A stretch of 39,809 nucleotides of DNA. It comes from Candidatus Thermoflexus sinensis. Lineage in GTDB: Bacteria > Chloroflexota > Anaerolineae > Thermoflexales > Thermoflexaceae. Within the stretch, counting starts at the first letter, position 1. Every line of letters starts with the position of its first letter. The stretch spans positions 1-39,809 of the forward strand of contig JAEVEY010000125.1 in assembly GCA_016842045.1 (NCBI GenBank), read 5' to 3'. Position numbers and translations under genes: made by a program. Shown piece by piece: positions 1-39,809 of this stretch. The notes under the pieces are model-generated. The model worked only from the letters and a program-made list of their open reading frames with translations, searched no databases and was not told the DNA's origin.

Positions 1-67
1 GTCGCGCGCCGAAGGCGCGCGACTCCCCCCCAAACCCCCAGGAGAAAACCAGCTGCGTAACTCCTAT
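1..67. repeat. Right part of a palindromic MITE-like repeat, family A
   Basis: This is the right-hand portion of a short repeat whose full copies begin TAGGAGTTACGCAGTT and end with its inverse. A GC-rich core hairpin (GCGCGCCGAAGGCGCGC) is followed by a C-run and the right terminal inverted repeat CTGCGTAACTCCTA at 53-66. The repeat abuts the trpA stop codon. The same end sequence recurs near 25061, 27471 and 27743, and as a variant near 32162 and 35136. The left end lies outside the window. Confidence 0.85.
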
Positions 68-876
68 CAAAAAGCCTCACCCGTGGCTTCTTGAAGGGTC
101 TGGATGAAAACAGATAAAGCCTCCTCCCTGAAACCGGAAGCTTCCCCCTGCTGGATCAGGGCGCTGCCGATCACCAGTCCATCCGCCTCCGGAGCCAGCA
201 CCCGAACGTGCTCCGGTCGGGAGATCCCGAATCCCAGCGCCACCGGCGCCCCGTTCGCCGCCCGGCGGGCTCGCCGCAAATGCGCCGCCACATCGGACGG
301 TAGCCGATCCCGCGCCCCGGTGATCCCGGTTACGGAGACCAGGTAAAGAAACCCGGTGGCGGTGGCGGCGATCCGGGCCAGCCGCTCATCCGGGGTGGTG
401 GGCGCGGCCAGGGGCACCCAGGCCAGGCCCGTCGCCCCCGCGGCCGCCCGCAGTTCCTCCGCTTCCTCCAGAGGAAGATCGGGAACGATCAGCCCATCGA
501 TCCCGGCCCGGACCGCCTCGTCGAGGAAGCGTGGGATCCCCCAGGCCAGGATCGGGTTCACATAGGTCATCAGGCACAACGGCTGCCTCACCCCGATTGC
601 CCGCAGCCGAGCGGCTGCCTCCAGCACGTGAGGCGTGCGCACCCTGTTCTCCAGCGCGCGCTGGGTTGCCCGCTGGATCACCGGGCCATCCGCCAGGGGA
701 TCCGAGAACGGCAGGCCCAGCTCGATAAGATCCGCACCGGCATGGGCCAGGGCCGCCACGATCCGGACCGACGCTTCCAGGTCCGGATAACCCATCGGCC
801 AGTAGAAGATCAACGCCGGACGCCCCTGCGCTCGGGCCCGGCGGAACGTTTCCTGCACCCTTTCGATCCCGTTCAT
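67..876 (-). CDS. trpA: Tryptophan synthase alpha subunit
   Basis: TrpA cleaves indole-3-glycerol phosphate to indole and glyceraldehyde 3-phosphate and passes indole to TrpB through the alpha2-beta2 tunnel. The 269-residue length is normal for the family. The catalytic Glu lies in [15 protein letters not shown] near residue 51, which also carries the catalytic Asp. The phosphate-binding region GITGARD and the C-terminal GFGIS and GLVIGSA motifs are present. The N-terminal strand reads [11 protein letters not shown] where most homologues have a form of FITAGDPD, a mild divergence. The ATG overlaps the trpB stop by 4 bp, so the two are translationally coupled. It is the last gene of the operon, and a family A repeat follows its stop immediately. 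Confidence 0.97.
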
Positions 877-2129
877 GCTGATCCTCCACGGGCTTCACGG
901 CGGGCGGACGGGCTCTCCACCGCCTCGCCTTCCCCCAGGGCCTTCGCCACTGTCTCCAGATCTTTATCCCCCCGCCCCGAGAGGTTCACCAGGATCCACG
1001 CGCCCGGCCGCGCTCGCGCCAGGCGCATCGCCTCGGCCACCGCGTGAGCGGACTCCAGGGCAGGAAGGATCCCCTCCAGTCGCGCCAGCGCCTGGAAGGC
1101 GGCCAGTGCCTCCGCATCGGTGACCGCTGTATAGCGAACCCGCTTTTGATCCCGCAGCCAGGCGTGCTCCGGGCCGACGGCGGGATAATCCAGGCCGGCG
1201 GAGATCGAATGAGTGTCCAGGATCTGTCCCCACGGATCCTGGAGAACATACGTGCGCGTGCCGTGCAGAACCCCCACCCGGCCCCGGTCGCCGTCGGCAA
1301 AGCGGGCGGCGTGGCGGCCGCTCGGGATCCCCTCCCCGCCGGCCTCCACCCCCACCAGCTCCACCGGATCCTCCAGGAAGGCGGCGAAGAGGCCGATGGC
1401 GTTGCTGCCCCCACCCACACACGCCACCGCCGCATCCGGGAGCCGCCCGAACTGCTCCAGCATCTGCGCGCGGGCCTCCACCCCGATCACGGACTGGAAC
1501 GTGCGGACGATCAGGGGATAGGGATGCGGTCCCAGGGCGGAGCCCAGGAGATAATGCGTCGTCCGCACGTTCGTCACCCAGTCCCGGATCGCCTCATTGA
1601 TGGCGTCTTTCAACGTGCGAGATCCGGCATCCACCGGGCGCACCTCGGCGCCGAGCAGCCGCATGCGGAACACGTTCGGCCGCTGGCGGGCCATATCGGC
1701 CGTGCCCATGTAGATCACACATTCCAGGCCGAGGAGGGCACAGGCGGTCGCCGTGGCCACCCCGTGCTGGCCCGCTCCGGTCTCCGCCACCACCCGCCGC
1801 TTGCCCAGGCGCCGGGCCAGCAGGGCCTGGCCCAGGGCGTTGTTGATCTTATGGGCTCCGGTGTGAGCCAGATCCTCCCGCTTGAGGAGGATCCGCGCGC
1901 CCACCACCTCGCTCAGCCGCCGGGCCTCCGTCAGCGGCGTGGGCCGGCCGACATACGTGCGCAGCAGATGCTCGAACTCCCTCAGGAACTCCGGGTCCTT
2001 CACCGCCGCATCGAACGCCACCTCCAGCTCCTCGAGGGCGGGGATCAGGGTTTCGGGAACATACCGACCGCCATAGGGCCCAAAGTAGCCCCGGCGTTCC
2101 TGCACAGGGGGAGGAATCAGCCGGATCAT
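873..2129 (-). CDS. trpB: Tryptophan synthase beta subunit
   Basis: TrpB is the PLP enzyme that condenses indole with serine to give tryptophan. The 418 residues carry the PLP-lysine motif [13 protein letters not shown], the following ETGAGQHG, the phosphate-binding GGGSNAIG and the C-terminal SGRGDKD. The form is TrpB1, the type that partners TrpA. About 27 polar residues extend past the SGRGDKD region, slightly longer than most. The stop overlaps the trpA start by 4 bp. Upstream it is separated from trpF by 386 bp of repeat DNA, unlike the tight spacing in the trpD-trpC and trpF-trpC parts of the operon. Confidence 0.97.
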
Positions 2130-2235
2130 CGAACCTCCATAGGCCCAAAAGGCTTCGCTCGACTGGTCCGAGGGCGAGCCTCCCAGCCCGTCGGATCGGT
2201 TGAGAGACGCGCCTTCCCGTTATCTGGTTGAGAGC

Positions 2236-2422
2236 AGGGCACGTCAGTGCCTGTTCTCTTTTTGGAAACACTTAGACGGGCACTCCGATTCGTGCCCTAC
2301 TACAAACAGGTTTTTGTTCGTAGTCGGGCACGTCAGTGCCCGTCCTTTTTGTGCACGCCTATGACGGGCACTCCGCTTCGCTCCGTGCCCGACTACGAAC
2401 AAAGGGCTTTTCCTGTTCGTAG
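2236..2422. repeat. Two tandem units of repeat family C
   Basis: Unit one spans about 2236-2310 and unit two about 2316-2422. Each contains a GGGCACGTCAGTGCC-type palindrome, a short T-run, and a second palindrome built from GACGGGCACTCCG and its complement CGTGCCC. Unit two is closely matched, in the inverse orientation, by 5737-5816 between trpG and trpE. The units read as mobile or expanded intergenic palindromes rather than genes. Confidence 0.75.
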
Positions 2423-2513
2423 TGCTCCCTCCAGATTTGATTTTTGGTTTTGGTCCCCTGGGGGTTTGGGGGCGAGCCGGGCGCCGAAGGCGCCCGGCTC
2501 GCCCCCAAAATCT
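2423..2513. repeat. Chimeric repeat: family B end joined to a family A-like hairpin
   Basis: Positions 2423-2460 match the left 38 bp of the family B element at 18824 almost exactly (TGCTCCCTCCAGATTTG, then a T-rich stretch and GGTCCCCTGG). The rest of family B is missing. In its place is a long hairpin with arms GCCGGGCGCC and GGCGCCCGGC around GAA, flanked by GGGGGCGA and its complement, like the core of family A. On the minus strand the hairpin directly follows the trpF stop and could act as a weak terminator or an RNA-stabilising element. Confidence 0.65.
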
Positions 2514-2515
2514 CT

Positions 2516-3181
2516 TCAAAGGCTTTGAAACGCCGCCCGCGCGCGGGCCACAAAAGCCCGCACCTTCTCCGGATCTTTCCGCCCGGGCTCCCGCTCCACA
2601 CCGGAGGAGACATCGACCCCCCACGGCCGGACCCGCAGGATCGCTTCCGCCACATTCTCAGGGGTCAATCCGCCGCTGAGTAACAATCGATACCTTCGCG
2701 CCCAGGCCGCGGCCGTCTCCCAGTCTGCCACCCGCCCGGTTCCGCCATAGGCCACCGGATGCCATGCATCCACCCCCAGGGTCGGCCCGTCCGGCAGCCG
2801 TCCGCAGTAGGGCTCCGGATCCGGGGGATCCCCTGACCCCCTTTCCGGAGCCGAAGCGCGCAGGCGCAGCACCTTATACGCGCGGTCCGCCAGAGCGGCC
2901 ATCACCTCCGGGGGTTCCTCTCCGTGAAGCTGTGCCCAATCCAGACCGATGGCCTCCATCCACGCCTGGACCCGGTGAACCGGCGCGTTGACGAACACCC
3001 CCACCAGCCGGATCGAGGGGGCTTCCCGGCGGATCGCGGCCGCGATGGCGGCCGCTTGCTCCGGGGGAATGAACCGGGGGCTTTTCGGATAGAACACGAA
3101 GCCCAGGGCATCCGCCCCCGCCGTGACCGCGAGCCGCGCATCTTCCAGGCTGGTGATGCCACAGATTTTCACGAACCCCAT
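2516..3181 (-). CDS. trpF: Phosphoribosylanthranilate isomerase
   Basis: TrpF carries out the Amadori rearrangement of phosphoribosylanthranilate to CdRP. The 221-residue barrel has the catalytic Cys in VKICGITSLEDA near residue 7, the ALGFVFYPKSPRF strand, YGGTGRVADW, and the phosphate-binding LSGGLTPENV and GVDVSSGVE motifs at its C-terminus. Length and motifs are normal. It starts 13 bp after trpC. Its stop is followed by the 386 bp repeat-filled gap before trpB. Confidence 0.96.
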   Translation of the reverse strand: MGFVKICGITSLEDARLAVTAGADALGFVFYPKSPRFIPPEQAAAIAAAIRREAPSIRLVGVFVNAPVHRVQAWMEAIGLDWAQLHGEEPPEVMAALADRAYKVLRLRASAPERGSGDPPDPEPYCGRLPDGPTLGVDAWHPVAYGGTGRVADWETAAAWARRYRLLLSGGLTPENVAEAILRVRPWGVDVSSGVEREPGRKDPEKVRAFVARARAAFQSL

Positions 3182-3194
3182 CGACAGGCCCCCT

Positions 3195-4004
3195 TCAACC
3201 GATCAGCTTCCGCACCTCCCGGGCCGCCGCTTCGAAGTCGAAGCCGTCCGGGCGCGCGCCCGCCTCCATCAGCGCCTCGCCGATCAGCACCGCATCGTAA
3301 CCCAGGGCGGCCATCTCCCGGAGATCCTCGGGGGATCGCAGGCCGCTCTCCGCAACCGTTCGAATCCCGGCCGGGATGTGAGGCCGCAGTCGCGCGGATA
3401 CGGTTCGATCCACCCGCAAAGTATGGAGATCCCGGTGATTGACCCCAATCACCCGCGCGCCGGCCTTCAGCGCCTGCTCCAGTTCCTCCTCCCGGTGGAC
3501 TTCCACCAGGGCGGTCATCCCCAGGGCGTGCGACAGCGCGATGAGATCGGCCAGCCGGGCCGGGTCCAGGGCGGCGACAAGGAGGAGCACGGCATCCGCC
3601 CCAGCTGCCCGGGCCTCGTAGATGTGATAGGGATCCAGGATGAAGTCCTTGCGCAGGAGGGGGACCTCTGGAAGGGCCCGGCGGACCGCCTCCAGGTGGG
3701 CCAGGTCCCCCTGGAAGAATCGGGCCTCGGTGAGCACAGAGAGGGCGGAGGCTCCCGCCTGAACATAGGTGTGGGCCAGGGTGACCGGATCGACGGTCGG
3801 GGCGATCGCCCCTCGGGAGGGGGAGGCTCGCTTGATCTCGGCGATCAGGGCAGGCCGATCCCCGCGTCGGGCCAGGGCGGCGGCGAAATCCCGGGCCGGC
3901 GGGGCAGCCTCCGCCTCGGCCCGCACCACCGTTAGCGGGCGCCTCCGCCTTTGTCCGGCCAGCTCTTCCTGTTTCCAGGCCAGGATCTTCTCGAGCACCG
4001 ACAT
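3195..4004 (-). CDS. trpC: Indole-3-glycerol phosphate synthase
   Basis: TrpC closes the indole ring from CdRP. The barrel carries IAEIKRASPSRG (catalytic Lys), LRKDFILDPYHIYEARAAGADAVLL in its central part, the EVH strand, GVNHRDLHTL, VAESGL and the final VLIGEALM. The ATG at 4004 is chosen because the protein then begins MSVLEKILAWKQEE, the usual family start, and lies one base beyond the trpD stop with an AGGGA-type ribosome site. A start 36 bp further upstream would run into trpD and add residues unlike the family. From 4004 the product is 269 aa. Confidence 0.95.
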   Translation of the reverse strand: MSVLEKILAWKQEELAGQRRRRPLTVVRAEAEAAPPARDFAAALARRGDRPALIAEIKRASPSRGAIAPTVDPVTLAHTYVQAGASALSVLTEARFFQGDLAHLEAVRRALPEVPLLRKDFILDPYHIYEARAAGADAVLLLVAALDPARLADLIALSHALGMTALVEVHREEELEQALKAGARVIGVNHRDLHTLRVDRTVSARLRPHIPAGIRTVAESGLRSPEDLREMAALGYDAVLIGEALMEAGARPDGFDFEAAAREVRKLIG

Positions 4005-4005
4005 C

Positions 4006-5031
4006 TTAATTTCCCTGAGCGAGTGACCGGGTGTAAGCAACGTAGGACTCCAGGACGGCCAGCGCTGCCCCGCTCGTCAGGGCCTGCTCGGCCCGTGCCA
4101 GGCCCTCCCGGAGATCCTCTACCTGATCGGCCGCCCGCAGCGCGAAAGCGGCGTTCAGCAGGACCGCGGTGCGGAGCGGGCCGTTCTCCTGGCCCTGGAA
4201 CAGCGCCCGCAGCCGCCGGGCGTTCTCCTCCGGGGTGGCACCGCGAAGGGCGTCCATGGGGGCCCGGGGGATACCGTAATCGGCGGGGTCGAAGATCCAG
4301 GTGCGGACTCGACCTTCCACGTATTCCGCCACCCGGGTTGGCCCGACGGGCGTGACCTCATCGACGTTGCCCACGCCGCAGATCACAAAAGCGTGCCGGC
4401 TGCCGAGGGCGCCCAGCACCTCAGCCAGCGGCTCAACGAGATCGGGGTTAAACACGCCCGTTACCTGATAAGGCACCTCGGCCGGGTTGCAGAGCGGCCC
4501 CAGGATGTTGAAGATCGTGCGGACGCCGATCTCCCGGCGGGGGCCGATGGCGTGCCTCATGGCGGGATGGAAAGCCGGGGCGAACAGGAAAGCGAACCCG
4601 ATTTCCTGCAGCGCCCGCGCCGCCTGCTCTGGGGTGAGGGTGAGCTCCGCGCCCAGGGCCGCCAGGAGATCCGCGCTGCCGCTGGGGCTGGAGACGGCGC
4701 GGTTGCCGTGCTTGGCCACCGGCACCCCCGCTCCCGCCACGACGAAGGCGGCGGCCGTGGAGAGGTTAAAGGTGCGAGCTCCATCACCCCCCGTGCCGCA
4801 GGTGTCCACCGCCAGGCCATCATAGGGCACCCGTTGCATCGCGCGGCGCATCGCCCGGGCGCATCCCACGATCTCCGGGATCGTCTCCCCTTTCATCCGC
4901 AGGGCGATCAGGAAAGCGCCGATCTGGGCCGGAGTGGCCTCCCCCGCCATGATCGCCCCCATCGCCGCCTCGGCTTCCTCCATCGACAGATCCTCCCGCT
5001 TGACCAGCCTGGCAATCGCCTCCCGGATCAT
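4006..5031 (-). CDS. trpD: Anthranilate phosphoribosyltransferase
   Basis: TrpD transfers phosphoribose from PRPP to anthranilate. The 341 residues show the PRPP loop [17 protein letters not shown], the [21 protein letters not shown] anthranilate-site region and [13 protein letters not shown], all typical of the family. The length is normal and there is no fusion to TrpG, which is a separate gene here. The ATG overlaps the trpG stop by 4 bp. The stop is one base from the trpC start, so trpG-trpD-trpC form a coupled block. Confidence 0.97.
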
Positions 5032-5681
5032 CGTCCACCTCCTGCACTAAGCTGAGACTTTGCCTGTCCGTGAAGAGTGGTCAGGTGACCAGCGTATCCT
5101 CCAAGGACCAGGAAATTCCGGAGCAGGCGCAACCCCTCCGGCGTAAGGACCGATTCTGGATGGAACTGCACGCCGAAAGTGGGGTGAACCCGATGCCGCA
5201 GAGCCATGATTTCACCCTCGGGCGTGCGGGCGGTGACCTCCAGGACCTCGGGGAGCGGTTCGGTCACCAGAAGGGAATGGTAACGGCCCGCCATGAACGG
5301 GTTCGGCAGACCGTCGAAGAGGCCCCGGCCGTTGTGCAAAACCGGGGAGGCCTTGCCGTGCATCAGCCGCCCCGCCCGAACCACCCGGCCGCCGAAGGCG
5401 GCGGCGATGGCCTGATGTCCCAGGCAGACCCCCAGGATGGGGACCCGGCCGCTCAGCGCACGGATCACCGGGATCGTCACGCCTGCCTCCTCGGGCCGCC
5501 CCGGCCCGGGCGAGATCACGATGGCGGAAGGCTGCAGCTCGATGATCTCTTCCACATCCATCGCATCGTTCCGGATGACCCGGAGCGGCACATCCGCGCG
5601 CCCGCCCTCCAGGAGCAGCTGGCCCAGGAGCTGAACCAGGTTGTAAGTGAACGAATCGTAGTTATCAATAACCAGGAGCAT
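5028..5681 (-). CDS. trpG: Anthranilate synthase glutamine amidotransferase subunit
   Basis: This class I glutaminase feeds ammonia to TrpE. The motifs are the N-terminal [14 protein letters not shown], the [11 protein letters not shown] oxyanion region, the nucleophile Cys in GVCLGHQA, and the His-Glu pair in [13 protein letters not shown]. The ATG at 5681 is preferred over an in-frame ATG 30 bp upstream because it has a strong AGGAGGG site 6 nt before it and the protein then starts [10 protein letters not shown], as in homologues. The same type of subunit can serve folate synthesis (PabA), but the position between trpE and trpD argues for the tryptophan role. Confidence 0.95.
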
Positions 5682-5736
5682 CTCAGCCCTCCTCATCCCG
5701 GATGGATCCACTCTTCACGCTGAACGGGACACATCC

Positions 5737-5816
5737 CTACGAGCGAAAAGCCCTTTGTTCGTAGTAGGGCACGAAGCAAAGCGGAGTGCCCGTTATACCT
5801 GCTCAAAAAGAACGGG
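5737..5816. repeat. Family C repeat unit that includes the end of trpE
   Basis: On the plus strand this reads like the complement of the second unit at 2316-2422: an AAAGCCCTTTGTTCGTAGT block, GGGCACG, GCGGAGTGCCCGT, then a run ending AAAAAGAACGGG. About 80 bp align with few differences. Positions 5793-5816 are also the last codons and stop of trpE, so the repeat supplies or has replaced the trpE 3' end. Confidence 0.75.
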
Positions 5817-7277
5817 GGCTTCATGGGCTTCCTCAACCGCCAGCTGCATCGCCCGGGCCTTGTTCCGCGTTTCCTCCTCCTCCCGCTCGGGGATCGAATC
5901 CGCCACGATCCCCGCTCCCGCCTGCACAATGGCCGTGTTCCCCTGCACCATCACCGTGCGAATGGTGATGCACCAGTCGGCGTTCCCCCGGGGATCGAAA
6001 TATCCCACGCCGCCGGCGTAAGGCCCGCGCGCGGCCCCCTCCAGCTCGGCGATGATCTCCATCGCCCGCACCTTGGGAGCCCCCGAGACCGTCCCTGCGG
6101 GGAAGGCGGCCGCCAGGGCGTCAAAGGCATCGCAATCGGAGCGCAACCGCCCGCGGACCGTGGAGACCAGGTGCATCACGTGGGAATAGCGTTCCACGGT
6201 CATAAACTCCTCCACCCGCACCGTCCCGTAGGCGCACACCCTCCCCAGATCGTTGCGGCCGAGATCCACCAGCATCACGTGCTCGGCCTGCTCCTTGGGA
6301 TCCATCCGGAGCTCCGCCTCCAGCGCCTGATCCTCTTCTGCAGTCCGGCCCCGGGGCCGCGTCCCGGCGATCGGCCGGATCGTCGCCTCGCCATCCTCCA
6401 CGCGCACCAGCATCTCCGGCGACGCGCCGATCAGGGCCAGATCCTCGCCGTTCCGCCCCAGGCCGGGCAGATGGAGGAAGAACAGATAGGGGGAAGGGTT
6501 CAGGCGGCGCAACGTCCGATAAATGGCAAAGGGCGAGACCGCGATCGGCCGGCTCCAGCGTCGGGCGAGGACGATCTGAAAAGCGTCCCCGGCCGCGATA
6601 TAGGCTTTCGCCGCCCGCACCATGGCATGGAAGCGATCCGCATCGGTGTGCGCGCGCCATGGGGCGGCATCGCGTGACCGGCGAGCGGGAGCGGCGTCCG
6701 GCGGGGGAGGATTCTTCAGGCGTTGCAGAAGTTCGGCCAGACGATCCTCCGCTTCCTGCTCCCTTCCGGGCTCCGTCAGGCTGAACATGGAGAGGGTCTG
6801 GGTCACGTGATCAAAGGCCAGCAGGATCTCCACCTGCATCAGGATCGCGTCCGGGAACGCCAGGCCCGCATCGGGCGCGCGGGGCACCCGATCGAAGAAG
6901 GCCGCCATCTCATAGCTCAGGTAGCCGGCCAGCCCGCCGATGAAGCGCGGCCAGGGTTCCCCAGCGCGCTCCAGGGCCATCGCCGCCATGGCCTCCCGCC
7001 AGATGGCGAAGGGATGGATCCGGCGCAGATCGTAGACCCGGCGTCCCTGGACCCCGATCTCCTCCATTTGATCCCCATCCACGCGATAGATCGCCCGGGG
7101 CATCAGGCCAATGAAGGAATATCGGGCCAGGTAAGCGCCGCCCTCCACGCTTTCGAACAGGAACGAGGGGCCCTGAGGGCGCAGCGCCTGATACAGACGG
7201 ATGGGCGTCCACAGATCAGCGGGCATCGTTCGGCAGACCACGCGCATCCGTGACGGGACGCGAACCGCGTTTTCCAT
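5793..7277 (-). CDS. trpE: Anthranilate synthase component I
   Basis: TrpE makes anthranilate from chorismate with ammonia from TrpG. The 494 residues contain an LFES-type feedback motif near residue 41 (homologous to LLES of Trp-inhibited enzymes), GDAFQIVLARRW, PSPYLFFLHL, IGASPEMLVR with IRPIAGTRPRG, the DLGRNDLGRV loop and FPAGTVSGAPKVRAMEII. This suggests an active, tryptophan-inhibited enzyme. The ATG has GGAGG 6 nt upstream. It is the first gene of the operon, about 40 bp after the T-box terminator. The last seven residues and the stop fall inside a family C repeat, so the extreme C-terminus is probably not ancestral. Confidence 0.96.
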   Translation of the reverse strand: MENAVRVPSRMRVVCRTMPADLWTPIRLYQALRPQGPSFLFESVEGGAYLARYSFIGLMPRAIYRVDGDQMEEIGVQGRRVYDLRRIHPFAIWREAMAAMALERAGEPWPRFIGGLAGYLSYEMAAFFDRVPRAPDAGLAFPDAILMQVEILLAFDHVTQTLSMFSLTEPGREQEAEDRLAELLQRLKNPPPPDAAPARRSRDAAPWRAHTDADRFHAMVRAAKAYIAAGDAFQIVLARRWSRPIAVSPFAIYRTLRRLNPSPYLFFLHLPGLGRNGEDLALIGASPEMLVRVEDGEATIRPIAGTRPRGRTAEEDQALEAELRMDPKEQAEHVMLVDLGRNDLGRVCAYGTVRVEEFMTVERYSHVMHLVSTVRGRLRSDCDAFDALAAAFPAGTVSGAPKVRAMEIIAELEGAARGPYAGGVGYFDPRGNADWCITIRTVMVQGNTAIVQAGAGIVADSIPEREEEETRNKARAMQLAVEEAHEAPVLFEQV

Positions 7278-7314
7278 GGAGAACCTCCGGTTTTAAACAG
7301 GACCGGTGCCGGGC

Positions 7315-7360
7315 GAATATAAAAAAGGCGCCCGTCCCTCGCTGAGGGACGGGCGCCTTT
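7315..7360 (-). terminator. Intrinsic terminator of the trp T-box leader
   Basis: A near-perfect hairpin of AAAGGCGCCCGTCCCTC and its complement, with a 3-nt loop, is followed by a run of T on the minus strand. Its 5' arm includes the CCCGT and CCCTC bases needed for the antiterminator, so the two structures are mutually exclusive. Confidence 0.93.
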
Positions 7361-7690
7361 GAGGCCCCGTGGTGCCACCCTCCTGAGGCCGGCCTGCGCA
7401 GTCCTTTCAGGAAACAAAACACCCTCGCCCGTGAGGCGAGGGTGTTGGCGCTGGCCAGCCCCACTCTTTCGCGGGGACGGGATGGCTTTCCATCCGATCC
7501 CCTCCGCCCAGATAACGGTGGCGACTCCGGCCAGGACTACTATGGGCGAGATCCGCCCGGTTCGTCCGGCGACTCCCGGGCCCATTCAGCCCCGGCGTGC
7601 GCAGCGGGCTTCCACCTTCCCCCGCCTCTCTGGGCGCCGGCCCGAGGCCTACTCCTCCCGTTCATCGTCTTTCGAGAAGGCTTGATTTTG
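7318..7690 (-). promoter_or_regulatory. T-box leader sensing tRNA-Trp, upstream of trpE
   Basis: The transcribed strand holds the classic parts of a T-box riboswitch in order. They are an AGTA specifier-loop partner just after the promoter, an AG bulge and a GGTG loop in Stem I, then GAA followed by the codon TGG (7584-7582), and finally the T-box AGGGTGGCACCACGGG (complement of 7366-7381). The antiterminator forms as GAGGG and ACGGG paired with CCCGT and CCCTC around the 7-nt bulge TGGCACC. The specifier TGG is the Trp codon. The bulge base C would pair with G73, the usual discriminator of bacterial tRNA-Trp. Uncharged tRNA-Trp should therefore switch the operon on. Confidence 0.93.
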
Positions 7691-7696
7691 CATATA

Positions 7697-7725
7697 ACTA
7701 TACGCACTTCCCCCTGCTTTGTCAA
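7697..7725 (-). promoter_or_regulatory. Sigma70-type promoter of the trp operon
   Basis: On the minus strand TTGACA (7725-7720) and TATAGT (7702-7697) are separated by exactly 17 bp. The start would fall near 7690, just before the AGTA element of the T-box leader. The perfect -35 box and ideal spacing make this the strongest promoter visible in the window. Confidence 0.85.
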
Positions 7726-7862
7726 TTGGCGGTAAGGGCAGGGAGTGGACCCGCGCCCCCTACGAAACATCGCTCCCCTTCCTCCGGGGGAGCTCCGAAA
7801 ACACCCCGTGACTTTAGAACTATCCCATAATGCTGGGAAGACAATAGGATGAAGTGGGAGCG

Positions 7863-7891
7863 TTCGACTGGCCGATGTGGCATAGTAGTAT
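7863..7891 (+). promoter_or_regulatory. Candidate promoter of the SLC13-type transporter
   Basis: TTCGAC (7863-7868) and TAGTAT (7886-7891) are 17 bp apart and end 33 bp before the GTG start of the transporter. Both boxes are imperfect, so this is only a candidate. Confidence 0.4.
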
Positions 7892-7924
7892 TAGAGTGTC
7901 GATCCACTTCGTCCGGGAGGACGG

Positions 7925-9745
7925 GTGCTTTCTCTCTCAGCCGTCTGGTTGCTGCTGATCGTGATGCTCATGGCCGGCCTGCTGATCAGTGGGGCGCTAC
8001 GGCCGGATCTGGCTGCCCTGATCCTGGTCCTTGGGCTTTCCTTTAGCGGATTGCTCTCCCCGCAGGAGGCCTTCAGCGGGTTCAGCCGTTCCGCGGTCAT
8101 CGCCCTCATCGCCCTCTTTATTCTCACCGCCGGCCTGAACCGAACAGGGGTCTCCCGGATCCTGGGCGAACGGCTGAGCCGATGGGCCGGGGATTCCCCG
8201 ATGCGCCTCGTAGCCGGGATGACGTTGCTGACTGTCCTGCTCTCGCTCACCATGAACTCCGTGACCGCCGCCGCGGTGGTGATGCCCCTGGCCATGCAGG
8301 CCGCTCGACGGATCGGCATGGCTCCCTCCCGGATCCTGATCCCCATCGCATATGGTGCGCTGCTGGGAGGGATGCCCACCCTCTTTACCACGGCCAACCT
8401 CCTGCTGAGCGGGCTCCTGCGGGAAAGCCAGGGACGCTCCCTGACGATGCTGGACTTCTTCGTGGTGGGCCTGTTCCCGGCGGCCCTCGGTTTGCTGTGG
8501 GTGATCCTGGTCACCTGGCGGAATCTTCCGGAACGCTCCCCCGCCGGGCAACTGATGCGCCTCCACCGGTTGAACCGGGAACTGGCGGAGCTCTACGGCC
8601 TGAAGGATGGCCTGGTGGAGCTTCTGGTTGAGTCCTCCTCCCCTCTGTCCGGCGCTTCTTTGGGGGAAAGCGGCCTGGCCTCCCAATACCATCTCATGGT
8701 TGTGGGGATCCGGCGGCGGGGGCGATTGATCCTCTCCCCAGCCAGCTCCGAAACGTTGCAACCGGAGGATGTGCTCCTGGTGGCCGCCGGGCCTCCCGGG
8801 GAAGCGAACCTGGAGGAGGCGGTGCGGGCCCTGAGGCTTCGTAAACTCCCCCGCCCGGTGGCACCGGAGGTCCTGGAGGCCGGGGAGGCAGGGCTGATCG
8901 AAATCCTCCTCTCCCCCCACACCACCCTGATCGGCAAGACCCTGCGGGAGCTCCGGTTTCGGGAACGATACGGCCTGCAGGTCCTGGCCATCTGGCGGGA
9001 AGGGCGACCTATCCGGGCGGGGCTGGCCGATGAGCGCCTGCGCTTCGGGGATGCCCTCCTGGCCTACGGCCCCTGGGAACGCATCCGCATCCTCCAGGAC
9101 GATCCGGAGTTCATCGTCCTGCAGACCAATGGGGAGCCCTTGCGGACCTCCCGTCGGATCCCAGCGATCGGGATCATGCTGGGGGTGATCCTGGCCTCCA
9201 TCCTGACGACCCGTTCGGTCGCCGAGGTCACCATGGCCGGGGCGGTGCTGATGATCCTGGTCGGGTGCCTGACGATGGAGGAAGCCTATCGGGCGATCGA
9301 ATGGCCGACCGTGTTCATGGTCGCGGGGCTGCTGCCGCTCTCCATCGCGGTCTCCCGCACCGGGGCGGCGGAGGGGCTGGGGGAACTGGTGCTTCGGTGG
9401 ATCGGTGGAACCTCGCCCTGGATCGGGGTGCTGGTGTTCACCGGGGTGGCGGCGGCTTTGACGCAGGTGCTCTCCGCTTCCGTCACCGCCGTGGTCTGGG
9501 GGCCCATCGCGCTGCGGGCGGCGCCTGTCTTAGGGATCCCACCCCACTGGATGGGGCTGGCGGTGGCGCTGGCCACCTCCGCCGCCTTCCTCACGCCCAT
9601 GGCTCATCCGGCCAACGCCCTGGTAATGGGGGCCGGCGGCTATCGGCCGAAGGATTTTCTGAAAGCCGGGCTGCCTTTGTGGATCCTCAGCATAGGAGCG
9701 ATCACGGCGTCGACGGTGGTGTTCGGGCCGTGGCTTCCGCATTAA
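7925..9745 (+). CDS. SLC13/DASS-type permease with two internal TrkA-C domains
   Basis: A 606-residue membrane protein. Hydrophobic segments fill residues 1-200 and 405-606. Between them lie two TrkA-C (RCK_C) domains, about 229-302 and 318-395, each ending in a GDxLL or EDVLL strand. The arrangement of membrane half, paired TrkA-C domains, membrane half is typical of the SLC13/CitT-like group in bacteria that carries dicarboxylates, sulfate or other anions. The substrate cannot be told from sequence. NSVTAAAVVMPLA resembles the conserved ion-binding hairpin of the family. It starts at GTG with GGGAGG 5 nt upstream and is transcribed divergently from trpE. Its 3' end overlaps the convergent FmdE-family gene by 44 bp. 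Confidence 0.88.
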   Translation: MLSLSAVWLLLIVMLMAGLLISGALRPDLAALILVLGLSFSGLLSPQEAFSGFSRSAVIALIALFILTAGLNRTGVSRILGERLSRWAGDSPMRLVAGMTLLTVLLSLTMNSVTAAAVVMPLAMQAARRIGMAPSRILIPIAYGALLGGMPTLFTTANLLLSGLLRESQGRSLTMLDFFVVGLFPAALGLLWVILVTWRNLPERSPAGQLMRLHRLNRELAELYGLKDGLVELLVESSSPLSGASLGESGLASQYHLMVVGIRRRGRLILSPASSETLQPEDVLLVAAGPPGEANLEEAVRALRLRKLPRPVAPEVLEAGEAGLIEILLSPHTTLIGKTLRELRFRERYGLQVLAIWREGRPIRAGLADERLRFGDALLAYGPWERIRILQDDPEFIVLQTNGEPLRTSRRIPAIGIMLGVILASILTTRSVAEVTMAGAVLMILVGCLTMEEAYRAIEWPTVFMVAGLLPLSIAVSRTGAAEGLGELVLRWIGGTSPWIGVLVFTGVAAALTQVLSASVTAVVWGPIALRAAPVLGIPPHWMGLAVALATSAAFLTPMAHPANALVMGAGGYRPKDFLKAGLPLWILSIGAITASTVVFGPWLPH

Positions 9746-10337
9746 CGGCAGGGACGCCCAGAGGGGTGTAATAGGGCTCCCCCGCGCACGCCCGGCATAA
9801 CACCAGGCCATCCCGGACCACCTCCCGCCCGTCGTTAATCCCCTCGCCGCAGCGCGCGCAGAAGACCCGCCGCAACGGATGGCCGGGCAGATCTTCCGGG
9901 GGGATCGTCACCTGGACCCACTGGGCCCGGAACAGGTCCTCATCGGCCATGATCCGATATGCGTGACGCTGGGCGGCGGCTTTGCTCAGACCAGGAGGAG
10001 CCAGGTGGAGGGCTGTCTCCCGCGCGTCATCCCGGGCCACAATCCGCACCGCCCGGCCGGTCCGGGTATCCACAAAGGTGGCTGCCGCTTTCCCGTAATC
10101 GATATGCTTGAGGGTTCGCCGTCCCAGCCGGCATCCGGTCACGGTGGCGATGGCATCCGTGAGGCATCGATCGATCTCCACGTAGACGATCAGCCGACGC
10201 CGATCCCCGGGATCCTCCGGGTTCAACCCCAGCAGCCGGCATCCCAGCAGCGCCATGCGAACGCCCAGGATTTGACCGGGGCAGAGATGTCCATGGAAAG
10301 CTGCGGCTTCCTCCAACCACTCTTCCAGGGTACGCAT
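9702..10337 (-). CDS. FmdE-family protein with C-terminal zinc ribbon
   Basis: The 211 residues show the FmdE/FwdE N-terminal hallmark FHGHLCPGQILGVRMA, in which the His and Cys are likely metal ligands, and the middle strand LRAHLAP-type region of the fold (here LHLAPPGLSKAA). At the C-terminus CxxC pairs (CARCG and CRACA) form a zinc ribbon. The family is named after a subunit of formylmethanofuran dehydrogenase, but stand-alone bacterial members are common and their function is unsettled. A link to molybdenum or tungsten enzymes is often proposed. The ATG has GGAG 6 nt upstream, 77 bp after tatA, so co-transcription is likely. The tail overlaps the convergent permease gene. Confidence 0.85.
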   Translation of the reverse strand: MRTLEEWLEEAAAFHGHLCPGQILGVRMALLGCRLLGLNPEDPGDRRRLIVYVEIDRCLTDAIATVTGCRLGRRTLKHIDYGKAAATFVDTRTGRAVRIVARDDARETALHLAPPGLSKAAAQRHAYRIMADEDLFRAQWVQVTIPPEDLPGHPLRRVFCARCGEGINDGREVVRDGLVLCRACAGEPYYTPLGVPAVNAEATARTPPSTP

Positions 10338-10414
10338 CTCAGGCTCCGGGGAAGATGAAAGGCCGTGTCTTCCTATGAACGGATGATGCGAAGCGCCCGC
10401 GAGAGCCCCACCCT

Positions 10415-10594
10415 TCAGGAGGGCTTGTCCGACTTCGTCCCTGGCTTCTCCTCCTCTGAGGTCAGGCCCCGGCGGAACTCCCGAATGCTCTGCCCGAGCT
10501 CCCGGGCCAGATTGCTCAGGCGACCGGGCCCGAAGAGCAAAAGGGCGATCAGCAGGATGATGATCAGCTCAGTCGGTCCGAGGCGGAAGGGCAT
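10415..10594 (-). CDS. tatA: Sec-independent translocase protein TatA/TatE type
   Basis: A 59-residue protein with one N-terminal transmembrane helix (GPTELIIILLIALLLFGPGRL), the FGPGRL hinge and an amphipathic helix LARELGQSIREFRRG, then a charged tail. This is the TatA/E pattern for folded-protein export. The ATG at 10594 is chosen because it has GGAGG 6 nt upstream. An in-frame ATG 12 bp earlier lies within that ribosome site. No tatC is in the window. Confidence 0.92.
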   Translation of the reverse strand: MPFRLGPTELIIILLIALLLFGPGRLSNLARELGQSIREFRRGLTSEEEKPGTKSDKPS

Positions 10595-10748
10595 TGCAGC
10601 CTCCATTCTGTGTTTGGAGATAGAAAACTACGCCATCCGACCCCCACCACTTCGTGAAGGGAATCACAGATGTTGCGTTCCCATGATACTCTCTTTTCAG
10701 GGAAAGCAACAAATGAACACAGGCCGGAAGGGGATCCGAAATCCGCGT

Positions 10749-11723
10749 TCAATCCGGATACCCGTCCGGGTGGGCCTGCATCCAGCGCCACGCGCTGCGC
10801 ACGATGTCCTGCAACGTGTATTGGGGAGTCCAGCCCAGATCCCGTCGGATGGCTTCCGGAGAAGCGACCAGCATCACCGGGTCCCCTGGCCGCCGGGGCG
10901 CCTCGACCGTCGGGATCGGATGTCCGGTCACCTCCCGGCACACCTCCAGGACCTCCCGCACCGTATATCCCACCCCCGTCCCGACGTTATAAATCATCGT
11001 CGGCCGGTCTGAAAGGGCCTCCAGCGCCAGAAGGTGCGCCCGGGCCAGATCCGCGACGTGAATGTAATCCCGTATGCACGTCCCATCACGGGTGGGGTAA
11101 TCCGTCCCGTAGATCTCCACATATGGTCGACGGCCCAGCGCTACCGCCAGGATGTTCGGGATGAGATGGCTCTCCGGCCGGTGATCCTCCCCGCGGGTTG
11201 CCGTTGCCCCACCGGCGTTGAAATAACGCAGGGCGGCGTAGCGCAGGCCGCGGGTGCGATGCAGCCACATCAGGATCCGCTCGACGGTCGCCTTGGTCTC
11301 CCCATAAACGTTCACCGGCCCGATGGGGGAGGATTCCGTGAGCGGCTCAGGGGCAGGGGCGTAGACCGCGGCTGTGGAAGAGAACACCACCCGATCCACC
11401 CCCGCGGCCAGCAGCGCTTCCAGAAAAGTGATGGTATGGGCAACGTTGTTCCGAAAATACTTGAAGGGATCCTGCATGGACTCTCCGGCCTCGATGAAGG
11501 CGGCGAAGTGCATGGCCGCCTGACATGGCCATCGGCGCAGGGTTTCCACCACCCGTTCCCCATCCCCGATATCTCCCTGCACCAGGATGGCGCCTTCGGG
11601 GACCGCAGCGCGGAACCCATGGGACAGATTGTCATAGACCACGACTTCGTAGCCGGCGTCCAGCAGGAATTCCGCCACGATGCTACCGATGTAACCGGCT
11701 CCGCCGGCGACCAGGATGCGCAT
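10749..11723 (-). CDS. galE: UDP-glucose 4-epimerase
   Basis: An extended short-chain dehydrogenase of 324 residues. It has the NAD-binding VAGGAGYIGS at the N-terminus, SSTAAVY with the catalytic Ser near residue 117, the YGETK catalytic Tyr-Lys pair, LRYFNAGGA and the C-terminal RDYIHVADLA and VGTGVGYTVREV motifs of GalE. It interconverts UDP-glucose and UDP-galactose for cell-surface glycans. It lies 250 bp after the GT2 gene and may supply sugar donors to it, but the gap suggests its own promoter. A GGAGGG site lies 11 nt before the ATG. Confidence 0.93.
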   Translation of the reverse strand: MRILVAGGAGYIGSIVAEFLLDAGYEVVVYDNLSHGFRAAVPEGAILVQGDIGDGERVVETLRRWPCQAAMHFAAFIEAGESMQDPFKYFRNNVAHTITFLEALLAAGVDRVVFSSTAAVYAPAPEPLTESSPIGPVNVYGETKATVERILMWLHRTRGLRYAALRYFNAGGATATRGEDHRPESHLIPNILAVALGRRPYVEIYGTDYPTRDGTCIRDYIHVADLARAHLLALEALSDRPTMIYNVGTGVGYTVREVLEVCREVTGHPIPTVEAPRRPGDPVMLVASPEAIRRDLGWTPQYTLQDIVRSAWRWMQAHPDGYPD

Positions 11724-11973
11724 AGTGCTGTTCGACCCTCCGGATTCGTTTCGACTGTGGAAGTTGGGAGACGGGGCGACGAAGCTACCCGTCCCATCCT
11801 CCTAATCTTACCTCAAGCCCTCCGGATCGAAGGGGACCATGCCGGGGGAGTCCGTGAGACGCCGATTCACTTTTCGCGCTTCATCATCTTTTGCAATCCT
11901 GGCGGTGCCCGCCCAGGTTCAGCGTTTGCGGAAGGTTGAATTTCAATGCCCCATTTGAATTTTCGGACACTCT

Positions 11974-13458
11974 CTAAGGGGAGAAGGGGCCACGGCGATC
12001 GGCCTCATCGATTGGGATCCGGGAAGTGGAGGAAGATACGGTTGAGAGAACCGAGGGGGAGGGACGAGCCGGGACCAGACTGTGCCATGCCACAATCCCG
12101 TAACTGAGGGCATAACAGAGCAGGAAAGGCACCGCCCCATCGATATTGTGGTGCCATGCCTGCCAGGCCAGGAAAAGGGCGTAAAGCGCAAAGGCCCCTT
12201 CGATCCACCCCATGGGATCCGGTTCCAGTTCCCCATTCACCGCCCGTTCCCCCTTGGGCGTGCGCACGAACTCCGAGCGATAACCCAGGAGGGCTTCCAG
12301 AATGGCCCGGGTGTTGTTCAGGGTTAATCCGGTCCCCACCAGGAACAGCACAGGGATCGCCCCCAGACGCCGGGGCCAGTCCGGGTAAAGGGCCTGCTGG
12401 CTCAGGCCATACATCAACGGGATCGCCAGCAGCCCCAGGCCCAGGATCACCGTCCATTTCGGTCGTTCCGCCGGATGCTGCAACAGGGGACCCCAGAGGA
12501 GAAGCAACAGCACGCCCAGCAGGTTCGTGAAATATCCTCCCAGATGGAACGTGGCCATCAGGCGTTTCCACCAGGGCCAGCGGCTGCGCCAGATCCGCCC
12601 CACCAGCTTACAGAAGGTCTCCGTGGTCCCCTTCGCCCAGCGGAATTGCTGGCGCTTGAAGGCCGGAAGCGCGGGGGGGACTTCCCCGGGGACGGCCACG
12701 TCGGGGACGAACACCACCCGCCACCCGGCGAGCTGCGCCCGGTAACTGAGATCCAGATCCTCGGTTAATGTGTCGCTCTCCCAGCCTCCGGCCGCCTCAA
12801 TCGCTTCTCGACGCCACACCCCGGCGGATCCGTTGAAGTTAACAGGCAGGCCTGCCGCGGAGCGGGCTGCCTGATCCACAACGAAGTGTGCATCCAGCAT
12901 CAGGGCCTGGGCCCGGGTGATCCAGGAGACGTCGGCATTCAGGTGGCTCCAGCGGGCCTGGGCGGCCCCAACCGTGGGATCGGCCAGCAGCACCGGAATC
13001 ATCCGCTTCAGGAAATCCGGCGGGGGGATGAAATCCGCGTCGAAGATCGCGATGAACTCCCCTCGCGCCCGCTGCAACCCATAGGCCAGCGCGCCGGCCT
13101 TGTAGCCGTTCCGGTTTGGCCGTCGCAGCAACTCGATGGGATACCCCAGGCTCTGATAGTAAGCCACCTGTCGCTGGACCAGCTGGGCGGTTTCATCCGT
13201 AGAATCATCCAGGACCTGGATCTCCAGACGATCCCGCGGGTAGTCCAGGGCGATGACGGCCTCCAGCAGACGTTCCACCACGCACCCCTCGTTATAAATC
13301 GGCAGCTGAACGGTCACGGAAGGCCAGGTTCTGGGCTCCACCCGCGGGATCGTCCGGCGTCGCCCCCACAGGCTCAGCCCGGTCAACACCAGCACATACA
13401 GCGCGTAGAGGAACAACAGGATGCTGATCCCCAGGCTGGCCATGGCCAGGATATTCAT
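11974..13458 (-). CDS. Processive family 2 glycosyltransferase (cellulose-synthase-like)
   Basis: A 494-residue integral membrane enzyme. One N-terminal helix (7-30) is followed by a cytosolic GT-A domain with DDSTD (84-88), the metal-binding DAD (140-142), TEDLD (232-236) and QQFRW (270-274), the D,D,D,QxxRW signature of processive beta-glycosyltransferases. Several C-terminal helices (about 300-455) would form the export channel. The closest pattern is the glucomannan/cellulose-synthase-like group rather than single-sugar transferases. It starts within the last codons of the cyclase gene (4 bp overlap), so the two are coupled. The polymer made is unknown. No PilZ or c-di-GMP domain is present. 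Confidence 0.9.
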   Translation of the reverse strand: MNILAMASLGISILLFLYALYVLVLTGLSLWGRRRTIPRVEPRTWPSVTVQLPIYNEGCVVERLLEAVIALDYPRDRLEIQVLDDSTDETAQLVQRQVAYYQSLGYPIELLRRPNRNGYKAGALAYGLQRARGEFIAIFDADFIPPPDFLKRMIPVLLADPTVGAAQARWSHLNADVSWITRAQALMLDAHFVVDQAARSAAGLPVNFNGSAGVWRREAIEAAGGWESDTLTEDLDLSYRAQLAGWRVVFVPDVAVPGEVPPALPAFKRQQFRWAKGTTETFCKLVGRIWRSRWPWWKRLMATFHLGGYFTNLLGVLLLLLWGPLLQHPAERPKWTVILGLGLLAIPLMYGLSQQALYPDWPRRLGAIPVLFLVGTGLTLNNTRAILEALLGYRSEFVRTPKGERAVNGELEPDPMGWIEGAFALYALFLAWQAWHHNIDGAVPFLLCYALSYGIVAWHSLVPARPSPSVLSTVSSSTSRIPIDEADRRGPFSP

Positions 13459-14306
13459 CGCTGTTCCTCCCGGAACCCCAGGAATCGATAAACCGGCACC
13501 ACCTGAACCCCTCCCCGGACCGGGAAGACGGGCAACGCGCGCGCTTCAATGCGATCCCGCAATCGTTCGAACACCGCGCGGCTGATCATGATCTGTCCAG
13601 GCGGCGCAGCCTCCTGCAACCGACGGGCATAATTCACCACGCTGCCAACTACCGTATACGTCCAGTAATCCGGCGTCCCGATCGGGCCGATGATGGCCTC
13701 GCCGACGTGAACGCCGATCCGATAGCGCCGTCGCTGCTCCGGAGGAAGGGTGGCATGCAGACGGGCCAGTTCCTGCTGCATCCGCCATGCCGCCTGCAGG
13801 GCCCGATAGGTATGATCCGGGAGATCGAAGGGAGCGTTAAACCAGCCCAGCACCGCATCGCCCATGAACCGATCGACCACCCCACCTTCTCTTCGAATCG
13901 CCTCCCATGCCACCTGGAGATAGCGGTTCAGGAGGGGGATGAGATCGTCGAGAGGAGTCCGATCGCACAGGTCCGAGAAGCCCTGGAGATCCGCGAATAG
14001 CACGGTGACCTCCCGTCGGATCCCTCCCGCAAGCCAGGGATCCGGACGCCGGGTCAGATGGGCCCTCAGATGGGGATCCAGCAGATGATCCAGAATGGCC
14101 TGTTCGTGTTGGATCTGGGCTCGCAAATCATTTAGGAGCTCGCGGCTGGCTTCCAGAGCCGCCAGCAGCGAGTCCTGCTCATCCGGATTTGCAGCCTCCG
14201 ATCGTTCCCCGGAAACTTCCCGCCTGATCCGTTCGAGCTGCTCTCTGAGAAGATCCAGAAATCGGCTGATTTGTGAAGGGCGCTCCACAGGTTCCATGTG
14301 CTCCAT
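13455..14306 (-). CDS. Class III adenylate/guanylate cyclase with N-terminal coiled coil
   Basis: The 283 residues begin with a predicted coiled-coil region (10-85), followed by a class III cyclase domain (98-255). Metal-binding Asp residues are in FADLQGF (D106) and FMGDAVLG (D150). The transition-state Asn and Arg are in GSVVNYARRL (N225, R229). All catalytic residues are therefore present. No membrane helix or sensory domain is visible, so it is a cytosolic enzyme or one acting with a partner. The gene overlaps the GT2 gene by 4 bp, which suggests that the nucleotide signal and polymer synthesis are linked. The start could be the ATG here or one 9 bp downstream. Whether it makes cAMP or cGMP is not decided by sequence reading. 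Confidence 0.88.
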   Translation of the reverse strand: MEHMEPVERPSQISRFLDLLREQLERIRREVSGERSEAANPDEQDSLLAALEASRELLNDLRAQIQHEQAILDHLLDPHLRAHLTRRPDPWLAGGIRREVTVLFADLQGFSDLCDRTPLDDLIPLLNRYLQVAWEAIRREGGVVDRFMGDAVLGWFNAPFDLPDHTYRALQAAWRMQQELARLHATLPPEQRRRYRIGVHVGEAIIGPIGTPDYWTYTVVGSVVNYARRLQEAAPPGQIMISRAVFERLRDRIEARALPVFPVRGGVQVVPVYRFLGFREEQR

Positions 14307-14455
14307 CCCAATCCCATCGATGATTGGGATTTGAGGCGCCGGGCCGCAGGTCCTCGGCCCTGTGCCTGGAAGAGATCCTTTGCCCCCGCGGCCCTTTGGG
14401 CCGCAGGAAGGAAGATCATAACTTCCTGGACTCGGGGAGGCCGCCGGAGAGCCTC

Positions 14456-16811
14456 CTACGATTCACGGTCGATCCCCCCTCCCGAGCGATGGGCTCCGAA
14501 CGAGAACCCCAGGCGAGATCCATAGACCCGGCGGCGGATCCCTCCCAGATAGGGGGCCAGAGCTTGCCGGAGCCGCCATCGAAGCCCATAGATCAGGAGT
14601 CGAAGCAACCACCCCTGGGGCGGCGGGAGCGCCCGGGATCGACGCCCCCCAAACCGGACGGCGCTGTAGCGTTCCGCCACCCGCTCCAGCGCTTCGGCGA
14701 TCTCCGGAACCAGGCTTCCCAAATAGTAGGCACGCTCCATCGGCGTCCAGGAGGATGGGAAGCGGATCCCCAACAACCACGCCGCCCGGTTCATCCAGAG
14801 GTAATCGCGAGCAGCCGGGGAGAGCCAGCGCAATCGGCGACGATCCCGGATCCAGAAGGCCAGGCCCAGTAACCCCAGCGCTCCTATGAAGCCCGCGGTG
14901 ATCGGCCCCACCGGGAAGTGAGGGGTTTGAGGCAGCGGAAGAGCCTCCCCCGGCTGGATATCGAAATCCTCTGCCAGCAGGTTCCGACGGGTCGGCGTCG
15001 GCCGGGGCGTCCCGGGGGTCGCATCTGTCTGCCCAGGAGCTGGCGGTGTCGGCGTCGAGGTAAGCGGACGCTGCGGGCGCAGAATCGGAGGCTGGGCAGC
15101 CGTGGGCTCGAATTCCACCCAGCCGAAGCCTGGGAAGTAGATCTCCACCCAGGTATGGGCGTCCCGCTGGCGGACCCGATAGCGGCCGTCGGGCATCCAC
15201 TCCCCCTGCGCGTAGCCGCTGACCACGCGGGCGGGGATGCCCAGGGCCCGCCATCACCGCCATCGCCGACGCGTAGTAATCACAGTAGCCCTGGCGGATA
15301 TCAAAGAGCACATATACGACGCCGTCGCGGCCCGGCGGCGGTGCCGGGATGTTCTCGTTGTAGCGGATGTTGCGGCGCAGCCAGGCCTCCAGCGCCGCGG
15401 CCTTATCGTAAGGGTTGTCATAGCCCGCAGTGATCCGCTCCGCCAGGCGGCGGATACGGGGATCCAGGTTCGCGGGCAATTGCAGATACCGCTGCACCCA
15501 TTCCGGATAAACCGTCCCCGCCTGCCGCAGGCTCTCGATATCGGGAACCGGGACCAGGGAGATCACCTCGTAGGTCTGCTGGGCGCCGAAGGGCCGCGGG
15601 CTACGGATCATCATCAGATCGTGGGCCTGAGGAGTGAAACGCCCCTGAACGATGGAGGGCAGGCTCACGGCGATAGGGTGCTGGGCAGCGAAGATCAGGG
15701 TGTTGCCGGGGAGATAAACGGTGAACGTCTGGGTGACCACCGCCCGGCCCTCCCACAGGGGGCGTGCCGTCAACGCGGTCATCGGCGCGCGGCTCTGTTC
15801 GTCTTCTCCGGAGGAAAGCCAGCCGTTGGGGGTGTAAACATCGTAAACCACACCCCGCCAGTAGCGGGCGGGCCCCTGGGCCTTCACATCCATCACCGGC
15901 GTATCACTCAGCCGCCGCGGGCCGCCGAAGGGAAGGGTGCGGCCCAGCGGGCTGACATAGGCCGGGCGCTGGGAACGCAACGAGCTGAATAACCGGTTGA
16001 AGGTCTCCTGGCCCCGGCGTAACGGCCGGCTCACCTCGCTCCAGGCGCGGGAAACCGTCTCGCTGGGTCCGGCGGCCGGGAGCAGCCACGCCAGAGCCAG
16101 GGTCAGCCCGGCCACCACCAGCCCCGCCCGCAGGATGTCCACCCCCAGATCTGGAACGAACCATACCCGCTCCAGCCGCCAGCGGTAGCTCTGTTCCTCG
16201 TAGTGGACGGTGACCAGCCAGAGCAATGCGCCCAGGAGGTAGGTGATCAGGAAGAGCGTGAGGGGGCGAGGACCCAGATAGTAATAAGCGTTGATGAACG
16301 TGATCAGGCCGGCCGGCAGCAACGCCCGCCACGCTCGGATTGTGCGAAAGGAATACCAGGCGCTGGCGCTGGCTGCCAGCCAGACCAGGGCCCCCATCAG
16401 GACCACAAAGGGAAGGGGGTCGCTGCCGCGGCCGCCCCGCGCCGCTTCCATCACCCAGACGGTGAGGCGATAGCCCAGCCACTGAAGCTTCAGCGACCAG
16501 GTCGGCGCCTGGATGAGGCGGGCGCTGAGGTATCCCACCCAGACCGCTCCGTAGCCCAGATTCAGCACCAGCGCCATGGGCCCGGAGAAGCGGCGGATCG
16601 CCAGGAGCCACCCGATGAAGAGGCCGCCCAGGGCCACTGTCGGAAGGATCTCCAGGCCATCCGCCCACCCGGCCAGCGTCACGGTCCACGCAGCCGAGCC
16701 GTTGATCAGCAACAGCAGGAACAACATCCATAGCGTCCCCAGCACCCCGCGCGAGGCGGCCGGCGCTACCGGGAACGCCCTCGGGACTCCTACCTGGCTT
16801 TCTCCCACCAT
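14456..16811 (-). CDS. TgpA-like membrane transglutaminase, frameshifted as read
   Basis: Six to seven helices (25-245) are followed by a soluble part with a transglutaminase core. Catalytic Cys is in QGYCDYYASA (about residue 510) and His in DAHTWVEIYFPGFGW, with E rather than D in the FEPT motif. Then come a proline-rich linker, one more helix and a DUF4129-like tail. The frame breaks at about 15246-15250: frame one reads MAVMA then nonsense, frame two resumes at ALGIPARVVSGY. Restoring 2 nt would give the expected MARALGIPARVVSGY. The ATG at 16811 has AAGGAG 8 nt upstream and overlaps surE by 22 bp. An upstream in-frame extension to 17027 only reads surE out of frame. The break may be a real mutation or an assembly error. 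Confidence 0.85.
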
Positions 16812-17593
16812 TGGCTCAGCTCCTTTTCCGAGACCCGGGACGTGAGGTCCAGACTCAGCGGCGTGACCGAGACGACATGATCCACGACCAGCGCGTAGAT
16901 GTCTGAATCGGGCTCCAGATGCTCGAAGTCGATCTCCACCCGATATCCCAGTGGCCCGGGATCCGTGGGGCGACGGCGCATCGGCCGCACCGGGACGAAA
17001 TAACGCTGACGGGACTGACGGGTCCACCGCCAGGGCGTCTCCGGAGTTGCATCGGCCGGAACATCGATTTTGAGCACATCGACATCAAAGGGCAACCCCT
17101 GCCGGAGGACCGCCCCGGCGAACAAACATGTGAAGTAAGCGGCGGCGCGGAAATCGATCTCCTCAGAATACCCCAGGTGGTGCTCCACCGGCGTCTGCAG
17201 GGAGACCGCCAGGGCCGGGATGCCGAAGCTGGCCGCCTCCAGGGCAGCCCCTACGGTGCCCGAGATAGTCACCCCGGACCCCACGTTCTCCCCATAATTG
17301 ATGCCGGAGACCACCAGATCCGGGGGGCGCGGCAGGATCTCCAGGATCGCATGATCCACCACCTGGGCCGGCGTCCCCTCCACCGCATAGGCCCGGATCA
17401 CCGTCCCGTTCACCATCAGGGTCTCCGGATAAATCCGCCCTTCCGAGGTGGCGGGCATACAACGACCGGCCCCGGACCACTGATCCACAGGAGCCACCAC
17501 CACGACCTGCCCCAGCGTCCGCAGAGCGGCAGCCGCCGCCCGCAACCCGGGCGATCGGATCCCATCGTCGTTGGTCACCAGGATGAGCGGCAC
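16790..17593 (-). CDS. surE: 5'-nucleotidase SurE
   Basis: SurE is a metal-dependent survival phosphatase acting on nucleoside monophosphates. The 267 residues start LILVTNDDGIRSPGL with the metal-binding Asp pair (residues 8-9). They include VVAPVDQWSGAGRC in the Ser-binding region and VSGINYGENVGSGVTISGTVGAA with the metal-binding Asn. The length is typical. Its start overlaps the end of the ATP-grasp gene by 19 bp and its 3' end overlaps the transglutaminase gene by 22 bp, so all three are probably co-transcribed. Confidence 0.95.
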   Translation of the reverse strand: MPLILVTNDDGIRSPGLRAAAAALRTLGQVVVVAPVDQWSGAGRCMPATSEGRIYPETLMVNGTVIRAYAVEGTPAQVVDHAILEILPRPPDLVVSGINYGENVGSGVTISGTVGAALEAASFGIPALAVSLQTPVEHHLGYSEEIDFRAAAYFTCLFAGAVLRQGLPFDVDVLKIDVPADATPETPWRWTRQSRQRYFVPVRPMRRRPTDPGPLGYRVEIDFEHLEPDSDIYALVVDHVVSVTPLSLDLTSRVSEKELSQWWEKAR

Positions 17594-18501
17594 AGCGTCC
17601 TCCGGAAGACGGCCTCCGCGATCCGATCGGCGATCCGCCGCAGGATCCCATCCGGCACCCCTTCCGGAACGATGGACTGTGGACGGGTGTCGATGGGATC
17701 GTTGACGTAATCGATGCAGAGAAAACGCCCTTCTTCATCCAGGGCGATCTCGCTGGAGAACAGATGCAGGCCGCATACCTCGGCGATCCGATGGCCCAGA
17801 ACCCAGAGGGGATGCAATCCGAAGGCCTCCCGCTCCGCATCCGTAACCGGCGCGTAGCGATGGGTCCCGGGATCCCACCAGCATGGGAACACCGTGTCGA
17901 CGGCGTAAAGCACCCGAAACCACGCCGGTCGCCCTCCGAGCGCGCGCGGACGCACATACTGCTGGAGCAGGAACGGCTGATCCGGGAAGGCCACCCGGAT
18001 GGCCGCCAGATCCTCCGGACCCGTGACCCGTTGCACGCCTTCCCCGCCGCCCCCGAAGGCCGGCTTGGCGATCAGCAGGCCGTCGGCCTCCCCCGGCCAT
18101 TCCACCTCGGGCTGTTCCTCCCATGCGGGAAGCGTGAACGTCGGTGGGGTGGGCAGCCCGGCGGCCACAAAGCGCCGATGCATGGCCACCTTGTCCCACG
18201 CCGCCCGGGCCCGCTCGGTCGGATTCAGGCGGAAGACACCGGCCGCACGAGCCCAATCGACCAGGGCCTCGAAGTCCTCATCCCAATCGGAGGCCCGGTC
18301 GAGAAAGGCCCGACAGGCCCACTCACCCCTCCGGGCTCGCTCCAGGATCCCCGGGAGATCCTCCGGAGTGATGTCCATCATCGAAAGGCCGCGACGCACA
18401 CAGGCCTCCCGGATCATCTCCACAAACGGCTGATCGCAATCCCAGTTCCAGGCGACCGCCAGATCCACGATCTCCACATGGACTTCGCTCTCAATTCGCA
18501 T
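17575..18501 (-). CDS. ATP-grasp family enzyme of unknown substrate
   Basis: The 308 residues fit an ATP-grasp fold. The pre-grasp and hinge are followed by the central ATP-binding LIAKPAFGGGGEGVQRV (about residues 145-162), LLQQYVR and the metal-binding C-terminal IALDEEGRFLCIDYVND, whose Glu/Asp/Asn row is normal for RimK or glutathione-synthetase-like ligases. It therefore probably forms an acyl-phosphate and joins it to an amine or thiol. No close family is recognised, and the substrate is unknown. The ATG has GAGAGG 3-7 nt upstream. Coupling to surE may mean a shared metabolite or only an operon of convenience. Confidence 0.8.
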   Translation of the reverse strand: MRIESEVHVEIVDLAVAWNWDCDQPFVEMIREACVRRGLSMMDITPEDLPGILERARRGEWACRAFLDRASDWDEDFEALVDWARAAGVFRLNPTERARAAWDKVAMHRRFVAAGLPTPPTFTLPAWEEQPEVEWPGEADGLLIAKPAFGGGGEGVQRVTGPEDLAAIRVAFPDQPFLLQQYVRPRALGGRPAWFRVLYAVDTVFPCWWDPGTHRYAPVTDAEREAFGLHPLWVLGHRIAEVCGLHLFSSEIALDEEGRFLCIDYVNDPIDTRPQSIVPEGVPDGILRRIADRIAEAVFRRTLCRSSW

Positions 18502-18568
18502 TTCCTCTCTTCACATTTTCCGCACGGGCGTTGTATCCGTGAATCTCATCATTTCCCTCGGCCCTTTC

Positions 18569-18574
18569 ATCATA
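18569..18574 (-). promoter_or_regulatory. Candidate extended -10 promoter of the ATP-grasp operon
   Basis: The minus strand reads TGCTATGAT, an extended -10 form, 68 bp before the ATP-grasp start. No clear -35 box is visible, so this is a candidate only. Confidence 0.35.
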
Positions 18575-18823
18575 GCATAAGATCGGAGATTTTCTCCATG
18601 AGATGAAATGCCTGCTGGACACCCCCCGATACAGGGATTTCAGGCCGTGCTGAGGATCTCTGGGGCAAGACCACAGCCAGAACGAACGCAGGGCCTGTTG
18701 CCTTGTTTCGATGGAAAGGCTTTCAGGGGTAAATTGAAGGTTTGGGGGTGGACGAGGTCGCCAGAGGTGGCCCCGCCCACTCCCAAAGCCCTGGATAAGA
18801 GGGGTCGGCGAATTTGTCCAGAG

Positions 18824-18978
18824 TGCTCCCTCCAGATTTGATTTTTGGTTTTGGTCCCCTGGAATCTCTTTTCTCCCCCCTCCCCACGGCCCAAGGGGCC
18901 GTGGGGAGGGGGGAGAAAGGGGGGTGGGGCCATTGGCCCACACCCTCTTATATCCTCAAAACAAATCTGGACGAAGCA
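18824..18978. mobile_element. MITE family B, copy 1
   Basis: This 155 bp element has terminal inverted repeats TGCTCCCTCCAGATTTG (18824-18840) and CAAATCTGGACGAAGCA (18962-18978). A 4-bp direct repeat AGAG flanks each end (18820-18823 and 18979-18982), as expected for a target-site duplication. The interior has a long C-run/G-run palindrome around GGGGCCGTGGGGAGG. A matching copy in the other orientation is at 24181-24336. It has no coding capacity, so any transposase would act from elsewhere. Confidence 0.85.
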
Positions 18979-19012
18979 AGAGTCCAATGTTGCAAACTGG
19001 GGGCTTTGTTTA

Positions 19013-19049
19013 CCTCCTCTCCACGCCGCGAAGCGAAGTGGAGAGGAGG
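19013..19049. repeat. 12-bp inverted repeat upstream of the YtxH gene
   Basis: Arms CCTCCTCTCCAC and GTGGAGAGGAGG are perfect complements around a 13-nt loop. No T-run follows on either strand close enough to call a terminator. It may be an intergenic palindrome of the same general kind as the other repeats. Confidence 0.6.
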
Positions 19050-19150
19050 GGGACAAACGCCGAACCCGAGCAGGCACCGTCAGGATCGCAATAGAGCAAT
19101 CTCCCTTAGTCCTGTAAAATGAAGAAGGAGCTCTGATACGAGGGAACCCA

Positions 19151-19381
19151 ATGCGACGCGTGATCTTCTGGCTTTATGGCTTTCTGGTGGGAGGGCTGAT
19201 AGGGGCCGGCTTGATCCTGCTGTTTACCCCCCAATCAGGCGCAGACTTGCGCGAAAAGATCCGGACCCGATGGCACCAGATCCTGGAGGAAGGGCGTCAG
19301 GCGGCCGCCCAGCATCGGGCGGAGCTGGAACGGGAGCTGGCGATGCTGATCCGTCGGACCCCACCCGGGCCATCGTTGTGA
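19151..19381 (+). CDS. YtxH-like small membrane protein
   Basis: A 76-residue protein with one N-terminal transmembrane helix (about 5-26, GFLVGGLIGAGLILLF) and the TPQSGADLREKIRTR segment that marks YtxH/GvpP-type proteins, then a polar helical tail. Such proteins are often envelope or stress-associated, but their function is not known. The ATG has GAGGGA 7 nt upstream. It is a single-gene unit on the plus strand, convergent with the acylase-like gene. Confidence 0.75.
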   Translation: MRRVIFWLYGFLVGGLIGAGLILLFTPQSGADLREKIRTRWHQILEEGRQAAAQHRAELERELAMLIRRTPPGPSL

Positions 19382-19434
19382 AGAGCGGGATAGGGGGGCA
19401 CACCGAAAGCGTGCTCCCATATCCCTCAAAATTC

Positions 19435-21084
19435 CTAAGGCCACGGCCACCACCACGGCGTCGGCGCCGTCTCCACCTTCACCTCTGAGCCGCTCCTCAC
19501 GGTGAGCGCGGGCCAGAAGGCCGTCCAATACGGTCGAGCAGGATCGATCGGCGTCGGCCAGATATCCCGTTCATCTCCTCCCACCGGGATCTCCGCATGG
19601 AGGGGCCAGCCCAGGATCCGCAGGGGGGCGGCATGAGCTTTCCCCCATTCCCAGATCGTGTGCAGGTCCCCATAGCGTCGCCCGATCCAGACCAGCGCCT
19701 GCCGGTAGGCTTCCTGCAGAATGGGCTCCCGGCCCTCCCCCTGGGCCAGCCATGCGGTCAGAACCGTCTCCGCGGGCCGCCGGGCGAGCAGGCGCCGCAG
19801 GCCTTCTTCCCCAAGCTCAGCCTGCAGCGCGGCCCGGAGGACCTCCCCCCGCCATACGGCGTAGACCAGGGCGGAGGCGCTTCTCGCTTCCATATCCCCT
19901 TCCCAGCGTCGGAGCATCCCGTGCACCCGCCGCTGCAACCAGTCCTGCGGCGGCAACCCCAGCAGCACCTCCCGATGGCTCGCCCGGGCAACCGAACAGG
20001 AAGGCCAGTCTCTGGATGCGGCGGTCCAGATCCAGAGAGGAGACGATCCCTCCCCCGCCAGGATCACACCTACCAGCTCCTCCAGGCGCTCCAGGGGATC
20101 CCCTGAGCCCGGCTCTGGCTGCAACCAGCGCCCGTCGGATGAGGTGAGACGCGCGAGGGCACCCGGGATCCCGGGCCAGCGCAGGCGCAGCTCCTCCCCG
20201 ATCCACTCCGCGCGCCAGGGGAGCGGGAGAACCGGCGCGGCCATCGCGTGGAGGCGAAACCCGGTTCCCTCCCAGCAGCCCCGAAAGAGGCCGATCTCCG
20301 GGGCGGCGCCAGCGGTAGCCCAGATCCGCCATGCGGTTTCCCGCATGGAAGCGCTGGAGACCGGCACCGCGGACACCCAGCGGGGATCGGTCAGGGAGGC
20401 CCGGAGGGGATCCGGTAGAGACGAGATCGCAACGGAGATCTCCGCTTCCATCCAGCCCGGGTGGGCCAGGGCCAGACCCACGGCGACCGCGATGCTATCC
20501 TGCGGACGCCAGGGCCGTGCGAGGGGATCCGGACGGGGAAGGCGGCGGTTCCAGGGGAGGCCCTGTCCCCAGGCGGCATTGACTCCGTCCGCATAAGCGG
20601 ACAGCCGGGCCCGGGTCGCTTCATCCAGGCGATCCCAGGCTGTCTGGATCAGGGTGGGGAGACTTGTCCTCTGGACCCATCCGTCGGCCGGCGCGGCCTC
20701 CGGCCCGATCAGGGCCTGTAGTCTCCCATACGCCGCCGCCCGCCGGAAGATCAACAGCGGGGCCGCATCCAGCCCATCCAGCACCCCCTCCGCGAACGCC
20801 ATGTCCAGCGGCGAGGAGGCCTCGATGCGCCATTGCGCCGGCCCGATCCGATGCAGCGAGATCTGGCCCTCCGGCCCCTGGAAAGCGAGGATCGTCGGTG
20901 GGGCAACCCGGGCCCATCCCCAGCGCGCAAGCCCCCCGAGGATCAGTCCTGCCGTGGAGAGCAGGAGGAGCACACTCGACAGAAAACGTCGGCTCATCGC
21001 GAGTTCGGCCAGCGCGCGGTCTGATGGCGAACCTGGAAATTGGGGGGAACGCTTCACCCCGGTCTGAGGAAGCTCACGGGGCAC
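19435..21084 (-). CDS. Divergent penicillin-acylase-like protein
   Basis: 549 residues. A signal-anchor helix (about 33-55) is followed by a region like the acylase alpha chain: EASSPLDMAFAEGVLDGLDAAPLLIFRRAA resembles the usual SxxD...GyxhAqDR...RR pattern, and PWRPQDSIAVAVG resembles the pepWtpeDs motif. Near the C-terminus WEWGKAHA resembles the family WxWGxxH. The expected self-cleavage Gly-Ser-Asn is not seen. A Gly-Cys-Trp at residue 270 lies about where it should be. The protein is also some 200 residues shorter than usual. It may be a non-catalytic relative or a Cys-type Ntn enzyme. The GTG at 21084 overlaps the PDZ gene by 11 bp. An ATG at 20997 right before the helix is an alternative start. 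Confidence 0.6.
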   Translation of the reverse strand: MPRELPQTGVKRSPQFPGSPSDRALAELAMSRRFLSSVLLLLSTAGLILGGLARWGWARVAPPTILAFQGPEGQISLHRIGPAQWRIEASSPLDMAFAEGVLDGLDAAPLLIFRRAAAYGRLQALIGPEAAPADGWVQRTSLPTLIQTAWDRLDEATRARLSAYADGVNAAWGQGLPWNRRLPRPDPLARPWRPQDSIAVAVGLALAHPGWMEAEISVAISSLPDPLRASLTDPRWVSAVPVSSASMRETAWRIWATAGAAPEIGLFRGCWEGTGFRLHAMAAPVLPLPWRAEWIGEELRLRWPGIPGALARLTSSDGRWLQPEPGSGDPLERLEELVGVILAGEGSSPLWIWTAASRDWPSCSVARASHREVLLGLPPQDWLQRRVHGMLRRWEGDMEARSASALVYAVWRGEVLRAALQAELGEEGLRRLLARRPAETVLTAWLAQGEGREPILQEAYRQALVWIGRRYGDLHTIWEWGKAHAAPLRILGWPLHAEIPVGGDERDIWPTPIDPARPYWTAFWPALTVRSGSEVKVETAPTPWWWPWP

Positions 21085-21496
21085 GGCCCAGCGTGACGGA
21101 AACCGTTTGCTCCGTCCCCTCCCGGATGATCGTCAGACGCACGGTATCACCCGGGCGGTGACGCCGGATAGAGTCCGGAAGAGGATGGTCGGCGTTCACC
21201 GGTTCACCATCCAGCGCGACGATGCGGTCCCCCGGGCGCAGGCCGGCTTTGTCTGCAGGGCTGTTCGGAACCACCTGGAGGATACGGGCTCCATCCGTCT
21301 CGTGGGCGACTACCACTCCCAGCCAGGGGGTTGCTGAAGCAGGTGCAGGGGTTGAAGAAACACCCCCTGCGCCCCGCCCGATGAGGTAACCCACCAGGCC
21401 TCCGGTCGCCAGGCCCGCACACCCGCAGGCCAGCCCGACCAGCACCAGCGCCAGAATCCACAGCCACAACCGCCGCTGATCTCCGTTCATGTTCAT
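21074..21496 (-). CDS. Membrane-anchored PDZ-domain protein
   Basis: A 140-residue protein. A transmembrane helix (about 11-40, rich in Gly and with a Cys-Gly-Cys) leads to a short Pro/Ala/Thr linker, then one PDZ domain (about 57-138) with the carboxylate-binding PWLGVVV strand and the [23 protein letters not shown] core. No protease domain is attached, so it is probably an adaptor or peptide-binding protein at the outer face of the membrane. It overlaps murA by 4 bp and the acylase-like gene by 11 bp, hence one operon. Confidence 0.82.
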
Positions 21497-22785
21497 CGCT
21501 CCACCCGTTCGATCGCCGCGCCCAGGGCCCGCAACTTCCCATCCAGATCCTCATAACCCCGGTCGATCTGAACGATATTGCGGATCACGCTGGTCCCCTC
21601 CGCGCAGAGGGCCGCGATCACCAGCGCCATCCCCGCCCGGATGTCCGGGCTCTCCAATCGCTCCCCGTGCAGTGGGGAAGGGCCATGGACCAGACAGCGA
21701 TGAGGATCGCAAAGGACGATGCGGGCGCCCATGGCGATCAGCTTGTCCACAAAATAGAGGCGGCTCTCAAACATCTTCTCGTGGAAGAGGACGGGGCCCG
21801 TCGCCTGGGTGGCGGCCACAATCGCGATGCTCATCAGATCCGCCGGGAACCCCGGCCATGGCGCGTCCTCGATCTTCGGGATGTGTCCACCGATGTCGGG
21901 CACTACCTGAAGCGATTGCTCCGGCGGCACGTAGATATCTTCCCCGTGCACCTCGAAGTGAATCCCCAGGCGCCGGTAAACCAGCTGCACCATGCGCAGA
22001 TGGTGCGGAACCGCGCGCCGGATCCAGACCCCATCGCCGACCAGAGCGGCCAGACCGATGAAAGATCCCACCTCGATGTGATCGGATTCGATCTCCCACT
22101 CCCCGCCTCCCAGGCGATCCACCCCATGGATCACCAGGGTGTTGGAACCGATCCCCTCAATACGGGCGCCCATCCGGTTGAGGAAATGGCAGAGCGCCTG
22201 GACATGGGGTTCAGAGGCGGCGTTGCGCAGGACCGTGGTGCCTCGGGCCAGGGCCGCTGCCATCACTGCGTTCTCCGTCGCCGTCACGCTGGCCTCGTCC
22301 AGCAGGATGTCCGCTCCGGCCAACCGGCTCCTCGAGCGGATCCGGAAAATCCGATTCACCTCATAACAGGCCCCCAGGGCCTCGAAGGCCAGAAAGTGCG
22401 TATCCAGGCGCCGACGGCCGATGACATCCCCGCCGGGCGGCGGCATCTCCACCTCGCCGAAGCGGGCCAGCAGCGGGCCTGCCAGGAGGATGCTGGCCCG
22501 GATGTCCCGACAGAGCTCGGGGTTTAAGGGGCGTGGGCGCGCCCCGCGGGTATCAATGCGCAGCGTATGGGGGTCCAGCTCCTCGATGGTCGCCCCCAGC
22601 TCGCTCAGTAGCTGCAAGAGGATATGCACGTCCCGGATCCGGGGCACATTGCGCAGGACGACCGGTTCATCGGCCAGCAAGGTGGCGGCGATCAGGGGAA
22701 GGGCGGCGTTCTTGTTGCCGCCCGGTCGCACCTCCCCCCGAAGCCGTCGTCCTCCCTCGATGATAAAGCAGGCTTCGCGAGCCAT
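21493..22785 (-). CDS. murA: UDP-N-acetylglucosamine 1-carboxyvinyltransferase, Asp-type active site
   Basis: MurA makes the first committed step of peptidoglycan synthesis by adding enolpyruvate to UDP-GlcNAc. From ATG 22785 the product has 430 residues. Visible motifs are [10 protein letters not shown] with the conserved Lys (25), [15 protein letters not shown] and [14 protein letters not shown]. In most bacteria the last reads GGCAIG, with the Cys that fosfomycin alkylates. Here it is Asp (D120), as in some naturally fosfomycin-resistant groups. The start is chosen for the GAGGAA site 5-6 nt upstream. An in-frame start 66 bp earlier gives an atypical extension. It is coupled to the PDZ gene. 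Confidence 0.95.
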
Positions 22786-22810
22786 TGTGTTCCTCGCTCT
22801 TGAGGAAGAT

Positions 22811-22856
22811 TTTCTGTGTAGAGCGGGCCACGTAAGCGGCCCGCCCCACACAGAAA
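22811..22856. repeat. Long inverted repeat upstream of murA
   Basis: The outer arms TTTCTGTGT and ACACAGAAA enclose inner arms GCGGGCC and GGCCCGC around CGTAAGC-type bases, giving a hairpin of about 16 paired bases with small internal mismatches. It lies between the SAM-dependent enzyme and murA. On the minus strand it could slow or stop transcription leaving the former, though it lacks a strong T-run. Confidence 0.65.
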
Positions 22857-22968
22857 TCTCAGAACCACCTCTGTTCGCGACAGAGCAAACCCAACCGGCT
22901 ATCGGATTGGGCTCTGGACCCGGGTGATCCAGCGACGCAAAGCCTCTCCACCGGAATGAACGCTTTCT

Positions 22969-23823
22969 TCACTCCAGGGCCAGGAGGCGCACCCGCACCA
23001 CCACGGGATCTCCCCGACGGGCCTCCAGGGCCGCCGCCGCGCATCCGTTGACCAGGCCGATCTCCAGGAAACCGGAGCTCCCCGGATAAGCGATGAACTC
23101 GCCGGGTTCCCCCTCCGCAAAGGTATGAACGATCCCCTGGAGCACCCGATCCCCGATCTCCACCCGGGCCTCCTTCGCCCGGAAGACCACCGGGAAGCGC
23201 CGGGCGAGGGGCCCGAAAGCCGGCTCCAGGGTCAGCGTGGCCCCCTGCCACCGGAGCCGCCCGATGCTGGTCACCAGGTTGCCGAAACGATCCGCATGGA
23301 GGATTTCCCCCACGATGCGTTCCTCCTCCAGCTCCAGGCGGGGCGGGGGCAGACGGACCGGATCCGCCACCGGCGGGCCGAAGGCCACGGGCGGAACCCC
23401 CCGGGCCAGGTAAGCCGCCGCTGGAGCGAAGACATCCCGGCCGTGGAACGTATAGCTGACCTGGGGGAGCCGGTAAGCGGGCTCCTCGATTGAATAGCAA
23501 CGGGCCTCCGGATGGTTGTCCAGGACGAAGCTGAACAGTCCGTTGTCCGGCCCGACGAAGAGCGCGCGCTCCGTCTCCACGATCAACGCGCGCCGTGCGC
23601 TGCCTACCCCTGGATCCACCACCGCCACATGGATCGTGCCCGGCGGGAAATAGGGCGCCGCCTCCGCGACCACAAAGGCCGCGCGTCGGATATCCTGAGG
23701 CGGGATGTGATGACTCAGATCCACCAGCCGGACCTCCGGGGCGATGGAGAGGATCACCCCCTTCATCGTCCCCACATAGCCATCCTCATCCCCGAAATCC
23801 GTCGTTAACGTAATGATCCGCAT
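22969..23823 (-). CDS. SAM hydroxide adenosyltransferase-like protein (DUF62)
   Basis: A 284-residue member of the chlorinase/fluorinase/DUF62 family. N-terminal TLTTDFGDEDGYVGTMKG, the VVDPGVGSARRALIVE strand and LFVGPDNGLFSFVL are the family signatures that bind SAM. Most bacterial members hydrolyse SAM to adenosine and methionine with a water rather than halogenating it, and that is the likely activity here. Halide use is not supported by anything visible. The ATG at 23823 is preferred to one 21 bp upstream because it has GGAGG 7 nt before it and starts MRIITLTTDF, as in homologues. It lies about 180 bp before murA on the same strand. Confidence 0.9.
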   Translation of the reverse strand: MRIITLTTDFGDEDGYVGTMKGVILSIAPEVRLVDLSHHIPPQDIRRAAFVVAEAAPYFPPGTIHVAVVDPGVGSARRALIVETERALFVGPDNGLFSFVLDNHPEARCYSIEEPAYRLPQVSYTFHGRDVFAPAAAYLARGVPPVAFGPPVADPVRLPPPRLELEEERIVGEILHADRFGNLVTSIGRLRWQGATLTLEPAFGPLARRFPVVFRAKEARVEIGDRVLQGIVHTFAEGEPGEFIAYPGSSGFLEIGLVNGCAAAALEARRGDPVVVRVRLLALE

Positions 23824-24698
23824 TCGCGATCCTCCAGCCCTCACGGCTTTGTAGCCATCTCGGGCTTCGGACAGCCGGATTCCGGTAGCGATCGCCAGCT
23901 GCCTCTCCTCTTATGCGCTGCCAGGCGGCGCAGGGAGGGAGGAACATCTCCACCGCCCTTCAATCGAACCGAGTCCTGAGCGCCGGAGATGGAAGGGCGA
24001 CCTTCGGCCGTGGATATATTTTAGACTCGCCGTGTGATCCCGAGACGGATCGTCTCGCCTTCCCTCATCCCTCCTCTCTCTGGCCCTTCCCATCACCAGG
24101 AGGAGTTCTCTGTTGTAAACAGGGGTTGTCGTCCCAGCTCATAGTGATAACCCTTTGATTCCACGGCGAGTCTATTCTACTGCTTCGTTCAGATTTGTTT
24201 TGAGGATATAAGAGGGTGTGGGCCGATGGCCCTACCCCCCTTTCTCCCCCCTCCCCACGGCCCAAAGGGCCGTTGGGGAGGGGGGAGAAAAGAGATTCCA
24301 GGGGACCAAAACCAAAAATCAAATCTGGAGGAAGCACTACAAAGGATGGCAAACGCGGGTTGCAAATTGCGCCAGGCTTTTGCCGCCGATTCTCATCGAG
24401 GGGAGCCACCCGACCTCCGGACTTCCTCCTGGACCCATCGGATCGAGCCGGCATGGTGGATTTGCGACAGTATACAAATGGAACGGGTGGAGGGATTCCC
24501 TGAGAGGTAAGAGACATGTGAAGAGCGGATCATGTCTGACGGTTGATCCAGGCAGAAGGCCCCCACGGGAGCAAAAGCGGGCATTCTCATTCTCCCTCCG
24601 GAGATGGGGGGGCCAGCTCCATACAACTTCTTACCAGCACCCAGGAGGGAGGCCACCGAACGCTCAGATGAAAAAGCCCTGCCTCCCAGGTGCCACAG
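23824..24698. other. Gene-poor region with one MITE
   Basis: About 875 bp with no supported gene. A family B element lies at 24181-24336. The remaining DNA (23824-24180 and 24337-24698) shows stop-rich frames and no recognised RNA. A short string near 24662-24686 (CTCAGATGAAAAAGCCCTG) recurs with one inserted base at 26537-26556, just beyond coaE. Confidence 0.6.
24181..24336. mobile_element. MITE family B, copy 2 (inverse orientation)
   Basis: 156 bp with the same ends as the copy at 18824 but reversed. The left end is TGCTTCGTTCAGATTTG and the right end CAAATCTGGAGGAAGCA. A 4-bp direct repeat CTAC lies on each side (24177-24180 and 24337-24340). The internal C-run palindrome around GGCCCAAAGGGCC is the same as in copy 1. 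No coding capacity. Confidence 0.85.
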
Positions 24699-24727
24699 TT
24701 GCCTTTCCTTAAGATTTCATTTACAAT
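24699..24727 (+). promoter_or_regulatory. Promoter of the 6S RNA gene
   Basis: TTGCCT (24699-24704) and TACAAT (24722-24727) lie exactly 17 bp apart. The likely start at 24734 is 7 bp beyond the -10 box and coincides with the first base of the RNA terminal stem. Confidence 0.85.
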
Positions 24728-24733
24728 AAAAGT

Positions 24734-24925
24734 AGCCCGGCCATGTGCGTGAGGTCGTGCTCAGCGGCTTGCGCCAACACCCTTTTAAGAGGGGGCCGGA
24801 CTCTGGTCCGGGGACGCGTTAGACGGCCTGCGCGCGGGGCACGTCAAGGCGGCAACCGGCAGGAGGCCCCCACCTGAGCGAGAGGGTGCATAAGCCCGGC
24901 GGCCCACGGCATGGCGGGGCTTTTT
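24734..24925 (+). ncRNA. ssrS: 6S RNA
   Basis: This about 190-nt RNA has the size and plan of 6S RNA, which mimics an open promoter and sequesters sigma70 holoenzyme. The 5' end GCCCGGCCATG (24735-24745) pairs with CATGGCGGGGC (24910-24920) with one mismatch, and CGTG pairs with CACG just inside. The 3' half carries the CCACCTGA, AGGGTGCATAAGC and CGGCGGCCCACGGC order, which resembles the 3' half of known 6S RNAs. A GGACTCTGGTCC apical hairpin is visible. Promoter and T-run frame it. No protein frame covers it. A search with the Rfam 6S model would confirm it. The name is given from structure and order, not from a database match. Confidence 0.8.
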
Positions 24926-24930
24926 GTTTT
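24905..24930 (+). terminator. 3' end of 6S RNA followed by a T-run
   Basis: The GC-rich closing stem CATGGCGGGGC is followed by TTTTTGTTTT (24921-24930), as in a factor-independent terminator or a processed 3' end. A family A repeat begins directly at the end of the T-run. Confidence 0.6.
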
Positions 24931-25061
24931 AGGAGTTACGCAGTTTGGGGCTCGCAAGAAGAGGTAGAATGGCCCCACCCCCTATTTTGGGGGGAATCGC
25001 GCGCCGAAGGCGCGCGATTCCCCCCAAAACCCCCAGGAGAAAACCAACTGCGTAACTCCTA
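24930..25061. mobile_element. MITE family A, copy 2
   Basis: A 132 bp element bounded by TAGGAGTTACGCAG and its complement CTGCGTAACTCCTA. The centre has the GCGCGCCGAAGGCGCGC hairpin between G and C runs. It inserts right after the 6S RNA T-run and 6S signals remain intact. Confidence 0.85.
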
Positions 25062-25129
25062 TTGTTATCAGGATGCGTTGTCGGGAAGATGAATTCCACG
25101 GACGAGAGGATTGAGGAGAAGGCACATAT

Positions 25130-25489
25130 TCAGGAAATATGGGCCTCCAGCCAATCCGCAAGCGCCCAGCGTCGCTCCGTCACTTCGTCCAGTTGCTGGG
25201 CGAGGGCCAGCGCTCGAACCCGCAGGCCTGCGGCCTCTTCACCGACCCCGATTGCATCCACAGCCAGTGACCACCAGCCCAGGATCGCCCGGGCCAGAAT
25301 TCGAATGGCCTCATAGGAGGGTTGCGGGGAGCTTTCCTCCAGGTAGTTCAGCGCCGCTTCCGCCGTCGCCTGAACGGAAGTCCCCTCGGGACCGGCCGCT
25401 CGCGCCCGCGCCCACAGGTTAAAGACGTCCAGCCAGCTCAGCAGACCTTGAGCGGAATGGATCTCTTTTAACGCGTCCAGTAGTTCCAT
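25130..25489 (-). CDS. Small helical protein of unknown function
   Basis: 119 residues, predicted almost wholly helical, with no membrane segment and no recognised family. Features are MELLDALKEIHSAQGLLSWLDVFNLWARARAA at the start and alternating Leu/Ala repeats in the second half (ILARAILGWWSLAV, LALAQQLDEVTERR). The ATG has AAGGA 7 nt upstream, which is why it is chosen over a longer frame of atypical Arg/Gly-rich sequence. It lies 29 bp after the membrane protein gene, on the same strand. Without a family match the function is not known. Confidence 0.6.
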   Translation of the reverse strand: MELLDALKEIHSAQGLLSWLDVFNLWARARAAGPEGTSVQATAEAALNYLEESSPQPSYEAIRILARAILGWWSLAVDAIGVGEEAAGLRVRALALAQQLDEVTERRWALADWLEAHIS

Positions 25490-25518
25490 TGCGGATCCTT
25501 TTGGGGAACCGGACCTGA

Positions 25519-25755
25519 CTATCGCTTCGACGACTGGCTCTCCGTGCTGGCCTCCTCCTCGTCTTCCCAGCTGATGATCCACACGCAGAGCCCGGCCAGC
25601 ACAATGGTCGCGATCACCAGGGCCAGGAGCTGCGAGGGGGTCAGCCCTACATCGCGGGCGGACCACAGGAGGATCGCCACCATCCCGATCGCCAGGGCGA
25701 TCCACGCCGTCAGGCGAGGATGTCGCTCTGCGAATCCTTTAATCGTTGCCCACAT
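25519..25755 (-). CDS. Small two-helix membrane protein
   Basis: 78 residues with two membrane helices (about 15-32 and 42-61), a short loop ARDVGLTPSQ between them, and an acidic tail (WEDEEEAS). The ATG has GGAGG 9-10 nt upstream. No family is recognised. It lies 38 bp after the GNAT gene and ahead of the helical protein gene, so the three may be one transcript. Confidence 0.65.
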   Translation of the reverse strand: MWATIKGFAERHPRLTAWIALAIGMVAILLWSARDVGLTPSQLLALVIATIVLAGLCVWIISWEDEEEASTESQSSKR

Positions 25756-25793
25756 CGCACGCTACCTCCTGAGGGGGGATCGGATGGACCCCA

Positions 25794-26288
25794 TTAAATC
25801 GGCTGTGTGACACGCTCGGCGCGAATCTGCTTGATCAGCGCCACGCGGCCAAAGGCATCGAATTCATGGGCGGCCTCTCGCCATGGTTCCGAGAGGCTCT
25901 CCTCCGGCCACCGGGTATACCCCAGGCCGATGTAAAAGGCAAGGGCCTCGGAGGACATCTCCGGGGAGACATAAATCATACATGCTTCGCATTCCAGACG
26001 GCGCGCCTCTTCTTCAACGGCTTCTATCAGCTGGCGGCCGACGGTGGGTCGAAGATTGAGGGGGTGGACCACGAAATCCAGGATCCGGGCCACCAGGTTC
26101 TCCACCCGCCAGCTGACCAGTCCCACCAGTTCCCGCTCCGGGCTGAAGGCCAGCAGCATCCCTCGTTCCGCCATGCGGTCGAACACGTCATCCGGGGAGG
26201 GATCCAGACGTCCCCGTGTGGCCCGGCGGATCAGATCCCGGATCCCGTCGACATCCGCGGGACGAGCTCGCCGGATGGTGACTTTCAT
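25794..26288 (-). CDS. GNAT-family N-acetyltransferase
   Basis: 164 residues with the GNAT fold. The N-terminal IRRARPADVDGIRDLI strand-helix is followed by the LDFVVHPLNLRPTVGRQLIEAVEEEARR acetyl-CoA region (the V-x-P-x-x-R-x-x-G-x-x-L core is present in the form VHPLNLRPTVGRQLI) and the C-terminal EALAFYIGLGYTRW strand. It acetylates an amine on an unknown small molecule or protein. The ATG has a GGGGGA site 3-8 nt upstream. No neighbouring gene narrows the substrate. Confidence 0.85.
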   Translation of the reverse strand: MKVTIRRARPADVDGIRDLIRRATRGRLDPSPDDVFDRMAERGMLLAFSPERELVGLVSWRVENLVARILDFVVHPLNLRPTVGRQLIEAVEEEARRLECEACMIYVSPEMSSEALAFYIGLGYTRWPEESLSEPWREAAHEFDAFGRVALIKQIRAERVTQPI

Positions 26289-26561
26289 GATCCCCCCGAA
26301 TCATAGGGTTACTGCGTTATTATAGCGTAGAGTTTCTCAGAGGCGAGAAGCTGCCTTCGAAGGCCTTCCCGGCCCTGAAAATAATCTCCCCCTGCTCGGA
26401 ATAAGGAGCGCATCGCTCATCCTGCCAGAGCTTTTCAGCAACCATACCGTTCGGGTCAGGCGGATCGCCCCACTCCTCGGGATCCCCCCCTGGCCCTTCG
26501 GACCGTGGGGAGGGGGATGAATGTTGACCTCCACGGGAATGCTCAGAATGAAAAAGCCCTG

Positions 26562-27176
26562 TTACCCTGCCGTCCCTGGTTCCACCCATTTCCGCCATGC
26601 CTGCTCGACCTGACGGCGGGTGGCCTCCAGATCGCCGCTGTTATCGATCACCACATCCGCCCGCCGGATCTTCTCCTCCTGAGGGGGTTGAGCGCGGATC
26701 CGAACGCGCGCTTCCTCCTCCGTGAGGCCCCGCTCCTTCATCAGGCGGCGGACCTGTTCGGATTCGGGACAGGTAACCACCCATAAGGTATCGCAGGCCC
26801 GGGCGAAATCGGATTCGATCAATTTGATCGCCTCGATCACAATCGCGGGCGCCTCCGGGCAGGCCTGAATACGCTGCTGGATCTCGACCAGCACCGCCGG
26901 GTGGACGATCGCTTCCAGATCCCGCAGGGCGATGGGATCCCGGAAAACGATCTCTCCGAGGCGCCGGCGGTCGATCTCTTCATCCGGCCCCAGGATATCC
27001 GCTCCGAAGCGGCGGAGGATCTCCTCATAAGCGGGGGTCCCTTTCCGGATCACCTCATGAGCGATCGCGTCGGCATCGATGACATAGGCCCCTTTCTCGG
27101 CCAGCATACGGGCCACGGTGCTCTTCCCGCAGGCGATGTTCCCGGTCAGGCCGATCAAAACCGGCCGCTTCCCCAT
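26562..27176 (-). CDS. coaE: Dephospho-CoA kinase
   Basis: CoaE is the last enzyme of coenzyme A synthesis: it phosphorylates the 3'-hydroxyl of dephospho-CoA. The P-loop is GLTGNIACGKST (about residues 9-20), followed by the DADAIAHEVI substrate motif, HPAVLVEIQQRI, and IVIEAIKLIES and DTLWVV near the middle. The lid has ARVRIRAQPPQEEKIRRADVVIDNSGD. The ATG at 27176 has GGAG 6 nt upstream. A GTG 12 bp before it lacks a site. It is followed at the 3' end by an imperfect palindromic region (26460-26515) like the family A and B interiors. Confidence 0.94.
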   Translation of the reverse strand: MGKRPVLIGLTGNIACGKSTVARMLAEKGAYVIDADAIAHEVIRKGTPAYEEILRRFGADILGPDEEIDRRRLGEIVFRDPIALRDLEAIVHPAVLVEIQQRIQACPEAPAIVIEAIKLIESDFARACDTLWVVTCPESEQVRRLMKERGLTEEEARVRIRAQPPQEEKIRRADVVIDNSGDLEATRRQVEQAWRKWVEPGTAG

Positions 27177-27283
27177 CCGAGGCTCCACCGTGTTCAGCCA
27201 GGATCAAAGGAACGACCTTTGGGGGTCTGGGGAACATGCCAGAGCGTGCCCTCCAGACCCCTGATGCCCGGCTATCATTTACA

Positions 27284-27471
27284 TAGGACTTACGCAGTTG
27301 ACCTCTGACCAAGGGGAGTTGAGGGGCCCCTCCCCCCTTTATCCCCCCTCCCCGCAGCCCGAAGGGCTGCGGGGAGGGGGGAAGAATTATTTTTGGGGGC
27401 TGAGGCGGGCGCCGAAGGCGCCCGCCTCAGCCCCCAAAACCCGAGGAAGAGGGCCAACTGCGTAACTCCTA
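27284..27471. mobile_element. MITE family A, copy 3
   Basis: 188 bp between TAGGACTTACGCAG and CTGCGTAACTCCTA. A candidate 5-bp target duplication TTACA flanks it (27279-27283 and 27472-27476). The centre has two nested palindromes: a CCCCGCAGCCCGAAGG-type arm and a GGCGCCGAAGGCGCC arm. Confidence 0.8.
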
Positions 27472-27478
27472 TTACATT

Positions 27479-27743
27479 TAGGAGTTACACAGTTGGGTCT
27501 CTCCTGTTCCATCGAAGGCTGGAGGGGTAGGGTCCTTCCACCTCTTCTAACGGACCCCGAACGGCGTAACGTCCAACACGGCATCATGATAACCCAATCA
27601 AGGCCGGGCCGAAGGTCCCTAACAGGGCTTTTCAACTCCTGGGGGTTTGGGGGAGTTGCGCGCCGAAGGCGCGCGACTTCCCCAAAAATAGGGGGTGGGG
27701 CCATTCTACCTCTTCTCGCGAGCCCCGAACTGCGTAACTCCTA
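27479..27743. mobile_element. Composite family A element, copy 4
   Basis: 265 bp between TAGGAGTTACACAG and CTGCGTAACTCCTA. An internal GAACGGCGTAACGTCC at about 27556-27571 looks like a decayed right end, so this is probably one element joined to a second that has lost its left end. The second part (about 27630-27743) has the same core hairpin and right end as copies 1 and 2. Confidence 0.7.
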
Positions 27744-27855
27744 TAAAGGGTTCTGCGCAGGGGCGGATGTAGCCTTCGGAGGTGGATTGGAGCGCCTGCC
27801 CAAATCCCGCTAAACTTGGGGATGGGGGAGCAATGAGCAGATCCCTTAGGATGGA

Positions 27856-27887
27856 GCGGCCAGCGCATGGGCTGGTCGTCCCTTTTT
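27856..27887 (+). terminator. Hairpin with T-run in the molybdenum hydroxylase leader
   Basis: A 9-bp stem with arms GCGGCCAGC and GCTGGTCGT (two G-T pairs) and a 6-nt loop is followed by CCCTTTTTG. It lies 190 bp before the FAD/2Fe-2S gene on the same strand. It may end a short upstream transcript or be part of an attenuator. No known riboswitch class is recognised around it. Confidence 0.5.
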
Positions 27888-28077
27888 GTGTTCCTGCTGC
27901 GTTTTCGCTGGCTGTAGGCCGCTGAAAGCGGTCCGCACCCAGCGGGAAAACCGATTCCTCCCCGTGTGGCAAGGCCCGATGGGGAAGGGAGCGGGATAGG
28001 GGCTTCTCTCCGCCGCATGATGCTGCATCCAGACGCTTCGGCGTGATCACCCATTTGTTCACTGGAGGGGAAAATCG

Positions 28078-29544
28078 ATGTGGAAAGCCTACTATACCCC
28101 GACGTCGCTGAAGGAAGCCCTGAGCCTGCTGGCGGAGCACGGCAACCGGGCGCGGATCATCGCCGGCGGCACCGATCTCATCCTGGAACTCGAACGCGGC
28201 CAGCGCCCCGGTGTGGAGATCCTGATCGATATCACCCGCATCCCGGGCCTGGATACGATCACCATGGGTCCGGATGGACGCCTGCACCTGGGGCCCCTGG
28301 TCACCCATCATCAGGTGGTCGCCTCCCCCCTCTGCCGGGAGCGGGCTTTCCCCCTGGCTCGGGCCTGCTATGAAGTGGGGTCTCCGCAGATCCGGAATCG
28401 GGGCACGGTGGCTGGCAATCTGATCACCGCCTCGCCAGCGAATGACACCATTGTGCCCCTGTGGGCCCTGGATGCCACCGTGACCCTCCAGAGCATACGG
28501 GGCCAGCGCACCCTCTCCTTCGAGGAGTTTTATCAGGGGGTTCGTCGAACCGCCATGGCCCCCGATGAGATGCTGGTGGATATCGCGTTTGAGCCCCTGA
28601 AGCCCAACGAGCGAGGGACCTTCCTCAAACTCGGGCTGCGCCGATTCCAGGCGATTTCTGTGGTCAGCGTCGCCGCCGTGGTGGCTCTGGAGGGGGATCG
28701 GGTGGTCCGGGCCCGGATCGCCCTGGGAGCGGTAGCGCCAACTATCGTTCGGGCCCGAGAGGCGGAGACGTTCTTGCAGGGGCAGCGCCTGACGGATGAA
28801 GGGATCGCACGGGCAGGGGAACTGGCCCGGGCCGCAGCCCGTCCGATTGACGACATCCGCGCGCCCGCCTGGTATCGTGCGGAGATGGTCCGGGTGCTCA
28901 CCATGCGGGCGCTGCGCCAGCTGCGGGATGGAACCGAGCGGATGGGCTTCCCGGCGCGCCCGGTGCTGCTCTGGAGGCGTCGGGATGGCCGCGCCCCCTC
29001 CTGGGTTCAGGTTCCCCCGGAGCTGGCCACATGGAACGGCCGGGTTCGTCATCAGGCGGACGGCCCGGAGCCGATCATCACCACGGTGAACGGACGCCGC
29101 TATGTAGTGCATGGGGCCAGCGATAAGACGCTCCTGCGCATGTTGCGGGAAGATCTTCACCTCACCGGCACGAAGGAGGGATGCGCGGAGGGAGAGTGCG
29201 GGGCCTGTACCGTGATCCTGGACGGCATGGCCGTGATGTCCTGTCTGGTCCCGGCGCCTCGGGCGCACGGGGCGGAGATCGTAACGGTGGAAGGGGTCCG
29301 CTCAGGGGATGCGCTTCATCCGCTTCAGAGGGCCTTCATTCGTCAGGGGGCTGTGCAGTGCGGATACTGCACCCCGGGCTTTATCGTGTCCGGGGTCGTG
29401 TTGTTGGAGGAGGTCCCCCGGCCGACCCTCGAAGAGATCCGGCAGGCCTTCGCGGGCAATCTCTGCCGGTGCACGGGCTATTACAGCATCATTCGGGCGG
29501 TGGAAGAGGCCGCCGGCGGGCTGGGATCAGGGGCCCCTGAGTAA
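28078..29544 (+). CDS. Fused FAD-binding and 2Fe-2S subunit of a molybdenum hydroxylase
   Basis: 488 residues with two domains. Residues 1-290 are a xanthine dehydrogenase-type FAD subunit, with [12 protein letters not shown] for the flavin phosphate and [20 protein letters not shown]. Residues 333-488 are a 2Fe-2S subunit with all eight ligands: Cys 369, 374, 377, 389 for the plant-type cluster and Cys 428, 431, 463, 465 for the other. The order FAD then Fe-S is the reverse of eukaryotic xanthine dehydrogenase and is usually encoded by two genes. A linker of about 40 residues joins them. It acts with the next gene as an electron-transfer partner. The substrate is unknown. GGAGGGG lies 6 nt before the ATG. 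Confidence 0.92.
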
Positions 29545-29652
29545 GGAAGAACTCTTCCTGCGAGCATTTGTGAAGCCGGGCAGGGCTTCAGCAGGAAGAT
29601 CCGCATGCCTTCTGGTACGATCTGGCGAGCCTTCCAGCGGAGGAATCGATCT

Positions 29653-31866
29653 ATGGCGATTGGGATCTCAATTCCGCGGATCGATGCGGAGGGAAAGGTC
29701 ACCGGTCAGACCCCCTATCCAGGGGATCTGGATCTGCCGGGGCAGCTTTACCTGAAGGTGAAGTGGGCTGGCCGGGCTCCTGCCCGGATCCGTCGGATCG
29801 ATACGAGCCGGGCGGAGGCGTTGCCCGGCGTGGTAGCCGTGTTCACAGCAAAGGATGTGCCGGTGAATGAATACGGTCTGATCCACTTCGATCAGCCGGT
29901 GATCTGCGGCCCGGGGAGCAAGCCCGGCGCCGATGTGGTTCGCTACGAGGGGGATGTGGTGGCCCTGGTGGCGGCGGAGAGCGAGAAGATCGCCGCGAAG
30001 GCGGTGGAACTCATCGAAGTGGAATATGAAGATCTCCCCGGCGTCTACGATCCGGAGGAAGCGCTGCGCCCCGGCGCCCCTCAGGTCCACCCGGATTACC
30101 CCGGGAACCTGCTCTGTCATTACCGGATCCGCCAGGGGGATGTGGAGGCCGCCTTCCGGGAGGCGGCGGTGATTGTGGAGGCCACCTATCGAACTCCATT
30201 TCAGGAGCATGCCTACCTCCAGCCGGAGGCGGGGGTGGCCTACATCGATGAAGAAGGGCGGATCACGGTGGTGACCGCCGGACAGTGGGCCCATGAGGAT
30301 CGCCGCCAGATCGCCCACGCGTTGGGGCTTCCAGAGGATCGAATCCGGGTGATCTATGCGGCAATTGGCGGGGCCTTCGGCGGCCGGGAGGATATGTCCG
30401 TGCAGATCCTGCTGGCCCTGGCGGCCTGGAAGCTGGGGCGCCCGGTGAAGATCATCTGGAGCCGTGAGGAATCCATTATCGGCCATCATAAGCGCCATCC
30501 GGTGGTAGCCCGGGTGCGCTGGGCAGCGGATCGGGAGGGGCGGTTGCTGGCGGTGGAGGCCGATGTGATCGCGGATGTCGGCGCTTACGCCTATACCTCC
30601 ACCAAGGTGCTGGGCAACATCACGATGTCGATCTGTGGCCCCTATGTGGTCCCCAACGTCCGGGCCGATATCCGGGGAGCGCTGACCAACAACCCGCCGA
30701 CCGGAGCCATGCGCGGCTTCGGGGCGCCTCAGGCGATCTTCATCGCGGAAACCCAGATGAACAAGCTCGCCGAGGCTCTGGGGATGGACCCGGTGGAGAT
30801 CCGCCTGAAGAACGCATGGCGCGAGGGCTCCCGCATGCCCACCGGCGGGGTCGTGCCGGAGGGGGTGAGCCTTTCAGAGGTCATTGAGGCGTGTGCCCGC
30901 GCGGCGGGCTGGCGCCGCACGGAGAGCGGCTGGATTCGACCGGAGGCCCCTTCTTCCAGCGATCCGATGAAGCGTTATGGCTGGGGGTTCGCCTGCGGGT
31001 TCAAGAACATCGCTTATAGCTTCGGCTTCCCGGAGCATTGCTGGGCTCGCGTGGAGCTGCATGGGGACGCTCATATCGAGAAAGCGATTGTCTTTCACGC
31101 AGGCGCCGACGTGGGGCAGGGGGCCCATACGGTGATGATCCAGATGGCGGCGGAGGCCCTCGGGGTGCCACCGGAGAAGATCGAACTGCGGGCCTCGGAC
31201 ACCGCGTTCAGTGAGAGCTCAGGGAGTTCCTCCGCCTCCCGTATGACCTTTATGGCCGGCAACGCCATTAAGGGCGCGGCGGAACGAGCCCTGGCCGCCT
31301 GGCGCAACGAGGAGCGCCCGGCGATCGGGGAGTTCACTTACCGGCCGGTGCGCACGTTCCCATTCGACCCGGAAACCGGTTTCTCCGAGCGTCCGAATGT
31401 GACCTACGGCTACGTCGCCGAGGCGGTTCTGGCGGAAGTGGATGTGGAGACCGGCCAGGTGCGGCCGGTCCGGGTGATCTGCGCCGATGATGTGGGGCGG
31501 GCGGTCCACCCGATCAATGTCCGGGGCCAGATCGAAGGCGGGGTGGTGCAGGCGATCGGTTACGCCATCACCGAGAACTTCATCGTGCAGCAGGGTCGTA
31601 TCCTCACCCGCCACCTCAGCACCTATCTGATTCCCGGAATTTATGACATCCCGGAAGAAATGGAGAGCCTGATCCTGGAGCACCCGGACCCGCTGGGCCC
31701 ATGGGGGGTGAGGGGGATGGCGGAGATGCCCTTCCTGCCCCTCGCTCCGGCCCTCATCGCTGCCGTTCATGATGCCACAGGCGTCTGGTTCGACGCGTTC
31801 CCGCTGACACCGGATCGGGTTTACGCGGGATTGCATCCTGACCGCGTGAAGGCTGTCCACGGATAG
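29653..31866 (+). CDS. Molybdopterin-binding subunit of a molybdenum hydroxylase
   Basis: 737 residues of the xanthine dehydrogenase Mo-subunit family. Visible are [13 protein letters not shown] at the N-terminus, [15 protein letters not shown] (GGFGG motif), [11 protein letters not shown] with the substrate-site Arg, [14 protein letters not shown], the molybdopterin-binding end [10 protein letters not shown] and the catalytic Glu in [12 protein letters not shown]. The form I CO dehydrogenase signature (AYxCSFR) is absent, so CO oxidation is not supported. Hydroxylation of a purine, aldehyde or heterocycle is possible. The ATG at 29653 is preferred because it has GGAGGAA 7-13 nt upstream and starts at the conserved part. 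An ATG 48 bp before it has none. It follows the FAD/Fe-S gene by 108 bp. Confidence 0.9.
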
Positions 31867-32393
31867 GGGCACGAATGCACGAATGGGCCTGTTCACCTGA
31901 ACGGACGCCTGAGGGTCTCAGCTCCATGGCGCTGTCACTCACCGGGCAGCGGAGGGAAAGGGGCCGTTCCATTGTAGGGCACAGCTGACCCCGCATCGCT
32001 ATCGCACGGGATTTCCCATTTAGGAGTTACGCAATTGAAAGCTCTAAAGGTGGAACGGAATGGCCCCACCCCCCTTTCTCCCCCCTCCCCACGGCCCAAA
32101 GGGCCGTAGGGAGGGGGGAGAAAAATCCTTGCCCCCATGGGAAACGAACTGCGTAAGTCCTACTATTGTTGAACCAGGGGGAAATCAGCGGCAGATCTTC
32201 CCACCAGGTGGGATAAGCCGGTGAAAGGTCGTGGCCTTCTGTGCGGGGCGGTCTCTTCTTCACCGGGCTTTTCTTCCCTGAAGCTCTTCTGGCCTTTGGG
32301 GAGGGTGACATTGTGTTGCTCCGGAAGCGCGCCGCAGGGCGCAGCGAAACGCGGATCCCCGCTCCTCAGCTGGAGAAGAATCCCTACCGGTAG
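31867..32393. other. Intergenic region between the Mo-subunit gene and priA
   Basis: No gene is supported in these 527 bp. A family A element (32021-32162) is the only clear feature. The 31867-32020 and 32163-32393 parts show no recognised RNA and no convincing promoter. Confidence 0.6.
32021..32162. mobile_element. MITE family A, copy 5 (142 bp subtype)
   Basis: Bounded by TAGGAGTTACGCAATT and AACTGCGTAAGTCCTA. The interior has GAAAGCTCTAAAGG, then a C-run/G-run palindrome around GGCCCAAAGGGCC and the unpaired tail ATCCTTGCCCCCATGG. It is almost the same sequence as the copy at 34995-35136 on the other side of priA. Confidence 0.88.
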
Positions 32394-34970
32394 ATGGCGA
32401 TGGCCCTGGAGATCGCTGTCCTGGCTGCCGGCGCAGCTTATGCCGGCGGTGTGTTCACCTATGAGGAGCCGGAGGGGCTGGATGGTCATCTCCGCCCCGG
32501 GCACCTCGTGCTGGTGCCGTTCGGACGAAGCGGGCGGCCCGAGCCGGGGATCGTGTTGCGCCGGATCGCCGGAAAGGGCCCCGTTCGTCTCCAGAAGGGG
32601 GACCAGATGGAGAGGGGCCGCGCCCGGAAAGCGGTGCTGCGCTGCCTGGAGGAGGACCCCGTCCTGGATCCCCTGCGTCTGGAGTGGGCTGCCTGGCTCA
32701 GCCGGACTTACCTGGCCCCGATCAATGAATGCCTCCGCCTGATGATCCCATCTGGCCTGATCCCCCGTCGGGAGCCAACCTATGAGCGGGTCTCCGGCCC
32801 CTCGGGCGGTGGATTGGAGCAGGCGGTGGCGGTCTCGTTCGCGGAACAGGTCCTGCTCGCCGCCCTGACGGAAGGACCGCTGACCCACAGCGAGGTGCAG
32901 GCCATCCTGCGGGATTTCCCCCTGACTGAACGGCGACGAGCGCTCCAGCGTTTGCTCCAGCGGGGGTGGATCCGGCGGGGCTGGCGGATTGGGGAACGCC
33001 GTCTTCCGACCCTTCGCTGGGTCCGATTGAAAACCCTGCCGGATCCGACCTTCCGCCTGGGGCGAAGCCGGGCGGTGATCGAGCGGCGGCGACGGCTGTT
33101 AGAGCGCCTCCAGGTGACCGCGCGGCCATTGCCAGCTGACTGGCTGCAGGCAGAGACCGGTTGCCGCCCTCACGATCTGCAGCAGCTGGCCCGCTGGGGC
33201 TTCCTGGAACTTTTTGAGCAGCCGGCATGGGAGACGGTGGATCCTTACCCGGTGCCCGAGGAGCCGCCTAACCTGACGCCGGATCAGGCAATCGCCTGGC
33301 GGTCGATCGCCCGAGCCCTGGAGACCGGCCGGTTCCATGCCTTCCTGCTCCACGGAATCACCGGCAGTGGGAAGACGGAGCTCTACCTGCGGGCGGTGGC
33401 CGAGACCCTGCGCCGGGGGAAGGGAGCCATCGTCCTGGTGCCGGAGCTGGCGCTTACCCCCCAGACCGCCCGCCGCTTCGAAGCTCGCTTCCCGGGCCAG
33501 GTCATCGTCTGGACCGGTGGGATGTCCCCCGCTCAGGAACGGGCCCTGTGGGAACGGGTGCGTCGTCGTCAGGCCCGGGTGATCGTGGGCACCCGCTCCG
33601 CCCTTTTCGTCCCAATGCCGGACCTGGGGTTGATCGTCATCGATGAAGCTCATGATCCGAGCTATAAGCAGGATATCCTGCCCCAGATCCCCTATCTCCT
33701 GCCCGCGTACCACGCCGTGGATGCGGCTCTGGCCCTGGCCCGCCTGGCGGAGGCGGTGGTCATTCTGGGCACCGCGACCCCGGGGGTGGAGCTGCGCTAT
33801 CTGGCGGAGCGGGGCGCGCTGGAGGAGCTGAGTCTCCCCCGTCGCCTGCGAGGGTATCGCCAGCGGCTGATGGAGCAGGCCCGACAGTTTGGGGCCTCCC
33901 TTGATCGGTTTGTGGAAGTGGAGGCGGAGGCCCTGGAGAGCGGCCTGCCCTCGGTTGAAGTTGTGGATATGCGGCAGGAGCTGAAAGCCGGGAACACCGG
34001 GATCTTCAGCCGGGCGCTGGAGAAGGCCCTGGATCAGGTGCTCCGTCGCGGACAGCAGGCGATCCTGTTCCTGAACCGCCGGGGGGCCGCGCCCTTCCTG
34101 TTCTGCCGGGATTGCGGCCATTTGCTCCGATGCGCCCGCTGTGATCTTCCCCTCGCCGAACACCACCATCCCACCCGTTGGGTCTGTCACCACTGCGGGG
34201 CGGTGGAGAAACCCGTCGCCCGCTGCCCTCGATGCGGGTCGCGGCGGATTAAAGGCATGGGCATTGGCACGCAGGCGGTGGAAGAGGCCGTGCGGAAGCG
34301 CTGGCCAGAAGCCCGCGTGTTGCGCTGGGATCTGGATACCGCCCCTACCCGGGCTGCTCATACGCTCATCTGGCAGCGCTTTGCCGAGGGGGAAGCCGAT
34401 GTCCTGATCGGGACCCAGGTGCTGACCAAGGGGCTGGATCTTCCTCTGGTGACCCTGGTCGGGGTGATCCTGGCCGACGTCGGGCTGGGGTTGCCGGATT
34501 TCCGGGCCGCCGAGCGGACGTTCCAGTTGCTGGTCCAGGTGGCGGGCCGGGCGGGACGAGGGCTTTTCGGGGGGCGGGTGATCCTCCAGACCTATCGGCC
34601 AGACCATCCAGCCATTGCCGCAGCGGCGCGTTATGATTTAGAATCGTTCTATCGCAAGGAACTGGCCTTCCGGAAGGCGCACGGATACCCTCCCTTCCAG
34701 CGCCTGGTTCGTCTGCTCTACTGGCATGCGGATCCGGATCGAGCCCAGGAGGCGGCGGAACGGATGGGGGAGGCGCTGCGTCATCACCTGGAACGCAAAG
34801 GCGCTCCTCCAACTGCGATGATCGGCCCGGCCCCGTGCTACTTCAGCCGCCTGCGAGGACTTTACCGGTGGCAGATCCTCCTTCGAGGGCCGGACCCGGC
34901 GGCCTGGCTTCGGGATTTCCCGCTGCCGCCGGACTGGCGGGTGGATGTGGATCCTCTGGATGTCCTGTGA
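32394..34970 (+). CDS. priA: Primosomal protein N' (helicase PriA)
   Basis: PriA is the replication-restart helicase that recognises stalled forks and loads the replisome. The 858 residues start with the 3'-DNA-binding domain (about 1-100), then a winged-helix region. The helicase core has Walker A LLHGITGSGKTELYL, Walker B IVIDEAHDPSYKQ (DEAH instead of the more usual DEEH) and VILGTATPG. The zinc region has four CxxC pairs (CRDC, CARC, CHHC and CPRC), and the C-terminal helicase half has GTQVLTKGLDLPLVTLVGVI and RTFQLLVQVAGRAGRG. All core parts are present. No strong ribosome site is visible before the ATG, and an ATG two codons on is also possible. Confidence 0.95.
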   Translation: MAMALEIAVLAAGAAYAGGVFTYEEPEGLDGHLRPGHLVLVPFGRSGRPEPGIVLRRIAGKGPVRLQKGDQMERGRARKAVLRCLEEDPVLDPLRLEWAAWLSRTYLAPINECLRLMIPSGLIPRREPTYERVSGPSGGGLEQAVAVSFAEQVLLAALTEGPLTHSEVQAILRDFPLTERRRALQRLLQRGWIRRGWRIGERRLPTLRWVRLKTLPDPTFRLGRSRAVIERRRRLLERLQVTARPLPADWLQAETGCRPHDLQQLARWGFLELFEQPAWETVDPYPVPEEPPNLTPDQAIAWRSIARALETGRFHAFLLHGITGSGKTELYLRAVAETLRRGKGAIVLVPELALTPQTARRFEARFPGQVIVWTGGMSPAQERALWERVRRRQARVIVGTRSALFVPMPDLGLIVIDEAHDPSYKQDILPQIPYLLPAYHAVDAALALARLAEAVVILGTATPGVELRYLAERGALEELSLPRRLRGYRQRLMEQARQFGASLDRFVEVEAEALESGLPSVEVVDMRQELKAGNTGIFSRALEKALDQVLRRGQQAILFLNRRGAAPFLFCRDCGHLLRCARCDLPLAEHHHPTRWVCHHCGAVEKPVARCPRCGSRRIKGMGIGTQAVEEAVRKRWPEARVLRWDLDTAPTRAAHTLIWQRFAEGEADVLIGTQVLTKGLDLPLVTLVGVILADVGLGLPDFRAAERTFQLLVQVAGRAGRGLFGGRVILQTYRPDHPAIAAAARYDLESFYRKELAFRKAHGYPPFQRLVRLLYWHADPDRAQEAAERMGEALRHHLERKGAPPTAMIGPAPCYFSRLRGLYRWQILLRGPDPAAWLRDFPLPPDWRVDVDPLDVL

Positions 34971-34994
34971 GGGCGCGCCCGGTTTCTTTTCGGG

Positions 34995-35136
34995 TAGGAG
35001 TTACGCAGTTGAAAGCTCTAAAGGTGGAACGGAATGGCCCCACCTCCCTTTCTCCCCCTTCCCCACGGCCCTTTGGGCCGTGGGGAAGGGGGAGAAAAAT
35101 CCTTGCCCCCATGGGAAACGAACTGCGTAAGTCCTA
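34995..35136. mobile_element. MITE family A, copy 6 (142 bp subtype)
   Basis: Bounded by TAGGAGTTACGCAGTT and AACTGCGTAAGTCCTA. It matches copy 5 over the full 142 bp with few substitutions, and the centre of its palindrome reads CTTT instead of AAAG, as if flipped. The two similar copies flank priA. Confidence 0.88.
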
Positions 35137-35143
35137 TTCGGAA

Positions 35144-35225
35144 TAGACGTTACGCGGTTGACCTTCTCCCTCGAGTTTCCGGGCTGGGAGGGGGCGCCGA
35201 AGGTGCCCCTCCCAGCCCGGAAATC
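35144..35225. repeat. Decayed family A element
   Basis: The left end TAGACGTTACGCGGTTGACC resembles the family A end. The core hairpin has arms GGGCTGGGAGGGG and CCCCTCCCAGCCC. No right terminal repeat is visible. Confidence 0.6.
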
Positions 35226-35365
35226 ATAACCCCCCACACGGCTGAAAGGCGCGGGGAGGAAGGATAAAGCCGGAACGAGCATCATTGGTTATGAGGAAGG
35301 GGTTTCAACAGGCCTTTTCAATGACGGCTCGCCGCAGAGATCTCATGAAGCTCGGAGCGTGAACG

Positions 35366-36766
35366 ATGCCCAGGGCCTCTGCATCCCGCAAACGTTACCA
35401 TCTGATCACGCTGGGCTGCGCGAAGAACGCGGTCGATTCCGTCAGCATGGCTCAGCTGCTGGAGGGGGCCGGGTATGAATCCGTGGATCGCCCGGCCCGA
35501 GCGGATGTGCTCATTGTGAACACCTGTGGTTTCATCGAAGCGGCCCGGCAGGAATCCCTTCAGGCGCTGCGGGAACTGGCCGCGCGGAAGAAGAAAGGGC
35601 AACTGCTCATCGCCGCCGGATGCCTCGCCCAGCGGTGGGGAGCCCGCCTGGTGGAAGAGGTGCCCGGGATTGACGGCGTGATCGGCACCCGGCGATGGAT
35701 GGATATCCTGGAGTTTATCGAGCGGCTGCGGGGGCGCATGGGTCCGGAGCCCCTCTTCCACATTCCGGAGAATGGGCCGATCCGACGAGAGGAGCGTGGG
35801 GTGCTGCGAGCCGCGGTTCAGGGGGTCAGCGCCTATCTGAAGATCGCCGATGGCTGCCGCCGCCCATGTGCGTTCTGTGCCATCCCCCTCATCAAAGGGC
35901 CTGCCGTCAGCCGTCCGCCGGAGGTCATCTGGGCGGAAGCCCGTCGCCTGGTCGATCAGGGGGTTCGAGAGCTGATCCTGATCGCCCAGGACACCACGGA
36001 TTACGGCCACGATCTGGGGATGCGGGATGGGCTGCCCACCCTGATTGAGGGCCTGGTACAGCGGGTCCCGGAGGTGAAGTGGATCCGCATCATGTATGCC
36101 TATCCCGGCGCCGTCTCCGATCGTCTGATCGAGGTGATGGCCCGCTATCCCCAGGTGGCGCATTACCTGGATCTGCCGCTACAGCATGGCCATCCTGCGG
36201 TGCTGCGTCGGATGCGTCGCCCAGCAAACATCGAGTGGGTCTATCGCACCATCGAAAAGCTGCGGAAGGCCATGCCCGATATCGCCATCCGCACCACCTT
36301 CATTGTGGGCTATCCGGGGGAGACCGAGGAGGAATTCGAGGCATTGCTCCGGTTCATCCGGGATCTGGAGTTTGACCGCGTTGGATGCTTCACCTATTCG
36401 TATGAGCCGGAGACGCCCTCGGCCCGGCAGCCCGGTCATCTCCCGGAGGAAGTCAAACGGGAGCGCTACGAGCAGCTGATGGCGGTCCAGCAGCCGATCT
36501 CCCTGCGCAAGAACCAGGCGCTGGTCGGGAAGACCCTGGAGGTGCTGATCGAAGGGGCTGGGGATGGGTTGAGCGTGGGACGGACCTATCGGGATGCCCC
36601 GGAGATCGATGGGCTGGTGCTGGTGGAGGGGGAGTGGCCGGTGGGCCAGTTCCTCCCGGTGCGCATGACCGGGGCGATGACGTATGACCTCGTTGGCGTG
36701 GTGGAAACGTCCTCGCCCCAGGAAGGGGCCCCTGTTCGCCTCTCCAGGCAGCCCTCCAGGCCCTAA
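35366..36766 (+). CDS. rimO: Ribosomal protein S12 methylthiotransferase RimO
   Basis: RimO is a radical SAM enzyme that methylthiolates an Asp of ribosomal protein S12. The 466 residues have an N-terminal methylthiotransferase domain with ITLGCAKNAVDS (C18), NTCGF (C54) and AAGCLAQR (C86) for the auxiliary 4Fe-4S cluster, then radical SAM CxxxCxxC in DGCRRPCAFCAIP (C164, C168, C171), and a TRAM-type C-terminal domain (about 395-455). The N-terminal LGCAKNAVDS form and the CAIP after the cluster favour RimO over MiaB. The start is the first ATG of the frame, 8 bp after a GAGCGTG stretch with no strong Shine-Dalgarno. Confidence 0.93.
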   Translation: MPRASASRKRYHLITLGCAKNAVDSVSMAQLLEGAGYESVDRPARADVLIVNTCGFIEAARQESLQALRELAARKKKGQLLIAAGCLAQRWGARLVEEVPGIDGVIGTRRWMDILEFIERLRGRMGPEPLFHIPENGPIRREERGVLRAAVQGVSAYLKIADGCRRPCAFCAIPLIKGPAVSRPPEVIWAEARRLVDQGVRELILIAQDTTDYGHDLGMRDGLPTLIEGLVQRVPEVKWIRIMYAYPGAVSDRLIEVMARYPQVAHYLDLPLQHGHPAVLRRMRRPANIEWVYRTIEKLRKAMPDIAIRTTFIVGYPGETEEEFEALLRFIRDLEFDRVGCFTYSYEPETPSARQPGHLPEEVKRERYEQLMAVQQPISLRKNQALVGKTLEVLIEGAGDGLSVGRTYRDAPEIDGLVLVEGEWPVGQFLPVRMTGAMTYDLVGVVETSSPQEGAPVRLSRQPSRP

Positions 36767-36797
36767 CCCTTGTGGCGTTCTAAGCGGATGGGTCCCA

Positions 36798-36819
36798 ATT
36801 TCGTCGAATGTGATGAAAT
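36798..36819. promoter_or_regulatory. Candidate operator: imperfect inverted repeat
   Basis: ATTTCGTC and GATGAAAT form an inverted repeat of eight bases with one mismatch, 6 nt apart. It lies 98 bp upstream of the promoter of a gene for a winged-helix protein, so autoregulation is possible but untested. Confidence 0.3.
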
Positions 36820-36916
36820 CACGTGGTCGCCCCATTGAATAATGGCGATGTTTCTCCGTGAGATGTGGGCTCCCTTCGGCGGCCCGCACCCTGCGAAGAA
36901 ACGAATCTGGGGTGCG

Positions 36917-36945
36917 TTGCCGTTTGCTTTTCAGCAGCGTAATAT
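36917..36945 (+). promoter_or_regulatory. Promoter of the CHAT cassette
   Basis: TTGCCG (36917-36922) and TAATAT (36940-36945) are exactly 17 bp apart. This places the start about 70 bp before the winged-helix gene at 37025. No other promoter is visible within the three genes. Confidence 0.7.
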
Positions 36946-37024
36946 GGTCATGGACAGGCGCTCTACGCAGCAAAGCGATTGGCGGGCAACTCTCGAAGAG
37001 CGGTTCTGTCGGGGGAGGTTAAAA

Positions 37025-37399
37025 ATGAGTGTAACCGCTACGAACGAATCCGAGCTGAAGGAGCTGGTGAATCGATTGCTGGCTGAGGTGAATGAATTGA
37101 AGGAATTGGTGGCAGAGCAGGAGAAGAGGAGGCAGCGCGCTGCGGGAGAGGAAACCAGGGGCCAGGAGACAGCGGATCAGAAAATGACCCGCCTCCGGAA
37201 GGCGATCCTGGAAAACCTCCATCGGCGTGGCCCGACCCTCCTCCCCGAACTGGCCGCCGCAACGCTCTCCCTCCCGGACGAAATCCGCCCCGTCCTGCAG
37301 GCGATGGAGGAAGAGGGACTGGTGGAGATCCAGACCACGCGGGGGTGGGCCGTGGTCTCCCTCACCACGCGGGGACGGGACGCGATTCGCAATCCATAA
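37025..37399 (+). CDS. Small coiled-coil winged-helix protein
   Basis: 124 residues. Residues 8-40 are an acidic-basic heptad coiled coil (ELKELVNRLLAEVNELKELVAEQ), then a charged linker, then a winged helix-turn-helix from about 53 to 120 (LRKAILENLHRRGPTLLPELAAATLSLPDE, AMEEEGLVEIQTTRGWAVVSLTTRG wing). The ATG is chosen because GGGGGAGG lies 6 nt upstream. A longer frame from 36842 has no site and would run through the promoter. As first gene of the cassette it may be a DNA-binding regulator or an adaptor, and the coiled coil suggests dimers. No ligand site is visible. Confidence 0.75.
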   Translation: MSVTATNESELKELVNRLLAEVNELKELVAEQEKRRQRAAGEETRGQETADQKMTRLRKAILENLHRRGPTLLPELAAATLSLPDEIRPVLQAMEEEGLVEIQTTRGWAVVSLTTRGRDAIRNP

Positions 37400-37413
37400 A
37401 GCGGGGTGGGCGG

Positions 37414-38094
37414 ATGGCCGCGCACGAGGTGGTCAACGCGCTGGGCCCCTATCTGGTCGCATTCTTACTGGCCTGCCTCTGGGCCCTGACAGAGGTGATC
37501 CAGACCTTTCGGAGCGACCTTCGTCGGGCGTTGTGGAGCAGATGGAGCGGGCTGCTGATAGGGGTGAACGGGGCCTTTGCCCTTCTGGTCTTCCTCCTGG
37601 CCCGATCCGCCTTTCCCTCAGCTCATCCTTATCTCCTGGCCCTGGCCACGGGAGTAGGATGGCAGGCCTTCATTCGCACTCGCATCAATCTCCTCCAGCC
37701 CCTCAGCCCGGCGATGGGAGAGGCGGTTTCCCTTTCCCTGGCCGACCTTTACGGTCGCTTTCAGCGCTTCTGCTGGGAGCAGATCAACCAGAGCCTCCTT
37801 TACGGCCGCATCCGCCTTCTGGAAAGAGCCGTCCGTCTCCCCGTGGAGGAGCTGGAGCGTCAGGTCCGCCTCTTCGCCCATGCCTCCGCCCTCCACCCGC
37901 CCGAGCAGGTGGAAGCCCACCTGAGAAAACTGCGCGACCGGGGGCAGGAAGAGCAGGCGCTGGCCTTAGCGGCCTACCTCCTGAACCAGGGTGGTTACGA
38001 CTTTCTCCAGGAACTGCTAAGAGGGAGGGAAGGAGATGTTCGCATCGGACCGCCCCCACATCCTCTTCCTGCTCAGCAGCCCGCTGACCGCTGA
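37414..38094 (+). CDS. Multi-pass membrane protein of the CHAT cassette
   Basis: 226 residues, no family recognised. Two strong membrane segments (about 9-30 and 44-65) and a third hydrophobic stretch (74-92, ATGVGWQAF) occupy the N-terminus. The rest is a cytosolic-type helical domain (about 110-200: LERAVRLPVEELERQVRL, LRKLRDRGQEEQALALAAYLL). The ATG follows GGGGTGGG. It begins 14 bp after the winged-helix gene. Its 3' end overlaps the CHAT gene by 59 bp in another frame. It could be the membrane effector or target of the protease, by analogy with other protease-plus-membrane modules, but this is inference. Confidence 0.7.
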   Translation: MAAHEVVNALGPYLVAFLLACLWALTEVIQTFRSDLRRALWSRWSGLLIGVNGAFALLVFLLARSAFPSAHPYLLALATGVGWQAFIRTRINLLQPLSPAMGEAVSLSLADLYGRFQRFCWEQINQSLLYGRIRLLERAVRLPVEELERQVRLFAHASALHPPEQVEAHLRKLRDRGQEEQALALAAYLLNQGGYDFLQELLRGREGDVRIGPPPHPLPAQQPADR

Positions 38095-39809
38095 TTCGGT
38101 GGCCGTAGATCAGGCCCTGCGGGAACTCACCGATGCCCTCCGGACCATCCCCGTCCCGGCCACCTTCATCACCCGCATCGCCGAGGCCGATGCGATCAGT
38201 GCCTACCTGGCCCGCCGGGACCGTCCTCCCTTCTCTGTCCTTCACTACCTGGGCCATGGCTATAAGCCGGAGGACGTCCCGGCGGGCTACCTTATCTTTG
38301 AGGACCAGACCGGTGGCCTTCGGCCTCTTAGAGACGATCAACTCCTTCAGGTTCTCAACCCTACCGGAAGCTCGCAGCCGGAGTTCCGCCTGGCGGTGGT
38401 CATGGCCTGCCACTCGGAGAGCGTCGCCGCCGCCCTCTATGCCTTGCGGATTCCCCATATCGTGGCGGTGGATGCGGAAGAGACGGTGACCCAGCGCGCG
38501 GCCATCACCTTTTTCCGCCGGTTCTACCAGGCCCTCCTCACCGGTCGCACCGTCGCCGAGGCCTTCCGCGCCGCTCAGAGCGCTGTCGCGCTGGACGAGG
38601 ACCTCTGTCGCTGGGGTGGAGAGGGCATGGCCCTGGCGGAGGCCCGCAAGTTCAAACTCCTCCCTGAGGACGGCGACCACAACGAGGTTCTCTGGCCCGG
38701 CCTGCTGGAGGGGAGGGTGGAGATAGAGCCCCTCCCGGCCCTGACCGACCCGCCCTTCCACCTCCACCCAGCCCAGTTCCTGGGCCGGGCGGAGGAGATG
38801 CGGGACGTCCTGGCCCACCTGCGGGAGCGGCGGGCCGTCCTCCTCCAGGGTGTGAGTGGCGTGGGCAAGACCGAACTGGCTAAAGAAGTGGCCCGCTGGC
38901 TCTTCGCCCGGAGGCGGATAAACCGCGTTGCCTTTGCAGACCTGAGCCCTGTCCACGACGCCGACACTGCCCGGAAGACCATCGCCACCGCCCTGGGCCT
39001 TCCCCTCGAACATGTCCCCGACGCGGCGGCCCTGGCGAGGGCCCTCCCCGATGGACTCCTCCTCATCCTGGATGAAGTGGAGAACGCGGTCCTCCACGGC
39101 GGCCGGGCCTTCCGCGACCTCCTGGAGGCGCTGGCCGGCGCCTCCTCCAACCCCTGGATCATCGTGACCTCCCAGTCGGACGTGGGGAGCGCCCACTTCC
39201 CCCGCTACGACCTCCGCCGCCTCTCTCCGGAGGCCGCGCTGGCCCTCTTCCGGGTGGAGGCGAACGTAACGGAAGCCGAATGGGGACGAATGGAGGAGGG
39301 CGACTTGCGAGAACTCCTGCGCTATACCGATGGCCTCCCCCGCGCCGTCGTCCTGGTGGCGAAGGCCTGGCGGGCCTCCCGCAGCCCGGACCTGAAACCG
39401 CTGGTGCAGGACCTGCGGGAGAGGTGGGACGAAGTGATGCGGGACCCATACTACCCGGACGAGGTGAAGAGCGTGGTGGCAGGGATCAGCCTGGCCTATG
39501 ACCGGCTGCGGGCGCGGAGCCCCGCCGCCGCTGACTTCTACCTCCTCCTGGCCCTCTTCCCCGGCGGCCTCCCGGAAGACGGCCTGGAGCCCATCTTCGG
39601 CTCCGAAGCCCGAAAGTGGGCAGCGGAAATCGAGAACCAATCCCTCCTGGAGCGGCCCTGGCCCGACCTCCTCTATCTCCCTGCCCCCTTCCGCCTCTTC
39701 GCCGGGCGGCTTCTGGGGGACGAGAGGGCCGCCCGTGCCCGCTGGGGCGAGGCCGTTCTGCGGTTTTATTTTGATTTTGACGAAGAACCCCACATCGGTT
39801 GGGTAAAAC
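38036..39809 (+). CDS. CHAT protease fused to an NB-ARC (STAND) ATPase, 3' end cut off
   Basis: 591 codons with no stop to the window edge, so the C-terminus is missing. Residues 5-210 form a CHAT (caspase-like) domain with catalytic His in HYLGHG (H74) and catalytic Cys in VVMACHSES (C125). From 246 an NB-ARC domain follows: Walker A GVSGVGKT (272-279), Walker B LLLILDE (341-347), the IIVTSQSD strand, GLPR (433-436), then a helical arm. The missing part is expected to be a repeat sensor. The ATG at 38036 is firm: the frame has a stop at 38018, no other start lies between, and GGGAGG is 7 nt upstream. It overlaps the membrane gene. Confidence 0.88.
   Translation, partial: MFASDRPHILFLLSSPLTADSVAVDQALRELTDALRTIPVPATFITRIAEADAISAYLARRDRPPFSVLHYLGHGYKPEDVPAGYLIFEDQTGGLRPLRDDQLLQVLNPTGSSQPEFRLAVVMACHSESVAAALYALRIPHIVAVDAEETVTQRAAITFFRRFYQALLTGRTVAEAFRAAQSAVALDEDLCRWGGEGMALAEARKFKLLPEDGDHNEVLWPGLLEGRVEIEPLPALTDPPFHLHPAQFLGRAEEMRDVLAHLRERRAVLLQGVSGVGKTELAKEVARWLFARRRINRVAFADLSPVHDADTARKTIATALGLPLEHVPDAAALARALPDGLLLILDEVENAVLHGGRAFRDLLEALAGASSNPWIIVTSQSDVGSAHFPRYDLRRLSPEAALALFRVEANVTEAEWGRMEEGDLRELLRYTDGLPRAVVLVAKAWRASRSPDLKPLVQDLRERWDEVMRDPYYPDEVKSVVAGISLAYDRLRARSPAAADFYLLLALFPGGLPEDGLEPIFGSEARKWAAEIENQSLLERPWPDLLYLPAPFRLFAGRLLGDERAARARWGEAVLRFYFDFDEEPHIGWVK

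Follow-up and report, generated by a model that had tools for sequence, protein, structure and literature searches.

The question raised by this locus is how two nearly identical repeats came to lie on either side of priA, and why the centres of their palindromes read in opposite directions. The window, i.e., the whole contig JAEVEY010000125.1 of 39,809 nt from the 3.44-Mb genome of Candidatus Thermoflexus sinensis (G000), carries the two 142-bp elements, starting at 32021 and 34995, just as the sequence-only reading had described them: same strand, direct repeats around priA, and 134 of 142 bases identical (94%). That reading had given the centres as AAAG and CTTT; the flip is confirmed, those four letters being the 3-nt loop (AAA/TTT) plus one arm base. 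In the alignment over 142 nt the copies differ at positions 14, 51, 65, 78, 79, 80, 88 and 93, and because positions 78-80 are the loop and positions 65 and 93 are palindrome partners that changed jointly (C/G to T/A), five of the eight differences amount to a loop inversion and one matched arm pair. The 16-bp element end occurs 12 times in the window (at most 3 mismatches), against 0.21 expected, and none of 100 shuffles reached 12; a search against Rfam gave no match at the gathering score.

Table 1. Coordinates of the repeats, palindromes and genes in the window
Feature	Coordinates	Strand	Details
MITE copy 1, left of priA	32021..32162	+	ends TAGGAGTTACGCAATT / AACTGCGTAAGTCCTA
Palindrome of copy 1	32075..32123	+	23-bp arms 32075-32097/32101-32123, one arm mismatch; loop AAA 32098-32100
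priA (primosomal protein N'), between the copies	32394..34970	+	NCBIfam TIGR00595, 526 bits against a cut-off of 230
MITE copy 2, between priA and rimO	34995..35136	+	ends TAGGAGTTACGCAGTT / AACTGCGTAAGTCCTA; imperfect flank duplication TTCGGG/TTCGGA
Palindrome of copy 2	35049..35097	+	perfect 23-bp arms 35049-35071/35075-35097; loop TTT 35072-35074; compared with copy 1, one matched arm pair goes from C/G to T/A
rimO, downstream of copy 2	35366..36766	+	NCBIfam TIGR01125, 458 bits against a cut-off of 357
Element with the same 16-bp ends and another palindrome core	24930..25061	+	core GCGCGCCGAAGGCGCGC
Element with the same 16-bp ends and two palindromes in tandem	27284..27471	+	
265-bp stretch between the same ends in facing orientation	27479..27743	+	further palindrome inside
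Repeat of a second family	24181..24338	+	ends CCAGATTTG-like .. CAAATCTGG; same palindrome as the priA copies
Second copy of the second family	18815..18978	-	same palindrome, loop CTT

Judged by their ends and by the kinship described below, the priA repeats are non-autonomous MITEs of a large family, probably moved by a transposase of the IS701 family (ISMesi2-like). They are short, bear paired 16-bp terminal inverted repeats and hold no transposase gene. Exact paired ends delimit 55 elements in the 3.44-Mb genome, compared with none for a backward-pattern control, and exact matches to the element end number 134 in forward and 149 in reverse orientation. Exact flank duplications of 5-9 bp accompany 59 of the 88 extracted elements (a count in which sites common to two genomes were entered twice), while only 1.9% of shuffled flank pairs get to 4 bp. 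An exact duplication is absent at both window copies, being imperfect at copy 2 and unclear at copy 1. As far as draft assemblies can carry the point, then, the family is real, together with its ends and its target duplications. The sole one-contig genome of the genus, G002, had no element match, no exact end pair and no perfect-arm palindrome.

The link to IS701 comes from two sources. ISMesi2 of Allomeiothermus silvanus has the same two ends, with full identity across the 14 bases used for the search and the adjoining TA, and a flank duplication of 7 bp at one copy. Moreover, the relative G008 holds a 1.1-kb element (L177) in which both MITE-type ends enclose an IS701 transposase, a related autonomous copy, whose 308-aa product scores 377 bits to the IS701 model NF049921 and is 82.5% identical to the ISMesi2 transposase. 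No end-bounded transposase was found in G000 among 20 stretches beside unpaired ends; its one DDE_Tnp_1 match adjoins a MITE but lies outside the MITE ends, and at L173 and L183 a different transposase gene adjoins a MITE. IS701 itself makes a 4-bp target duplication, and none of the 59 exact duplications has that size (5 bp, n=37; 6 bp, n=11; 7 bp, n=10; 9 bp, n=1).

Neither repeat is present in the seven relatives that have a priA match, and copies 1 and 2 are therefore, within the limits of the drafts, separate insertions. This upholds one half of the earlier suggestion that sister copies had inserted independently; the other half fails, since sister insertions do not explain the flip. It was also proposed that recombination between the copies could delete or loop out priA, the two direct repeats acting as a cassette. 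The copies do share orientation and 94% of their bases, and G007, the closest relative (580 contigs, 87% complete), shows no priA match and no priA above cut-off. Direct orientation of two copies, however, is by itself a one-in-two chance, priA is retained in G000 and in seven of the eight other genomes of the genus, and those seven relatives lack both copies. In G007 a gap in the assembly is more probable than recombination of the repeats with deletion of the gene, because neither flank has a match among those listed either. We thus found no support for a priA cassette and regard it as exceedingly improbable.

The loop flip is not peculiar to the priA pair. Among 70 perfect-arm palindromes of G000, 34 loops read AAA and 31 TTT, the remainder being CAA (2), GAA, CTT and TTA (1 each); in G007, 25 such palindromes gave 10 AAA, 11 TTT, 3 TTG and 1 GTT. 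Intermediate triplets made of A and T are nearly absent, with a single TTA among the 70 of G000. Each of the two states is frequent, and the elements have clearly transposed, as would be expected if two loop subfamilies, AAA and TTT, had each arisen once and spread apart by transposition, with the priA copies drawn from different subfamilies. Against this stand the insertions common to close relatives, which were matched by contig position among 102 palindromes from fetched stretches (60 from G000, 39 from G007 and 3 from G008, i.e., not every copy). With the same insertion and flanks, 11 cases are readable, of which 8 show a reversed loop, one of them with noisy arms, and 3 an unchanged one; the full set of 13 pairs includes 2 that are otherwise changed or unreadable, C157/C243 (TTT to TTG) and C121/C543 (noisy, at a contig end), and beyond the 13 a further pair, C83/C555, was left unscored for an N-run in the loop. 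In each genome, furthermore, loop state shows no linkage to a nearby polymorphism (Fisher p 0.38 for 46 elements of G000 and 0.65 for 20 of G007), which also counts against separate subfamilies, and we consider that origin very unlikely. From the opposite loops at shared insertion sites it follows that the loop turns in place, and inversion of the loop segment, which the sequence-only reading had named as one possible cause, is thereby borne out. The genomes that bear the family are drafts, and the loop state of any given copy depends on draft assemblies.

Reversal follows arm length. We compared 48 hairpins over 84,941 aligned columns, counting identical contexts once, so that MITE copies are undercounted and the per-site loop counts remain those from the shared insertions. 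None of 30 hairpins with arms of 8-10 bp was reversed (28 same, 2 other), compared with 2 of 9 at 11-13 bp (6 same, 1 other) and 6 of 9 at 14 bp or more (1 same, 2 other); all of the last class are the MITE palindrome, so that beyond 13 bp the effect of arm length cannot be told from that of MITE membership, and a Fisher test of the longest against the shortest class leaves out the 'other' outcomes. The reversed loop is the exact reverse complement, with the arms unchanged. The two reversed hairpins outside the MITE family have arms of 13 and 11 bp, spanning 28 and 24 bases in total, and one of them has 45 identical bases on either side. As background, 2 of 45,305 non-hairpin 2-nt windows were exactly reversed, and none of 60,648 3-nt windows was reversed with all three bases changed. 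Within the limits of the drafts, reversal thus belongs to the longer-arm and not to the short-arm hairpins. Among complete Escherichia coli genomes, four hairpins with arms of 11-13 bp seldom showed a reversed loop: one hairpin gave a single full-length exact match to the reversed form, in a search where 3,659 genomes had some match (and where a further 101 hits of at least 99% are shorter, to judge from their ranking), and for the other three no full-length exact reversed form was found. In L213/L239, with 10-bp arms, the interior is apparently inverted over a longer stretch, and this case was left out.

The arms themselves may also bear traces of copying. In 4 of 98 copies the two arms depart from the consensus in an identical way, against 0.18 expected, a level reached in 1 of 10,000 shuffles. 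Over 102 copies, scored at fixed offsets so that indels count as changes, 55 have both arms at consensus, 32 have one arm changed, 11 have both changed differently and 4 have both changed alike. Matched double changes hence exceed chance, also in these drafts, and the majority of arm changes are unmatched.

These traces bear on whether the loop might be inverted in place by enzymes instead of by a switching polymerase, either by a resolvase that cuts and rejoins an extruded cruciform or by a site-specific recombinase. The outcome would be identical, and the palindromes are able to fold strongly as single-stranded DNA (z -6.1 for copy 1 and -9.9 for copy 2). A classical invertase, however, needs a segment longer than 3 nt, reversal is also seen in unrelated hairpins, and the matched arm changes point to copying off the other arm; we find an enzymatic inversion distinctly improbable. 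Loss of SbcCD as the cause of palindrome tolerance was ruled out, an SbcD match being present in 8 of 9 genomes.

A more serious objection is that both loop states are real somewhere, and that short-read assemblers mis-assigned them across the 142-bp repeat, so that shared sites only look reversed. G007 invites it: its coverages are 2.5-3.2, contigs stop at the hairpin, error runs occur in the arms of several copies and one loop holds a 10-N gap. An assembler could have taken one copy's loop from another copy, and the missing linkage between loop state and a neighbouring site would fit. On the other side, the two hairpins outside the family are reversed too, and they are the only reversals that escape the loop-swapping objection; the 34:31 mixture within G000 alone requires both states to be real; swapping of copies does not produce matched arm changes; and assembler words longer than the arm should not generate a reversed state. 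Seven MITE relatives with 8-9-bp arms, picked by eye, do not decide the matter: six (L207, L208, L211, L265, L270 and L273) hold one orientation, while the seventh, L256, seems to be reversed and has one other base altered. On balance, we consider an assembly artefact unlikely.

We therefore favour, as quite probable in its entirety, an explanation that joins MITE insertion by an IS701-like transposase to loop flipping by template switching in replication. Each MITE inserted independently beside priA, mobilised, on this view, by the ISMesi2-like transposase. When replication passes the long and near-perfect palindrome, the nascent strand may jump from one arm to the other, use the opposite strand as template for the loop and then return, whereby the 3-nt loop would be replaced by its reverse complement; such switching could also make one arm match the other. 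Long arms (23 bp) and a short loop would render flips so frequent relative to point mutation that loop orientation would approach a 1:1 equilibrium, within a genome and between close relatives. We infer that the event is template switching, rather than, e.g., cruciform cutting and rejoining, and likewise its rate and its neutrality. Loop orientation between close relatives indeed seems to resemble a coin toss, most likely through copying slippage between the hairpin arms. At such sites an AAA/TTT difference is one event and not three substitutions, and is unfit for phylogeny or strain tracking.

Template-switch inversions are usually caught singly. Here, at least 70 long-arm palindromes may form a natural, many-fold reporter of template switching, with loops that flip at a rate well above that of base mutation and are already random between genomes only a few per cent apart in the flanks, and with a palindrome cassette that also seems to move from one MITE family to another despite their unlike ends; we give this wider reading an even chance. 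If true, the loop states might act as a very rapid clock for G000, or might report how strand and position influence switching; long reads would suffice to measure such influences in a wild bacterium, because one genome has the same palindrome with perfect arms at no fewer than 70 different places.

Among the nearest known systems are ISMesi2 and other elements of the IS701 family with their MITEs, which have in common with the priA repeats the ends TAGGAGTTACGCAGTT / TAGGACTTACGCAGTT, as in ISMesi2, and a transposase relative within the genus; the priA repeats differ in being 142 bp long without a transposase gene, in an interior of GC-rich palindromes and in target duplications of mostly 5-7 bp. 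The loop pattern matches the signature that replication template switching leaves in yeast, rRNA and plastids. The passages on spacer inversion in PMC8604942 describe it in yeast where the arms exceed 9 bp, 3-bp examples included, and those in PMC8794818 describe loop inversions by template switching in rRNA hairpins, bacteria included. As far as these passages go, the likeness extends to the exact reverse complement of a short spacer, unchanged arms, a preference for longer arms, reversibility and matched arm changes, whereas the present case concerns a bacterial MITE in many copies, with loops apparently close to equilibrium where the flanks are mostly 1-3% apart. The plastid small inversions treated in PMC6824564, whose hairpin loops flip repeatedly between close species and make poor phylogenetic markers, appear there as scattered single loci, unlike the dispersed repeat family of Thermoflexus. 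Finally, the Correia elements of Neisseria, according to the citation in PMC10969869, are likewise a MITE that inverts, although there it is the element that turns and here only the 3-nt loop.

The two 142-bp repeats that flank priA in the window are direct repeats of 94% identity in the same orientation, each containing a palindrome of 23-bp arms around a 3-nt loop, and the near-identical copies with opposite loop centres described in the sequence-only reading are real. Of their eight differing positions, three make up the loop (AAA in copy 1, TTT in copy 2), two form a matched arm pair and three are single changes. Hairpin folding is predicted for both copies, the arms being long and perfect or near-perfect. 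A decayed end and the palindrome adjoining it beside copy 2 are perhaps a relic element.

Features of the window, and loops at insertions shared between the genome holding the window (G000), its closest relative (G007) and a further genome of the genus (G008)
Feature	Window position or contigs	Remark
Copy 1	32021-32162
priA	between copies 1 and 2
Copy 2	34995-35136
rimO	after priA
Decayed single end of the MITE kind	35144-35159	3 mismatches; immediately after copy 2, then another palindrome
Same or closely similar palindrome, with second core	18815-18978, 24181-24338	also at loci L025, L031, L036, L042
Other palindrome cores, GGCGCCGAAGGCGCC type	2465-2510, 24985-25030, 27393-27438, 27644-27689	loop GAA
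Inverted repeat pair, 53 nt	2360-2412 / 5745-5797	92% complementary, 3.3 kb apart; another repeat type
Reversed loop	C39/C220, C69/C339, C136/C258, C104/C317, C122/C174, C191/C277	G000/G007
Reversed loop	G008 C71/C241 (first site)	G008/G007
Reversed loop	C173/C201	noisy arms
Same loop	C92/C537, C175/C230, second G008 C71/C241 site

Both copies are MITEs of a widespread kind, because of their shared ends, flank duplications, an ISMesi2-like transposase and broad occurrence. The window holds 12 instances of the 16-bp end at up to three mismatches, against 0.21 expected. In the 3.44-Mb G000, exact single ends number 134 in forward and 149 in reverse direction, and 55 exact pairs stand 90-120 bases apart (backward control, 0). 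Of the 88 distinct elements extracted from fetched loci, 59 are flanked by exact duplications of 5-9 bp (37 of 5 bp, 11 of 6, 10 of 7 and 1 of 9), with 1.9% of shuffled flank pairs reaching 4 bp; at the window copies they are decayed, to TTCGGG/TTCGGA at copy 2 and with no clear duplication at the insertion site of copy 1. One PF01609 locus in the genus belongs to a 1.1-kb G008 element that bears MITE-type ends on both sides, with no clear duplication in its flanks, and encodes a 308-aa transposase of the IS701 family (NF049921, 377 bits) sharing 82.5% identity with that of ISMesi2, which has the same ends as the MITE and a 7-bp flank duplication at the one copy read. Across the class, 10 of 396 genomes, including G000, G007 and G008, contain elements with such paired ends, which also occur, among the matches listed, in records titled Chloroflexi/Chloroflexota, Anaerolineae, Acidobacteria, Planctomycetaceae, Desulfobacteraceae, Beggiatoa and methanogenic archaea.

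MITE-like elements at loci L202-L281, from many phyla including archaea, have the same inner ends and mostly unrelated interiors; a very widespread IS701 group would recognise this one end sequence. Two elements of one Desulfobacteraceae MAG (L213/L239) seem to have their interior turned round with respect to the ends, far beyond the loop. The window palindrome, or one closely similar, also recurs with a second core within families of quite different ends (CCAGATTTG-like..CAAATCTGG; GCTTTGTCCAGTTATC.. in the congeneric G005), which gives the impression that MITE families swap hairpin cassettes. The second family, that of 18815-18978 and 24181-24338, has 18 exact copies of one end in G000. For the other palindrome cores of the window, GAA and TTC loops both occur in G000 within elements with IS701-type ends.

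By comparison with relatives, the two copies are separate insertions. The priA end in G008 is followed by 16 bases and then by sequence matching the rimO start region, and other sequence occupies this place in three further genomes of the genus (162 bases in G003, 27 in G005 and 126 in G006). Direct comparison of copy 1 with 21 loci around priA and rimO, from all seven relatives with a priA match, revealed no copy, the sole match being a palindrome fragment at a G005 contig end, away from the site. Nothing was found for the proposal that recombination between the repeats deletes or loops out priA: the gene is present in eight of the nine genus genomes, and the ninth, G007, has no priA above the cut-off but also no match for the flanking genes among the matches listed, which fits an incomplete assembly.

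Among 102 palindromes examined, 13 insertions are common to two genomes (11 G000/G007, 2 G008/G007), and their loops are reversed, i.e., replaced by their own reverse complement, at eight, the same at three, changed from TTT to TTG at one and unreadable at one. Identity is 97-99.7% in 14 of the 22 stretches aligned at these insertions and 82-96% in the others; at C104/C317 and C69/C339, only the three loop bases differ within the element. On these assemblies, the loop turns once the element is in place and outpaces point mutation. This favours the loop-segment inversion suggested in the sequence-only reading, whose other suggestion, insertion of sister copies, is right in that the copies are separate insertions and fails in that the flip seems to come later. 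G008 C71 (L148) and G007 C241 are 97.5% identical over 11.4 kb, though copies are otherwise few in G008; the contig may have been transferred recently or binned wrongly.

Both loop states are common. A pattern that takes its orientation from the sequence beyond the left arm, which includes copies within other repeat families and omits copies 1 and 2 because their arms differ from consensus, gave 34 AAA, 31 TTT, 2 CAA, 1 GAA, 1 CTT and 1 TTA among 70 G000 loops, and 10 AAA, 11 TTT, 3 TTG and 1 GTT among 25 of G007. Base-by-base change from AAA to TTT would make mixed A/T triplets common, and G000 shows one. Loop state and the base at an A/G site close by were not linked (Fisher p 0.38, 46 G000 elements; 0.65, 20 of G007).

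The main worry is that the apparent reversals are assembly artefacts, G007 being a low-coverage draft in which contigs frequently end at the hairpin. Three results argue against this. A hairpin scan of 84,941 aligned columns (48 distinct contexts) revealed two reversals outside the MITE family, in hairpins far shorter than a read: TC to GA between 13-bp arms, with 45 identical bases on both sides, and GA to TC between 11-bp arms. Reversal also follows arm length, at 6/9 for arms of at least 14 bp, 2/9 for 11-13 and 0/30 for 8-10, although every hairpin with arms over 13 bp is the MITE palindrome, so that length and family are not separated there. Background windows were almost never reversed (exact reversal in 2 of 45,305 two-base windows; change at every base in 0 of 60,648 three-base ones). 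Identical non-consensus sequence stands in both arms of 4 of 98 copies, including copy 2, against 0.18 expected (1 in 10,000 shuffles); most arm changes are unmatched, with one arm changed in 32 of 102 copies and both changed differently in 11. The 5,426 complete E. coli genomes were also searched for reversed forms of four hairpins of K-12 whose arms measure 11-13 bp: one turned up reversed, full-length, in a single genome (NZ_CP145714.1; 3,659 with some match), and the others in none of 3,968, 5,370 and 5,375 matching genomes. A finished bacterial genome does show loop reversal, but at such arm lengths it is rare in E. coli.

The reversal probably arises when a polymerase switches template between the inverted repeats and so turns the short spacer, a reading suggested because the spacer is reversed with arms unchanged, long arms are preferred, the change is reversible and arms are homogenised, though the cutting of cruciforms might have led to an identical outcome. 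Literature on Chloroflexi or IS701 MITEs, Thermoflexus transposable elements, bacterial loop or spacer inversion and microinversions contained, among the matches listed, nothing on MITE loop flipping. The MITE family and the reversal process are known kinds, and it is their combination, at such frequency, that merits specialist attention. Template switching between inverted repeats is described for yeast genes (PMC8604942) and in rRNA hairpins, bacterial ones included (PMC8794818), and the small inversions of plastids (PMC6824564) look like the same phenomenon as the loop reversal seen here.
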